The notes beneath the pieces were generated by a model. It worked only from the letters and a program-made list of their open reading frames with translations. It searched no databases and was not told the origin of the DNA. 64,000 nt of DNA from Candidatus Zhuqueibacterota bacterium (GTDB lineage Bacteria; Zhuqueibacterota; Zhuqueibacteria; Residuimicrobiales; Oceaniaggregativiventaceae), in contig WJMF01000075.1 in NCBI GenBank assembly GCA_014728085.1, positions 54,028-118,027 on the forward strand, read 5' to 3'. A program made the translations under genes and the position numbers. Shown here one piece after another: positions 1 to 64,000 of this stretch (its first letter is position 1; each line of letters starts with the position of its first letter).

Positions 1-57
1 AATCCACCATTTGAATTCTTTTGGTCTATTGGCCAATTCCATAATCGCTTTTTCCAC
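1..57 (-). CDS. Partial CDS running off the left edge (N-terminus VEKAIMELANRPKEFKWWI...), next gene of the exopolysaccharide operon; product unknown
   Basis: Open minus-strand frame from a GTG at 57 (ATG at 42) to the window edge, just downstream of the 70..924 gene; too short to identify. Confidence 0.35.
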   Translation of the reverse strand, partial: MEKAIMELANRPKEFKWWI

Positions 58-69
58 TCAATTAATGAT

Positions 70-924
70 TTATTTACTTGTTTTTTTTTGCTTGTCCAGT
101 ACAACGCCCAATAGATTTGCATGAGCGGTTAGTAATTTTCTTTTCGCCATTTGTGCTTCTTCCCAGCGGGTCATACCGGCCTGAACCACCATCACCGTTC
201 CGTCAGCCAGTGCGGCAATAGTGAGCGCTTCGGAATGACTTAGTACGGGGGGAGCGCTAAATAGCACGTATCTATAGCTTTTTTGTAACTCATTAATCAG
301 ACCAACAAAACCATCTGAGGACAAAAGTTCGGCCGCAGGGGTATTGGCGGACCCGGCAGTCATGATATCTAGTTTTGAACCGGCAACGCTTTTAATCATC
401 CGTCGCCACTGAAAATCCTGCTCCAGAACATCGCCCAGCCCTTGGGTTACTTTCATATTCAAATATCTGTGAACAGAAGGTTGATGCATATTCATATCGA
501 TAATCAATACCCTTGTCAGATTTTCCGTTTCAATATTTTGAGCATCACGATTTTCGCCGATTTCCTTTTTAAATCCTTCCTTGAAAAAGGATTGATCGCT
601 TTTTTCGGAAACAGATTTATCTCTGCCGATTGAAGTGACAATTTTGGCTTTTCGAGAACGCATGCTTGCACCTGACAATAAATAGCCGACATAGGCCGCA
701 ATCATGGCCGAACTTTCTGCATCTGTCGGGCTCGCAAATGCCAGCGTTCTTCGGCTCGATCGTCGTGAAGAGATTCGAATATATTCTTTCAGATCGTAAA
801 AATCATTGACGATCTCTTCCGGCAAATCAAGATCCAGCCTTCCTTTTGCCAGTCCCTGAGGAGGTTGGGCCTGTTTTTGCTCCTTCTCCTCAAGTCGATT
901 CAATTCGTTATATAATATGCTCAT
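70..924 (-). CDS. CpsD/CapB-like exopolysaccharide tyrosine-kinase family protein with degenerate Walker motifs
   Basis: Walker A'-like VLIIDMNMHQPSVHRYL, then GLGDVL, PAELLSS and YVLFSAPPVLSHSEAL typical of BY-kinases; next to Wzz/Wza genes. Confidence 0.8.
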   Translation of the reverse strand: MSILYNELNRLEEKEQKQAQPPQGLAKGRLDLDLPEEIVNDFYDLKEYIRISSRRSSRRTLAFASPTDAESSAMIAAYVGYLLSGASMRSRKAKIVTSIGRDKSVSEKSDQSFFKEGFKKEIGENRDAQNIETENLTRVLIIDMNMHQPSVHRYLNMKVTQGLGDVLEQDFQWRRMIKSVAGSKLDIMTAGSANTPAAELLSSDGFVGLINELQKSYRYVLFSAPPVLSHSEALTIAALADGTVMVVQAGMTRWEEAQMAKRKLLTAHANLLGVVLDKQKKTSK

Positions 925-955
925 TTTTTAGCCTCTTTTTCTATGATGTGATGAC

Positions 956-1891
956 TCAGGTTAAGGACAGCTCTCCAATATCCAGCAACTCAAAATTTTC
1001 CATTTTCGACATTGAGACCTTCTCCGCTTTGTCCTCATCGGATTCGGCGTCTTTTCGGTGGTCAGATCCCAAAGCCGGTTTTGCCGGGGTGATCTTACCC
1101 TCTTCCAATAATGATCTGATGCAGGAGGATTGGATCTGTGTGTCTTTGTTTTCGGCTCCGGCCATGAGGGCATTTTCACAAATTTGATTAATAATTCTCG
1201 GAACACCGTCGGAAAATTCGTGAATCAATTCCAGTGCCGCCTGAGAAAATAAATTTTCCTTCTTGGCACCCGCTTTTTCAAGCCGGAATTGTATATATTC
1301 CCGCGTATCTTCCAGCTTCATTCGATACAACCAGCTCTTGAATGATATTCTCTGTTTCAGTTGAAATAAATCCGGGTGATCAAGATGCACGTCTAATTGT
1401 GGCTGGCCGGACAGAATCACCTGTAACAACTTCCGCCTCGACGTTTCAAGATTGGATAGCTGTCGAATCTGTTCAAGAACTTCGTGCTTGAGATTCTGAG
1501 CTTCATCGATCACCAAAAGTGTGTATTTGCCCTGTTCATATCTGTCAATAAGGAAAGCATAAAGTTCCATTAACAGGTCGCTTTGATCCTTACCCTGCGG
1601 GGAGAAACCGAAATCCCTGCAGATATACTTTAGCAGTTCACGCGCATCCAGGGTCGTGTTGAACACCCAGGCATATTGTACATTTGAACTGAATCCACTC
1701 AGTAATGTACGGATAAGCGTACTTTTGCCCAGGCCGGGCTCACCGATTATCGCATTGATTCCTCTTCTTTCACTCACAGCCATCATCAATCTGTCCAGTG
1801 CCTGCTGATGCATTTTACTGCGATACAGATACTTGGGATTGGTGGTTGTGGAAAAAGGTTCTTCTTCTAACCCATAAAATTTGGTATACAT
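956..1891 (-). CDS. ExeA-like / XrtA-associated AAA ATPase
   Basis: MYTKFYGLEEEPFSTTTNPKYLY N-terminus, Walker A GEPGLGKST, Walker B LLVIDEAQNL. Start trimmed to the internal ATG at 1891, which removes overlap with the XRE gene. Confidence 0.85.
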   Translation of the reverse strand: MYTKFYGLEEEPFSTTTNPKYLYRSKMHQQALDRLMMAVSERRGINAIIGEPGLGKSTLIRTLLSGFSSNVQYAWVFNTTLDARELLKYICRDFGFSPQGKDQSDLLMELYAFLIDRYEQGKYTLLVIDEAQNLKHEVLEQIRQLSNLETSRRKLLQVILSGQPQLDVHLDHPDLFQLKQRISFKSWLYRMKLEDTREYIQFRLEKAGAKKENLFSQAALELIHEFSDGVPRIINQICENALMAGAENKDTQIQSSCIRSLLEEGKITPAKPALGSDHRKDAESDEDKAEKVSMSKMENFELLDIGELSLT

Positions 1892-1901
1892 GACAGCCTC
1901 G

Positions 1902-2108
1902 CTATTCACTTTCCTCAACTCCTTCCATAAACAACTCTTCCACTGAACAACCAAAAATTTCTGATGCTTTTCGTTTAAACTCCCAGGTTGCTTCTACCCG
2001 ATGATTCTCAACCATTGATAAATAGGTTGCACTACACCCCAGAAGAAATGCCAACTCGTACTGTTTTAACCCAGATTCCCATCTTTTGACTTTTAATAGA
2101 TTCTTCAT
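1902..2108 (-). CDS. XRE-family helix-turn-helix regulator (68 aa)
   Basis: LKQYELAFLLGCSATYLSMVENHRVEATWEFKRKASEIFGCSVEELF is a classic HTH_3 fold. Confidence 0.8.
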   Translation of the reverse strand: MKNLLKVKRWESGLKQYELAFLLGCSATYLSMVENHRVEATWEFKRKASEIFGCSVEELFMEGVEESE

Positions 2109-2143
2109 TACATAACCTCCTTACATTTTATCGCTTATGATGC

Positions 2144-3604
2144 TCATTTTGAATCTGGCTTTTGTTTGCCCTGTCCTTGCTTTGGTTGCTCAGTTTTAAG
2201 GGATTGAATATCCGAAATCGTAGCCAAAAGCGGCAATCCCAAACAATTTTGCGCATCCTCTGCGGTATTCAAAGAATGGTCAAAATACTCCACGAAAAAC
2301 GAAAGTCCAAAAGCCACGACCAAAGCGACCAAAAATCCAAGAAGGATATAAAGAGGTCTGTTCGGTCTGACGGGGAATCGGGGCGTCACTGCAGACTCGA
2401 TAACGCGCGCTTTGATAGAGTATTCCTGTTTGTCGGCGGAAATCTTCGCCTCTTCACGTTGTTTCAGCAACATGGAATGAACGCTCTCCAAATCCGAAAC
2501 GCCCAGGGTGATTTTCCCCAATTCAAATTCCTTCTTGGCCAGGCCGTTGATTGATTTGGCAACCTGGTTAATGCGCCTTAAAAGTGCCTGTTCATTAATT
2601 TGCAGCGTTTTTAAAGCAGCCATCTCGGAATCCAGTATCTCTCGGGCAGCCTGCTTGTACTTTTCTCGCGTCTCTTCAATGTCAGAGACAATCGCAACCA
2701 TTTTGGGATGTTTGTCTGTAAATTTAAGCGCAAGGCGCTCCTTCTCCAATTCGAGCTCTAACAGCGCTTTCTTCAAACTGTTGATATAATCAAACTTGCT
2801 GACATAGGCACTCGACTCGGTTGCAAGCAGGCTCGGATCATCTCCCTTTTCCAGTTGCTCCTGAATAACTTTTACCTGTGCTTCCTTGCTCATTCGATCC
2901 GATCGAATTTTTGTTAATTCGCGATCAAAAACAGCCAAAGAGGAAAGCAAAATCTTCCCCTGTTCACCGGGAGCAATCAGATCGCTCTTTTGCTGATACT
3001 CCATGCCCCTGGCTTTGATATCGTGAATTCGCTTCTCAATAGACTGAATTTGCTTGTCGATAAACTCGAGTGCACGTTCATCTCTGTTAAGCAAAGGTCG
3101 CTGTTCGATATATTGATTCACAACCTCATCTACGATCTTTTTGGTCCAGTTGGGATTCCTGTCCTCACAACTCACGATCAGAACGTTGGTATCTCTGTCG
3201 CGTTCGACATTGATCCTGTTTTTCAGATGAAGAACAGCGTTATCGAGCTCCGACGATGAAAGTTGCTCATTCTCTACCGGATAGTCCGGATTGCGTAACT
3301 TTACGACCACGGGCTCCAGAACCGCTCGGGATCTGAATATCACCGTTTCAGAATTCAATTGGTCATAATAAGATCTGTCTTGGGTCCGAACAAGATTCAA
3401 TAAATGCGCCGTATCCAGATCGAGTAGATAGTTTACCATCACTTTTGCGGAAGAACGATATGTCGGTGGCATTAAAAAGGTGACCAACACCACGCCAAGA
3501 AAAATGACAGCAAAAGTCAAGAAGATAGTAAATCGACGCTTACGCACCACTTCAAAAAAACCTTGTGGTGACATTGGACTATCTGCTTTACTATACTGAA
3601 TCAT
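2144..3604 (-). CDS. Wzz/GumC-type polysaccharide chain-length determinant
   Basis: N- and C-terminal TM segments flanking a long coiled coil; PxxPxxP-like TPRFPVRPNRPLY before TM2. Confidence 0.88.
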   Translation of the reverse strand: MIQYSKADSPMSPQGFFEVVRKRRFTIFLTFAVIFLGVVLVTFLMPPTYRSSAKVMVNYLLDLDTAHLLNLVRTQDRSYYDQLNSETVIFRSRAVLEPVVVKLRNPDYPVENEQLSSSELDNAVLHLKNRINVERDRDTNVLIVSCEDRNPNWTKKIVDEVVNQYIEQRPLLNRDERALEFIDKQIQSIEKRIHDIKARGMEYQQKSDLIAPGEQGKILLSSLAVFDRELTKIRSDRMSKEAQVKVIQEQLEKGDDPSLLATESSAYVSKFDYINSLKKALLELELEKERLALKFTDKHPKMVAIVSDIEETREKYKQAAREILDSEMAALKTLQINEQALLRRINQVAKSINGLAKKEFELGKITLGVSDLESVHSMLLKQREEAKISADKQEYSIKARVIESAVTPRFPVRPNRPLYILLGFLVALVVAFGLSFFVEYFDHSLNTAEDAQNCLGLPLLATISDIQSLKTEQPKQGQGKQKPDSK

Positions 3605-3640
3605 CTTGTTATCCTCATTTTAATTAAATTCATTGAATTA

Positions 3641-4663
3641 TTAATCATTCCAGCGATCCCAATACTTGTATTTTATCCAGAGATCCAGCGGAGGAACGGC
3701 ATAATCGTAGATTCGCTTGACAAATGCGTCCAGGTTTGAAATGAAGGTCCGCGGCACATAAATGATATCATAGGCCTCCACCCGCATGTCATTTCCTTCT
3801 TTTTTGGCAAGACTGGAGATGTTTAGATTGACTCGGGAAATTTCAGTATTTCTATTTTGATCTCCCCGAATCAATATGACACTGTTCATTTTGCCGCTGC
3901 GTTTGGCACCCCCTGCAGACGCTATTGCCCGCATAATCGACATCCCTTTGACCACTTGATATTGACCGGGAATTTCCACTTCGCCCATAACGTAACAGAA
4001 ATTACCGCTAAATTCTCGTACAAACATCGTCACTTCGGGGGCTACAAGTATTTCCGCATACGCCGCTCTGACCATTTCAGTGATTTCAGCCGGCGCTTTA
4101 CCCATTACGTTGATTTCCCCGACATGTTGAAGCGTAATGATGCCATCAGGACGAACCCGGACTTTTTCGTTATATTCCGGATTTTTGAAAAACTTGAATT
4201 CCAAAACATCACCGCCGCCAATGACAAAGGTACCTGCCGAATGGTTACGGACGACCTCTTCAACCTGACTCACCAGCGATTCAACATCTGCCATTTCTTC
4301 TGTCCTGTCGTCCGATTTATCCTTTTCTGCCGCTTTTGACTGTTCAGCTACCTCACCAACGGCTTTTTCCTCATCGGATGATTTCTTATCCGCCTCTGAC
4401 TCTACGGACTCGCTATCCGGATGTTCAGCAGATCGCTCATGCGCTGCGGATGAGCTTTCAGCGTCACTTTCCGATTCCTCACCCAGAAACTCAAGAATAC
4501 TCTCTTCATCGCTTTTTTGTTCTTCGTTTTCAGAGAATCTGATAACAACCTTGTCGGCTTGATTATCATCCGCAACCCTGCTCGTCCTTGGTCGTATCGA
4601 ACAGGAAGTGAACATAAAAAGCGCTATGAAAAGTAAAATGATCCAGCTGTTTTTGTTCTTCAT
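3641..4663 (-). CDS. Wza-like polysaccharide export lipoprotein (PES/SLBB) with acidic linker
   Basis: Lipobox FMFTSC; DVLEFKFFKNPEYNEKVRVRPDGIITLQHVGEINVMGKAPAEIT export domain; SLBB-like VMGEVEIPGQYQVVKGMSIMRAIASAGG. Confidence 0.88.
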   Translation of the reverse strand: MKNKNSWIILLFIALFMFTSCSIRPRTSRVADDNQADKVVIRFSENEEQKSDEESILEFLGEESESDAESSSAAHERSAEHPDSESVESEADKKSSDEEKAVGEVAEQSKAAEKDKSDDRTEEMADVESLVSQVEEVVRNHSAGTFVIGGGDVLEFKFFKNPEYNEKVRVRPDGIITLQHVGEINVMGKAPAEITEMVRAAYAEILVAPEVTMFVREFSGNFCYVMGEVEIPGQYQVVKGMSIMRAIASAGGAKRSGKMNSVILIRGDQNRNTEISRVNLNISSLAKKEGNDMRVEAYDIIYVPRTFISNLDAFVKRIYDYAVPPLDLWIKYKYWDRWND

Positions 4664-4679
4664 CTTTAACCTCTCGGTC

Positions 4680-5765
4680 TTATTTCATTAACACCATTTT
4701 TTTGCTATCTTTGAAAGATTCGGTTTCAAGTACATACATATAGGTACCAGATGGTACCCTGATACCCTGATCATCCCTGCCGTTCCAGACGATATCATAG
4801 TGACCGGCAAATTGAATTTCATCGACCAAACGACGGACCAGCTGCCCCCGAATATTATAGATGGCCAACTGAACCGGACCCTGATCTTTTATGGAATATC
4901 CAATTGTTGTGGTCGGATTGAACGGATTGGGAAAATTTTGATAAAGTGCGAATTCTACCGGCAGCGTCTTGGTTTGCACCTCAACCGGGTCGTGATAGCT
5001 CATCAATCCGTCGATTCCCACATCTGCAAGCCAATAATAATAAATGGTATTCTCATCGATCTGCTCATCTTTGAAACGATACTCATTTTTAGCTTGAGAA
5101 TTATATTGCCCTTGAATCATCTGATCGTTGATCTGAGTTCGATCTCCATCAGGATGCGTACTCCGATAGAGGTAAAATCCGGCATTATCCGTTTCACTTT
5201 CGGTTACCCACTCTAAAAGAACATAACCGTTCCGAGCTGTTGCCGTAAAAGTGGCCAATTCTACCGGGAAAACGTAGGAAATAGACCACCTGGTAAAATC
5301 GTGCTGAGGGGGTAAAAGGGAATTACCAGAGTTGGCAATCGTTATCGGTTGTGAATCTCCATATCCCAAATCCGATTCTTCACCGGTAAACTCGGCATAA
5401 TTCCAGGCTCTGAGATACACCGTTGTATCCGGCTGCAAAAGCGTATGAGAAAAGAGATCGGAAAATCTGCCGGCAGCAGCTTCAAAAGGATAACCGGCTC
5501 CTACATAGGATGTACCCAAAAGCAGGTCATCGCCTGTGGTTTGTCCCTGTGGGGTAGGCGGACTATGAATTCCATCCGGACCAATATAGATCAACTGAAT
5601 TAAATCACCCCCCTGAGCATCTCCCTGCAGAGGGTCACCACCAACATCCAGGATTCCCTCACTGCAAAAAGCCATCAGTCCGCCGGTATTTTGAGCAAAA
5701 ATCAAATTATTGCCCAAAATCATCATGAAAATTAAAGTTGGCAGCCACAACACACACTTGTTCAT
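4680..5765 (-). CDS. Secreted protein with FlgD-like type IX C-terminal sorting domain
   Basis: Signal peptide; C-terminus FALYQNFPNPFNPTTTIGYSIKDQ...YNIRGQLVRRLV...GTYMYVLET...KKMVLMK. Confidence 0.85.
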   Translation of the reverse strand: MNKCVLWLPTLIFMMILGNNLIFAQNTGGLMAFCSEGILDVGGDPLQGDAQGGDLIQLIYIGPDGIHSPPTPQGQTTGDDLLLGTSYVGAGYPFEAAAGRFSDLFSHTLLQPDTTVYLRAWNYAEFTGEESDLGYGDSQPITIANSGNSLLPPQHDFTRWSISYVFPVELATFTATARNGYVLLEWVTESETDNAGFYLYRSTHPDGDRTQINDQMIQGQYNSQAKNEYRFKDEQIDENTIYYYWLADVGIDGLMSYHDPVEVQTKTLPVEFALYQNFPNPFNPTTTIGYSIKDQGPVQLAIYNIRGQLVRRLVDEIQFAGHYDIVWNGRDDQGIRVPSGTYMYVLETESFKDSKKMVLMK

Positions 5766-5800
5766 CGTAAACCTCCTTTATAGAAATCCTTTACTTCTAA

Positions 5801-7039
5801 CTAGAAATTGGGATTGGGTACAGACCAATCATTGTTCTGATATTGATTCTGTCGTAACAATACATATCCAAACCCTGGCTTGAATTGAATCGTTGTCAAA
5901 CCGGATCCATTCTGATTATACCACTTGCCATCGTATTCCGTACCGGTATTGTCAACACACCATGCCATCTCGAATTGATTCAAATCCGGGTTCCAGCGCA
6001 TAATTTTATCGGCACCGATGCTATTGGTAGCCCCTTTGACAACACCATCTTCATACAATTCACTCTGATCCAGGCTCTCCTCCAGCGGAAACGGCCAACC
6101 AATAAAATTTGTCCCCTCTGTTAACGCGATCGTCCGAGACGCTTCCTCGCTCACGATACCGGCAAAGGTAATCAATTCCTCCTCCTGGGGTTCATGGATA
6201 ATCCAGAAGGACTGATCCGGAGAAAGCTCTATATTCGACTCTTCACTGCCTGTCAGGTTCATCCATTTTCCTTCCAGAGGACCAGTCGATCCTTCAACCA
6301 GCCAGGCAATATTATATCCGCTTCCCTCCCAGTAATAAACCTTATCAGCATCAAGAAAATTGGTTGCGCCATGGAGTTGAGCACCGAGAACCGCTGATAT
6401 GGAAGGATTAACGGGGATCAAGGGTATGGATACCATATTGGTACCACTGGCAATTCTGCTGGTAAAGACACCCACGCGTTTTGAACGAAAAATCTCTTCT
6501 CCGCCGGAGAGTGCCTTAACAAGGTAATATCTGCCTTGTCCGGCTACTTCGCTATAGCTGTTATCGGTATAGCTGAGCTGAGTAACACTGGCAACCGGCT
6601 GGCCGGGTGTGAAATAGGGTTCTGTGCTTCGAAAAACCTGATAAGAATCTGCCCCGTTGACCTCATCCCAGGTAATGGCAATACCCGCGGTAGCATAGGT
6701 AGCAGCGATATTATGGGTTCCGACAGTGGCAAATACTTGATCGGAAAATTCGCTTTCATTTCCGGAAAAATCATAGGCAGTTACGGTAAAGTAATACGTT
6801 TCGCCATCGACCAACCCGCCGACCGCATAACTGGTGACATTTCCGACATCAATCGTATCTGAATAGGCCTGCGAAGACAATCCGTAATAAATCCGGTAGC
6901 CCGCAAGATCCTGTTCCGTATTTTCATTCCATGAAATCTGTAATGAACCGGCGTAAAGCTGAAAAAAACAAATCAGCAAAACAATCAGCACCACTCTTAT
7001 TTGTAAACCAAAATTTATATTTTGCAAACCCATATACAT
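5801..7039 (-). CDS. Secreted fibronectin type III domain protein
   Basis: Signal peptide; ISWNENTEQDLAGYRIYYGL...GLVDGETYYFTVTAYDFSGNESEFS is an FN3 domain. Confidence 0.75.
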   Translation of the reverse strand: MYMGLQNINFGLQIRVVLIVLLICFFQLYAGSLQISWNENTEQDLAGYRIYYGLSSQAYSDTIDVGNVTSYAVGGLVDGETYYFTVTAYDFSGNESEFSDQVFATVGTHNIAATYATAGIAITWDEVNGADSYQVFRSTEPYFTPGQPVASVTQLSYTDNSYSEVAGQGRYYLVKALSGGEEIFRSKRVGVFTSRIASGTNMVSIPLIPVNPSISAVLGAQLHGATNFLDADKVYYWEGSGYNIAWLVEGSTGPLEGKWMNLTGSEESNIELSPDQSFWIIHEPQEEELITFAGIVSEEASRTIALTEGTNFIGWPFPLEESLDQSELYEDGVVKGATNSIGADKIMRWNPDLNQFEMAWCVDNTGTEYDGKWYNQNGSGLTTIQFKPGFGYVLLRQNQYQNNDWSVPNPNF

Positions 7040-7121
7040 TTTCCTCCTTTGTTACAAAAATCAGGACTGTTCCATAGCATTAAAATCAATAGCCGTTAAT
7101 TTTGGTCATACACCCTCCCTC

Positions 7122-7138
7122 AAGCATAGATTATGCCA
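7122..7138 (-). promoter_or_regulatory. Candidate sigma54 promoter TGGCAT-AATCT-ATGCT(T) for the exopolysaccharide operon
   Basis: On the minus strand GG-N10-GC spacing is exact; about 85 nt upstream of the ATG at 7039. Confidence 0.45.
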
Positions 7139-7285
7139 TTATGTGACAGGTGTAGTAAAAATATAACAATCCCTCCACAATCCACCCTTTTAAAATATTG
7201 TTTTTTAAACAATAAGGTCAGGTTAAAATTTTTTATTAAATAAGTTTTTTAGTAAATATTTTATTCATTAAACAGGCGAAAAAAG

Positions 7286-7301
7286 GGGACATACATGTCC
7301 C
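7286..7301. promoter_or_regulatory. Operator-like inverted repeat GGGACAT-AC-ATGTCCC
   Basis: Perfect 7-bp arms, intergenic, about 150 bp upstream of the candidate sigma54 promoter; related site at 12179-12194. Confidence 0.45.
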
Positions 7302-7336
7302 ATATGTGTAGAGCGGTATACAGGCAGGAATACGAT

Positions 7337-7370
7337 AAAAAAAAAGCTCTACCGCCAACGGCGGCAGAGC
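7337..7370 (-). terminator. Intrinsic terminator after the receiver gene
   Basis: Minus strand GCTCTGCCGCC-GTT-GGCGGTAGAGC followed by a T run. Confidence 0.85.
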
Positions 7371-7415
7371 TCCTGGCCCACAGTTCAGTTATTGGAGATC
7401 ATCAGAACCGTCCCT

Positions 7416-7844
7416 CTAACCAGCCAATTGATGCATCTCTCTCTTTTCAATGATTTTCTCGGTTGCTGATACGATTGTTTTCATCTCGATAGTTGAACCA
7501 GGTTTGTTGGTTTGAAAGGTTAGACCCTGTTCCGCAGCTACTTTGCGAATTTGTGCTGTGAAATCCTGGGTAATGAGGATAACGGGTAAACGAGGACGCA
7601 ATTTGCGGATAATCGGCAAAATTTCAATACCGATAATACCCTGCATATCCACGTCCAGGAGTAAAATATCCACCTCCTGTTCCAGAATCTCCATGAGCAC
7701 ATGCGAACCTCTTGTCACAAAACAGAGTCGATTCATGTGATCGCTTAACTGATCTGTTAATAATTGCCGGGTGCGTTGATCAAATGTTGCGATGAGAATG
7801 GTTTTCTGCTTTTCCTTGGTAAATGGCTTCATCTGCAGTTGCAC
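7416..7844 (-). CDS. Stand-alone response-regulator receiver protein
   Basis: REC fold with ILLLDVDMQGIIGIEILPIIRKLRPRLPVILIT; no output domain. Confidence 0.78.
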   Translation of the reverse strand: MQLQMKPFTKEKQKTILIATFDQRTRQLLTDQLSDHMNRLCFVTRGSHVLMEILEQEVDILLLDVDMQGIIGIEILPIIRKLRPRLPVILITQDFTAQIRKVAAEQGLTFQTNKPGSTIEMKTIVSATEKIIEKREMHQLAG

Positions 7845-7886
7845 CTTTCATTTGTAAAGTGGTTGCTGACCCTTTGCTTAACAACT

Positions 7887-7902
7887 AACAATTTTTATGC
7901 CA
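7887..7902 (-). promoter_or_regulatory. Candidate sigma54-like promoter TGGCAT-AAAAA-TTGTT upstream of the receiver gene
   Basis: Correct spacing but the -12 GC is GT; shares the 12-mer ATAATGGCATAA with the 7122-7138 site. Confidence 0.3.
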
Positions 7903-8030
7903 TTATTTTCAATGAGAGGATAAAATTTAAATATTGTTTTTATATGGCTTACGTAGGCAAAAAAGACAAAAAAACAAAAACCCCGATAAAATTGTGACCC
8001 GTAAGCCACTCATCGTTTAGTAAAATACAC

Positions 8031-8073
8031 AAAAAAACCGCAGAAGAATAGAGCTCTATTCATCTGCGGTTTT
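8031..8073 (-). terminator. Intrinsic terminator after the NtrC-type gene (possibly bidirectional)
   Basis: Near-perfect inverted repeat AAAACCGCAGAAGAATAGAGCTCTATTCATCTGCGGTTTT. Confidence 0.85.
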
Positions 8074-8099
8074 ATCAATCAAGACAGTAATGATTACCT

Positions 8100-9524
8100 C
8101 TAGTCGTCTGAATTTCGAGTTCGCTCAAAGGTTATATCCCTCGCCTCCATCAGCCGGTAGATCGTCTTGCGATTCAGGCCGGCAGCATCAGCGACTTTGG
8201 TAATATTACCGTTATATTTTTTGAGCAGCTTTTCGATATAGTTTTTCTCAAATTCATCGATAATTCTCGATTTTGCTTCCTTGAAATCCAGCTCGGTATC
8301 GGCATTGACGAAAACTTTTTTCGATGAGGGTCTGTATTTTTCCGGTAGGTCCTCTACTTTTATTACCGGTTTTGTTGCCAAAGCGATAAGTTGCTGTATC
8401 AAAGCCTGAAGCTCCCGCACGTTTCCGGGCCAGTCATGTTCATGAAACATCATCATCACATCATTATCGATTTCCTCAACTTCAACCAGGCCCGTGCTTT
8501 TATAGAGCTTTAAAAAATGATAAGCGAGAATGGGAATATCTTCCTTGCGTTCGCGCAAGGGAGGAATGTTGAGCTGTATAACATTCAACCGGTAATAAAG
8601 GTCTTCGCGCATTTTGTTCTTTTTCACCAGTTCTTCAGGATCTTCATTGGTGGCGCTGACAAAGCGAACATCAATAACCCGCTCCTTGACACTGCCAACC
8701 CGCCTCACTGTTTTTTCCTGCAAAACACGCAATAATTTATGCTGGGTGTCAAAATTCACTTCACCGATTTCATCCAAAAAAATGGTTCCCTTGTCCGCCG
8801 CTTCAACCAACCCCTCTTTATCCGTATTCGCTCCTGTAAACGATCCTCTAACGTGACCGAAAAGCTCGGCCTCTAAAAGGTGATCCGGAAGGTTACCAAC
8901 GGCAACCGGTATAAAAGAATTTTTTTTTCTCGGACTGTAATAGTGTATTCCTCTGGCCAGAACTTCCTTGCCGGTTCCGGTTTCCCCTGTTATTAAAATC
9001 GTCGCATCAGTTTGAGAAACCCGTTTGGTTCTTTCGAATAGAGTCTTCATGTTGCTGCTGGCTCCAACAGCGCCATAGAATCCGTTATCGCCGGAAAAAT
9101 CCAGGGTGTTGCGGAGGTAGGTGTTTTCGCGCTGAATTCGGGCGAACCTGACTGCCCGCTCAATGGGTAGCAAAATATCATGGTGTACTTTGACTTTTTG
9201 AATAAAATCAAAAGCCCCTTTTTTAAAGGCTTCAACGGCATTGGGAACCGTGCCATATCCGGTATAGAGTATGACCACGGCATTGGGATCTATATCCCGC
9301 GCCGCTTCCAGTAAATCGATTCCCGCTGTTCCGGTCTCCATTTTTAAATCCGTTAATATGACAAGAGGATCTTCCTTTTTGATCATTTCCAGCCCCTGAG
9401 CTCTGGATGTCGCTCCGATACATTTATAATTAGCACTTTTTAGTAATTTGATGATCGTATCCAGAACTTGCTTATCATCATCGATAACCAATATCTTGTT
9501 CGAATTTTTTTTCAAAGTACCCAT
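8100..9524 (-). CDS. NtrC-family sigma54-dependent response regulator
   Basis: REC (ILVIDDD), Walker A GETGTGKE, GSFTGA loop, GTIFLDEIGE, Fis-type HTH (KVADAAGLNRKTIYRLM). Confidence 0.95.
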   Translation of the reverse strand: MGTLKKNSNKILVIDDDKQVLDTIIKLLKSANYKCIGATSRAQGLEMIKKEDPLVILTDLKMETGTAGIDLLEAARDIDPNAVVILYTGYGTVPNAVEAFKKGAFDFIQKVKVHHDILLPIERAVRFARIQRENTYLRNTLDFSGDNGFYGAVGASSNMKTLFERTKRVSQTDATILITGETGTGKEVLARGIHYYSPRKKNSFIPVAVGNLPDHLLEAELFGHVRGSFTGANTDKEGLVEAADKGTIFLDEIGEVNFDTQHKLLRVLQEKTVRRVGSVKERVIDVRFVSATNEDPEELVKKNKMREDLYYRLNVIQLNIPPLRERKEDIPILAYHFLKLYKSTGLVEVEEIDNDVMMMFHEHDWPGNVRELQALIQQLIALATKPVIKVEDLPEKYRPSSKKVFVNADTELDFKEAKSRIIDEFEKNYIEKLLKKYNGNITKVADAAGLNRKTIYRLMEARDITFERTRNSDD

Positions 9525-9536
9525 TTTTCTATCCTC

Positions 9537-10568
9537 TCACTTTTTAGGTATCGGTAGCGTTAAGGTGACTGTTGTATGTTTGCCCTTATCCAGTCTTATT
9601 CTTCCATTGTGATTTGAAATAACATTATAGGTTACTGTCAAGCCCAATCCGACATGATCCCCTGATTTAGTGGTGAAAAAAGGATCAAAGGGACGATAGA
9701 GATTGTCGATTTGAAACCCTATGCCTGTATCCCTGATCTCAATAACAACATTTTCTCCATGATAGTCGGTATAGGCATTAACTGCAATTTTACCGCCATC
9801 GGTCAAAGCCTCGATTGAATTCCGTAAAACATTGATCAAAGAGAGTTCAAGTGTAATTTCATTGCCCAGTATGTAGGGCAAATTCCTGTCGATTTTTAAA
9901 GCATAATCTATCTTGCCACTCGCTTCCAGTAACTTGACAAGCTCGACTGATTTTTCAATAATATTTCCAATATTCACCAGGCGATAATTATGCGGTTGTT
10001 CCTGCGTAAAGGCTTCAAAGGAGTTGGTCAGAACGGAAAGCGAGTAAACCTTTTCCTGCAGAGCTTGAATTTCCTCACGCAATCGCAAAGGCTCCACCGA
10101 ATTTAGATCCTCCAAAAGCAGTGCGCCGATTTGATTTAATATCGCTGCCAGAGGATTATTGAGCTGATGAGCCAATTGGGAAGCCAAAGATGAAACGGTT
10201 TCCATCTTTTGCCTGAGATCTTTTTCTTCTTCCCGATCTTTTTGAGCCTGGATATTTTCAAAACCGATCTCCACACCGTTAATAATTTTATTGCCGGCAA
10301 TCGGAGCAATCCTGATCAGGAAATAGTCATATTTTTTAAACTCGGTTCGAAGTTTTTTTTCTTGAAAGCTGGTTTTGCCTTCCGTCAACGCCCGATGGAC
10401 ATCCCGCTCCATCGTTTTCCATAATGTTTTGTGAAGCTGAGGGAAAAAAATATTGCTTTTGATTTTATGAAAAGGCTTGATTTTATCCTTTATATCAGGA
10501 TGATAATCAATAACCCCGAATGAACTATCCAGATGAATAAACACCGTTTTTTCCACCATTTTAAACAT
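9537..10568 (-). CDS. PAS-like sensor histidine kinase
   Basis: H-box LASQLAHQLNNPLAAILNQ; G1 box IEIRDTGIGF; GDHVGLGLTV. Confidence 0.9.
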   Translation of the reverse strand: MFKMVEKTVFIHLDSSFGVIDYHPDIKDKIKPFHKIKSNIFFPQLHKTLWKTMERDVHRALTEGKTSFQEKKLRTEFKKYDYFLIRIAPIAGNKIINGVEIGFENIQAQKDREEEKDLRQKMETVSSLASQLAHQLNNPLAAILNQIGALLLEDLNSVEPLRLREEIQALQEKVYSLSVLTNSFEAFTQEQPHNYRLVNIGNIIEKSVELVKLLEASGKIDYALKIDRNLPYILGNEITLELSLINVLRNSIEALTDGGKIAVNAYTDYHGENVVIEIRDTGIGFQIDNLYRPFDPFFTTKSGDHVGLGLTVTYNVISNHNGRIRLDKGKHTTVTLTLPIPKK

Positions 10569-12006
10569 GCATTTCTGTATAGCGACGAGGTAATTCCACA
10601 GTCATGACAGTACCGTTCTCTACCTCGCTCATAACCTTTAAAAAGCCGTTATGACTCTTTATGATTCCCATCGCAATTGTCAATCCAAGACCGGCCCATT
10701 TTTCATCTTTGGTTGTGTAAAAGGGTTCAAATATCTTCTCATGCCGTTCGCGGGGGATTCCTTTGCCATTATCGCTGATTCTGATACTGAATTTTTCCTG
10801 GCCTTCATCGATATAATCTACGTTTATGTGAACCTGGCCCTTTTTACCGCATGCTTCCAGACCATTCATGATAATTTCAAAAATTGCCTTCTCAATCCTT
10901 GCTTCGCAACACTCAATTAAGGGTAAATCAGGTGGATAATTGGTCGTAATGCGTCCCGATTTATGCGGTCGCTGTATGTCGGCGATTAAAATTGCCTGAT
11001 GAATAATATTTTCAAGCTTGACTTTGGAAACATCATCTCGTTTGTGATTTTTCAAATCACCGATATCATCGATGATCTCGGAAATGCGTTTTGAATGTTT
11101 TTGAATGATATCTATATGATTCTGCAGTTCATGTATGTCATTACCGGAGCCCAGATCATTGCGCAATAATACCAGCTGGTTAATTACCGGACCAAGCGCA
11201 TTATTTAAATCATGCGCAATACGACCGGCGAATTGACTGAGATAACGAACCTTGTCCACCTCGCACTGGTGGAATATCGGACCCGAATTGGTACTCTGTA
11301 AAAGAACATATTCCTGCCCGCTTCCGTAGCTAACGCAGGAAAGCGAAAAAGACAGATTACCGCCAGGATCCATCTCTACAACAAAACGGCGCTGCTGCTG
11401 ATCTTGAAAACAGGAATCAATCTGCCGCCGTAGTCGACTCTGATCTTCCTGAAAAACGAAACTGAATAATGAACAAAGCGATAGTTGAGCATATGAGATA
11501 TTAAAATAATCCACAAAAGCCTTGTTGGCCATTACGATTTTATAAGAATCATCGACGAAAATAACCATCTGAGGCATCAGATCGATGAAAGATTCTATGG
11601 CCTTAAGAATCGATACAGGGGCCTGCGATGATTTTTCTTCCTCAATGATTGTTGCAACAGAAATAACCCGCTTGTTTCTCACAAGTGGAATAAGTTCAAC
11701 CTCTACACGCCCTCCACGGATCGAAGATGAAAATTTCCCTCCTCCAAACTCCGGTTTCTCATCATAAAGTTGCTTGATTCGACCAGAAATACCGCTCTCA
11801 TACAGTAACGGGTGATCGAAAATCGATGACTGGATAACATTGACAAAACTCTTTGCCAGGCGAGTTCGATGATGGTTCACCCAGATAATTTCGCCATGCT
11901 TGTTGGTCAAAATGACCAAAGAAGAAATACGACGCAAAATCTTGCCAGTGAACAATTGTCGAATATCCATGGGATCGCGTGGACTGAGAAAAGTCTTTCG
12001 CATCAA
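10561..12006 (-). CDS. PAS sensor histidine kinase
   Basis: H-box FAGRIAHDLNNALGPVINQ; ISDNGKGIP; EKWAGLGLTIAMGIIKSHNG; overlaps the next kinase gene by 8 nt. Confidence 0.9.
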   Translation of the reverse strand: MMRKTFLSPRDPMDIRQLFTGKILRRISSLVILTNKHGEIIWVNHHRTRLAKSFVNVIQSSIFDHPLLYESGISGRIKQLYDEKPEFGGGKFSSSIRGGRVEVELIPLVRNKRVISVATIIEEEKSSQAPVSILKAIESFIDLMPQMVIFVDDSYKIVMANKAFVDYFNISYAQLSLCSLFSFVFQEDQSRLRRQIDSCFQDQQQRRFVVEMDPGGNLSFSLSCVSYGSGQEYVLLQSTNSGPIFHQCEVDKVRYLSQFAGRIAHDLNNALGPVINQLVLLRNDLGSGNDIHELQNHIDIIQKHSKRISEIIDDIGDLKNHKRDDVSKVKLENIIHQAILIADIQRPHKSGRITTNYPPDLPLIECCEARIEKAIFEIIMNGLEACGKKGQVHINVDYIDEGQEKFSIRISDNGKGIPRERHEKIFEPFYTTKDEKWAGLGLTIAMGIIKSHNGFLKVMSEVENGTVMTVELPRRYTEMHV

Positions 12007-12103
12007 CTATTCCCCAACATTGTCTGTGAAAACCCTGAAGGATGCGAAAACATAAAAGGTAGGTTGCCGGTTCAAATCAGGTCTGTATTACACTCTTGTC
12101 AAA

Positions 12104-12132
12104 AATATACGACACATGTCCCTAAAAAGCAA
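12104..12132 (-). promoter_or_regulatory. Candidate sigma70-type promoter TTGCTT-17-TATATT with GGGACATGTGTC in the spacer
   Basis: 17-nt spacer; about 90 nt upstream of the histidine-kinase ATG at 12006. Confidence 0.4.
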
Positions 12133-12178
12133 CAAAAATTTTGAAAATATTGCATATTTTTCAAAACTTGTCTTGTTT

Positions 12179-12194
12179 GAGACATTGTTGTCCC
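12179..12194. promoter_or_regulatory. Operator-like inverted repeat GAGACA-TTGT-TGTCCC
   Basis: Same GRGACA-N4-TGTCCC architecture as 7286-7301; intergenic upstream of the kinase operon. Confidence 0.4.
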
Positions 12195-12280
12195 ATACCA
12201 GTAACTATTTTTTGCTTGTTTTTGTTACTTTTATCGGCTATACTTAAATGTTGGAACAATATAAACGGGAACCGCAATAT

Positions 12281-12586
12281 ATGTCGAAAAAATTGTCCGG
12301 ACTCTTGGGACTTGCAAAAAAGGCCGGTGCGCTTTGTGTCGGCAGAATGGCCACAGAAGAACAATTGGCTAGAAAAAACGTTGCTCTATTGCTTTTTGCG
12401 CGCAATAGTTCAACCACTTTGCAGGCAAAATTGATCAAAAAATTTTCTCCAGTCAACCATAGAAAACTCGACCTCACGACCGATGCACTCGGAAAGGTGC
12501 TGGGAAGAAAAGAGATTGGTGTTATAGGGGTGTGCAATACCCATCTGGCCAAGGAGATTCAAAACCAATTGGATTCGCCCTTTTGA
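12281..12586 (+). CDS. L7Ae/L30e/YlxQ-family RNA-binding protein
   Basis: KLSGLLGLAKKAGALCVGRMATEEQLARKNVALLLFARNSS...; internal ATG at 12281 preferred because a TTGTTT-17-TATACT promoter places the TSS near the ATG at 12248. Confidence 0.82.
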   Translation: MSKKLSGLLGLAKKAGALCVGRMATEEQLARKNVALLLFARNSSTTLQAKLIKKFSPVNHRKLDLTTDALGKVLGRKEIGVIGVCNTHLAKEIQNQLDSPF

Positions 12587-13047
12587 CGTTTGCGCTTTAA
12601 AAGAAAATACAGGAGAGCAAGCCCCAGACCATAACAACTGAGGAATTGCCCGAGGCCGATATAAGCAACCGTTATCCAATAAGGCATATCAGCAAGAACA
12701 TGCAAATAAAGAGAAACACCAAACGCATTAATCACGACCGGAGGCAATGGAGCAAGCCAGGGTTTTTTAATCTTTCCCGAATAAAAAGTCAGAATTGCTG
12801 CCAACAGTGTTAGCAAACTGCCACCCAAAATATCAATTAATCCATAGCCACCTACAATATTGGCGGCCATGCAGCCGAAATACAATCCATAAATCGTACC
12901 CGGAAACAGATAAGGAAGAACCGTGAGGCTTTCAGAAATTCTGACTTGAACGGGGCCATAACTGAGCGGAGCCATGCCGATGGTAAGAGCAGCATAGAGC
13001 GCCCCGATCAAACCGGCCAGTGCAATATTTTTCGTTGATTTGTTCAT
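12559..13047 (-). CDS. QueT-like membrane transporter
   Basis: ALAGLIGALYAALTIGMAPLSYGPVQVRISESLTVLPYLFPGTIYGLYFGCMAANI is typical of the QueT family. Confidence 0.8.
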   Translation of the reverse strand: MNKSTKNIALAGLIGALYAALTIGMAPLSYGPVQVRISESLTVLPYLFPGTIYGLYFGCMAANIVGGYGLIDILGGSLLTLLAAILTFYSGKIKKPWLAPLPPVVINAFGVSLYLHVLADMPYWITVAYIGLGQFLSCYGLGLALLYFLLKRKRQKGESNWF

Positions 13048-13098
13048 ATCAAAAACTTGATATTTAGCCGATGCCTGCTCTCCTGCTTTCGTAAGAGC

Positions 13099-13539
13099 CT
13101 ATGATGGTTCTTCATCGATTTGTTGGATTCGTCGCAAATGACGGCCGCCTGCAAATTCAGATTGCAGCCAGGTCTCGATAATTTTCAGGGCAAGATCCAG
13201 GGATGACATACGTTGACCGATGGAAATTATGTTGGCATCATTGTGTTCCCTGGCCAACCGGGCTGATTTTACATCCCAGCAAACCGCACAACGTATGCCC
13301 GGGATACGATTGGCAACAATGGCTTCTCCGTTACCCGATCCTCCGAGAATAATGCCTCGCTCACACTCTTTTTGGGAAACCGCCAGAGCAGCGGGCCTGA
13401 TCATTTGAGGATAATCAACCATATCCCGAGAATGCGTGCCAAAATCACAGACCTCGAATTTCTTTTCCAGTAAGTAGAGTTTGATCTTTTCTTTATAGTC
13501 AAAACCCGCGTGGTCTGAAGCCAGTGCGATTCTCATCAT
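13099..13539 (-). CDS. rpiB: Ribose-5-phosphate isomerase B
   Basis: MRIALASDHAGFDYKEKIKLYL...GSGNGEAIVANRIPGIRCAVCWD...ARLAREHNDANIISIGQRM. Confidence 0.95.
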   Translation of the reverse strand: MMRIALASDHAGFDYKEKIKLYLLEKKFEVCDFGTHSRDMVDYPQMIRPAALAVSQKECERGIILGGSGNGEAIVANRIPGIRCAVCWDVKSARLAREHNDANIISIGQRMSSLDLALKIIETWLQSEFAGGRHLRRIQQIDEEPS

Positions 13540-13721
13540 GATTTACCCAATTTCTGCCTAAATTCAGGAATATTATTTTCAATCAAAAATAGTGAATTTT
13601 TTAACAAAAAAAAATAAATAATCCTGTTTGTTGCAAATTTTTGAATTAATCCTTTAATTTTATTGAAAATTTTAATACAATATCATAAAATCAGGAAGAA
13701 TAAACACATTTAACGGAACCA

Positions 13722-16700
13722 TTGATTAAAATAAAAAGTATTCTAGGTATGTTAAAGAAAAATATCAAATCGATCACGGTAGTGGTTCTAAGCGTTATAC
13801 TGCTTGCATACCATACCGGAGCTCAGACCGTCGACGCGGCTGTAGAGCAGGATTTTTTCGTCGCCAAAGGAATGTTCAAGGATCAGCTTTATGATCTGGC
13901 TGCAGAACAGCTGGAGGACTTTATTCAGAAATATGACCAAAGCAGATATTGCGAAGAAGCGCAATTCCTGCTCGCAGAAAGCCATTTTTATACCGGCAAT
14001 TATCTGCAAGCCATTTCGGCCTATCGAACCCTGTTAACCCACTACCCGGCAATCGGATACCGCCCTCAGGCCAACTATCGTATCGGCGAAGCCCTCGTCC
14101 ACGCCCGCCGCTATGATGATGCCATCAAAACTCTGGAATCCTTTATAGACGACCACCCGCAAAGCGACCTGCTTCCCATGGCGTATTACTGGTATGCAGA
14201 AGCGCTTTACCAGTCAGGAGACCCTAAAAATGCGCTCTATTATTATGCCAAAGTCGTTCAGGAAGATCCTCAGAACAAAATGGCAGACTATGCCCTCTTT
14301 TCAGCCGGATATATTTATGAAAATCTGAAAGAGTACGACAAAGCCCTGGAAGCATACAGCAAACTGATAGACACAACGCCCAACAGCGAACTGGCGGAAC
14401 AGGCCAGCTATCGAAAAGGATTTACCGCCTTTGCTCGGGAAGAATATGAGAATGCCATAAAATACCTCTCCGCCGCTCTGAAAAATCATACACAGAACGA
14501 TTTGAAAAATGAAGCACAATTTTTTATCGGAGAATCGTTTTTCAAAATCAAAGACTACCAAAAAGCCATTCAAGCCTATAAAATCATTATCGGAATCCCG
14601 AATAACAAATTTGCCGATGACGCTCAATACAGTCTCGCATGGACATATCAAAACATGAACGATCATCAAAAAGCTGCAGAGGCTTTTTTACAAACCACCC
14701 GTCTAAGCAATGCCCCCTCTATCGTGGCGTCCTCTTATTTTCAGGCAGGCATAAACTTCAAGCTTTCAAACAATATCAGAAAGGCACAACAATCTTTTTA
14801 CACCGTTTTCCATGATTATGAAGACTCTCAGGATGCACCCAACAGCCTTTATGAGTATGCATCCATACTATTCGATGAACGTAAATATAATAATGCATTG
14901 GACCATTATGCCAAATTAATGGCTGATTATCCGGATGCTGATATTGCACCGGCGGCCTCGGTTATGATTGGCGAGTGTTATCTGGCAATGAATGAATTCA
15001 ATAAAGCAGAAACCGCTTTTCGAAAATCATTCAAAACATTCGACAAAGCCGGCTCAAAGGCCAGCGCCCTGTTTAAAATCGGCTGGATTCAGTTTCAAAA
15101 AGGTGAATATTCCAAAGCTTTGGAAAATCTCAATGCCGTTGTTCGCGCCTTTTCCAACCAGAGTATTGCTGCTGATGCGCTTTTCTGGAAAGGGGAAACC
15201 CTTTACAAGCTCGAGCAATACAGCGAATCTGCTGAACAGTATGCTGAATTTATTGAGAACAATCCCGATCATGACCGTATAAAAGAAGCCTACTATGGTC
15301 TGGGCTATGCATCGATGAAAATTTCCGATTTTAAAACCGCTGTACAGGCTTTTTCGCGTCTGTCCGCCGGACAATCCGAAATGGCCGTTGATGCACTGTT
15401 GCGCAAGGGTGATGCTCTTTTCAACCGTAAATCGTATCAAAAAGCCATATTTGCCTATCAGGATGTTCTGAGCCGCGATGCCTCGCGAAAACAGGTCGCA
15501 GAAGCAAACTATCAAATCGGACAATCCTATTTCCGCCTGGATAAATTGAATCTCGCGCGCGATTTTTTCCACAAAGTGAGTGAAAATTTTGCGAATGAAG
15601 ACTATGCTGCACCAGCGCTTTACGCAGCCGGCCGGGCTGCTTTTCGCCTGGATGAATTCGATAAAGCCATCGAAGATTTAAAAATGCTTACTAACACTCA
15701 TCCCAACAGTCCGTTGCGGGTGGATGCCATCTATATGATTGCAGATTGCTACTATAATCTCGGCGACTTTGGCCAGGCCGAAACCTATTACCGCACCATA
15801 ATTGACCAGTATCCTGACAATGACCTCATCGACGACGCTGTAACCGGTTTACAGTGGACAATGGTACAACAGGGCAAGTCGGAACAGGCTCTCGGGGTTA
15901 TCGATACACTGGTCAGTACCATAAAAGACAAGGACAGAGCCGCAGATATTCTGGCCAATAAAGCCGACTTTTATGCCAATTCGGAAAAATATGAAAAAGC
16001 TATCGATCAATACCGTCATCTCATCGCTGAATATCCAGAGTCCAGGGCTGCCCGGAATGCCTATTATCAAATTGCCCTTTGTTATAAAAATCTGGATAAA
16101 AACGACCAAATGCTCGATGCCCTGCAAAAACAGTACAATCTCTTCCCCGAAGCGCAAAGCACAGCTGATGCCTATACGGAAATTGCCAATTTTCACAAGA
16201 ACAATCAACACTACGATCAGGCGATAGCGTCCTACAAGGAAATCCTGTCCAAATTTCCAGATCATCCATATACAGCCAAAGCCCTCTATAGCATCGGCAT
16301 GATCTATCTGAACAGGAAAGATTTTATCAAAGCTCAAACCTATTTGAATCAGGCACTTGAAAAGGACACCGGCGTTCCGATTGAAAATCAGGCATTGATC
16401 GGCCTCGCCAGAACCTATATCGAGCTCAAACGCTTTCCCGGAGCAATAAATTATCTGGAAGATGTACTCAAACAGGCGGAGCCGGAAACAGGTGCTGAAG
16501 CCCAGTTTTTGTTGGGCAAAACCTATGAAGGACAACAAAATTACCAGGAAGCCATCGTCTCCTATTTAAAAACAAAATATCTGTATGGAAACGAAAGAAA
16601 ATGGGTTGCCCTAAGCATCTATCATGCTGCCGGCGCTAATGAAAAATTGGGCAGATATGCGGATGCGCGGCGGTTGTACCAATCTGTTTTAAACGATTAT

Positions 16701-16763
16701 CCAATGGAGGAGGAGTTACAGGAACAATCCAAAAAACGCTTGAACGCTCTGATCGGTAAATAA
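13722..16763 (+). CDS. Large tetratricopeptide-repeat periplasmic/envelope protein (~1000 aa)
   Basis: More than 20 TPR-like units (e.g. YDDAIKTLESFIDDHPQSDLLPMAYYWYAEALYQSGD). TTG at 13722 or in-frame ATG at 13749; signal-anchor-like N-terminus. Confidence 0.9.
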   Translation: MIKIKSILGMLKKNIKSITVVVLSVILLAYHTGAQTVDAAVEQDFFVAKGMFKDQLYDLAAEQLEDFIQKYDQSRYCEEAQFLLAESHFYTGNYLQAISAYRTLLTHYPAIGYRPQANYRIGEALVHARRYDDAIKTLESFIDDHPQSDLLPMAYYWYAEALYQSGDPKNALYYYAKVVQEDPQNKMADYALFSAGYIYENLKEYDKALEAYSKLIDTTPNSELAEQASYRKGFTAFAREEYENAIKYLSAALKNHTQNDLKNEAQFFIGESFFKIKDYQKAIQAYKIIIGIPNNKFADDAQYSLAWTYQNMNDHQKAAEAFLQTTRLSNAPSIVASSYFQAGINFKLSNNIRKAQQSFYTVFHDYEDSQDAPNSLYEYASILFDERKYNNALDHYAKLMADYPDADIAPAASVMIGECYLAMNEFNKAETAFRKSFKTFDKAGSKASALFKIGWIQFQKGEYSKALENLNAVVRAFSNQSIAADALFWKGETLYKLEQYSESAEQYAEFIENNPDHDRIKEAYYGLGYASMKISDFKTAVQAFSRLSAGQSEMAVDALLRKGDALFNRKSYQKAIFAYQDVLSRDASRKQVAEANYQIGQSYFRLDKLNLARDFFHKVSENFANEDYAAPALYAAGRAAFRLDEFDKAIEDLKMLTNTHPNSPLRVDAIYMIADCYYNLGDFGQAETYYRTIIDQYPDNDLIDDAVTGLQWTMVQQGKSEQALGVIDTLVSTIKDKDRAADILANKADFYANSEKYEKAIDQYRHLIAEYPESRAARNAYYQIALCYKNLDKNDQMLDALQKQYNLFPEAQSTADAYTEIANFHKNNQHYDQAIASYKEILSKFPDHPYTAKALYSIGMIYLNRKDFIKAQTYLNQALEKDTGVPIENQALIGLARTYIELKRFPGAINYLEDVLKQAEPETGAEAQFLLGKTYEGQQNYQEAIVSYLKTKYLYGNERKWVALSIYHAAGANEKLGRYADARRLYQSVLNDYPMEEELQEQSKKRLNALIGK

Positions 16764-16889
16764 CCAGGCTTTTGCAATCTATTCGGGCCGGCAACCGGAT
16801 AGATTGTGGCTCGAACAGATCAAGTTGTTTGAGAGCCTGTGGGTGCTCTGTATGGTAGACAAATAAAATACCGGACATTGAAAAATCTT

Positions 16890-18575
16890 ATGAAAAAAAC
16901 AACTATATTCATCCTTCTGATATCGGCAGTTTCTCTGGCACAAAAAGTGGAACCTCCACCGACAAAAATCGAATTGCCCAGCGATACGACCAGCCAGGCA
17001 GATAAACAGAATCAAAAACTAAAGACAGAATCAAATCTGCAATTGCCCGATGTGGTTATCTTTGGCGAGGATAAATCCTCGAGATATGCGGGAAGCAAAA
17101 AAAATATTGCACCCCGGCCTCCCGCCATTTTCGCAGCGGTAAAGGCGTCTTCCCCAGCCGCTGCCTGGTTTAGCGCCCCCGACAAACCACCTCTGAAAAG
17201 TGAGAACCTGCCGGATAAATCCATAGGCTGGGCACAGCTTCTCGCCGGCAGCTATAATACGATTTTGACCGATGCCGGCGGAGCCATGAAAATGAAGAAT
17301 ATTAAAACCCGTATGAATGCATGGTACGACAAAAGCAACGGGCAATATGTTAATAGCGATTATACAAAGGCCGGTCTGGACGCGGGCATTCGCCTGCAAC
17401 CAATGCAACACACTTTGGTGCAGGTAAACGGGAGCTTTAATCATGATCAAAGCGGCGTTTATGGAGCCCCGTTGCCTGATTTAACACGTTTTGTCAACAA
17501 GGGTCACCTGACGACAAGGCTTAAATTGCATACGCTCAAACATAGCCGCGGAGAGATAAACGCCCAAATCGGAGCCACAAAACTCCATAGCGATACCAGT
17601 TCAACCGAATTGGAAAGAGCTGAAGATTATTGGTACCGCTTTTACGGAGATTTCTCAGTCCCGTGGAAGGGCATCGACTGGAGCGTAAAATCAGAATATA
17701 TGCACGACCAATACCGTACAGAGCAGGATTCCAGCGATGCGTTCTATTCAACGGGTTGGCTGGCTTTTGAATCCATGATTCCGTTTTCATCGCGATACTC
17801 CGCAGTGGTGGGAATGCGGCTTCATCAAGTCGAATCGGATTCTTTTTCACGGGCAGATCGGGTTTCTCCCTATGCCCGATTCAACGCGGCATTTAGCGAC
17901 AGAGCAGGATTACTCGCTTCAATCGAGAGTGGCTATCGGGTTAAACGCTTTACGGATTGGTGGATGCAAAACCGTTTTGCTTCGGTTCGTATTCCTTTGC
18001 GACCGGAGGAAATCGACTATGCAATCCAGGCCGAAGCAATTTTTGAGTTGTTCCCATCGATAAAATTCCATACCGCTCTGGAACGCACTAAACTGCTACA
18101 CACCTTTTACCGGGAGCGAAGCAAAGAGAGCGGATTCATTGTACCCAAATCAATAACCGATGTAGAGTTGACTGAGATCAAAATCGGAGTTTCTGTAGAT
18201 ATTAGCAATAGATCGTACCTGCATCTTTTCTATATCGACTATTCCGATAATGTAAAGAGCATATCGGTTTCGCCGGTCGAAAAGCACATGCCTTACCGAC
18301 CCAAATACAGAATCCCGCTTTACGCTGAACTCAAACTGCCCTATGGTTTCTTTTTCTCGACAACGACTCAATTTGTCGGTAAAAGAAGAACCTCGCTTAA
18401 AGAAAAAAATGAATTGGATGAATATATACTTGTTGACGCAATAATTACCAAAGCCTTTGACCGATTTTCTCTTACCCTGTCGGCCGACAACCTGCTCGAT
18501 CAAACGTATCAGAAATGGCAGGGATATCCGGAAAACGGCATTTCGGTCTTTGGCGGTATCGTGGTAAAACTCTAA
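16890..18575 (+). CDS. TonB-dependent-receptor-like outer-membrane barrel, no recognisable plug
   Basis: Signal peptide MKKTTIFILLISAVSLA; alternating beta pattern; C-terminus FSLTLSADNLLDQTYQKWQGYPENGISVFGGIVVKL. Confidence 0.72.
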   Translation: MKKTTIFILLISAVSLAQKVEPPPTKIELPSDTTSQADKQNQKLKTESNLQLPDVVIFGEDKSSRYAGSKKNIAPRPPAIFAAVKASSPAAAWFSAPDKPPLKSENLPDKSIGWAQLLAGSYNTILTDAGGAMKMKNIKTRMNAWYDKSNGQYVNSDYTKAGLDAGIRLQPMQHTLVQVNGSFNHDQSGVYGAPLPDLTRFVNKGHLTTRLKLHTLKHSRGEINAQIGATKLHSDTSSTELERAEDYWYRFYGDFSVPWKGIDWSVKSEYMHDQYRTEQDSSDAFYSTGWLAFESMIPFSSRYSAVVGMRLHQVESDSFSRADRVSPYARFNAAFSDRAGLLASIESGYRVKRFTDWWMQNRFASVRIPLRPEEIDYAIQAEAIFELFPSIKFHTALERTKLLHTFYRERSKESGFIVPKSITDVELTEIKIGVSVDISNRSYLHLFYIDYSDNVKSISVSPVEKHMPYRPKYRIPLYAELKLPYGFFFSTTTQFVGKRRTSLKEKNELDEYILVDAIITKAFDRFSLTLSADNLLDQTYQKWQGYPENGISVFGGIVVKL

Positions 18576-18593
18576 GTCCTGAGGAGAAAACAG

Positions 18594-19235
18594 ATGAGCT
18601 TGATAACAATTCTTGTTAAAGGTGGATTTATGATGATCCCCATCGCCCTGAGTTCGATGATTGCAATCGTGATTCTTGTTGAACGCTTGCTGGTTTTACG
18701 AAAAATAAAAATCAATACAGGCTCTTTTGTATTACAAGTAAAAAATTTACTGCTGAGAAAACGCATCAATGAAGCCATTATGCTGTGTAAACAAACCCCC
18801 GGGCCCATAGCAGCGATTACCAAAGCGGGATTAATAAAACGGGATCAGGGCAGAGAAGAAATAAAAGAGGCTATCGAGTCAAAAGCCCAATCACAGGTAT
18901 TTCATCTCGAACGCAACCTCGGCATTCTGGGAACCATTGCCAATATTGCTCCTCTGATGGGATTTTTGGGAACCGTTACCGGAATGATCCGGGCCTTTAT
19001 GGAAATTCAGGCCAGAGGGGGAAATGTGGATGCCGGCGTGCTGGCAGGCGGCATTTGGGAAGCATTGATTACGACTGCGGCCGGATTGACTGTTGGAATC
19101 CCGGCAACAATCTTTTACAATTGGATTCAAAATAAAGTCGAACTGTATGTTCATGAAATGCAGGACGGGTCCACCGAACTGCTGGATATGCTTTTACGAG
19201 GAGACGAGGATTATGAAGATAAAGACTATGCGTAA
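18594..19235 (+). CDS. MotA/TolQ/ExbB proton channel family protein
   Basis: GTIANIAPLMGFLGTVTGMIRAFMEI...GIWEALITTAAGLTVGIPATIFYNWI. Confidence 0.93.
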   Translation: MSLITILVKGGFMMIPIALSSMIAIVILVERLLVLRKIKINTGSFVLQVKNLLLRKRINEAIMLCKQTPGPIAAITKAGLIKRDQGREEIKEAIESKAQSQVFHLERNLGILGTIANIAPLMGFLGTVTGMIRAFMEIQARGGNVDAGVLAGGIWEALITTAAGLTVGIPATIFYNWIQNKVELYVHEMQDGSTELLDMLLRGDEDYEDKDYA

Positions 19236-19611
19236 AAGAATGGTGTCATTTTCACCCATTGGTTTAACGGATATCGTACTTTTGCTGCTGATTTTTTTCC
19301 TCCTGACCTCGTCGTTTGTCATCCAACCGGGGATCAAGGTTAAATTGCCCAAAGCCGCTTCGGGCCAGGTCGATGATTCAAATCAAATTTTCGTTACCAT
19401 TGTCAGTGAGAACCACGTTTACGTAAACCAAAAACAATTGGCAGTATCGGAGCTGGGCTCGCTGCTAAAAACGTTATTACTGGAAGATCCACAAAAAGTT
19501 GTGGTCATAAGAGCGGATAAAAATCTCGCTTTACAGGTTTTGATACGCGTGGTTGACATTGCCAAGCTGGCGGGGGCTGAAAAATTTATCATTGCAACAG
19601 AACAAGTCTAG
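19228..19611 (+). CDS. ExbD/TolR family protein
   Basis: VSFSPIGLTDIVLLLLIFFLLTSSFVIQPGIKVKLPKA...VVVIRADKNL; start chosen inside the longer ORF, 8-nt overlap with exbB stop. Confidence 0.9.
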   Translation: MRKRMVSFSPIGLTDIVLLLLIFFLLTSSFVIQPGIKVKLPKAASGQVDDSNQIFVTIVSENHVYVNQKQLAVSELGSLLKTLLLEDPQKVVVIRADKNLALQVLIRVVDIAKLAGAEKFIIATEQV

Positions 19612-19620
19612 GGATGTCGT

Positions 19621-20403
19621 ATGCCGGATTGGACAAAAAAACTATCAGAAATGCAACAGGCGTTCTTGTTATCAGTTGTTTTTCATCTTTTTCTATTTTT
19701 GATTTTTATGACACTGCGGGTGGGTATCGATTTAACGCGCACGGAATTCGCTGAAATGACTTTTCTGACTCGGGGTCAAACTCAAATTCCAAATCTTGGC
19801 CAAAACCCCTCCGATCTGAATAACCAAGCTGAAGAGGCGGTATCCGAAGAACCGGCATCGCATCAGACCACGCCTTCTGTTGACGCACCCGAAAGGCGTA
19901 TGCTGGAAGAGGAAGAATCCTTTATCCTGCCGAAACAGCAGGATAAACTTACTCCCTCCCGCGAGCCCCGGGCCCTTTCTTCTTCTGCCAATTATGGTCA
20001 GGACAATCGCCCGGAACCCCAATATCCCGGTCCTGATCATAAATCCAGCCCGCAAGCTATATCTATAAAGGATAAACCGACACCAGGGTTAGCGGAAAAA
20101 ACAGATGTTGCCGATAATCAGCAGTTTTATTCGATCGAAGGAGAGGCTGCAAATCGAAATGTAATTAGAAAAGTCATACCCTCCTATCCCCCGGATTTAC
20201 AAAAAGAAGCTGTTGTTCAGGTCCGTTTTTGGGTGCTGCCCAACGGCTCCGTAGGACAAATGATTCCGATAAAAAAAGGAGACCCACGACTCGAGGAAAT
20301 CACTCTGAAAGCGCTGAAGCAGTGGCGGTTTAACGAACTTTCTGCCGGGGCAGAGCAAAAAAATGTAGAAGGTGTTATCACCTTTCGCTACCAGCTTCGC
20401 TAA
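19621..20403 (+). CDS. TonB-type energy transducer
   Basis: N-terminal TM, proline-rich middle, TonB_C-like VIPSYPPDLQKEAVVQVRFWVLPNGSV...ALKQWRFNEL. Confidence 0.88.
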   Translation: MPDWTKKLSEMQQAFLLSVVFHLFLFLIFMTLRVGIDLTRTEFAEMTFLTRGQTQIPNLGQNPSDLNNQAEEAVSEEPASHQTTPSVDAPERRMLEEEESFILPKQQDKLTPSREPRALSSSANYGQDNRPEPQYPGPDHKSSPQAISIKDKPTPGLAEKTDVADNQQFYSIEGEAANRNVIRKVIPSYPPDLQKEAVVQVRFWVLPNGSVGQMIPIKKGDPRLEEITLKALKQWRFNELSAGAEQKNVEGVITFRYQLR

Positions 20404-20433
20404 GCCCCCTTTATTATATCTAAAATTCCAGCA

Positions 20434-21828
20434 TTATCCTGTTTTACGTTTCGTCAAGTGTTTTGCCATGCGGCTGATATTCTTGTCGTAAAATCGTATC
20501 TTATACTTTGCCTTCAAATCCGAAATAACGCTGCTCTCCAAAGCACGGGCTTTGTCCGAAACCAGCTGATTTTTGATCAGCTCCATAGCGCGATCTTTGG
20601 TAAAAAATTCAAATTTTTCAAAATTGTCGTTATAATAGCTTTCCATCTCTCTATCCGTCAATACAATCCGCGAATAAATCAATTCTTCCCGGCATTTCTC
20701 CCCCACCAAATGATCGCGAATAGACTGGATTTCCCGCCGGTAGGGGTCCTGCTTGTCCAGGCCCAATCGCAATGCCTCTCTGTACATGAGCTCCGGTGTC
20801 GCCATACGGATGCAAAAATCCTTAAACTTTACCCTGCCCTTCAACGCAGACTTTGTATACACGGGCATGCTGTTATACTGATGGACAAACGCCTGCACCG
20901 TCCACCCTCCCCCCTGCCACTGAATAAAAGGCTCGGATAATATTTCGGTGTCGATTTGCTTTAACAGAACCTCCTTCTTGCCGAGCTCTTCTCTGTAAGC
21001 GCGAGAAATATCATCAAAGTATTGTTCATCAATAGTAAGATTATATTTCTGATGCAGCCGGTGTAATGTTTTTTGTATATATTCTTGCTCTTTGGTCTGT
21101 AATAGTGTTTTTCGTAATCCTGCCGTCATTTCAGACAATGGAGCGGTCTGACGTTCGCGGCTATCCAGCAATTTAATGATATGATATCCATAAATGGTTT
21201 CAACAGGTTTGGAGACGTCGCCCTTTTCAAGATCAAAGGCAGCGGATTCAAAATCCATCTCAAATCGTCCACGGGTAAAATAATTTTGTATGATTCCACT
21301 ATCCGATGCTGTGGTAAAATCAGTGGAAAAATTTGCCGCCAGGGAAGCGAAGGATTCTCCTTTTTTTATCAACTCGTACAAAGAATCTGCGAGAGATTGT
21401 TGTTCGACCAAAATATGAGCAACCTTGATTTCCCTGTTCAAATCATCATGAAAAGCCTTAATTTCTTCGTCAGATACGGAAAATGAATCGGGTACCAATT
21501 TTTTAAATAATGGGCCCTTGCTGTGTGTTAACCGTTTCTTCTTCTCGAACTCGAGATTTTCTTTAATCTCCTTATTCAGATGCAGGTTCAAATCATAGCC
21601 TTCGGCCGTAAATAACATCTTCTCTACTTCTTTCTCCTCGAGAACCGCCTTGATCTGATCAGAGCTGAACACTTTATTCTGATTGAATTTGGATGAACGA
21701 ATAAATCGCTTTTCAAAAGAATCGGATCGCAATGTTTGCGGACCGACCTCGAGCAGTTTATACGGTCCTTTCTGACCACAGGATAAAACAATAACAAACA
21801 ACAAAAAAATTAAAAGACGTAATTTCAT
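20434..21828 (-). CDS. Peptidyl-prolyl cis-trans isomerase lipoprotein (parvulin/SurA-like)
   Basis: Lipobox FVIVLSC; rotamase block REIKVAHILVEQQSLADSLYELIKKGESFASLAANFS...GIIQNYFTRG. Confidence 0.88.
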   Translation of the reverse strand: MKLRLLIFLLFVIVLSCGQKGPYKLLEVGPQTLRSDSFEKRFIRSSKFNQNKVFSSDQIKAVLEEKEVEKMLFTAEGYDLNLHLNKEIKENLEFEKKKRLTHSKGPLFKKLVPDSFSVSDEEIKAFHDDLNREIKVAHILVEQQSLADSLYELIKKGESFASLAANFSTDFTTASDSGIIQNYFTRGRFEMDFESAAFDLEKGDVSKPVETIYGYHIIKLLDSRERQTAPLSEMTAGLRKTLLQTKEQEYIQKTLHRLHQKYNLTIDEQYFDDISRAYREELGKKEVLLKQIDTEILSEPFIQWQGGGWTVQAFVHQYNSMPVYTKSALKGRVKFKDFCIRMATPELMYREALRLGLDKQDPYRREIQSIRDHLVGEKCREELIYSRIVLTDREMESYYNDNFEKFEFFTKDRAMELIKNQLVSDKARALESSVISDLKAKYKIRFYDKNISRMAKHLTKRKTG

Positions 21829-22074
21829 AAATTTCTCCATTCTGTTTCAGCCATCGATGACAAATCAGACGTCCCCGGTTCTGAAAAATCACAAGGGTTT
21901 TCCTCTCATTGTCCAGCAGTAGGGTATGCTGAATTCTCGTTTATAATTATACCGGTTTGAATGTACAAAATTACAGGAAAAAAATAAATCCCAAATACAA
22001 ATGATTGCATAAGATAATAAATTTTCATAATTTCCCAGTTAAATAAAGTCACCAAAATACAAATCAGTTGAAAA

Positions 22075-22686
22075 ATGCCTCTGGTTCTTGGATTAATAAT
22101 TGGATTTATTGCGGCCGTACCGATTGGGGCGCTAAATGTGTTTGCGATCTCCCAAACCCTGAAACGCGATTTTATTCATGGCTATCTGGTCGGCATTACA
22201 GCATCTCTTCTCGATATACTCTATGCCTATTTTGCGCTGGTTGGATTTGCTCATGTTCTTGCAAATATCACCTATTTTATGCCGGTAATCCGAATTGTCG
22301 GCATCCTTTTACTGATAGGCATCAGCATACGCTTATGGTTTCAATCTCGAACTTATAAAAGTCCGGAACCGTCCGAGCGAATATCAATGACTGCACACAA
22401 GCCTGTTCTAACCGCTTTGCTTTTATACATGAGCAATCCAGTACTCCTTACATTTTGGATTGCAGTTGCCGGCACATTAACCGCCCATCATTGGGTGGAA
22501 TCGACACACCAAAGCGCCCTGCCATTTGCAATCGCCTGTGGCGTTGGTAGTGCGGTGTGGTATTGGCTATTGCTGCGTTATGTTGCCAGATACCATCACC
22601 AATTCTCCGAAAAAACGTTCAAGCGTATTCTGAAAATCATATCGATTTTGCTCTTTGTATTTGCTCTCCTTATTCTGATCACTTGA
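22075..22686 (+). CDS. LysE/RhtB-family translocator
   Basis: GLIIGFIAAVPIGALNVFAISQTLKRDFIHGYLVGITASLLDILYAYFA. Confidence 0.8.
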   Translation: MPLVLGLIIGFIAAVPIGALNVFAISQTLKRDFIHGYLVGITASLLDILYAYFALVGFAHVLANITYFMPVIRIVGILLLIGISIRLWFQSRTYKSPEPSERISMTAHKPVLTALLLYMSNPVLLTFWIAVAGTLTAHHWVESTHQSALPFAIACGVGSAVWYWLLLRYVARYHHQFSEKTFKRILKIISILLFVFALLILIT

Positions 22687-22717
22687 GCAGCACCGGACCG
22701 CGACCACAAGTATCATT

Positions 22718-23335
22718 CTATTGATTGAAACCATACTCGCATATCGTCCACATGGTTACCGTCCGGTTTCCGACCCGGGCCGGTTGATAAATATTTTTAT
22801 ACGCGGCGCGAACAGCGAGAGCGGCACAAGAATCATTGCTGGTGGTATTTTTTGATACCACGACATCGCTAACCCGTCCGCTGTTATCAACTTTGAGCAA
22901 TAAACGGACAATGCCGCTCACAGATGACTCTGAATATTTCGGTATGACCTGCATAACCGGAACCGGTGCCAGCGTATCGGAGTGACTGGTAAGACCGGAT
23001 CGTCCCCGGGGAGAATCTCCCCCCGGAAAATAATCACTCGGATCGATAACAGCATCGGTCGGCAGCTCAGGGTCTTCCGAAGCAACCGGAATTTTCGGTT
23101 TTACCGGTCTGACCGTACCACGCCGGATCATCTGCTCGGTCGCCGGAATAGACTGAACCACAATATCCAGCTCTATCGGCTGAAATGATAATGTCGGCGT
23201 TAAACGTCGCTTCGGCACAAGTTGAAAGAGAGATATCAGCCCCAGCAATGTAATGATACAAGCGCGGTAGAGGCGAAAACGGTACTGCGATTCCCGTCTC
23301 GATCCTTTTTCGTTTATTTTAACACTAAAATGCAA
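22718..23335 (-). CDS. TonB-family energy transducer (second in window)
   Basis: N-terminal TM, proline-rich linker, C-terminal VIPKYSESSVSGIVRLLLKVDNSGRVSDVVV. Confidence 0.75.
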   Translation of the reverse strand: MHFSVKINEKGSRRESQYRFRLYRACIITLLGLISLFQLVPKRRLTPTLSFQPIELDIVVQSIPATEQMIRRGTVRPVKPKIPVASEDPELPTDAVIDPSDYFPGGDSPRGRSGLTSHSDTLAPVPVMQVIPKYSESSVSGIVRLLLKVDNSGRVSDVVVSKNTTSNDSCAALAVRAAYKNIYQPARVGNRTVTMWTICEYGFNQ

Positions 23336-23351
23336 AATTTAAACCGTCATA

Positions 23352-24884
23352 TCATATATTAAATTTTATACCCTGTGCCAGAGGCAATTCCGGACTCCAG
23401 TTGATGGTATTGGTTTGACGACGCATGTATCCCTTCCAGGCATCTGAGCCCGATTCTCTGCCGCCACCTGTTTCTTTTTCACCGCCAAAAGCACCGCCAA
23501 TCTCGGCTCCGGAGGTACCGATGTTAACGTTGGCTATGCCGCAGTCCGATCCGGCATGAGAGAGAAAGGTCTCGACCTGGCGAATATTATTGCTGAAAAT
23601 TGCCGAGGACAATCCCTGTGGCACATCATTATGCAGTTGAATAGCATTTTCAATATTACCCTCATATCGAATCAAATAAAGAATCGGAGCAAAGGTTTCT
23701 TCCTGAACAATATCCCAGTGATTTTCGACCTCCACAATCGCCGGCACAACATAGCATCCCGATTCATATCCCTGACCGGAAAGAACCTGCCCGCCATAAA
23801 TGAGTTTACCTCCCTGCTTTTCCAGGGCTGTTAGTGCACTGGTAAACATTTCCACCGCTGCCCGGTCGATCAGAGGACCTACATGGTTTTCCTGATCGAG
23901 TGGATTCCCGATCTTCAAACCCTCATATGCCCCGAGTAACCCTCTTTTAAATCCTTCATAAACATCGCTATGGACAATGACACGACGCGTTGTGGTGCAT
24001 CTCTGGCCGGCGGTTCCGACCGCACCAAAAACGGCCGATGGCAGGGCCAGTTTGAGATCCGCATCCGGGGTGATAACGATTGCGTTGTTTCCACCCAGCT
24101 CCAATATCGTCCGTCCCAGTCGTTCACCTACAACCTTCGCTGTATGCTTGCCGACCCGTGTCGAACCGGTAACGGAGATAAGCGGTACGCGTTTGTCCCT
24201 GATCAAATTTTCACCAATAGTCGATCCCCGACCGATGATCAGGTTAAACAATCCCTCCGGCAGGTCATTCTCCCGAATAATATCCGTCAAAATATTCTGC
24301 ACCGCGATCGCTGTCAATGGGGTTTTTGAAGAGGGTTTCCATATCAAAACATCACCGCAGACCGCAGCAATCATGGCGTTCCAGGCCCATACAGCCACCG
24401 GAAAGTTAAACGCGGTGATAACCCCAACAGTTCCAAGAGGATGATATTGATCATACATGCGGTGGTTGACCCTTTCCGAATGCATGGTGAATCCATATAA
24501 TTGTCGCGACTGCCCGACGGCAAAATCGCAAATATCGATCATCTCCTGAACCTCTCCCCAGCCTTCCTGAAGAGATTTTCCCATCTCATAGGAAACCAGT
24601 TTGCCCAGAGGATCCTTATACGCCCGCAACGTTAAACCGATTTGTCGAACAACCTCGCCGCGTCTGGGCGCGGGGACCATACGCCAATCAGCAAACGCCT
24701 TTTGCGACCTCTTGATGATATGATCCAGATCCTGAGAACATGCCTGATAGACGGTTGCAATCTCTCTACCGTCCACAGGTGAAGTGACCAAAAGCTCACC
24801 TTCCTCTTTGCACTGTCCCCACTCCTGACCGGTAGAAGAACCAAAATTTTTTTTCCTGATTCCCAGCGTTTTTAAAAAATCCAC
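23352..24884 (-). CDS. Aldehyde dehydrogenase, ALDH7 (alpha-aminoadipic semialdehyde dehydrogenase-like)
   Basis: ITAFNFPVAVWAWN, GSTRVGKHTAKVV, LELGGNNAIVI, GTAGQRCTTTRR. Confidence 0.92.
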   Translation of the reverse strand: MDFLKTLGIRKKNFGSSTGQEWGQCKEEGELLVTSPVDGREIATVYQACSQDLDHIIKRSQKAFADWRMVPAPRRGEVVRQIGLTLRAYKDPLGKLVSYEMGKSLQEGWGEVQEMIDICDFAVGQSRQLYGFTMHSERVNHRMYDQYHPLGTVGVITAFNFPVAVWAWNAMIAAVCGDVLIWKPSSKTPLTAIAVQNILTDIIRENDLPEGLFNLIIGRGSTIGENLIRDKRVPLISVTGSTRVGKHTAKVVGERLGRTILELGGNNAIVITPDADLKLALPSAVFGAVGTAGQRCTTTRRVIVHSDVYEGFKRGLLGAYEGLKIGNPLDQENHVGPLIDRAAVEMFTSALTALEKQGGKLIYGGQVLSGQGYESGCYVVPAIVEVENHWDIVQEETFAPILYLIRYEGNIENAIQLHNDVPQGLSSAIFSNNIRQVETFLSHAGSDCGIANVNIGTSGAEIGGAFGGEKETGGGRESGSDAWKGYMRRQTNTINWSPELPLAQGIKFNI

Positions 24885-25242
24885 AGCTGACCTCCATTTT
24901 TTAGTTTAACAAAGCGCCAATTTCCGTGAAAATCTCAACCCGGTTTTGCAGTTGTAGATTAAAAAATTAAAAAATAAAAATCAATTCATTTCGCTCATTC
25001 CATAGAGAAGGATTTCTTTTACAATGAAAAATAATTTTGGATCATTTGTGTTGGATAATTCGGGCTGATCAGATGTGCATATTTTGGGACAAACAAACTA
25101 TGCCGCATCATCCGAACAGGGGATATCTGATTTCGGCAGGGAAAAATAAATACAGTTTAAACAAAGAAAAGCGGGCATGGTAAAACATTAGATCGTTGTT
25201 ACCCCGGACCAGGATTTGAGCACCAAATCATTACTAAAAAAA

Positions 25243-25893
25243 TCAAAGGTTCTGCCTGAAAAACCGGATAATATCCTGAAACGTTTGATAGGGAATACAA
25301 TCTATAGATTTTTCCCTGCAAACGGTTAACAAGTCTTTTTTGGCAAAAATAATATCCGCTTCTACAGCACCGCATATATCCGAATATCCATCCCCGATAT
25401 AGACAGAAACTTCATCGGTTTTGGTTTCACGTTTTACATGATATCCCTTACAGTTGGCACAGGAACCACAACCCAGCTCATAATAAGGAAAATCGACTTT
25501 TAAACGATTGCCGCCATTAAAAGACAACCGGTTGGATCGCACATCCAGGTCGGAAAAACCATGGCGTTCGAGAATAGGCTTGATATATGCATCCATTCCA
25601 TCGCTGACGATGTACATCGGAAGATCATGATCTCGGCAAAAATCGACAAAAGAAGAAAAAAAAGGATCAAGCTTTTGAGTTTTGGCAAATTTTTTCAAAT
25701 CTTCGCTGTTCATGCTGCTGATTTTGGCTTGTCGACGCCACATTTCCCGAGCGTCAAATTTCCCCTGGCGCCACTCTTCAACCAATTTCCACCAATGCTC
25801 AGCATTACCAAATTTGGTAAAAACAATATTACCAACATCATTCAAGGCGACAGTACCATCAAAATCGCAAAAAATTCTATATTTTCGTTTCAT
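25243..25893 (-). CDS. HAD phosphatase, MtnX-like
   Basis: FCDFDGTVALND; IVSDGMDAYI; CGSCANCK; YIGDGYSDICGA. Confidence 0.82.
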   Translation of the reverse strand: MKRKYRIFCDFDGTVALNDVGNIVFTKFGNAEHWWKLVEEWRQGKFDAREMWRRQAKISSMNSEDLKKFAKTQKLDPFFSSFVDFCRDHDLPMYIVSDGMDAYIKPILERHGFSDLDVRSNRLSFNGGNRLKVDFPYYELGCGSCANCKGYHVKRETKTDEVSVYIGDGYSDICGAVEADIIFAKKDLLTVCREKSIDCIPYQTFQDIIRFFRQNL

Positions 25894-25983
25894 GCTTGTA
25901 ACTTTTCTTCTATCCGATTTCGTATTTTGGGTTCAGGGTCCAAATTCACTCATTCCGGGTCCGGCAAGGCGCCAAAACCGGAT

Positions 25984-26018
25984 AATAAAAGAGCGCCTAT
26001 CCGGTCTGATAGGCGCTC
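25984..26018 (-). terminator. Intrinsic terminator after ppdK
   Basis: Minus strand GAGCGCCTATC-AGACCG-GATAGGCGCTC-TTTTATT. Confidence 0.85.
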
Positions 26019-26042
26019 CAGTTATGATTATGATTTCGGATA

Positions 26043-28763
26043 TTACTCTTCTTCAAGCACAGCCTGCGCAGCGGCCAATCGCGCAATCGGAACGCGATAA
26101 GGCGAACAACTGACATAATTCATACCCACCCGGTGACAAAACTTGACCGAACTGGGCTCACCGCCATGTTCGCCGCAAATCCCGACTTTGAGATCCGGAC
26201 TCGTGCTGCGACCCTTTTGGGTTCCCATTTCTACCAGTTGTCCGACACCAACCTGATCGAGAACCTGAAAAGGATCGTTTTTAAGGATATTTTTATCCAG
26301 GTATATCGGCAAAAAGCTGCCGGCATCATCACGGGAATAACCAAACGTCATCTGGGTCAGGTCATTGGTTCCAAAAGAGAAAAACTCCGCCGTTTCAGCG
26401 ATCTGATCAGCAGTAAGCGCAGCTCGCGGAATCTCGATCATGGTGCCGACGAGATACTCCAGCTCCTCGCCACGTTCCTCAAAGATATCTTTGGCCGTGG
26501 TGCGAATGATTTCATCCTGCATGACGAATTCTTCCTTTGTGCCAATAAGCGGAACCATAATTTCCGGTAAAACCTTAACGCCTTCCTTCTTGACATTGAG
26601 AGCGGCTTCGATAATGGCTCTTGCCTGCATTTCGGTGATCTCGGGATAGGTGTTGCCGAGTCGACACCCACGATGGCCGAGCATGGGATTAAACTCATCC
26701 AGGTCGTTCACCTTTTGTTTGACCTCGTCCACAGAAACGCCCATTTCCTTTGCCATTTCAGCCTGGTTTTCTTCTTCATGAGGTACGAACTCGTGCAGCG
26801 GCGGGTCCAGGAGCCGAATCGTAACGGGATATCCATCCATGGCTTTAAAGATACCTTCAAAATCGTCGCGCTGCATCGGTAACAGTTTGGCCAATGCCTT
26901 GCGACGACCTTCCTCATCGTTGGCAAGAATCATTTCCCGAACCGCCTTGATGCGATCACCTTCGAAAAACATGTGCTCGGTACGGCAGAGGCCTATACCC
27001 TTTGCGCCAAAATTTCTCGCCACAGTCGAGTCATTGGGGGTATCCGCATTGGTACGCACATGCATCTTTGTATATTTATCGCATAATTCCATCAATTTGG
27101 CAAAATTACCGGAGAGTTCAGGATCTTTGGTGCTGATCTTGCCTTCATAAATCGCACCGATCGAACCATTTAACGAAATCCAGTCCCCTTCCTTGAAGGT
27201 TTTGCCATCAACAGTAAACGAACGGTTGCGGTAATTGATTTTGATGGCGCCAACACCTGAAACACAGCATTTACCCATTCCGCGGGCAACAACTGCAGCA
27301 TGTGAAGTCATACCGCCACGGGCGGTAAGAATGCCATTGGCTGCATTCATACCGGCAAGGTCTTCAGGACTGGTTTCGATTCTAACGAGAATGACCTCTT
27401 CTCCTTTTGCTTTCCACTCTTCCGCCTCGTCAGCAAAGAAAACAATTCTTCCGGTCGCAGCACCAGGGGACGCAGGCAATCCCTTGGCAAGCATTTCTGC
27501 CGAATCCAGTGCATCATCATCAAAAACCGGGTGCAAAAGTTCATCCAGCCGGTTGGCATCAAATTGCTTCAGGGCAGATTTTTCATCGACCTTACCCTCA
27601 TCGAGCATTTCCATGGCGATTCGCAACATGGCCGCGCCGGTGCGTTTGCCGCTTCGAGTCTGCAGGAGCCATAATTTACCTTCCTGAATGGTGAATTCGA
27701 GATCCTGCATATCATTATAATGATCTTCCAGTTTTTGTTGTATTTCATCCAGCTCTTTATAAACACCGGGCATCGCTTCTTCGAGTGAGGGATACTTTGA
27801 TTTGCGCTCTTCATCGGAAATATCAGCAGACTGAGCCCAGCGACGAGAACCTTCAACGGTAATCTGCTGAGGTGTCCGGACACCGGCAACCACATCTTCA
27901 CCCTGCGCATCGATGAGGTATTCCCCGTTGAACAAATTTTCTCCGGTGGCAGCATCACGGGTAAAGGCCACTCCGGTTGCAGAGTGCTCTCCCATATTAC
28001 CATAAACCATGGCCTGTACATTCACTGCGGTTCCCCATTCACCAGGGATACCGTTCAACTTACGATAGACGATTGCACGCTCATTATTCCAACTGCCGAA
28101 AACAGCAGCAATGGAGCCCCAGAGTTGTTCCCAGGGATCCTCGGGAAAGGCTTTGCCCGTCACTCTTTTTACGGCTTGTTTAAACCGGGAAACAAGCTCT
28201 TTCAAATCCTCCGTGCTCAATTCGTTATCGTTTTCGACATCCTTTTGCTCTTTTAACCCTTCGATAATCTCTTCAAAGGGATCGATATCCTCTTTGCTTT
28301 CCGGTTTCATGCCCATAACGACATCACCGTACATTTGCACGAACCGGCGGTAAGAATCCCATGCGAATCTGGCATTACCGGTTTTTTTGGCCAACCCCTC
28401 AACAGCATTGTCATTCAGACCCAAATTCAACACCGTATCCATCATACCCGGCATGGAAACGCGGGCTCCTGATCGTACCGAGACCAGGCAAGGATTTTCG
28501 CGATCGCCGAATTTGGTTCCCATTATCTTTTCGATGTACCTGATCCCCTCTTCAATCTCGTTCTTAATCAAATCAAATGCCTTTTCCCTGCCCTGCTCAT
28601 TATATATGGTACACGCCTCAGTGGAAATCGTAAAGCCCGGGGGCACGGGAACACCGATACGATTCATCTCGGCCAGATTGGCACCCTTGCCGCCGAGCAA
28701 ATTTTTCATGTCCGCACTTCCTTCAGCTTTACCATCACCAAAGGTATAGACGTATTTTTCCAT
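26043..28763 (-). CDS. ppdK: Pyruvate, phosphate dikinase
   Basis: [60 protein letters not shown]-terminal PEP-binding [13 protein letters not shown]. Confidence 0.96.
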
Positions 28764-28861
28764 TTTTCCTCCTTTATCGTAATAATTTTCGCATTTAAAA
28801 GTTAATAATATAAACAAAACTATTTTTAAAGTCAAATTAATTCAATGCTGCTGCGACGATA

Positions 28862-30586
28862 CTATTGTTTCTTACCTCCATTGTGCAGTATTTCGTCGTA
28901 ACGATGTGGATCCTTGAGAACATTCACTGCAGTAATCAGCGTAGAATCAGCTTTAAAAGTGGCGCTGTAATAAGCATCTTTGCCGAATGCCTTTCCAAGA
29001 ATTTCACGTTCGAGAAAGAGTTTGAGATGCTCCTGCGACTTTTGCTTTTGTTTTTCCTTTACATCGTCAAACTGTTTATCAAGCGCTTCAACCTGATCGG
29101 CAATAATATCATAATATCCATCTTCTCTGGAAACGCGTTTGAGCTCTTCGACAGCGTCATACCCGTCCGGCTTGTAATCGAACCCTTTATTATTTATAAA
29201 TATTTGAAACCTGTGGAGCACCTGATCATTCACTGCAAAGTCTCTCGATAAATCCGGATGCTCTGCAGAGTACTTTAAACTGAAATTAAAAAACATCGAT
29301 TTACGGATCAGTTCGATTTCATAACGATTGAGTTTGAAATTCTTCTGTTCAATGTCCGGAGTGATGCCACCGTGACCATAGACCACTCGTCCGTTCTCCG
29401 TATAAAACAGCTTGTCATCGCCTTGCACCAAAGTATCGGATTTGTTCTGGTTTTCCTCCTGTTTGCCGAGGAAAACAGACCGGGGACCGCTTTCGAAAAC
29501 ATCATCGCGCTGGATCAGTCGTCCGGATGGGATAAAATAGGCATCCGTTGTAATCTTGAGCTGTTTTTCACCACGCCGATCAAGGGGCACAACCGTTTGC
29601 ACCAACCCCTTGCCGTAACTCTTGGATCCGATAATGATAGCGCGATCGAGGTCCTGCATCGCTCCGGCTACAATTTCTGATGCAGAAGCGCTGAGCTCAT
29701 TAACCAATATAACCAGAGGTCGTTCGCCCCAGGTCGACTCGTGACGTGAATAATACTCTTGTTTGGAATTTTCAAAGCGTCCCTGTTTGTAAACAATCAA
29801 TTCGCCTTTCCCTACAAAATGATCGGCAACCTCTACCGCGATATCGAGCAGTCCGCCGGGATTACCCCGCAAATCCAAAATCAATGCTTCCATTCCCCGC
29901 TCTTTTAATGACGTAATCGCCTCACCGAGCTGGTCGCCGGCTCCGCGATTAAAACGGGACAATTTAATCAGTCCGATACCGGGTTCGACAAACCCGGAAT
30001 ATTCGATTTCAGTAATAACGATTTCATCGCGAATCAAGGTAAAGAGCAACGGTTCTTCTTCTCCCACGCGTCTGATCTTAACCTGAACTTCACTGCCTTT
30101 CTCGGTTCCGCGTAATCTGGAAGCGGTTTCCGACAGGCTCAAATTTTTGGTGCTTTCACCATCGACTTTGATGATTTGATCTCCCTCCCGAATCCCGGCG
30201 CGAGCGGCCGGACTATTGGGAAACGGTTGTTCTGCAACCGTGGCCCAGCCATTGCGCATCACAATGCGCATACCAACTCCATAATATTTTCCGCGCGTCA
30301 TTAATCGAATTTCATCACTTCCCTCTTTCTCCAGATAAACGGAATAGGGATCCAATTCATCGAGCATACCATCAATGCCGGCGCGAATAAACTTTTCTGC
30401 ATCAATCTCTTCGATATAACGATCGGTTACAGCTTTATAGATACGTCCGAACAGTTTGATATTCTGGCTGACCTCAAAATAGCGATCTTTTGCAGAATCT
30501 CCCTGAAGCTGTGAGAAAAATCCGGCTACAATGCTGATCACGATGCCCAGTATGGCAATCGCATAATATCTCTTTACCTTATTCAT
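28862..30586 (-). CDS. S41-family C-terminal processing peptidase
   Basis: PDZ (GIREGDQIIKVDGEST), LILDLRGNPGGLLDIAVEVADHF, SASASEIVAGAMQDLDRAIIIGSKSYGKG. Confidence 0.93.
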   Translation of the reverse strand: MNKVKRYYAIAILGIVISIVAGFFSQLQGDSAKDRYFEVSQNIKLFGRIYKAVTDRYIEEIDAEKFIRAGIDGMLDELDPYSVYLEKEGSDEIRLMTRGKYYGVGMRIVMRNGWATVAEQPFPNSPAARAGIREGDQIIKVDGESTKNLSLSETASRLRGTEKGSEVQVKIRRVGEEEPLLFTLIRDEIVITEIEYSGFVEPGIGLIKLSRFNRGAGDQLGEAITSLKERGMEALILDLRGNPGGLLDIAVEVADHFVGKGELIVYKQGRFENSKQEYYSRHESTWGERPLVILVNELSASASEIVAGAMQDLDRAIIIGSKSYGKGLVQTVVPLDRRGEKQLKITTDAYFIPSGRLIQRDDVFESGPRSVFLGKQEENQNKSDTLVQGDDKLFYTENGRVVYGHGGITPDIEQKNFKLNRYEIELIRKSMFFNFSLKYSAEHPDLSRDFAVNDQVLHRFQIFINNKGFDYKPDGYDAVEELKRVSREDGYYDIIADQVEALDKQFDDVKEKQKQKSQEHLKLFLEREILGKAFGKDAYYSATFKADSTLITAVNVLKDPHRYDEILHNGGKKQ

Positions 30587-30595
30587 AGTGTCCTC

Positions 30596-31231
30596 TTAAA
30601 ACAAATAATTTGTTATTATATTCCATATCGTATCCTCTAATTCCAAAACAGATCGTCCGCCATCAAGGAGGTAAAATCGATCGGGATTCTCTTTGGCGAT
30701 CGATTGATATCCTGCGCGGACGCGCTCGAGAAACTCCATACCTTCGGCTTCAAGTCTGTCTTCCGTTCTATTGCTTTTTTCTTTACGCGCGCGCACGACT
30801 CCAGGTTCCACATCAAATAAGAAGGTTTTCGCTGGTGTCAGCCGGCAGGAGCCGATTTGATTCGCATTTCCGACAAATTGCAAATCCAATCCCCGCCCAT
30901 ATCCCTGATAAGCGGTTGTGGAATCATAAAAACGATCGCAGATTACAATCCGGCCCTCTTCGAGCGCCGGCACAATCGTCTCTTCAACCATTTGTGCCCG
31001 TGCCGCCTCATAGAGCAACAGTTCGGTCCAATAGCTCATTTCTGTATGGCTATTATCCAGCAAAATCGACCTGATTCGCTCGGAAATTCGCGTCGCTCCG
31101 GGATCGCGCAGCAACAAACAAGAGCACTTTTTGGCAAGACGGTTATAAAGCCTGACAGCTTGAGTGGATTTTCCGGAAAAATCAATGCCCTCGAAGGTAA
31201 TAAAATTTCGATTCAAACCCGACTCAGGCAT
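30596..31231 (-). CDS. tmk: Thymidylate kinase
   Basis: FITFEGIDFSGKSTQ P-loop; DRFYDSTTAYQGYGR. ATG at 31231 has a GGAG Shine-Dalgarno and overlaps the MATE stop by 8 nt. Confidence 0.9.
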   Translation of the reverse strand: MPESGLNRNFITFEGIDFSGKSTQAVRLYNRLAKKCSCLLLRDPGATRISERIRSILLDNSHTEMSYWTELLLYEAARAQMVEETIVPALEEGRIVICDRFYDSTTAYQGYGRGLDLQFVGNANQIGSCRLTPAKTFLFDVEPGVVRARKEKSNRTEDRLEAEGMEFLERVRAGYQSIAKENPDRFYLLDGGRSVLELEDTIWNIITNYLF

Positions 31232-32579
31232 CGGTGAATCTCCATTTTCCCCGTCTAAAACGAACATAATTCAACGCCGTCCGAAGAGATTCATCAAGCG
31301 TTTGTACACCCCAAATGCCATAGAGACCAAATCCAAGTATGAAAGCGGAAATATAGTTCAATCCAACTTCAAAGACGAGGACGAAAACAATAGTGGTCCA
31401 CATCAGCCATTTAAGATCTCCGGTGCCGCGCATGTTGCCGGATAAAACGTTGTTCAGGGATTTTGGTATCTGTGCCAGGGCAAAAACCCAAATGGCTTTC
31501 TGCCCCAGAGCAACAGTCTCAGGATCTGTGGTAAAAATTTGTATGAGCCCTTTGGAAAATACGATCATCAAAATCACAATAAAGCCTACAAAAATGCCCG
31601 TGATAATATGGGCCATTCTCGCCATACGATAGGCCAATACGTTTTGGGATGCTCCCAAATTTTTTCCCATGATACTCATTGCTGCCAGGCCAAACCCCAT
31701 GTAAACCATGGAAAGAACAGCCTGAATCCGAACAAAAACCTGATGGGTTGATAATACAACCACATAAATTCCGGCAGCATATCCGGTTACGATCAGCTGA
31801 CCTGATGCCCAGGCCAGCTGTTCGATGGTGGTCGGCAAACCGGTCTTGAATAATTCTTTAAAACTCTCCCATTTGGGTGTTGTCAGTTCCCGAAAAGACA
31901 AAAAGAGCTGTGTTTTTCTCGAGCGCAACAGATAAAGCGTCACAATAAATCCTACCGTATGAGAGATACCCACAGCGATGCCGGCGCCCTGCACTTCGAG
32001 CCGCGGAAAGGATAACCAGCCGAAAATAAAAAGAGGCGCCAGAACAGCATTTATTCCATTGATAATGATATTGACCATCATCGAATAATGGGTATCGCCA
32101 ACCGCCCGAATAATTCCAATCGCAACAAAATTGGTTATGATGAGCAGAGAAAACCACGCAACCGTACGCAAGTAGGTGATTCCGGCTTCCTGAGCCATGC
32201 CGGATTCACCCTCCTCAATAATTTTAAACAAATGAATGGCACCAAAATACCAGATCAGGCCAAAAGTAATCGCCATAATGGTACCAATCATCATGGCCTG
32301 TCCGAAAATATGATTTGCCTGATAAGTATCATTTTTGCCGAGGTGCCTGTTGATAATCAAACTTGCACCGACGACAAAAGTAAGCAGAACAGCAAAAAAA
32401 ACCAGCATAATCTGAATCGCCATGCCAACGCCTGCAAAGGCATATGCGCTCAATTTACCGACCAAAATAGCTTCTATTGTCCACATGATCGTCTGCGACG
32501 ACAGGTCAATAACAGCGGGCAGAGAAGTTCTTAGAATAGTCTTTACCGGCGAGCCAGTCTTGTAAAGGTCAAATTTCAA
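31224..32579 (-). CDS. MATE-family efflux transporter
   Basis: 12-TM pattern; SLPAVIDLSSQTIMWTIEAILVGKLSAYAFAGVGMAIQ; repeated MATE halves. Confidence 0.9.
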   Translation of the reverse strand: MKFDLYKTGSPVKTILRTSLPAVIDLSSQTIMWTIEAILVGKLSAYAFAGVGMAIQIMLVFFAVLLTFVVGASLIINRHLGKNDTYQANHIFGQAMMIGTIMAITFGLIWYFGAIHLFKIIEEGESGMAQEAGITYLRTVAWFSLLIITNFVAIGIIRAVGDTHYSMMVNIIINGINAVLAPLFIFGWLSFPRLEVQGAGIAVGISHTVGFIVTLYLLRSRKTQLFLSFRELTTPKWESFKELFKTGLPTTIEQLAWASGQLIVTGYAAGIYVVVLSTHQVFVRIQAVLSMVYMGFGLAAMSIMGKNLGASQNVLAYRMARMAHIITGIFVGFIVILMIVFSKGLIQIFTTDPETVALGQKAIWVFALAQIPKSLNNVLSGNMRGTGDLKWLMWTTIVFVLVFEVGLNYISAFILGFGLYGIWGVQTLDESLRTALNYVRFRRGKWRFTDA

Positions 32580-32740
32580 AATACCTACTCATTTATATCA
32601 CAATCGATTCCGGATTGAATAATGCGCCACAAATCGAAAAAGCACTCTGATTATAGAGCAGGATATGCACCGCTTTACCATTATTTTACAAGCAACCGAT
32701 GCATATCCTGAATTGCATAAGCCAAAACAGGGCATCCCGA

Positions 32741-34057
32741 TCAGTCATAATATTCCAGACCGAGATGCGTGATCAGCTCTTCACCCATCATATAGCGCAA
32801 CGTGTTCTTTAATTTCATCAATTGGATAAAAAGATCGTGTTCCGGATAAAGGTCCTCTGCGACCATTGGGCTCTTTAAATAGAATGAGAGCCATTCCTGA
32901 ATACCAGACATTCCGGCACGCTTTGCCAAATCTGAAAAAAGAGCGAGATCAAGAGCAACCGGCGCTGCAAGAATGCTGTCCTTGCAGAGAAAGTTGATCT
33001 TGATTTGCATACGGTAACCAAGCCAACCAAAAATATCGATATTGTCCCAGCCTTCCTTGTCATCGCCGCTGGGCGGATAATAATTTATTCTCACCTTGTG
33101 ATAAATATCGCCATAAAGTTCGGGATAGGTTTGTGGCTGAAAAATGTATTGCAAGGCAGCTGATTTGGTCACCTCCTTGGACCGAAACGAATCCGGATCG
33201 TCCAATACTTCACCATCTCGATTTCCGAGAATATTGGTTGAAAACCAGCCATTAACGCCAAGCATTCTTGCCTTGATTCCGGGAGCGACAACGGTTTTCA
33301 TCCAGGTTTGCCCGGTTTTGAAATCCTTCCCGGAAATGGGTACCTTGTTTTCCTGTGCCAGATCGAGCAGGGCAGGGATGTCGTGCGTATAATGTGGAGC
33401 ACCGTTTACATACGGTATTCCCAGCTTTAGAGCGGCATATGCATATATCATACTGGATGAGATGGCGGGATGGTTTTCTTTTAGAGCCGCTTCAAAGGTT
33501 GGGAGAGAATTCCATACTGAATCAGGATTCAACAATACTTCCGTACTGCCGCACCAGACAATGACAATCCTGTCGAGATTATTGGCATTCTTGAAATTTT
33601 CCATGTCTTTCATCAACTGTTCGGCGAGATCCATCTTGGTCTTGCCTTTTTTGACGTTAGGACCATCGAGTTTTTTCACATAACTTTTATCAAAGACAGC
33701 AGGCATGGGTTTGATGGCTTCCATCTGAGGTTTTACCTTATCGAGATCTTCTTTGGTCAACACACCGGCATTCAGGGCGGCTTCATAACCGTTATCATTA
33801 AAGATGTCCCAGCCTCCGAAAACAACATCTTCCAGTTGAGCCAGCGGCACAAAATCCTTGATTTTGGGAACCCGGTCATCGGTTCGTTTTCCCAGACGAA
33901 TGGTCCCCATCTGCGTCAGGGAGCCGTACGGTTTGGAATAACCGTTACGGATCAATTCAACACCGGCAATCAATGTGGTCCCCACGGCTCCAAGGCCGGG
34001 TAGCAAGATGCCTAGTTTTCCCTTGGGTTCTTTGACGTTAACACCTTTTTCAATCAC
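32741..34057 (-). CDS. Inositol-3-phosphate synthase
   Basis: LGILLPGLGAVGTTLIAGVELIR; GKDFKTGQTWMKTVVAPG; GWFSTNILGNRDGEVLDDPDSFRSKEVTK. GTG start with AAAGGAG. Confidence 0.93.
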   Translation of the reverse strand: MIEKGVNVKEPKGKLGILLPGLGAVGTTLIAGVELIRNGYSKPYGSLTQMGTIRLGKRTDDRVPKIKDFVPLAQLEDVVFGGWDIFNDNGYEAALNAGVLTKEDLDKVKPQMEAIKPMPAVFDKSYVKKLDGPNVKKGKTKMDLAEQLMKDMENFKNANNLDRIVIVWCGSTEVLLNPDSVWNSLPTFEAALKENHPAISSSMIYAYAALKLGIPYVNGAPHYTHDIPALLDLAQENKVPISGKDFKTGQTWMKTVVAPGIKARMLGVNGWFSTNILGNRDGEVLDDPDSFRSKEVTKSAALQYIFQPQTYPELYGDIYHKVRINYYPPSGDDKEGWDNIDIFGWLGYRMQIKINFLCKDSILAAPVALDLALFSDLAKRAGMSGIQEWLSFYLKSPMVAEDLYPEHDLFIQLMKLKNTLRYMMGEELITHLGLEYYD

Positions 34058-34103
34058 TTTGTTGCTCCTTTCTACTTGTTATATGCTGAAAAATATATTG
34101 TAT

Positions 34104-34769
34104 TTATTCGTGCGGAACATCGGATGGAAGTTTTTTCCATTTTTCCGCATTGTCCTCACTCCAGATATGCCATATCCTCTGAATGGCGGTAATATTGGCA
34201 AAAATGGCCACCAAAACAATGGCAATAACCAAACCGATTTCAGAAATCAGTGCACCAATACTTAATACGACCAGTCTTTCGGGCCGTTGCATGATGCCGA
34301 TTTTACATTCGAATCCCAGCCCCTCTGCCCGGGCTCTCACGTAGCTCACCATTAATGAACCTCCCAGCCCAAGAAAGATGGTAACGACGACCACCAAATC
34401 GATCACCCGGATCATCTCATGTTGAGGAATGAAATGTATGGTAATTCCCAGGTAAATAAAAATCTCCGAAAATCGATCCAGGGTAGAGTCGTACAGAGCG
34501 CCAAACTTTGTCACCCGGTTGCTCTCACGGGCCACCGATCCATCAATCAGATCAAACATACCGGCCAACAACAATATAACCGCTGCCAGCCGCAATGACC
34601 CCTTTGCAAACTGATAAGCCGAAAATATGGAAAGGATCAGGGAAATAGTGGTAAAAAAATTGGGGTTGAGGTTTGTTTGAATGAAAAAATTGATTATCGG
34701 TTGTAAAAGTTTGCGAAAACCATCCTTTAATGATTCAGGTAAAATGACAATTTTCATTCCTCTATCCAA
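34104..34769 (-). CDS. CDP-alcohol phosphatidyltransferase
   Basis: Complete signature DGSVARESNRVTKFGALYDSTLDR (D-G-x2-A-R-x8-G-x3-D-x3-D) plus multiple TM segments. Confidence 0.92.
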   Translation of the reverse strand: MDRGMKIVILPESLKDGFRKLLQPIINFFIQTNLNPNFFTTISLILSIFSAYQFAKGSLRLAAVILLLAGMFDLIDGSVARESNRVTKFGALYDSTLDRFSEIFIYLGITIHFIPQHEMIRVIDLVVVVTIFLGLGGSLMVSYVRARAEGLGFECKIGIMQRPERLVVLSIGALISEIGLVIAIVLVAIFANITAIQRIWHIWSEDNAEKWKKLPSDVPHE

Positions 34770-35496
34770 GTTTTGTTTTGAGTTTACGAGTCAGCCCGCC
34801 GACAACCAGAACAAATTCACCCTTTAAGGGAAAAGCCGACTCTTCCTGCTGAATTTGCCGCAAGGATGTATAGATAATCTGTTCATGTATTTTGGTTAAT
34901 TCTCTCGCAATAACAAGCGGCCGGTCGCCAAAATGATCGCATAAATCCCGAATCGTTTTGTGAACCCGATATGGCGATTCGTAAAATATCAGGGTCCGGG
35001 GATCCTCTTTCAGTTCTTGCAACCGCGATTGTCTGCCTTTTTTAACCGGAAGAAATCCCTCGAATACAAACCGGTCTGTTGGTAAACCGGAGACAATCAG
35101 CGCCGGAATGACCGCAGTCGCTCCCGGAATGGCCTCAACCGGATACTCGTGTTCGACAGCCATTCGAATCAGATAAAATGCAGGGTCCGATATTCCCGGC
35201 GTTCCTGCATCGGTAATGATCGCAACCGATCGGTTATTCTCCAGCTCGGTTAATAATCTCGGCGCCACACGTTCCTTGTTGTGATCGTGATAGCTGAGCA
35301 TGGATGTTGAAATTTGAAAATGTTCCAAAAGTCTTTTGCTGACACGGGTATCCTCGGCCGCAATGATGTCAACTTGTGCAAGAACATCCAGTGCCCGAAG
35401 TGTAATGTCACGCAAATTTCCGATCGGCGTACTCACGATGTACAACTTGCGTTCACTGAATTGTTCTGACACAGCAGTGTTATCCTCCTGGACCAT
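34762..35496 (-). CDS. rsmI: 16S rRNA (cytidine-2'-O)-methyltransferase RsmI
   Basis: LYIVSTPIGNLRDITLRALDVLAQVDIIAAEDTRVSKRLL; TDAGTPGISDPAF; GATAVIPALIVSGLPTDRFVFEGFLP. Confidence 0.95.
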   Translation of the reverse strand: MVQEDNTAVSEQFSERKLYIVSTPIGNLRDITLRALDVLAQVDIIAAEDTRVSKRLLEHFQISTSMLSYHDHNKERVAPRLLTELENNRSVAIITDAGTPGISDPAFYLIRMAVEHEYPVEAIPGATAVIPALIVSGLPTDRFVFEGFLPVKKGRQSRLQELKEDPRTLIFYESPYRVHKTIRDLCDHFGDRPLVIARELTKIHEQIIYTSLRQIQQEESAFPLKGEFVLVVGGLTRKLKTKLG

Positions 35497-35601
35497 AATA
35501 TCCTGTAAAATTAGTAAAAAAAGCTCAAAAAGTCAATAGCGAGAATGGCAACGAAATTGATTGATTTTTTTATACTTATAAACAGGCAACCTGCAAAACG
35601 A

Positions 35602-36963
35602 TTAAAAGCAGGGACACCTGTTACGACAGCAATAATTTTTGTAAATCTGTATCATTCCCTGTTGAAAACAGGCACTTTGGAAAAGAGCGGCGTTTTTTTC
35701 CTCGGAAGAACAAATCAGGTCAATCATGTAATCTGATATATGATTATTTCCAGGGGTGGGGTGAAGAAGATAGAGTTCCAAAATCATATGCTCCAGTCGC
35801 TGATCATCCTGTTCACGGGCCAGACCATATAATACGGTAAAAACGGTATTGATCACAATATCACGGCTCTTTTCCTTGCCAATCAGATGGAGAGATTTTT
35901 TGCCTCTCAGGTTGGCGTCTGAAGTAAAATGATAATGATCCTGCCAATATCCAAAAGGCTCTACCAAAAACAGAGCGGCAATCTCTTTGAGACACTTGGC
36001 AGGGTGTCGGTTCAGGGCCTTAATAAAAGGTAAAACAGAGTCGACAAATCCGGACGCCCTGAACCGGAGCAGCAGAGACGCCAGGCCGGCAATCCGCCTG
36101 GTCGGAAAATTCTGTGGACGCAGACGAAAGAAAATCCATTCAGAAGCAGAGAGCGAACTGAATTCAGATTCCAAACGGTTCCAGATGGCATGCATTTGAC
36201 GCACTTGCGGATGAGTCGGCTTGGCCGGCAACAATCCAGAAGTTCCAAATAAACAGGCCTGACTGACGTCGACAGGCGTTTCCTGGCTTTCCGAGATAAT
36301 TGCTGCTCGCAATTTGCCGAAAGAACAATTTTGTGCTAATTTCAAAAAAGCGGTACTGTTTTTACTATACCCCAGCGTTTGACACAGACTTTTGTAAAAA
36401 ATCTGGTCCCAATCGTCATTCTCCCGTAACTCCTTGTGACGGTCAGCCTTGATCTTTAAACGGTTGAGCCCGGCCTGACGAATAAATTCCCGCTTTTTTT
36501 CCGAATCGAATTTTTGAAGGGGACAAATCCGGATTGTTTCGCGCAGTATAGAAACCGTTTCCTCTGTTTCCAGCTGTTCAGCGGATTTTTCCAGCACAGA
36601 ATCGAGATTAAATACGGGTATGCCGTATCCATTTTGCTTTTTGGTCAGAAAATCGGCGGGACACTCACCGGTCACGACGTGCAATATAACGCGATTATAA
36701 TTTGCATCATTGTGATGTCCATGAGAATACCAAAAGTGGGGTCGACTGTGTATTTCGATATCGCCACGCCGCATATGTCCATCTATGACGATCAAAGCGT
36801 CACGAAAATCAGGTCCGGCATCGGTATTCAGAACACCCTTCTCAAGTACGAGAATTTCCCTGCCGTCCGCTGTTTTCAGACCGGACCGCGGAAATGCCCG
36901 TGTTGGCCAGAGTTGAAATAAAAACCGTTCAGATGCAGGTTCTTTTAATTTCATAAGAATCAA
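35602..36963 (-). CDS. DUF2851-family protein
   Basis: LVLEKGVLNTDAGPDFRDALIVIDGHMRRGDIEIHSRPHFWYSHGHHNDANYNRVILHVV. Confidence 0.85.
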   Translation of the reverse strand: MILMKLKEPASERFLFQLWPTRAFPRSGLKTADGREILVLEKGVLNTDAGPDFRDALIVIDGHMRRGDIEIHSRPHFWYSHGHHNDANYNRVILHVVTGECPADFLTKKQNGYGIPVFNLDSVLEKSAEQLETEETVSILRETIRICPLQKFDSEKKREFIRQAGLNRLKIKADRHKELRENDDWDQIFYKSLCQTLGYSKNSTAFLKLAQNCSFGKLRAAIISESQETPVDVSQACLFGTSGLLPAKPTHPQVRQMHAIWNRLESEFSSLSASEWIFFRLRPQNFPTRRIAGLASLLLRFRASGFVDSVLPFIKALNRHPAKCLKEIAALFLVEPFGYWQDHYHFTSDANLRGKKSLHLIGKEKSRDIVINTVFTVLYGLAREQDDQRLEHMILELYLLHPTPGNNHISDYMIDLICSSEEKNAALFQSACFQQGMIQIYKNYCCRNRCPCF

Positions 36964-38162
36964 TAAAATGGATCGATGGCGACAAAACCGTCCATATCAA
37001 CGACCGTTTTTCCTTGATTTAAATCTGTGGATATTTTATTTAAATTCCTCAAAACGCGTTCTCTTTGCTCACCACGCAGCAAACGGGGTTGGAACTGGAC
37101 TGCACTATTGTAAACATTTATCGGATAAACCCTGGCATATACCAATCCCAACTTGTCCACAAAAACACGCAGGATCATGCTGGTTCGGGCGGTATAACTA
37201 AAGGAACCGAAAATATAATTCCCCAGACTATAGGCAATCAATCGGTTGTGGTAAATCTCGATTCCCTGCAAAACGTGAGGATGGTGCCCCAAAACCAGAT
37301 CCGCGCCAAAATCAATAGCCCGATGAGCGAAATAGGTTTGATAAGATTTAGGCGTAGATCGTTTTTCCTGTCCCCAATGAAAACTGACCACAATGATATC
37401 AGCGCGCTCATCAACGTCGTCTATAAGCTCACGCATTTGCGCTTCGGTAGGGTGACAGGTACCACAACGATCGTTTTCGGCCCAAAAGTCGAGCGGATAA
37501 GTAAACGAAAACCCCAGGAAAGCAAACCGAATCCCCTCTTTCTCCAAAAAAATGGCCCTGCAGGCAAGCGTATCATTGGCGCCTGCACCGCAATATGCAA
37601 TATCAAAATCCTCTAAAACGGCTATGGTTGATGACAGGCCTTCACAACCATAATCGACAATATGGTTGTTGGCCAGATTAACCACATTGATACCGGCATT
37701 ATCGATCCCCTTGACAAAATCGGGAGGAACCTTGAATGTAAACGTTTTATCCTCGAACCGGTTCCCTGCATCGGTAAGGGGAGCTTCCAGATTGGCGATG
37801 GTGATATCAGAATGGCGAAATATGGATCGCGTACTATCAAAAGGATAATCAAAGCCCTTTTCTTCAACGAGATCAACAATCCAGGACCCCATCATCAAGT
37901 CACCGGTTGCTGCGACAGAAACCGGTTTCCGATTTGCCATAGAATTGAAAACCTGACGTTTGATACCAGAGTCGACGGCAGTGGATTGTAACGGGAATAA
38001 TTTTTCCCTGCTGTGAACAATAACAAGGTCATGGTGGTGAGCACAACTCGCCACCATGACCAAATTTAAAAGAAAAAATGATTTGAGTACAGTTGGTCGG
38101 CAAAAAGCCGGGACTGAACTACTTTTTAACCTCTTCCACATCAACTTCTTCGACATCATCAT
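36960..38162 (-). CDS. CapA-family (poly-gamma-glutamate synthesis-like) metallophosphatase lipoprotein
   Basis: VAATGDLMMGS; NLEAPLTD; VNLANNHIVDYG; VSFHWGQE; DLVLGHHPHVLQGIE; lipobox LVMVASC. Confidence 0.9.
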   Translation of the reverse strand: MMMSKKLMWKRLKSSSVPAFCRPTVLKSFFLLNLVMVASCAHHHDLVIVHSREKLFPLQSTAVDSGIKRQVFNSMANRKPVSVAATGDLMMGSWIVDLVEEKGFDYPFDSTRSIFRHSDITIANLEAPLTDAGNRFEDKTFTFKVPPDFVKGIDNAGINVVNLANNHIVDYGCEGLSSTIAVLEDFDIAYCGAGANDTLACRAIFLEKEGIRFAFLGFSFTYPLDFWAENDRCGTCHPTEAQMRELIDDVDERADIIVVSFHWGQEKRSTPKSYQTYFAHRAIDFGADLVLGHHPHVLQGIEIYHNRLIAYSLGNYIFGSFSYTARTSMILRVFVDKLGLVYARVYPINVYNSAVQFQPRLLRGEQRERVLRNLNKISTDLNQGKTVVDMDGFVAIDPFY

Positions 38163-38511
38163 CGGATTCTTTATCCTCTTTCGACTTTGCCTCCTCTTTG
38201 GGCGCTTTTGCCTTTTCCTGTTTTACATTTTCTATTTCTTCGCGTTTGCTCTCCAGGGATTTTTCCAGCTTTTTCAATTCGTCAATGGTTTTTTGCACCT
38301 CTTCATCTTTGAAAATATTAGGCTTGGCCTGGGTAGCGACCAGTTCATATGTCCGCGATCCCAGCTCTCCAAATAATTTATCGATATTGCGTTGCGCCGC
38401 AAGTATATCAAAGCGAAGCTTACCGATTTTTGCCATTTCATCCGCTTTATCGGCGACAAAGGTCGCACCGTCGCGAAACAGATCTCTGAGCTCATTGAGT
38501 AATGTAGCCAT
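38119..38511 (-). CDS. Small coiled-coil protein with charged KEAKSKEDKESDDDVEEVDVEEVKK tail
   Basis: Good start context (GGAGGAAccc upstream); heptad-like NELRDLFRDGATFVADKADEMAKIGKLRFDILAAQRNIDKLFGELG. Confidence 0.65.
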   Translation of the reverse strand: MATLLNELRDLFRDGATFVADKADEMAKIGKLRFDILAAQRNIDKLFGELGSRTYELVATQAKPNIFKDEEVQKTIDELKKLEKSLESKREEIENVKQEKAKAPKEEAKSKEDKESDDDVEEVDVEEVKK

Positions 38512-38549
38512 TTGGGTTCCTCCTTAATTATAGCCTTTACATTAATAAC

Positions 38550-38593
38550 AAAAAAAACAGTGTGAGATATTTCCGTAACAGAAATTATTTCAC
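38550..38593 (-). terminator. Intrinsic terminator after S8 peptidase
   Basis: Minus strand GTGAAATAATTTC-TGTTACG-GAAATATCTCAC-ACTGTTTTTTTT (imperfect stem). Confidence 0.6.
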
Positions 38594-38612
38594 AATCATC
38601 TTGACTACTAAC

Positions 38613-40907
38613 TTAAAATTTGTGGCCGAGAAATGCAAGTTTTTTTACATATCGACGCGAGTCTATTCTGACCTCGAGAAAATAAATACCGGAAGCGACT
38701 TTAAAACCGTAATCATCTGTTCCATCCCAGTAGAACGCATACTCATTCGCAGGCAATGTCTCCTTCACAAGGGTTCGCACGAATTGACCCAGTTGATTAT
38801 AAATGTTCAGGCTTGCCAAAGATCCGCCGTCCTCCACAGGAATATTGAGTTGAATACGGGTACGTTGAAAAAATGGATTGGGATAATTTTGCATCACCAA
38901 TCGTTCCACCACCGGATCATCTGCAGGCTCTTCGTTGAAAGCTTCATAAGCGTTGAGTTTTCCCCAGCCCCAATTAAAATTCGGCTGTACACTGACAAAT
39001 GCATCCAGCGAGGCGGATTCCGTCAACAGGCGGGCAATCTGATAGGAAGATAATTCTGCGTCTTTTTCCAATAAAAGGGCGCTAACCCCGGTTACATGTG
39101 GCGCCGCCATGCTGGTTCCACTGGAAATCCCCCAGCTGGAATCCTGAAGAATATAAGCATTGGGATAAAGCCGAAAAGTGGAATAGTAGATGCTGTTTTC
39201 GTTTTCGGGCAATGCATACCGGGAGCGTGCACTGGCAATAACCTGCCCCGGCGCGCAAACTTCAGGTTTAATACGACCATCCCGGGTGGGACCGGCAGAA
39301 GAGAACGGACTGAGGGCCCCCGGTTCCAGGCGGTCGAATGGATTAATGGTCAAACTATGATCGTCAACATCAATCCAGGACATTTTTGTTACATAGGAAC
39401 CAACCGTAATTACATTTTTTGCCGTACCGGGTATGGCCAGCAGACCCTGATCCTGAACATAATTTTTCAACTCAACAGACATACTGGAATTTGCCAGATA
39501 GATATCGATGCTTCCGCCGCTTCCTTCCAGAATCATCGTCCAGTCGCCGTTGCGGGGCACCGGACCATTGTTGGCGTCGCTGATTTCGACATAAATTTCA
39601 CAATCACCGTTAAAGGGGTTGCAGCCGCGAATATACTGCTGATTTTTCTCATAAAAACTGTTCCAGATGTAGACAAAGCCATCCTCAGAAGAGTTTTCGG
39701 CAAACTCACCGGGCTTAACCGGGCCGAATGAGCGCCCCGCAGGAGAAACCAGGGTTACCTCCACCCTTTCGCTACCCGAATACCAGGCATCAAGCTGGAC
39801 AATATCATCGTTTGTGCCCGGATTCGGAGAATAGCCCTGAATATTAAAATGTACTTCAGCACTCGAGCTTTCTTGCCCAAAATCAATAAAAGAGTGAATC
39901 GACTCATTGCCGTTATTCCCGGCAACGGTTACAACTGCCTTGCCCGGAATACCCGGACCGGTGATTTTGTCGATAAACCGCTCAATAGAGGAGGTGCCGT
40001 CATGTGCACCGAAATGCCCGCCAAAACTCAGATTGGCGACATAGGGACGTTGAAGAACCCCGGCAATGCTGTCGATAAAAGAAAGAGCCAGGATCTGGTC
40101 GATTGACTGAAAAACCTTGCTCTCCTGATCCCGCGTCGCTTTGACGACGATCAAATCAGCCGACGGTGCAACACCGGCATAGCGCCCATTTGCATCGCCG
40201 CTACCGGCTGCAATACCGGTTACATGGGTTCCATGTCCGTTGATATCAACACTCTCAAGCCGGGTTTGTTGCTGCAAGGCTGAATTGATGTCTGATTCGG
40301 TATACACCCTGCCACCCAAAACCGTGCCGGGTATGCTGAGATCAAGCAAATATAAAATTCGGCTACTGCCGTCAGCCTTGCGAAAAGACTGGTGCCTCCA
40401 GTCGATTCCGGTATCGACGATTCCAACAAGCACGCCTTTTCCGCCGATAGAATAGTGTTGTTGTTGTAATTCGGAATAGTGAATAGCGGGCAGGCTTTTA
40501 TCTAAAAAGGGCCTTAGGGGCACAGAGGATTCGACGTAGAGGACATCCGGATGATTCGAAAGCAAGGTCAACCCGGACAAGGAGGTACGCAGGATAACCA
40601 TATTCTCCCGTTTGGTCAGGGTTTGAAAGCGAGGCGACCCTGATGACAATGACTCTCCCTTCAGAGTGACAACAACATCAACAATGTCGGAGACAATCCC
40701 TTTTTCAAGCCGGCCGGCGGTGGCATGTTGCTCTGAATTCAGCCGATTCGGATGATGTACGAGGTAATTCAGCCGGGGGTCCAGTTTACCCGGTTGTCCG
40801 GCATATACCTGAAAAGAAATCAGGAATAAACAGATGATCAAACCGGGCTTGGATTGGCGATGATATGCTTTCAATATCTCTCCTGAAGATTTGACCGTGC
40901 GGTGCAA
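38613..40907 (-). CDS. Subtilisin-like S8 serine peptidase with type IX C-terminal sorting domain
   Basis: VGIVDTGID, NGHGTHVTGIAAG, SGTSMAAPHVTG; C-term VMQNYPNPFFQRTRIQLNIP...YNQLGQFVRTLV...YFLEVR. Confidence 0.93.
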   Translation of the reverse strand: MHRTVKSSGEILKAYHRQSKPGLIICLFLISFQVYAGQPGKLDPRLNYLVHHPNRLNSEQHATAGRLEKGIVSDIVDVVVTLKGESLSSGSPRFQTLTKRENMVILRTSLSGLTLLSNHPDVLYVESSVPLRPFLDKSLPAIHYSELQQQHYSIGGKGVLVGIVDTGIDWRHQSFRKADGSSRILYLLDLSIPGTVLGGRVYTESDINSALQQQTRLESVDINGHGTHVTGIAAGSGDANGRYAGVAPSADLIVVKATRDQESKVFQSIDQILALSFIDSIAGVLQRPYVANLSFGGHFGAHDGTSSIERFIDKITGPGIPGKAVVTVAGNNGNESIHSFIDFGQESSSAEVHFNIQGYSPNPGTNDDIVQLDAWYSGSERVEVTLVSPAGRSFGPVKPGEFAENSSEDGFVYIWNSFYEKNQQYIRGCNPFNGDCEIYVEISDANNGPVPRNGDWTMILEGSGGSIDIYLANSSMSVELKNYVQDQGLLAIPGTAKNVITVGSYVTKMSWIDVDDHSLTINPFDRLEPGALSPFSSAGPTRDGRIKPEVCAPGQVIASARSRYALPENENSIYYSTFRLYPNAYILQDSSWGISSGTSMAAPHVTGVSALLLEKDAELSSYQIARLLTESASLDAFVSVQPNFNWGWGKLNAYEAFNEEPADDPVVERLVMQNYPNPFFQRTRIQLNIPVEDGGSLASLNIYNQLGQFVRTLVKETLPANEYAFYWDGTDDYGFKVASGIYFLEVRIDSRRYVKKLAFLGHKF

Positions 40908-41017
40908 AACCGGCCGGGGGCAGATGGGCCGGGCACATTATGAATGAGCGGGATCAATGAACGAAAACAGATCGTATGCGTTATCGGAAAATACCATCCA
41001 CTCGTTTGTCTTACAAG

Positions 41018-41059
41018 ATAAAAAAAACTCTCACAAAATCAAAATATTTTGTGAGAGTT
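41018..41059 (-). terminator. Intrinsic terminator after GWxTD gene
   Basis: Minus strand AACTCTCACAAAAT..ATTTTGTGAGAGTT followed by a T8 run. Confidence 0.85.
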
Positions 41060-41095
41060 CAAACATACCACGTGAATATAAACATTTGGATCGGG

Positions 41096-42505
41096 CTACC
41101 GGCGCTGTTCTCCCAGCATTTGCTTATAATCCGGATTCTGAATCTCGCCGCGCAAGGTTGAATGCAGGAGTTGATAGTCTCCCAGCCCAATGATATCGCC
41201 AAAAACGAATTCAACCCCGCCTTGCAGGTCATAGTAATGCCAGATTTCGTATGGTTTGATCTCGGGTTCACTGGGATAGCGATCGATATAATTGGGAGGA
41301 CCATAGATCAAGTAAACACGCCCACGATCGGTTTCCCAGCCTTCCCGCTTCATGACATTAAATTGATTATTTACATATTCTATTCGTTTTAAATAATCAT
41401 AACGAAATTCATTAAAGACCGTCGCCGGATTGGAATCATAGCTTTTCCATATGGAAAAAAGCGCCTGACGTTTATCCTCCGGAGAAATCGAAGATTTATA
41501 CAGAGCTTTCATATCAGCATTCAAAAGGTAATTCATGAATGCATATTCCTGATCACATTCTTCTTCAGTTAATGTGGTAAACTCGCTTTGCAGGTATTGC
41601 GTATTGTAATCCTGAACAGACACAGAATCAGAAGCCAGTGTCGTATTGTACATATAAAACTTTTTTTCCCTTGACACAAGAACCTGGTCCGTTGAATCCA
41701 GCAATTCAAAATTTAAAAAATAGGTTCCTGAAGGAAGGTCGCTGATGCGCAGGGCACCGAATTCGACTTTACTTTCGCCTTTTACCGGTCGCTTGAGCTG
41801 TACCGGAAAAACGGATGCCGGCTTTTGTCCGACAGGATCGGTAAGAAAGTATTGTACTTTGTAATAGGATTCTTCCGGATAGTTTTTCAGATTGTAGGAC
41901 TCGATGTAAAAATAAAGATTTTCGGAATCCTGATAATAAAATCCGGAAGGATTCGGCAGGACGATTAAACCATTTTTATAAAACGGATTATCACTTTTTT
42001 GTTGAACCGGGGTGATCGAGGTAGAGAGTTCAATATCGCTAAGAGTGATTTCATCCAGGGGATAGAGTTCAATATCACGGATAAATTTGATCGAATCCTG
42101 GTGAGAGGGATTGTTTATATCCCGTGCATATAGCATGCCCCGGTAATGACCAACGGGCGCGAGCAGATAAAAACGGTCAAGCACGGTTTTGGACAATGAT
42201 GCCCGGCTGGTATCGGCGATGGTATCGACGGTTTTCCAGCGATTTCCGGACCAGAGAGAATCATTCTGATAAATTGTAAACTCGAGCAGAATTTCAGCCG
42301 TATATTCATGATCAGCGGTTTTATGATAATCGAGTTCACTGCGATATAGAGAATAATAAAACTCCCAAAATACCTGGGAGGAATCATATCTGAACGTGCT
42401 ATAGTCCGTGTCGAGAAAAATACTGTTTTGTGCCTGCAACGTTGATAAAAAAGGAGCAAAAATCGAGATCAAAAAAATGATCGCATATTTTTTCACTATA
42501 CTCAC
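41096..42505 (-). CDS. GWxTD domain-containing protein
   Basis: REGWETDRGRVYLIYGPPNYIDRYPSEPEIKPYEIWHYYDLQGGVEFVFGDI. Confidence 0.9.
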   Translation of the reverse strand: MSIVKKYAIIFLISIFAPFLSTLQAQNSIFLDTDYSTFRYDSSQVFWEFYYSLYRSELDYHKTADHEYTAEILLEFTIYQNDSLWSGNRWKTVDTIADTSRASLSKTVLDRFYLLAPVGHYRGMLYARDINNPSHQDSIKFIRDIELYPLDEITLSDIELSTSITPVQQKSDNPFYKNGLIVLPNPSGFYYQDSENLYFYIESYNLKNYPEESYYKVQYFLTDPVGQKPASVFPVQLKRPVKGESKVEFGALRISDLPSGTYFLNFELLDSTDQVLVSREKKFYMYNTTLASDSVSVQDYNTQYLQSEFTTLTEEECDQEYAFMNYLLNADMKALYKSSISPEDKRQALFSIWKSYDSNPATVFNEFRYDYLKRIEYVNNQFNVMKREGWETDRGRVYLIYGPPNYIDRYPSEPEIKPYEIWHYYDLQGGVEFVFGDIIGLGDYQLLHSTLRGEIQNPDYKQMLGEQRR

Positions 42506-42520
42506 CTTGTGTTGGGTTCA

Positions 42521-42553
42521 TAAAAAAAGGGTGGACCATTGTGGCCCACCCTT
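42521..42553 (-). terminator. Intrinsic terminator after PorV-like gene
   Basis: Minus strand AAGGGTGG-GCCACAATGGT-CCACCCTT-TTTTT. Confidence 0.85.
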
Positions 42554-42571
42554 ATGGTCAGAAGATCGATA

Positions 42572-43621
42572 TTAGAAACCGATCGTTAAACAAAAGATAT
42601 TGTTGGCGTCAAAATATTCAGCGGTGCGATAAGCATAGTCGATACCCAGGGTAAAATTTCTGGCAATTGGATAATTGATACCGAATCCAAAAGCGGGGCC
42701 CCAGATATAGGACTTGCCGCCCAGCTCGTCATCCTGAGCATTCAGACCATGGCTATAACTTCCACGAACAAAGAATATTTCCTGAAAAGCCACTTCCAAT
42801 CCTGCCATCAGTTCGTCGTTGCCAAAATTCTGATTGCGGAAATTGCCGACGACAGTGGTGCGGAAATCATCGGTGGCATTCAGTTCATAGGCAAGACCAA
42901 TTTCGAACAATGAAGGCAACTCGGACTTTTGCGCCGGGATTTGCAAACGACGGGCCGGGGCCTGTGGTTCAGTACCCGGAATATTGACCAGTTTTTCCAG
43001 GTTCTGACCATCATACTGCAAGCCGGGACCAAAATTCTTCATGGTGACGCCGAGCAGAATGCCGGCAGAGGTGCGGTACTGAACACCAAGATCGAATGCT
43101 ACGCTGTTGGCCGTGGTGCTCAGAATCTTCTCATGAATCATTTTGATGTTTACACCGGCACTGATATTATCGGTCAGATCTCGGGCATACGTCGCACCGA
43201 GAGTAAAAAAGGTCGGTGAAAACGTCGCACCCGTACCTTCCGGTGATGCTTCCGTGGTCTCGATAATATCGCCGAAATTAAGTGATTTAAAGCTGAATCC
43301 AAAGGTTCCGATGCCGGTTTTTACACCCAAAGCAGCATAGGAAATACCGATATCAGCGATGTACTGCATCTGAGAAAACATAACCTCAGCGGCTTTATCG
43401 GTATTGCCGAGACCGGCAGGATTCCAATAGATTGCGTCTGTTCCGGTAACGGTGGCGATGTTTGCTCCACCAAGCGCCGTGGCGCGGGCACCGACCGGAA
43501 TCAAAAGCTCTTCAGCAGAAGCTGATCCTTTACGCTGATCTGAGGCAGCTTCGGCTTGAAACATTAACCCCATTATCAAAAGCAGGGTTAAACCGACCAG
43601 AGTAAAATATTTTATTCTCAT
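42572..43621 (-). CDS. PorV/PorQ-like outer-membrane protein
   Basis: ASAEELLIPVGARATALGGANIATVTGTDAIYWNPAGL; beta-barrel C-terminus. Confidence 0.88.
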   Translation of the reverse strand: MRIKYFTLVGLTLLLIMGLMFQAEAASDQRKGSASAEELLIPVGARATALGGANIATVTGTDAIYWNPAGLGNTDKAAEVMFSQMQYIADIGISYAALGVKTGIGTFGFSFKSLNFGDIIETTEASPEGTGATFSPTFFTLGATYARDLTDNISAGVNIKMIHEKILSTTANSVAFDLGVQYRTSAGILLGVTMKNFGPGLQYDGQNLEKLVNIPGTEPQAPARRLQIPAQKSELPSLFEIGLAYELNATDDFRTTVVGNFRNQNFGNDELMAGLEVAFQEIFFVRGSYSHGLNAQDDELGGKSYIWGPAFGFGINYPIARNFTLGIDYAYRTAEYFDANNIFCLTIGF

Positions 43622-43656
43622 ATATACCTTCTCCTGTATTTCATTTTTTTAATTTA

Positions 43657-46600
43657 CTACAGATGCAAGTATCTCGCTTCTCTATTGACTATGGCAAGCT
43701 TGAGAATCTTTTCGCCCACGCCCGGAATTTCGATATGCGCGATATACATACCACTACCAACCGGAATATTTTGATCGTTGTGCAAATTCCAGGTGGCAAT
43801 TGAGGTTTGATCGTCGTGCTCGATCGTGCGTATCAGTTGACCGGAAAGCGTGAATATACGAATGACACATCCATCTTCAGGTAAATTGATAAAGGATACA
43901 AATTGATCAAAGTTTGTTGTTTCAGCAGTATTGACGCCAAAATAGGGATTGGGGAAGACCTGTACCTGATTCAGGCGCTGCTGACCGATAGCATCCGACG
44001 TTTCCGCCGTCAGACCGGCTGTCGAGAAGGTAACATGATCACCCTGTTTTACCGGATGCAGGGTAAGAACGGTCATCGTCCAGTCACCGAGTTCAGTATA
44101 AGTGCCGCGGTTGGTGGGCCACATGGCAAAAACCACGTCGGCTGACGGACCCTCGTTGGTATCGTCGTAAAGGCCGGCACCATCATCATAATCGCTGTCC
44201 ATGATCCAGAGATACTCACGACCGCCCAGACCATCACCAACATCGGCCGCAATCGGATCCCAGTGCATGTCAACGGCATTGCTGCCCTCTGATTCGAGAA
44301 AACAAATGTTGACCTGACGGGGATTGTTGGGATCAGTAATGTCCTCGGCCCAGCCGGGAAATGTACCGATTCCCTGGAATCCATATTCGGGGCGAAGGTA
44401 TACATAGGCCTTGGACCATTGGCTCTCATCACTGGTAAAATGAATCTTGATATCGTTGTAATCATTGGGTCCCAGGGTGGATCCAAAGAAATTCTCACCC
44501 AGAAAACCGCCGCCAAAAAAGGTCTCACCGCCGGCATTGACACCGGTCAGGGTTCGTGTTCCCGTCCAGTCAAAACCACCGTAAGGAGCACCATAGGCGG
44601 CATAGGCACCGGCATGGGTATTAATGCCGTATTGCCCCGGTTCCGGTGCAAGGAGTGAAAAAGTCACACCGTCAAAAACCGGAAAATTGTCGCCTCCGGA
44701 AATGTTGTTCCATTTGGGAAAGAGGGTTTGACCGGTGGTGACATCCTTGACCGCAATCGCATTGGCATAGCCACTGTCCGCACCGGACTCGGCAAAGACA
44801 AAGTCGATGCGATAATCATGACCGGTGATGGCAGCAGGATCGACAACATAAGCCGAAGCGGTGATATCACCAGAACTGGCACCGTCGCCGGGAACAACGG
44901 TGACCGGCAGGTCGGTGTCGTGCTCGGTACCGTATTGGGTTTTGAGTTCCGGTTTGTGCGGTGTGGCCACAACCGGCTCGATGCTGTTTTCCAGAGCCTT
45001 GGGCGTACCATCCGGATTGACCGTATAGCCGGTGACGGCAAAATAATATTGCTTGCCGTTGACGAGAGGCACATTGCCACCAACCACATCTTTATCGATA
45101 TACATCGAATACTTGAGACCTGCATCGGTTCCGAACTGTACCGGTTTAACCACGATAGCATTGGCGTCGACGTCAAAAACTTCGTCATATACTTTGGTGA
45201 TAAAGTTTTCTTTGTCAAAGGTGGCGATGCGTGTCCACTGACCGGAGGCGTCACCGGAGCGTGAAGGTGCCTGATAAACATTATATCCTTCAAACGCATA
45301 GCCGGCTGCATCCTTGTGATCGCGGGCCGTTTCATCCCAGCTCAGGACGAGCTCCCCATCGCCTTCAAAAACCTCAACAACCGGAGCCGGTGGCGGGCTA
45401 CCCACGACAAAGTCGTTGTCATAGGCAAACTGGGCGGCGCGGTCATTGTATTTCATGATCGAAACCGAGTTTAAATAATTGTTCGACTGGCCGGCGACCA
45501 AACCGACAACAACTTCCATGGTCTCGCCCTTGGGCAGGGTAAAGGGACCGGAAGATTGCGCCATACGCATGTCTCCGGGAGGCGCTTCGTAAAAACCAAG
45601 CCAGCCTGTACCGGTAACCGGATCACCGCTGTTGACGAACTTGGAAGCTTGACCGGTCGTCGGATCGGTAAAAGTACTGCCGTCCCAGACAAAACCGCGA
45701 ACATAGTTATAGGCTTCATAACCACCTTCTGCTGATTCCAGGGTGGGATCGCTGTAGGTGCTGCTGGAGTTGATATATTTTACAAAAGAAGTCATCGGCA
45801 GAATCTTTTTGTCCGGTACCGGGCCGGAAGGCAGAAAGGCGGTGTCGCCGGGAGAATCCACCATCGGACCCTGGAAAAAGTCGCATCCCATAGCCGGTAC
45901 CTGTTCGCCATAGTGAGAGTCATAGGCAGTACCGTTGTAGACATATCCCATACTCAGATCGATATCACAGGCAACATAATCATCGCCGGCGTCACCGAGG
46001 TCGGGATCGAAAAAGATGGCAACATAAGAGCTGTCCAGGGTGGCTGGACCTTTGTTCTGAAACTCGAACTTGATGAAACAGCAATCGCCAAGCGGTCCGG
46101 CCTGGGCATAACCCCAAATGGTCTGATGCACTTCAAGGCCGATCGGTTGTGTCTGCCATACCGCCATGTGGTTGGCCGGATTGGCATCGTTGTAGACCGT
46201 ATAGAGCATCTGATCGCCGATCACCTCGGGCGGAGCACCCTGAGCGATAGCCGCCGCGTCCACGGTTTCACCTTTATCGAATTTGTAAACCTTGTATTCT
46301 TCTTTGGTCACATCATCCGGCGCACCGGAGGGTAAAATAATACCGCCCTGAAAATCGGTTGAATAGTCAGCTGCGGCAGCGCGAAGCTCGCGGGTATCCT
46401 CAGTCAAACCGAGCAACCACATGCCGGCGGTAAAAATGGCGTAATGCCCCGATCCCTTGGGATATTCCAGACCGGAATCTCCCGTTTGCGGATCAGTTGC
46501 AAAAAGACCGTTGTTGATAAAATAGCTGCTGATTCGATTGACATCGAACAAGGCAGCATGATTCTTTAGCGTACTCTTGTTGAGACTCTTCGTTCCCGGT

Positions 46601-46683
46601 GCTTCTTTGGCCGCCAGAGGCATCGCCGTCAAACCGATAACCAGAGCCAGGGCTAACAAGAGCGCGAAACTTTTCCTTATCAT
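43657..46683 (-). CDS. Large secreted protein with type IX C-terminal sorting domain
   Basis: Signal peptide MIRKSFALLLALALVIGLTAMPLAA (AAGGAG upstream); FPNPYFGVNTAE...IRIFTLSGQLIRTIEHD...SGMYIAHIEIPGVGEKILKLAIV. Confidence 0.85.
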   Translation of the reverse strand: MIRKSFALLLALALVIGLTAMPLAAKEAPGTKSLNKSTLKNHAALFDVNRISSYFINNGLFATDPQTGDSGLEYPKGSGHYAIFTAGMWLLGLTEDTRELRAAAADYSTDFQGGIILPSGAPDDVTKEEYKVYKFDKGETVDAAAIAQGAPPEVIGDQMLYTVYNDANPANHMAVWQTQPIGLEVHQTIWGYAQAGPLGDCCFIKFEFQNKGPATLDSSYVAIFFDPDLGDAGDDYVACDIDLSMGYVYNGTAYDSHYGEQVPAMGCDFFQGPMVDSPGDTAFLPSGPVPDKKILPMTSFVKYINSSSTYSDPTLESAEGGYEAYNYVRGFVWDGSTFTDPTTGQASKFVNSGDPVTGTGWLGFYEAPPGDMRMAQSSGPFTLPKGETMEVVVGLVAGQSNNYLNSVSIMKYNDRAAQFAYDNDFVVGSPPPAPVVEVFEGDGELVLSWDETARDHKDAAGYAFEGYNVYQAPSRSGDASGQWTRIATFDKENFITKVYDEVFDVDANAIVVKPVQFGTDAGLKYSMYIDKDVVGGNVPLVNGKQYYFAVTGYTVNPDGTPKALENSIEPVVATPHKPELKTQYGTEHDTDLPVTVVPGDGASSGDITASAYVVDPAAITGHDYRIDFVFAESGADSGYANAIAVKDVTTGQTLFPKWNNISGGDNFPVFDGVTFSLLAPEPGQYGINTHAGAYAAYGAPYGGFDWTGTRTLTGVNAGGETFFGGGFLGENFFGSTLGPNDYNDIKIHFTSDESQWSKAYVYLRPEYGFQGIGTFPGWAEDITDPNNPRQVNICFLESEGSNAVDMHWDPIAADVGDGLGGREYLWIMDSDYDDGAGLYDDTNEGPSADVVFAMWPTNRGTYTELGDWTMTVLTLHPVKQGDHVTFSTAGLTAETSDAIGQQRLNQVQVFPNPYFGVNTAETTNFDQFVSFINLPEDGCVIRIFTLSGQLIRTIEHDDQTSIATWNLHNDQNIPVGSGMYIAHIEIPGVGEKILKLAIVNREARYLHL

Positions 46684-46734
46684 ATCCTGTTTCTCCTTGT
46701 TATTATTTTCATACAAAACTCAACAATAAGAGAA

Positions 46735-49728
46735 TTACATCTCGACCTTGACACCGAGTCTGATTTGACGAGGTTCCTGCCAGCCAAAAGTACCGGAGTT
46801 GGTCAAAAACGCCTGATACCATCTTGCGTATTCCTCGGCTCCGCCTTCATAATCACGGGCGCGTTTTTTGCCATCTTCGCTCTCCAAATGTCCATCGGAC
46901 TCGGGAGTACCGGTTTGTGAGAATACATCGAGGATCGATTTGGTGTCAAACAGGTTGATAACCCAGAGATAGACATTCATATCAAAGGGACCAACGTCAA
47001 ATGATTTGTCCAGTTTTGCATCCAATTGATAGAACCAGGGCATACGGGAAGAGTTGATACCTTCGATCGGTTTGCCCTGCGTATAACCAAATACCTCACT
47101 ATAACTGCTGCCGCTCTGGATACGCGTATAGGGGTATCCGCTATGGAAGCTGAATCCCATGTTCAGACCCACTCTGGCGAGTGGTTTCATGCCGAAAAGT
47201 TCCGGACCGTCATTTTCATCGAGACGGATATCGGCAAAAACGGTTCCCTTGTGACGTACATCAAAGTCGAGAGGCTGGATAACAGTCGGAAACACCGGAT
47301 CTCCTTCAGCCCAGGCAATGTCAAAGTGGCTGTCGGATGAAGAGCCTGTTCCTTCCGCCCAGGAAAGCGTATAGTTGGCAGTGGCGGCGATTTTGTTCCA
47401 GCGACGCAGGGTAAAATCAAGCGTCAAGCCCTTGATGGTACCAAAGTCGGCATTGGAATCGAGATAGGGAGATGTGTACGACGTTCCGGCCTGCGGGATA
47501 ATCTTGCGAATCGCAACCAGATTATCGGTATTTTTATAGAACACGGTTGCGTTCAAAGCCGCATTGGGGCCGAACTGCTGTTTGAAACCGAATTCATAAG
47601 AGGTTGTTCTTTCCGGTTTCAGGTTCGGATTGGGATATTCTCTTGCATAACCACCGGAGAATAGAGAATTTGCCATGTAACCCCAGCTCTCGAACATATT
47701 GTCGAAACGGCTCAGCTGAACGAATTTGCCGTATTGTGCGTGAAAGACGGTCTGATCCGTGACCGGGAAAGAAAATCCCAATCGCGGACTGGCAAAGATG
47801 TCTGCATCCGCTTCTTCAAAGGTCTCCTCATCGAAAAATCCGGTGGGAGCGTCCTGAATATTGGTAACATCCTTGAACTTTTTGATGTTGCGGTCAAAAT
47901 AGTCCAAACGCACACCGGCGTTCACAGTCAGGTCGCGCAGCTCGATTTTGTCCTGCAGGTAAAAACCGGCCATAATCGGATGCGGCGGGCCGTCAAGTCC
48001 GTTAAAGTAGAGAAATTCATCTCCGACCCAAACGCTGTATTCTTTATCGCTGTTGATCTTGTTTCCATAGATATCATATCCATAGTTACGCAAAAAGGAA
48101 CGATAAGCAACATAATCGGTAATGGGCGAAGAACCATCCATCGATGCCTCTTGATTGGAAAAGGATTGCAGCATGCTGATGGTTGAAATCGTATAACGCC
48201 GCAATGTATGATAATTCACTTCAGCGCCAACTTTGAACTCGTGGCGTTTGCCCACCTGTTTGGTGAGATCAAACTTTAAGCCCATATAAGTTTCCTGGTG
48301 CTTGTTGAAGGTATTCACCGGATAATAGGGAGCGTTGAGAGAAACGCCGATGGGAAGCCGATAAGTCTTTGCCACACCGGTATCCGCAACAGCGCTGTTG
48401 TAAACCGGATCACCGATTTTGGCAATATCATCCCAGTACCAGGGATCGCCGTTTTTGCTGTCATAATAAGCGTAATTCAGATTTAACGTATAAAACATGG
48501 TCGGGTCAACGCTGTGGGTAAACTGGAGGTATCCGGACATGTTGTTGTATTTGTATTTGCGTGAACGGCTTTCAACCGAATACAGCCCGGCCGGATCGCC
48601 GTTGGAAGCCGCATTTCTTTCTGAAAAATGCAGTGTACCACCGACCTTGACTCTAAAGGGCTGTTTATCCCATACCACATTGACATTGACATTGTCGCCC
48701 AGACGGCCGCCACCAGGTAAACGACCAGGAGGAATGTCAGCGTAGAGTTGCATGGTGTCGGTATGGGTTCCGCTGGGATTCAGAGACCAATCCTTGATCA
48801 CCTGCATAGAATCCTGCTCCCAACCCTCAAAACGACTGGGATCGTTGGCTTCATAATAATGCTCATAAGCAGCAAAAAAGCGAACGTTTTTCAGGTTCGG
48901 CAGAAGAGGACCGCTGGCGGTGAGATAATAGTGGTTGTAGCCAAAACTGTACTGATCTTCAATACCCAGAATCGTATGGCCTTTATCATCGCTGTAGGTG
49001 GACCAAAATTCATCGGATACCGCTTCAAAAGAAAAATGGTATTCCGGGCCACCGGTTTTCAGTTCGGTATGGATCACACCGGAATTGGCAAAACCGTATT
49101 CCGCGGTAAACCCACCAGCCTGATAATCGATCATTTCAATAGCGCGATCGATGATGGAAATGTTGTTGCCGCCGTCCACGATCGATGTGGTGGCGATGCC
49201 GTCGATATAACGGGCAACCTCGTGGTCACGACCACCGCGGATGTGCAAACCGCCGCGATTGACCGCACCGGCCATAGCTGATACCACTTCAGTGACACCG
49301 CGAATAGGCAGGTTTTCCAGATCTTCAGCCCACATCGTCTTGGTATAGTTGGTAACATTTTTATCGACAAGAGGTTTCTCCGCGATAATGGTTACCGTTT
49401 CACCTTCGAGCGTAATGGGTGGAAGTTCAAAGTTGATTTCTGTCGTTCGATCCGAAATAACGATGTTATTCTGAATCGCAACGTTTCTATAGCCGACAAA
49501 GGTTGCCTTTACTGTGTATTTTCCGCTGGGAACATTGAGAATGATAAAATTACCATTCACATCCGTCGCGGCACCCATCTGGGTGTCGAGAATCATGACG
49601 TTTGCTCCCGGTAAAGGGTCCCCCGTCTCCGCATCAACAACCGTACCTCTTATTTTACCGGTGTTGCCGGCGTAAAGAGCTACAGTCAGAAATGCTAACA
49701 AAAAGATAAAAATGCCTCGTTTTAGCAT
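46735..49728 (-). CDS. TonB-dependent receptor with carboxypeptidase-like regulatory domain
   Basis: GKIRGTVVDAETGDPLPGANVMILDTQMGAATDVNGNFIILNVPSGKYTVKATFVGY; plug LENLPIRGVTEVVSAMAGAVNRGGLHIRGGRDHEVARYIDG. Start set at ATG 49728 (GGAGG). Confidence 0.92.
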   Translation of the reverse strand: MLKRGIFIFLLAFLTVALYAGNTGKIRGTVVDAETGDPLPGANVMILDTQMGAATDVNGNFIILNVPSGKYTVKATFVGYRNVAIQNNIVISDRTTEINFELPPITLEGETVTIIAEKPLVDKNVTNYTKTMWAEDLENLPIRGVTEVVSAMAGAVNRGGLHIRGGRDHEVARYIDGIATTSIVDGGNNISIIDRAIEMIDYQAGGFTAEYGFANSGVIHTELKTGGPEYHFSFEAVSDEFWSTYSDDKGHTILGIEDQYSFGYNHYYLTASGPLLPNLKNVRFFAAYEHYYEANDPSRFEGWEQDSMQVIKDWSLNPSGTHTDTMQLYADIPPGRLPGGGRLGDNVNVNVVWDKQPFRVKVGGTLHFSERNAASNGDPAGLYSVESRSRKYKYNNMSGYLQFTHSVDPTMFYTLNLNYAYYDSKNGDPWYWDDIAKIGDPVYNSAVADTGVAKTYRLPIGVSLNAPYYPVNTFNKHQETYMGLKFDLTKQVGKRHEFKVGAEVNYHTLRRYTISTISMLQSFSNQEASMDGSSPITDYVAYRSFLRNYGYDIYGNKINSDKEYSVWVGDEFLYFNGLDGPPHPIMAGFYLQDKIELRDLTVNAGVRLDYFDRNIKKFKDVTNIQDAPTGFFDEETFEEADADIFASPRLGFSFPVTDQTVFHAQYGKFVQLSRFDNMFESWGYMANSLFSGGYAREYPNPNLKPERTTSYEFGFKQQFGPNAALNATVFYKNTDNLVAIRKIIPQAGTSYTSPYLDSNADFGTIKGLTLDFTLRRWNKIAATANYTLSWAEGTGSSSDSHFDIAWAEGDPVFPTVIQPLDFDVRHKGTVFADIRLDENDGPELFGMKPLARVGLNMGFSFHSGYPYTRIQSGSSYSEVFGYTQGKPIEGINSSRMPWFYQLDAKLDKSFDVGPFDMNVYLWVINLFDTKSILDVFSQTGTPESDGHLESEDGKKRARDYEGGAEEYARWYQAFLTNSGTFGWQEPRQIRLGVKVEM

Positions 49729-49900
49729 CTTCGCCTCCATTTAATTGACCTTACTTTTTGCCATTTAGCTGTTAATGGTTTCCTGGTTACGTACTACCTC
49801 TTCTCCTTCTCCTCGACCCTCCTGTGTTAATGATTTTGCCTGTTTTATTGAAACAATTCAACCAAACTTGCGTATTCAATATACAAAGGCCCACCTCACC

Positions 49901-49938
49901 CTCTGATAGAGGTGGAACTCTCTGATAGAGGTGGAACT
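49901..49938. repeat. Perfect tandem duplication, 2 x 19 bp (CTCTGATAGAGGTGGAACT)
   Basis: 49901-49919 and 49920-49938 are identical. Confidence 0.97.
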
Positions 49939-49967
49939 TTTCTTTGAGATTTTCAAAGAACGCGTAA

Positions 49968-50022
49968 AGCTGCTATTCTCAGCCGGGTTCGCAGGCTCTG
50001 CTGAGAAAGCAGCTCTTTTTTT
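49968..50022 (+). terminator. Plus-strand intrinsic terminator
   Basis: 15-bp stem with one bulge followed by T7. Confidence 0.8.
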
Positions 50023-50024
50023 AC

Positions 50025-50045
50025 CCGCATCATCATGCGGTTTTT
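50025..50045 (+). terminator. Second tandem plus-strand terminator-like hairpin
   Basis: CCGCAT-CATC-ATGCGG-TTTTT. Confidence 0.55.
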
Positions 50046-50251
50046 GATCATTCTATCAACCCGGTCGCACCAAAAACCGCATTGTCGTGCAGTTGTTTTG
50101 TTGCGGCCGTTTTCATATTTTTATATCAGTAAAAAATCTCTCTTCCGCCAAAAAGTTGAAAATGTGACGACCATCAACCCATCTCGATGAAAAGATGTTA
50201 TCTTGTTGGTCACATACCTCATAATCAATGAATCGCCTTTCAGTACTAGCA

Positions 50252-50280
50252 AAATTAACTTTCTTTGCCTTATTTGTCAA
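50252..50280 (-). promoter_or_regulatory. Candidate sigma70-type promoter TTGACA-17-TAATTT for the TonB-receptor operon
   Basis: Exact TTGACA with 17-nt spacer; would give a ~515-nt 5' leader. Confidence 0.5.
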
Positions 50281-50466
50281 GCATTTTTTCACAATTTTTC
50301 CCTGCAAAGAAATACCGGACCGGATTTCTGTACGCTAAAAGCGAAAATTAAAGTTACAATAATATTCAACAATGTCAATGCTTTTCTTGAATTTTAACCT
50401 ATTTTTTTTAAATAAAACAGTAATTCTGCATAAAAAATTTAAGTAAAATAAAAGGTTCTAAAAATA

Positions 50467-51039
50467 TTATAAATATTTTATGATTCCCTGCCACAGCTTT
50501 TCCTTTCCCGCTCCGGTTTTCGCAGAAAAAGAATAGACCGGACTTTGGGGCAATTGGTGATAAATATATTGCTGTTGTTTCTGTAACTGCTGTCTGGATA
50601 ACTTGTCGATTTTGGTAGCGACAACGATAAAGGGTTTGTTATAATAGCGCAACCACTCGATCATCTGCAGATCGGAATCCATTAATCCGTGACGACAGTC
50701 AATCAATACTACCACGACTTTTAAAAAAGAGGATTTTGAAAGATAACCTTCTATAAGTGATTTCCAGGATTGCATCATCGATGCGGGGGCTTTGCTGAAT
50801 CCATAACCGGGCAAATCGACGAGATAAAACGTATGATTGATAAGAAAAAAATTGATCAGGCGGGTTTTACCGGGCGTGCCGCTGGTAAGGGCCAAACGCT
50901 TGCGTCCGAGAAGTTTGTTTAAAAGGCTGGATTTGCCGACATTGGATCGGCCGACAAAAGCGATCTGGGGTAACTCTTTTTCGGGCAACTGATCAAGCGA
51001 TGCAACACTTTTGACAAATTCAGCATTGTTGATTTTCAT
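50467..51039 (-). CDS. engB: Ribosome-biogenesis GTPase YihA/YsxC/EngB
   Basis: IAFVGRSNVGKSSLLNKLLGRKRLALTSGTPGKTRLINFFLINHTFYLVDLPGYGFS; TKIDK. Confidence 0.95.
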   Translation of the reverse strand: MKINNAEFVKSVASLDQLPEKELPQIAFVGRSNVGKSSLLNKLLGRKRLALTSGTPGKTRLINFFLINHTFYLVDLPGYGFSKAPASMMQSWKSLIEGYLSKSSFLKVVVVLIDCRHGLMDSDLQMIEWLRYYNKPFIVVATKIDKLSRQQLQKQQQYIYHQLPQSPVYSFSAKTGAGKEKLWQGIIKYL

Positions 51040-51051
51040 GCCACCAAAATA

Positions 51052-51086
51052 AAAAAACTTTTGTTGAAATTCAACAAAAGTTTTTT
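51052..51086 (-). terminator. Symmetric hairpin terminator between clpX and engB
   Basis: AAAAAACTTTTGTTGAAATTCAACAAAAGTTTTTT. Confidence 0.8.
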
Positions 51087-51107
51087 ACGCATCGCCTGTT
51101 AAACAAG

Positions 51108-52373
51108 TCAGGCGGCATCGCCCTGTACATTGCGTTCCGGTTTTTTCCCATCGCGCTTATAAACCGGTTCTTTCGCTTTAAGAACAACCTCTTTGGTAAT
51201 ATGGCAACCGGTAATATCTTTGTGCGAAGGCAGATAAAACATTATATCCAGCATCACCTCTTCGATAACCGAACGCAACCCCCGGGCACCGGTTCCTCTC
51301 CTCTTGGCAATTTTGATGATTGCTTCAAGCGCTTTGTCTTCAAAAATGAGCTCGATATCATCCAGGACCAGAAGCTGTTTAAATTGTTTGATCACCGCAT
51401 CCCTGGGCTCGGTTAAAATCCTGAGCAACTCTTCATCGCCCAACTCGTCCAGGGTGGAGATAATCGGCAAACGGCCGACAAACTCCGGAATCAATCCATA
51501 CTGCAGCAAATCTTCGGGCTCGATGTTATGAATAACATTTTCATCGCTTTTCACTTTTTGCTCAGCACCAAAGCCGACAGAATTCTTGCCGATTCGCGTC
51601 GATACGATTTTTTCCAGCCCGTCGAACGCACCACCACAGATAAAAAGAATATTACGGGTATCGATATTGATAAAATCCATCTCCGGATGCTTGCGGCCAC
51701 CCTTCGGAGGCACAGCGGCGATGGTTCCCTCAAGAATCTTCAACAGCGCCTGTTGGACGCCTTCACCCGATACATCCCGAGTGATGGAAGGATTGCCGCT
51801 CTTGCGCGTGATTTTATCGATTTCATCTATATAGATAATACCGCGCTCGGCGCGCTTGACATCATAATCCGCAGCTTGCAGCAAACGCACCAATATGTTT
51901 TCAACATCCTCGCCCACATAACCAGCCTCGGTCAAGCTGGTTGCATCCGTGATCGTAAACGGTACTTTTAAAAACCTCGCCAGCGTTTGCGCAATCAACG
52001 TTTTACCCGTTCCTGTGGGGCCGATAAGCAAAACATTGCTTTTTTCGATATAAACCTCTTTGCTCTCCCGGCGGTTTTCGCTGCGCTTGTAATGATTGTA
52101 AACCGCGACGGAGATCGCTTTTTTGACGCGTTCCTGCCCGATGATGTATTGATCGAGCTCTCCTTTTATCTCTTCAGGGGTGGGAATCGTCCCGGAAATG
52201 ACAAAGGGCTGTTTTGCTTTTTCTCGCGAAATAACCCGGTTGGCAATGGAGACACATTCATTGCAGATGCTCACATCCGGACCGGTAACAATGGTTTGTA
52301 CCTGGTTTGAATTCTTGCCGCAAAATGAACAGATAACCAGTTTGCGTTGTTTGTTTTGATCAGATCGATCCAT
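51108..52373 (-). CDS. clpX: ATP-dependent Clp protease ATP-binding subunit ClpX
   Basis: Zinc finger [55 protein letters not shown]. Confidence 0.97.
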
Positions 52374-52393
52374 GCAACTCCCTATAAAGATGT

Positions 52394-53005
52394 TTATTTC
52401 TTCTTGCCCGCTTTTTTAATATCCTGCTGCCGCGACATGATTTCATCGATAATACCGTACTCTTTGGCATCTTCAACGCTCATAAAAAAGTTTCGGTCCG
52501 TGTCTTTGGCAATTTTGTTCTTGGGCTGACCGGTGTGATTGGCGAGTATCTCGTTCAATTTTTCCCGCAGAGCTAAAATTTCCTTGGTATGGATTTCAAT
52601 ATCCGAGGCCTGTCCCTGGGCACCCCCGAGCGGCTGGTGTATCATGATACGCGAATGCGGCAAAGCAAAGCGTTTTCCTTTTGTCCCCGCTGCCAGTAAC
52701 AGCGCGCCCATGCTGGAGGCCTGACCAATGCAAATGGTAGCAACATCGGGTTTTATGTATTGCATGGTGTCATAAATTGCCAGACCGGAGGAAACAACAC
52801 CACCCGGAGAATTTATGTAAATATAAACATCTTTATCCGGATCTTCGGCTTCGAGAAAAAGAAGCTGAGCGATCGCCAGACTGGCCACCGTATCTTCGAT
52901 CGGTGAGCCGATAAAAACGATTCGTTCCTTCAACAACCGGGAAAAAATATCATATGCACGCTCTCCCCGTCCGGTTTGTTCAACAACGATCGGTACAAGT
53001 GCCAT
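52394..53005 (-). CDS. clpP: ATP-dependent Clp protease proteolytic subunit ClpP
   Basis: [57 protein letters not shown]. Confidence 0.97.
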
Positions 53006-53029
53006 TTATAATCCTTTCAGTTTATTCGT

Positions 53030-54379
53030 TTATGATTGCTTTTGCGGCTGCCCGGTCGTTTCCGAATCCGTTTGTTCCTGTCGCCACGGCTTTTCTGTCT
53101 CCTCTATCGTGGCCCGTTCAGCCAGTACTGTATACACTTTTTCATTCAACAATTGTTCCCGGTAATCCTCAAAGCGCTGCTTGTCGTTTCTTATCTCTTT
53201 ACCCTCTTCCTCGCCAATCTGTTTTTCCTCGATTCGGGCTTGCAGGTGCGTTTCAATTTCATCATCCGTGACGTTAAGCGCTTCCTGTTCGATGAGCTGA
53301 TTGCGCAGCAAAATCCACTTGATATTGCGAATGGCAAGGCTTTTGTATTGTTCGCGAACCAGCTTTTCATCGATCTTTTCCTTGCTGCGTTTTTTCATGT
53401 CATCGACAACAGCATCGAGGTATTTTTGCAGCATGCTCTGCGGAACGTCGATATTGTTTCGTTTGATCAATTCATCGACAAGAGCCTGGTGAAAAAGACC
53501 TTCACTCTCATATTGGGCACGCTCTTTAAGGTTCTTTGTGAGCTCTTTCTTCAGAGTCTTTATATTTTCATAGTCACCCAAATCCCTGGCAAATTCATCA
53601 TCAAGTTCAGGCAGCTTGCGCTCCTTGATCTCCTTGACGTCCACCCGAAACAATTTCTCCGCCGGCCCGGACGCCTTTTCCCCTGACGGCGTGATGATTT
53701 CGGATTCAGGCCCGGATTCAGCCCCTTCCGGAATGGTAATGCGGATGGTTCTTTCATCTCCCGGCTTAATTCCGAGAAGTTGAGGCGTTATCTCTTCATT
53801 GCCCTCTTCCAGCCATATGGTTTGCTTTTCAAATTTTTGTCCGAGTATCGGAACGCCGGAGCTGTCCACTTCCTGAAGATCGGCAATAACAAAATGACCT
53901 TCTTTTGCTTCATCAGCGCTGTAAATCATTGCATTTTTTTCCTGCAATTCTTTCAGGAGCGCTTCGATATCTTCTTTTTCGACCTTGAATCGGACTTTTT
54001 CGACAGTGAGCTCAAAATCCTCGATTTTAAACTGAGGCCTGACATCGAAAACGATCTCGAAAGCAAGCCCCTGCGTTTTGTCGAATGTTATATTTTCGAT
54101 TTCAGGAGAGCTGATAACATCGAATTTTTCATCTTTAAAAATTTTATCATAAGCATCGGCAATGAAAGGTTGATAAACCTGACTTTCGATTTGCGGACCA
54201 AACATTTTCATCACCAGCTGCCGGGGAATTTTACCTTTTCGAAACCCTTCGATTTTGGCGCGTTTTTGAAAATCGCGTATGCTTTCCTCCAGTTTGGGTT
54301 CAACTCGGTCGGCAGAAATTTGCACGCGTATCTTTTTCTGCCAGTTGGATTGTTCAACGGTCTCGTATTGCAAAACCAT
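53030..54379 (-). CDS. tig: Trigger factor
   Basis: VQISADRVEPKLEESIRDFQKRAKIEGFRKGKIPRQLVMKMFG; upstream of clpP-clpX. Confidence 0.93.
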   Translation of the reverse strand: MVLQYETVEQSNWQKKIRVQISADRVEPKLEESIRDFQKRAKIEGFRKGKIPRQLVMKMFGPQIESQVYQPFIADAYDKIFKDEKFDVISSPEIENITFDKTQGLAFEIVFDVRPQFKIEDFELTVEKVRFKVEKEDIEALLKELQEKNAMIYSADEAKEGHFVIADLQEVDSSGVPILGQKFEKQTIWLEEGNEEITPQLLGIKPGDERTIRITIPEGAESGPESEIITPSGEKASGPAEKLFRVDVKEIKERKLPELDDEFARDLGDYENIKTLKKELTKNLKERAQYESEGLFHQALVDELIKRNNIDVPQSMLQKYLDAVVDDMKKRSKEKIDEKLVREQYKSLAIRNIKWILLRNQLIEQEALNVTDDEIETHLQARIEEKQIGEEEGKEIRNDKQRFEDYREQLLNEKVYTVLAERATIEETEKPWRQEQTDSETTGQPQKQS

Positions 54380-54427
54380 TTCCTTTCGATTTATCGAGAA
54401 ATTCAGGGAGTTCGGTATCTAGGTGAA

Positions 54428-54455
54428 ATAAAAAAATCGCCGAGCAAATTGCTCG
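54428..54455 (-). terminator. Intrinsic terminator after tRNA-Leu
   Basis: Minus strand CGAGCAATTTGCTCG hairpin followed by GCGATTTTTTTATTT. Confidence 0.75.
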
Positions 54456-54466
54456 CCGACCGTGAG

Positions 54467-54549
54467 TGCGAGAGGGGGGACTCGAACCCCCACATCCTAG
54501 GGACACTAGATCCTAAATCTAGCGCGTCTGCCAATTCCGCCACTCTCGC
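54467..54549 (-). tRNA. tRNA-Leu (anticodon UAG)
   Basis: GCGAGAG acceptor pairs with CTCTCGC; anticodon arm CTAGA-TTTAGGA-TCTAG; variable arm; GGTTCGAGTCC T-loop; no encoded CCA seen. Confidence 0.96.
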
Positions 54550-54620
54550 TCCTTGACAGAATTGAATATAAAAAAAAACGCGGTGAAAAGCAACCGATTT
54601 TTGAATGAGAGATCACAAGA

Positions 54621-54649
54621 ATTGTAGTAAAAGGGGTAAACCCCTGCAA
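54621..54649 (-). promoter_or_regulatory. Candidate tRNA-Leu promoter TTGCAG-17-TACAAT with palindrome AGGGGTAAACCCCT in the spacer
   Basis: 17-nt spacer, about 70 nt upstream of the tRNA 5' end. Confidence 0.45.
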
Positions 54650-54795
54650 GTTGACAATAAAAAAATATCTGCGTCTGTCTACGCAGACTCGTTCCTGTTT
54701 ATCATTTAAAACCAATCAAAGACAATGAAGAATCGCTGTAAAAAACAGATCCGTAAAGTCCTGTTAAAAACAACTCGAATCATTCAGAACGAAAA

Positions 54796-56232
54796 CTATT
54801 GTCCGGTTGCTTTTAATATGGCGGGCAGGGTTTTCCAGATAATTTTCAAATCCAGGGCAATCGACCAGTTGTCGATATACTCCAGATCAAGTTTTACCCA
54901 CTCTCTGAAAGAGACCCGGTTGCGGCCATTGATTTGCCACAAACAGGTCAATCCCGGCCGCATGCTATAGCGGCGCTTTTGCCAGCGCTCCGCAATACCA
55001 TTGGCATCTCGCAATGGCAACGGCCGCGGGCCGACCAAGCTCATATCTCCCCTGAGAATATTGATGAACTGCGGTAATTCATCCAGACTCATTCGCCGCA
55101 TCCACTTTCCCACCGGCGTAATGCGGGGGTCATTTTTCATCTTGAATACCGGCCCGTCCGATTCATTCAGATGTTCAAGATCGGTCTGCATCCGCTCTGC
55201 TCCATCAACCATCGTACGAAACTTGATCATCTTAAAACGCCGCTTGTTGTATCCGATCCTCGTTTGCCTGAAAAATATGGGCCCGGGCGAAGAAAGCCTG
55301 ATCAAAAGCGCCAAAAGTAAAAGCAGTGGCAGAGTGATAATCAATGCTGAAACCGAAAGCACAATGTCAATACAGCGCTTTAACCATAATATCTCATCGT
55401 GATCATTATAGGTAAAATGAATTGCTGACAGGGGAATATCATCCAGCGTATATGAATAGGTCTTGATGTTTTTAAATTCAAACCAGTCCGATTGCAAACG
55501 ACAGGAAATTCCCAACTCCCGGCACAACTTCATAATGGCGCGTATTTCTTCATAATAGCTCTTGATCGGCAAAACGATAAAAACCTCATCAACAACATGA
55601 GATTCGAGGTAGCGGGGAAACTCGTCTAATTTGCACAATCTTATGGCATGCGGGATATATTTTTCCGAAGCGATAAAATCATCATCTACGAACCCGACAA
55701 GTCTGTAACCCAGTTCCGTGTGCCCGAGAATTTTTTGCGCCAGTTCAATAGCGCGGGGCCCGCTGCCGACGAACACAACATTTCTCAGATTTCGACCGCG
55801 CTGCCGCAAAAACACCAGTCCGGCACGGACAAACGTGCGGCTGAGTATCATCACAAGCAGCGACAGGGCCCAAAAGGTGACGAGTATATTTTGGTCAATA
55901 CGTTCCTGATAAAAGAAAAATCCAAAGACCGATAGCACCAGAGCGCTGCCGGTGACCGCTTTAAAAATATCAAACCATTCACGCAGCCGATCATCCAAAC
56001 GACGAACCTGATACAGATTAAAATATTTAAACAATCGGTTCCAGATAAACAGAATCGCTAAAAAAACCCCCACATCAATGATTCTGATTTCAGCATTTAA
56101 AAGATTTACAAAACTCGGAATCGGTCCGCGAAAAGTATGAATGTAAACCGATAAAAGCAGCATGGAAAGTAAAACAGCAAGATCCAACAATCTCGTACTG
56201 TGTGCCAGAATTGTCTTCCTGAATGTCGACAT
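54796..56232 (-). CDS. Undecaprenyl-phosphate sugar phosphotransferase (WcaJ/EpsE-like)
   Basis: RTMVDGAERMQTDLEHLNESDGPVFKMKNDPRITPVGKWMRRMSLDELPQFINILRGDMSLVGPRPLPLRDA; start at ATG 56232 with AGGAAGG. Confidence 0.93.
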   Translation of the reverse strand: MSTFRKTILAHSTRLLDLAVLLSMLLLSVYIHTFRGPIPSFVNLLNAEIRIIDVGVFLAILFIWNRLFKYFNLYQVRRLDDRLREWFDIFKAVTGSALVLSVFGFFFYQERIDQNILVTFWALSLLVMILSRTFVRAGLVFLRQRGRNLRNVVFVGSGPRAIELAQKILGHTELGYRLVGFVDDDFIASEKYIPHAIRLCKLDEFPRYLESHVVDEVFIVLPIKSYYEEIRAIMKLCRELGISCRLQSDWFEFKNIKTYSYTLDDIPLSAIHFTYNDHDEILWLKRCIDIVLSVSALIITLPLLLLLALLIRLSSPGPIFFRQTRIGYNKRRFKMIKFRTMVDGAERMQTDLEHLNESDGPVFKMKNDPRITPVGKWMRRMSLDELPQFINILRGDMSLVGPRPLPLRDANGIAERWQKRRYSMRPGLTCLWQINGRNRVSFREWVKLDLEYIDNWSIALDLKIIWKTLPAILKATGQ

Positions 56233-56556
56233 GATGACCTTCCTGTAAGTTTCGTTCGGAATGTGGCTGTTATCCTGAGACCCCAACGCAGAGGGAAAGC
56301 CCCTGCCGGCCATGTCGGATAGAAAAGCAATCCCTGTGCCAAAAGAAAACAGAAAAAGGCCAAGAAAGACCAGACGTAAATAAATTAATATCAATCTCTT
56401 GTGGAGAAAAATTCAAAAAGAATGATTGTTTCTTCCCAAGTGTATAATTAACAAAATATTAGATCAAAAATTCGCCGGGGGGCAAAAAATATTATGTGAT
56501 TTTTGTGACAGTACAGGAATAATGCGCCACAAAAAATTTACACTCCAAAACAGCCA

Positions 56557-57879
56557 TCAGCGCCGGATCAAATGCTCCAATCCGTACTTTTTGAGCTTGT
56601 TGTAGAGGGTGCCGCGACTGATCCCCAGGGTGGTTGCCGAACGGGATATATTGCCATTATTTCCCCGTAAAACATGACCGATCAGCAACTCTTCCGCATC
56701 GACGAGGTTGTAAGAGTTTAATCGCAATTCAATTGAACGGTCGATATGATTAAAACTCTGAAGCCCCGGGGGCAAATCCTCGAGACGAATACGGCTATGA
56801 CCGCAAAAAATAACGGCCCGCTCCAGTACATTCTTCAATTCGATAAAATCACCCGGCCAGTCATACTGATATAGCTTGTCCAGGGCAACCGCGTCAATAC
56901 CCTCTATTGGTTTGTGCCACTGGTCTGCATAAAACCGAACCAGCTGGTCAACGATGGGTTCAATATCCTCCTGATGTTGCCTCAACGGCGGAATATCAAT
57001 GGCTGTACCGGGTAGTTTATCCATAAATTCATCTGAAAAACCACGACTTTGATAGTCGGACAAGGGGTATTGAGAAGACAATAGAATACGATAAGGTGCA
57101 GCAGCGTCACCGTTCAGACGATACATATTATCGTAAAAATCGACCAGCTTGAGCTGATTTTCAAAGGAGAGAGCCGAGATCTGCTCAAAATAGAGCGTCG
57201 CCTGACTTTGGTTCTTTTTCTTGATTTTTGCCGATTCGATAATTTCCTCAATAACATTTTCGTCTTTACGACAATCCATTGTGATAAAAGGCTGAAAGCG
57301 CCGGTAGCTGAAAAAATGAATCAGACGGGCGTAAAATTCTCTGTCGGCATGCGGATGTGCGACCAGGGTAACAGGCTCGTCTGTACGCGCTGCAACGGCC
57401 AGCCGCTTGAAACGGTCGACCATAGTCGCAGAGTTTGGACGGTAGAGAAAAAGAAACTTTTCCCGTTGCCAGTTGTTCCGCCGGGCCTGCAGCAGCTCCC
57501 GTTGCCAGTTGAGGTCGCATATCCGGTGCAGGGCATCAATCAATTCCCGGGTATCCGGAGGATCAAATAAAAAATCGTATACACCCAGCTTGAGACACTC
57601 GGCAAGCAGCTGAACCCGATCAGAAGGCAAAACAACCAATACGGTCAGTTCCCCCTGCATCCCGGCAATCTTTTGCAGCGTTTTCAGAGCCCCGGCAGAC
57701 CAATGCATGAAATCCAGCACAATGGCCTGGCAGCCCTGTCGTTGATGTAAAAAGAAAAGAAGATCATCCATCCTTGCACAATGCTCGATCTGTAACGCCT
57801 TTTTCCGGAAAGCGGTCTCATGCGCCTGGAATAATCGAAAACGACTGGTCAAAAACAGAACCGTTCTGTGTTTCAGCAC
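56557..57879 (-). CDS. Degenerate sigma54-activator-like regulator (REC-like / AAA-like / Fis HTH)
   Basis: ARLIHFFSYRRFQPFITMDC, IDIPPLRQHQEDIEPIVDQL, YDWPGDFIELKNVLERAVI, Fis HTH NISRSATTLGISRGTLYNKLKKYGL, but no Walker A or GAFTGA. Confidence 0.82.
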   Translation of the reverse strand: MLKHRTVLFLTSRFRLFQAHETAFRKKALQIEHCARMDDLLFFLHQRQGCQAIVLDFMHWSAGALKTLQKIAGMQGELTVLVVLPSDRVQLLAECLKLGVYDFLFDPPDTRELIDALHRICDLNWQRELLQARRNNWQREKFLFLYRPNSATMVDRFKRLAVAARTDEPVTLVAHPHADREFYARLIHFFSYRRFQPFITMDCRKDENVIEEIIESAKIKKKNQSQATLYFEQISALSFENQLKLVDFYDNMYRLNGDAAAPYRILLSSQYPLSDYQSRGFSDEFMDKLPGTAIDIPPLRQHQEDIEPIVDQLVRFYADQWHKPIEGIDAVALDKLYQYDWPGDFIELKNVLERAVIFCGHSRIRLEDLPPGLQSFNHIDRSIELRLNSYNLVDAEELLIGHVLRGNNGNISRSATTLGISRGTLYNKLKKYGLEHLIRR

Positions 57880-58034
57880 CCAAATTTCCTCATTTGCATT
57901 CCTGCCAAATAAAAAACATATAGCAATCTTTATACCGCCCGGACAGAAATTTTACTTAATAAAAACAACACCTTGGAAACAAACCGGGTTCGTGCCCTTC
58001 CAACGGATTGCATCATTTTGATACAGTCGTCCGT

Positions 58035-59351
58035 TTATACGCGATGGTCCTGTTTCTGTGAAAATTTATATCGGGAGTGATAATCAGGAACCCCCCTGAG
58101 AATCAGCAAGCCAATCAGCATTAAAACGGCAAGTACGGCAATGGCGACTCGATATCGGATAACAATGGTAAACTCGATCAGCAAAAAAGTAACCGAGCTC
58201 CATACCAATGGCCCCAGAATAGCGGCGACTTTGCCGGAAAGCGCGTAAAGACCAAAAAATTCACCAAGCATCTCCTGCGGTACGAGCGAAACCAAAAGAG
58301 GCCGTGCAGCCGTCCAGGTGGAGCCGAGCAAGGCGCCGATAATAGTGCCCAGGATCCAGAAAACAAGAGAGCTGCTGTTCAAAACCACCACCATCAAACA
58401 CAGGACCCAAAACGCAATAACCGCAATAAGCGTTCTCTTTGGGCCGTAATGATCCGTTAGAATCCCACAAACCGCAGAGCCGACGACAGCGGAAGGAATG
58501 ACCACAACAAAGAATAATTTCGCCTCCGCAAGGGAAAACCCCATTACCGTCTGAGTATAAACGCCCATATAAATAATAACCGTCTGAATGCTATCTTCAT
58601 AAAAAAACTTGGCAATCAGAAATCGTGCAAGTCCCGGATATTTCTGTGTATCTCTCAGGGTATGAATGATCTTTTTATAGGATTTTATGATACTCCAACC
58701 CTGCGGTGCTCGAGATTCAACCGCGGGTTCTTTGACAAAGATAAAAATGGGTATGGCGAAAAGGGCAAACAATATCGCTGTGGGAATAAAGGCGGAGATG
58801 GTTCCACCGGCATCGACAAATGGTACCTCAATAGCAAAAAACGAGCCGTCGACGAAAATCCCTGCAACCATCAAACCGATTATGGCGCCCAGATAGCCAA
58901 GCGCGACGCCGTATCCCGAAACCCGCCCCAAAGTACGCGGCGTACTGACAACCGGTAAAAGAGCATTATAGAAAACCAGTCCACCCTGATAAGCGAAATT
59001 AGCCACCACAAAAACAAAAAAGACCAGGGGCAAAAGCAAAGCAGGCTGATCGATGCTCCGGCCAAGAATGCCCAGTGATAGCGTGCCGAGAATACAGACG
59101 ACGGTAAATCCAAACAGGGGTGATAATTTTTTGCCGCGCCAGTCAGACCAGTCACCGAGTACCGGCATAAAGAGCGCCACCAGTATCATGGAAAGAGAAT
59201 TGGCAAGGCTGACGAAAAAATCATTCTGTCCCAGATCGATAATGATCCAGGTGACGAAATATAAAGAAACCACATTCATGGAATATGCGGTATTGGCAAA
59301 ATCATAAAGAATCCATGAAACAGTGGCGCGAAATTTTGGTTTTGGTCTCAT
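58035..59351 (-). CDS. MFS transporter, UMF1/Atg22-like
   Basis: SWILYDFANTAYSMNVVSLYFVTWII and 12-TM pattern. Confidence 0.88.
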   Translation of the reverse strand: MRPKPKFRATVSWILYDFANTAYSMNVVSLYFVTWIIIDLGQNDFFVSLANSLSMILVALFMPVLGDWSDWRGKKLSPLFGFTVVCILGTLSLGILGRSIDQPALLLPLVFFVFVVANFAYQGGLVFYNALLPVVSTPRTLGRVSGYGVALGYLGAIIGLMVAGIFVDGSFFAIEVPFVDAGGTISAFIPTAILFALFAIPIFIFVKEPAVESRAPQGWSIIKSYKKIIHTLRDTQKYPGLARFLIAKFFYEDSIQTVIIYMGVYTQTVMGFSLAEAKLFFVVVIPSAVVGSAVCGILTDHYGPKRTLIAVIAFWVLCLMVVVLNSSSLVFWILGTIIGALLGSTWTAARPLLVSLVPQEMLGEFFGLYALSGKVAAILGPLVWSSVTFLLIEFTIVIRYRVAIAVLAVLMLIGLLILRGVPDYHSRYKFSQKQDHRV

Positions 59352-59365
59352 GCGGGGTTCTGTTA

Positions 59366-59782
59366 TTACCTTTTTTCGAGTTTATGTATAAGATTTTCCA
59401 GCTGATTTACAAGACCGCGATAAGACTTTTTAGCGGGAACCTGAACGATCAGGGCAACAGCGGTGCCGAAAAAAGCGAAAAAACGAAATACGAGCTTTTC
59501 AGCGCCTTCATTTTCTACGACAATTTCTCTGGCATTGGAAATATTCTTTTTATCAAACAGATGAACCAGCTTGTGCATCAAAGTGGAAAGTTCTGTAGAT
59601 TGTGCCGGATTCAGCGTACCGTCTTTTGAATATAAAGCCAATGGTAACCCATCTTCGCTAAAGAGATAGATAGCCTTAAAAAGATCATCCTCAACCAGCT
59701 CTTTGAAAGCGTTCTCCAGCACAACTTGAATGCCGCTTTGATTCACCTCCCGACTATTTTTCTGAAACGAAACTTGGGACAT
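59366..59782 (-). CDS. Roadblock/LC7-like protein (distal)
   Basis: VLENAFKELVEDDLFKAIYLFSEDGLPLALYS...ELSTLMHKLVHLFDKK; position next to the MglA-like GTPase. Confidence 0.6.
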   Translation of the reverse strand: MSQVSFQKNSREVNQSGIQVVLENAFKELVEDDLFKAIYLFSEDGLPLALYSKDGTLNPAQSTELSTLMHKLVHLFDKKNISNAREIVVENEGAEKLVFRFFAFFGTAVALIVQVPAKKSYRGLVNQLENLIHKLEKR

Positions 59783-59791
59783 AAAAGAATC

Positions 59792-60361
59792 TCATTTTTT
59801 GATGATTAACTCAATGGCTTTGCGCAGGGTTAAAAACACGCCCCGACCGGTAACAGCGATCGCCTCGATATAAGGCACTTCCCATATATTGAGCTTGCGT
59901 TCAAGAACAGCAACATCCTCGGCCATTGGCAGATCCCGCTTGTTGTATTGAATTAGCCAGGGCAATTGCGTTATCGCAACGCCGTTTTGAGTCAAACGGT
60001 TTTGCAGCTCTTTCAGACTGGCAAAATTATCCGCAAGGCGGCCGCGTTGGGAATCCACAACAAAGACCAGAGAATCGGTACCCTGCAAAACGACCTGTCG
60101 GCTGGCAGCATACCGGGCCTGACCGGCGGTGGTATAAAGATGAAACCGTGGTTTTTTGCCCTGAATTCTGCCGAGCTCCAGGTGCAAAAAATCGAAAAAA
60201 AGAGTGCGCCCTTCAGAGGTTTTGAGGCTGATGAGATCACCGCAAAGCCCGGGATCCAGTTGAGAATGAACATACTCTAAATTCGTTGTTTTCCCGCTCA
60301 ACCCCGGCCCGTAATAGACAATTTTAAATACGATTTCATTCTTTTGATGATCGATATGCAT
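59792..60361 (-). CDS. MglA-like small Ras-superfamily GTPase
   Basis: KIVYYGPGLSGKTTNLEYVHSQL; LYTTAGQARYAASRQVVLQGTDSLVFVVDSQ; YNKRDLP. Confidence 0.92.
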   Translation of the reverse strand: MHIDHQKNEIVFKIVYYGPGLSGKTTNLEYVHSQLDPGLCGDLISLKTSEGRTLFFDFLHLELGRIQGKKPRFHLYTTAGQARYAASRQVVLQGTDSLVFVVDSQRGRLADNFASLKELQNRLTQNGVAITQLPWLIQYNKRDLPMAEDVAVLERKLNIWEVPYIEAIAVTGRGVFLTLRKAIELIIKK

Positions 60362-60362
60362 G

Positions 60363-60872
60363 TCAATTTTTCAAGCCAAATGCTTTATCCAGTTCCTGGC
60401 CCAAAAGCGTTCGAAACTCTACATCCATATACTTGGCGACTTTATCCTTTTCATCACGAATTCTGTTCAACAAGGCATCGAGTTTGCCTGCGACATGCTG
60501 GGATAGCATACGGATCATGCCGAGATTGACGTGCGGCCCGAAAATCACAATAAGCAAATAATGATTGCCAATATTACAAAGATAGAGATTTTGCTTGATC
60601 CCCTCATGATAGAGGTAGCGAAAACGCTGCGTTTCTCCCAGGATTTTGGCAATCTCTGCAGTCGCAGAAAAATCATTCACCGCAAGCGCCGTCAGTGTGT
60701 CAACATTTAGTGCGGTTCGCGTTGTTTTGTAGGATACCGGATACCCGTTCATATCGGCAAAAACACAAAGCGAGGCCCGGGACTTTTGTAACAAGTCACC
60801 GAGATATGTATTGATTTCCTGGTAGGATTTTTCCGATAAAATAACGCTGTTGCCGTTGGGTTGCCCGCTCAT
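60363..60872 (-). CDS. Roadblock/LC7 domain protein (proximal, MglB-like)
   Basis: INTYLGDLLQKSRASLCVFADMNGYPVSYKTTR...LTALAVNDFSATAEIAKILGE; 1-2 nt from the GTPase start. Confidence 0.75.
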   Translation of the reverse strand: MSGQPNGNSVILSEKSYQEINTYLGDLLQKSRASLCVFADMNGYPVSYKTTRTALNVDTLTALAVNDFSATAEIAKILGETQRFRYLYHEGIKQNLYLCNIGNHYLLIVIFGPHVNLGMIRMLSQHVAGKLDALLNRIRDEKDKVAKYMDVEFRTLLGQELDKAFGLKN

Positions 60873-60906
60873 CTGAGTGCCCTTCCTCTATAACCGTAAA
60901 TTCAAC

Positions 60907-61683
60907 TTATACACCATGTTCAAGTCTGTCACTTAAAAACCGGGGCAAACCCGCTTTCTGCATCTGACTCTGGGTTAACGATATATCATAGTCCACGCGT
61001 ACAAGTTCATAAACGAGTTGCTCGCTGTCCCAAATACCGAAAGCAGCGCGAGGATCGCGGTCACGCGGTTGCCCGACACTGCCGATGTTGATGATATATT
61101 GAAATCCTTGCTCAATTTTCAAGTGATCTGTTTCTAAAACCCGAACCTTGTGCTTGCCCGCTCGTCGCTGAAAGACAACCGGAGAATGAGTATGACCGGC
61201 GAATGATACAGGCTGAGAAAAGCAATTGAAATTTCTCAGAGCATCAAAACGGCCCGTTATATAATCCCACGATTGGGGTGAGCAGGGAGATGCATGCACG
61301 CCCAAACACCTGTCAAATGTGATCGTATAAGGCAACTGTTGCAGATATGAAATATTACTTTCAGAAAGCTGTGACCTCGTCCAGACAATGGCGTTTCTCG
61401 CAATCGGATTGAAACTCAATTCTTCCGGCGTATTAAAAATCGCAACATCATGATTGCCGAGAATGATATGGTCCGTTAAAGTTCTGGTGATATCCAGACA
61501 ACGCTGCGGACGCGGCCCATAACCGACAACATCTCCCAAACAAATAACACGGCCGCAATCCTGATGTTCAATCTCTTCGATAACCGCCTGCAATGCCGCA
61601 AGGTTGGCGTGTACATCTGAAATTAATGCATATCTCACCTTATAACCCGCTTTGAATAGATCAAGGTATTTTAAATATACCAC
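60907..61683 (-). CDS. Metallophosphoesterase
   Basis: RYALISDVHANLAALQAVIEEI; ICLGDVVGYGPRPQRCLD; LGNHDVAIF; FAGHTHSPVVF. GTG at 61638 is an alternative start. Confidence 0.9.
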   Translation of the reverse strand: MVYLKYLDLFKAGYKVRYALISDVHANLAALQAVIEEIEHQDCGRVICLGDVVGYGPRPQRCLDITRTLTDHIILGNHDVAIFNTPEELSFNPIARNAIVWTRSQLSESNISYLQQLPYTITFDRCLGVHASPCSPQSWDYITGRFDALRNFNCFSQPVSFAGHTHSPVVFQRRAGKHKVRVLETDHLKIEQGFQYIINIGSVGQPRDRDPRAAFGIWDSEQLVYELVRVDYDISLTQSQMQKAGLPRFLSDRLEHGV

Positions 61684-61833
61684 ATGAGGTCAAGCAAATC
61701 AAGAATAAAGTTGATTGTTGAGGAAAAGACAACGCCTTTTCGAACAGTGATTAAATAGTACAGATACCCCTGAAAAATCTTGAACAAAAAAGAAAAAAGT
61801 GTTGATTTTTTCGAAAAATTCGCATATTTTATA

Positions 61834-62685
61834 TCAAAACTCAAGGATGTCCCGGTAAGCCTTTTCATGTTCACCATCGATAATCAGCAAGGTTCTTAAC
61901 GGACTCTTATCCTGAGCATAGCGAAAAACTTCGATCATCTCTATATGATGGGCATCAATAAATTTGCCGGCATACTCGTTGTTCGGATCGTCACTGATGA
62001 TTTTGTCCAGTCTCTTAATGGCGGTAGCAATATGTTCTCTCGCCCTGGCATTATCGATATTGACGTAGGAAAGGCCATAAAAGTAATAATCCACCATTTC
62101 GCGATAGGGTTTGTGGCGCTCGCTCAGCAATTCATCAACAAGCTCCACACGGCGATCCCACCCCTCGATATACCGCCCCAGGCCAAACCGGGCTTGTTCC
62201 GCTATTTCCTTTGCTTTTTTGTAATACGGTGTTCCCGCCAGGGTACCCCATTTATCGAATTCACCACCAAGAATAAGATAAATATAAAAATCGATTGCAC
62301 TGGTAAAAGAATTTTGCGAGGACTGCTCATGGGTTAAAATATCACCGCTCTGATAGGCAAATCGCCAGCGTTTGTCGAAAAATTGGAGATCATAATTATT
62401 GTGGATGAGAATCTGACCGCGATATCGCTCTTCAGCCGAAGTGGTCATGTCCTCTAAAATAAGCTGCATGTCGACATAGACGACAGTCCTCCACGGATCC
62501 TCGCACCACTCGTGTCCATTGATATACCGCATGACCTGATCCGCAAATCCACGCAGCTTTTCCTGCTTTTCAATCGGTAACGTCCGTAAATCCGTTGTCA
62601 CCTGAGCCTCAATGCGCTGAGAAAATGAATAACTCGATAAAACAAAACACAGCAATAGAAACATTAAAAATTTTTTGACGACCAT
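61834..62685 (-). CDS. DUF4835-family protein (type IX secretion-associated PorD-like)
   Basis: VTTDLRTLPIEKQEKLRGFADQVMRYINGHEWCEDPWRTVVYVDMQLILEDMT...YRGQILIHNNYDLQFFDKRWRFAYQSGD. Confidence 0.85.
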   Translation of the reverse strand: MVVKKFLMFLLLCFVLSSYSFSQRIEAQVTTDLRTLPIEKQEKLRGFADQVMRYINGHEWCEDPWRTVVYVDMQLILEDMTTSAEERYRGQILIHNNYDLQFFDKRWRFAYQSGDILTHEQSSQNSFTSAIDFYIYLILGGEFDKWGTLAGTPYYKKAKEIAEQARFGLGRYIEGWDRRVELVDELLSERHKPYREMVDYYFYGLSYVNIDNARAREHIATAIKRLDKIISDDPNNEYAGKFIDAHHIEMIEVFRYAQDKSPLRTLLIIDGEHEKAYRDILEF

Positions 62686-62724
62686 ATTGTTATAACTCCT
62701 GTATCGATACGGATATCAAATAAT

Positions 62725-63555
62725 ATGACATTTTTAAGCAACTTTGTCAAGCACTTAATCCCTTTACTCTTTCTCATGTCGCTGACGCCCCTGCGGGCAA
62801 GCTTTGAGGACCTCTGCCCGTCCGCAAAGGGACGCGGACTGGCAGAGGCGACATCAGCCACTCTCCGCGATCCTTCACAGCTCTTCGGCAACCCGGCCGC
62901 AATCTTTTGCTCTCAGTTGAAAGGAGCATTTACCTTTGCCAGACCGTTTGGCCTGAAAGAGCTGGACTATGGTCAAATGAGCCTGGCGCTACCGTATAAA
63001 TCGATCACCGTCGGCGCAGGCGCGAAATCATTTGGCAATGCCCTTTATCGCGAAACCCTCTTTGCTGTAGCGCTCAGCCATCAACCCTTTGCCGCTCTTC
63101 ACGTCGGAGCCGGACTCTCTTACGGTATGGTCAAAATTCAAAACTATAACAGCACCGGTACCTTCCTGGTGGACATTGGCGCCAATGCACAGTTGTTTCA
63201 CAATCTGAATTTCGGATTTTCCATACGCAATCTTAATCACAGCAAAATCGGAAACGCCCGGGAACCCTTGCCGTCTACCCTGCAGACCGGCCTTCTTGTT
63301 AATCTGGACGCCGTGAATCTCTGCGTCGATCTAAGCAAGGAAATCAGATATCCTCTCGATTTCCGCTGTGGTCTGGAAATCAAGGTCCTTTATCCGCTGA
63401 TTATCAGATCAGGGGTCGCTACACAGCCTTCACGCTTTTCTGCCGGATTTGGACTCTGTTTTAAACAATTTCGCCTGGATTATGGATTCTCAACCCATTC
63501 TGTGCTCAATGTGTCTCATCAGTTTTCAATTGATATCCATATCCTTCAATTCTAA
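62725..63555 (+). CDS. PorV/PorQ-like outer-membrane barrel protein
   Basis: Signal peptide; GRGLAEATSATLRDPSQLFGNPAAIFCSQLKGAFTFARPFGLKELDYGQMSLALPYKSITVGAGAKSFG. Confidence 0.7.
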   Translation: MTFLSNFVKHLIPLLFLMSLTPLRASFEDLCPSAKGRGLAEATSATLRDPSQLFGNPAAIFCSQLKGAFTFARPFGLKELDYGQMSLALPYKSITVGAGAKSFGNALYRETLFAVALSHQPFAALHVGAGLSYGMVKIQNYNSTGTFLVDIGANAQLFHNLNFGFSIRNLNHSKIGNAREPLPSTLQTGLLVNLDAVNLCVDLSKEIRYPLDFRCGLEIKVLYPLIIRSGVATQPSRFSAGFGLCFKQFRLDYGFSTHSVLNVSHQFSIDIHILQF

Positions 63556-63581
63556 AACGCTGACAACAGGATACGGTTCCC

Positions 63582-64000
63582 ATGAGATACCGGTTTAGAG
63601 CTCAAAAGCAGACACTTAAAATCATCCTTGTTTATTCTACTCTATTTCTCATTGCCTCCTCGCTGGCCCAGGATATCGAACTGGAAGCCTGCCTTCCCCA
63701 GGAACAGGCGTTCGATGATGATCACGCGCTTCTCGATATACTGAATCGATTGGAAAAGAATCCTCTCGATCTCAACCACGCCACGGAAACAGAGCTGGCT
63801 CAATTACCCTGGATATCACCACAATCTGCAGCACAAATTGTAGAATTTAGACAAAAGAATGGAAACTTTGAAAAAATTGATGACATCAGCGAGCTCGGCT
63901 GGCTGAATCCTGAAGCGTTACAATATCTCTCTGCGTTTATCACCATCAAATCAGAAAAAAAAATCCCCTCCGTTGAACTCGAAACGAGACAAAAGATATC
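63582..64000 (+). CDS. Helix-hairpin-helix (ComEA-like) protein, truncated by window edge
   Basis: Manual translation from ATG 63582: MRYRFRAQKQTLKIILVYSTLFLIASSLAQDIEL...NPLDLNHATETELAQLPWISPQSAAQIVEFRQKNGNFEKIDDISELGWLNPEALQYLSAF; absent from the ORF track because it has no stop in the window. Confidence 0.82.
   Translation, partial: MRYRFRAQKQTLKIILVYSTLFLIASSLAQDIELEACLPQEQAFDDDHALLDILNRLEKNPLDLNHATETELAQLPWISPQSAAQIVEFRQKNGNFEKIDDISELGWLNPEALQYLSAFITIKSEKKIPSVELETRQKI

Follow-up and report, generated by a model that had tools for sequence, protein, structure and literature searches.

A strongly folded hairpin cluster with two plus-strand terminators between engB and a TonB-dependent receptor gene in Candidatus Zhuqueibacterota

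The stretch of DNA analysed here (the window, 64,000 nucleotides of contig WJMF01000075.1, assembly GCA_014728085.1, from a Candidatus Zhuqueibacterota bacterium) carries on its minus strand an engB/yihA-type GTPase gene (50467-51039) and a gene for a TonB-dependent receptor with a CarboxypepD_reg domain (46735-49740, likely start codon at 49728). Against the NCBI SusC/RagA model the receptor scores 76.2 of 368 bits, far below the cut-off. The product of the next gene (1019 aa) has a borderline T9SS sorting domain and neither a Pfam nor a SusD match, and a third gene follows on the same strand, the whole run being covered by 42600-49740 (-). The nearest named relative of the receptor (57% identical) is found in contig L069, filed as 'Phycisphaerae bacterium SM23_30'; the likeness of L069 to the lineage studied here may reflect a mislabelled bin.

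The spacer between the two genes holds a cluster of hairpins, and the hairpins and T tails named in a preliminary description of this DNA were all found in their places when the sequence was re-read. H1 (49891-49934, plus strand) consists of a CCACCTC arm (49891-49897) and two 19-bp tandem repeats (ACYCTCTGATAGAGGTGGA). The direct repeats differ in one base (95% identity) and contain CTCTGATAGAGGTGG twice, at 49901-49915 and 49920-49934, and the arm is able to pair with either GAGGTGG copy; elsewhere the genome has no copy of the 15-base repeat core with fewer than two mismatches. H2 (49940-49960, plus strand) is the hairpin TTCTTTGA-GATTT-TCAAAGAA, that is, TTCTTTGAGATTTTCAAAGAA. H3 (49968-50022, plus strand) is a strong intrinsic terminator of -28.6 kcal/mol, in which a long stem AGCTGC...GCAGCT with an apical hairpin (49968-50014) is followed by C and T7 (50016-50022). 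H4 (50025-50045, plus strand), a second terminator-like hairpin, is formed by CCGCATCATCATGCGG (50025-50040) and a T5 tail (50041-50045). The preliminary description had overlooked a perfect 12-bp inverted repeat, ATGCGGTTTTTG / CAAAAACCGCAT (50035-50046 / 50071-50082, strand not assigned), which competes with H4, the two pairings being mutually exclusive.

This cluster with its two closing terminators is real and unusually strong. Both strands form strong structure: positions 49888-50022 of the plus strand fold to -52.3 kcal/mol (z -3.6), and a slightly longer stretch of the minus strand is no less structured (z -4.6). For background we used 456 kb of this genome, comprising 351 intergenic windows between genes called simply as longest open reading frames. 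The 140-base window at 49880 ranks second of the 351 by z (-4.6) and has the lowest energy among the 40 best-ranked. The intergenic DNA (26.9 kb) holds 8 terminators of -20 kcal/mol or lower with T6 or longer, as against none in 40 shuffles, and H3 with its T7 falls in this class. As a control, the scan for orphan terminators also recovered one that belongs to a lysine riboswitch recognised by Rfam in the same genome (L147:6466-6649, minus strand, ahead of peptidase-like and aspartokinase-like genes). Only one other hairpin in the 456 kb is equally strong and lacks a matching gene. A very strong hairpin (-31.4 kcal/mol) at G000:C113:58760-58830 lies directly behind a plus-strand gene and has a T7 tail on the opposite strand only. 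The 10-mer ATAGAGGTGG, common to the cluster and to the other orphan hairpin near C113:58860, was set aside as not enriched (11 occurrences vs 14 for a reversed-pattern control).

Comparison with related genomes indicates where transcription of the receptor gene probably begins. Among 20 spacers from across the order, 9 have the exact pattern TTGAC-N18-TATATT close behind engB and reading in the receptor's direction; the opposite strand of the same spacers has none, and the shuffle expectation is 0.015. The conserved promoter, noted in the spacers of L111 and L114-L121, often has an A tract ahead of it. From 11 relatives, this genome being excluded, we built a promoter matrix, and in the same place as in the relatives it predicts a receptor-operon promoter, TTGACA-N17-TAATTT (50280-50252, minus strand), whose score of 12.9 is unmatched in 40 kb of window DNA. 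A weaker promoter-like site, TTGACA-N16-TAACTT, lies upstream (50351-50378, minus strand). The receptor mRNA should thus start near 50245 and have a 5' leader of about 517 nt (49729-50245, minus strand), as the conserved promoter and the matrix site together suggest; by the same reckoning, the leaders of other members measure about 110-650 nt. Given the promoter at 50280-50252, the hairpin cluster would lie inside this leader and antisense to it, so that the antisense position proposed in the preliminary description is made likely by promoters conserved in relatives. The conserved promoter behind engB, on the receptor strand, is new in this analysis.

With the T tails of H3 and H4 both lying on the plus strand, and no T7 run in the spacer when read on the minus strand, neither hairpin looks like an intrinsic terminator of the receptor mRNA. 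No plus-strand protein gene is present on either side of the cluster, which bears out the earlier remark that these strong terminators have no gene on their strand to end. An attenuator of a plus-strand gene was therefore rejected, there being no such gene downstream. Two short plus-strand reading frames, one of 31 codons from about 49829 with no convincing ribosome site and one of 7 codons, starting with TTG, ahead of H3, were rejected by eye as lacking gene-like features. The orientation of the T tails and the lack of neighbouring plus-strand genes together favour a non-coding plus-strand transcript. Of the features expected of an intrinsically terminated sRNA gene, the locus has a terminator of its own and no upstream protein gene on its strand; a promoter of its own was not found on the plus strand with the relatives' matrix. 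The hexamers TTCAAC (49857) and TATACA (49880), put forward earlier as a promoter for a start near 49891, are indeed present, but as a pair they are at chance level. They score -1.1 on the relatives' matrix, as do about 39 sites per kb, and a start site at 49891 is therefore unsupported. For promoters of the type that this matrix describes, no other site stands out on the plus strand from 48901 to 50060. A longer antisense RNA beginning inside the receptor gene would fit equally well.

Tentatively, and with somewhat less than even confidence, we take the cluster to be the 3' end of a non-coding plus-strand transcript that is antisense to the receptor leader, has two terminators in a row and lowers receptor expression. 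Such a transcript would be complementary to the receptor mRNA's long 5' leader and would end at two consecutive intrinsic terminators, H3 and then H4; pairing with the leader, or colliding transcription, might then lower receptor expression in the manner of the DonS RNAs. Against this reading stands a comparable hairpin with a 'wrong'-strand tail directly behind a gene at C113:58776. The candidate RNA shows no pairing preference for the receptor start region (144 of 200 shuffled sequences do no worse). The main rival, which we consider rather unlikely, places the function on the minus strand: the hairpins would be structures in the 517-nt receptor leader, stabilising it or controlling translation, for instance, and the plus-strand T runs would be incidental A tracts. 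The conserved promoter argues for the existence of such a leader, the minus strand folds equally well (z -4.6), and the best window of the leader reaches z -6.1. However, no long U tract lies behind any minus-strand stem, Rfam recognises no riboswitch there, and the orthologous leaders show no marked structure (best z -3.0 vs -6.1 here).

It is also possible, if quite improbable, that H3 and H4 merely halt stray antisense transcription from the receptor gene on the plus strand, with no discrete or regulatory RNA being made. This punctuation would agree with terminators that have neither a promoter nor a conserved body, and with the one other equally strong hairpin that lacks a matching gene in the 456 kb. 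Nevertheless, it leaves H1 and H2 unexplained, and both the tandem terminators and the elaborate apical stem exceed what punctuation would need.

Searches for relatives of the element covered Rfam, the phylum and mobile DNA. Rfam, searched at both thresholds, gave only a chance snoRNA match, with no family (riboswitches, 6S, sRNAs) above the curated threshold, in keeping with the earlier failure to recognise a family. BLAST against the genome itself and 98 relatives returned short chance matches only. In 82 phylum genomes, a covariance model built on the element matched the element itself and, beyond that, only two places at E ~0.5; run with filters off against 19 engB-downstream regions of other genomes and L069, it gave no persuasive match (best E 0.3). 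The element has no relative in the 81 other phylum genomes, and this single sequence offers neither conservation nor covariation among the phylum genomes searched. Much of the order retains engB followed by the receptor gene, and the compared spacers are without the hairpin cluster. Three of the 81 genomes are of the same family, all from other genera, with engB 51-57% identical and, in family member G001, a receptor 39% identical. As the closest genomes compared belong to other genera, absence from relatives counts only weakly against an RNA of recent origin. Restriction to this genome among those searched, together with the 19-bp tandem duplication at 95% identity, would also suit a lineage-specific DNA relic (for instance the remains of a small mobile element, or a sequence recently duplicated in tandem) with no RNA role, but this is the least probable explanation, given that the genome has no second copy (a 21-nt match on C143 inside a permease-like gene is due to chance), that phage and plasmid searches gave no match, and that the terminator architecture is intact. 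Viral contigs yielded 8 exact 17-mer matches, about the chance expectation for so large a collection. Identity with 6S RNA was rejected, a candidate being located elsewhere: a probable 6S RNA lies at G000:C17:634-813 (minus strand; L176), with 38.1 of 46.4 bits, below the Rfam cut-off (E 7e-6).

The antisense transcript that we favour has parallels among known systems. DonS and DonS-like RNAs are 78-128 nt long and encoded against susC homologues in Bacteroides (PMC7366714, citing Cao et al. 2016). The locus described here resembles them in having a right-sized RNA candidate that lies opposite the 5' region of a gene for a TonB-linked outer-membrane receptor, and if a plus-strand RNA is made, the geometry would fit their divergent layout, antisense to a susC-like 5' region, with the receptor leader predicted from the conserved promoters. 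It differs from them in that the receptor falls below the SusC/RagA cut-off, the next gene is not SusD-like, and the candidate, known from DNA alone, has no recognised promoter and matches no Rfam family. By the NCBI cut-off the receptor here does not belong to the SusC homologues of polysaccharide utilisation loci that DonS-type RNAs target, and we therefore do not file the candidate as a DonS member. Orphan terminators have served, for example in Sinorhizobium meliloti, to predict intergenic sRNA genes, with promoters and conservation as further evidence; experiments detected some of these (PMC2573895). What the cluster has in common with those predictions is an orphan terminator, with no gene running in its direction, within a long and structured spacer; unlike them, it has neither promoter nor conservation and is known from its sequence. 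Like riboswitch and attenuator leaders such as the lysine riboswitch at L147:6466-6649, it combines several hairpins with a terminator, and directly upstream there is no gene in its orientation, but here no plus-strand gene follows the terminators and no aptamer family matches.

Of the roughly 130-nt antisense sRNA first proposed, the terminators, the antisense position and the lack of an Rfam family have stood, whereas the 5' end, the promoter and conservation have not, and the sRNA is a modest, unproven candidate. It seems unlikely that a new, genus-restricted antisense RNA with tandem terminators controls the TonB-receptor/T9SS operon via the 517-nt leader; if so, DonS-like control would extend beyond the SusC receptors of Bacteroides. 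If the plus-strand RNA is made, an antisense-controlled receptor operon would be added in a little-studied lineage. The structure is real and well observed, and is of a known kind in a new and useful context, a receptor leader. Independent of whether the RNA exists, the comparison now gives a predicted promoter and long leader for the conserved pairing of engB and receptor. In several spacers a TTGAC...TCAA palindrome overlaps the conserved promoter and could serve as an operator. Behind this promoter the first gene of the operon is either that of the receptor or a DUF4397 lipoprotein-like gene, in which case the receptor comes second; the lipoprotein-like gene, absent here, stands between promoter and receptor in L108 (197-859, minus strand), L111 (782-1552, plus strand), L114, L115 and L121.
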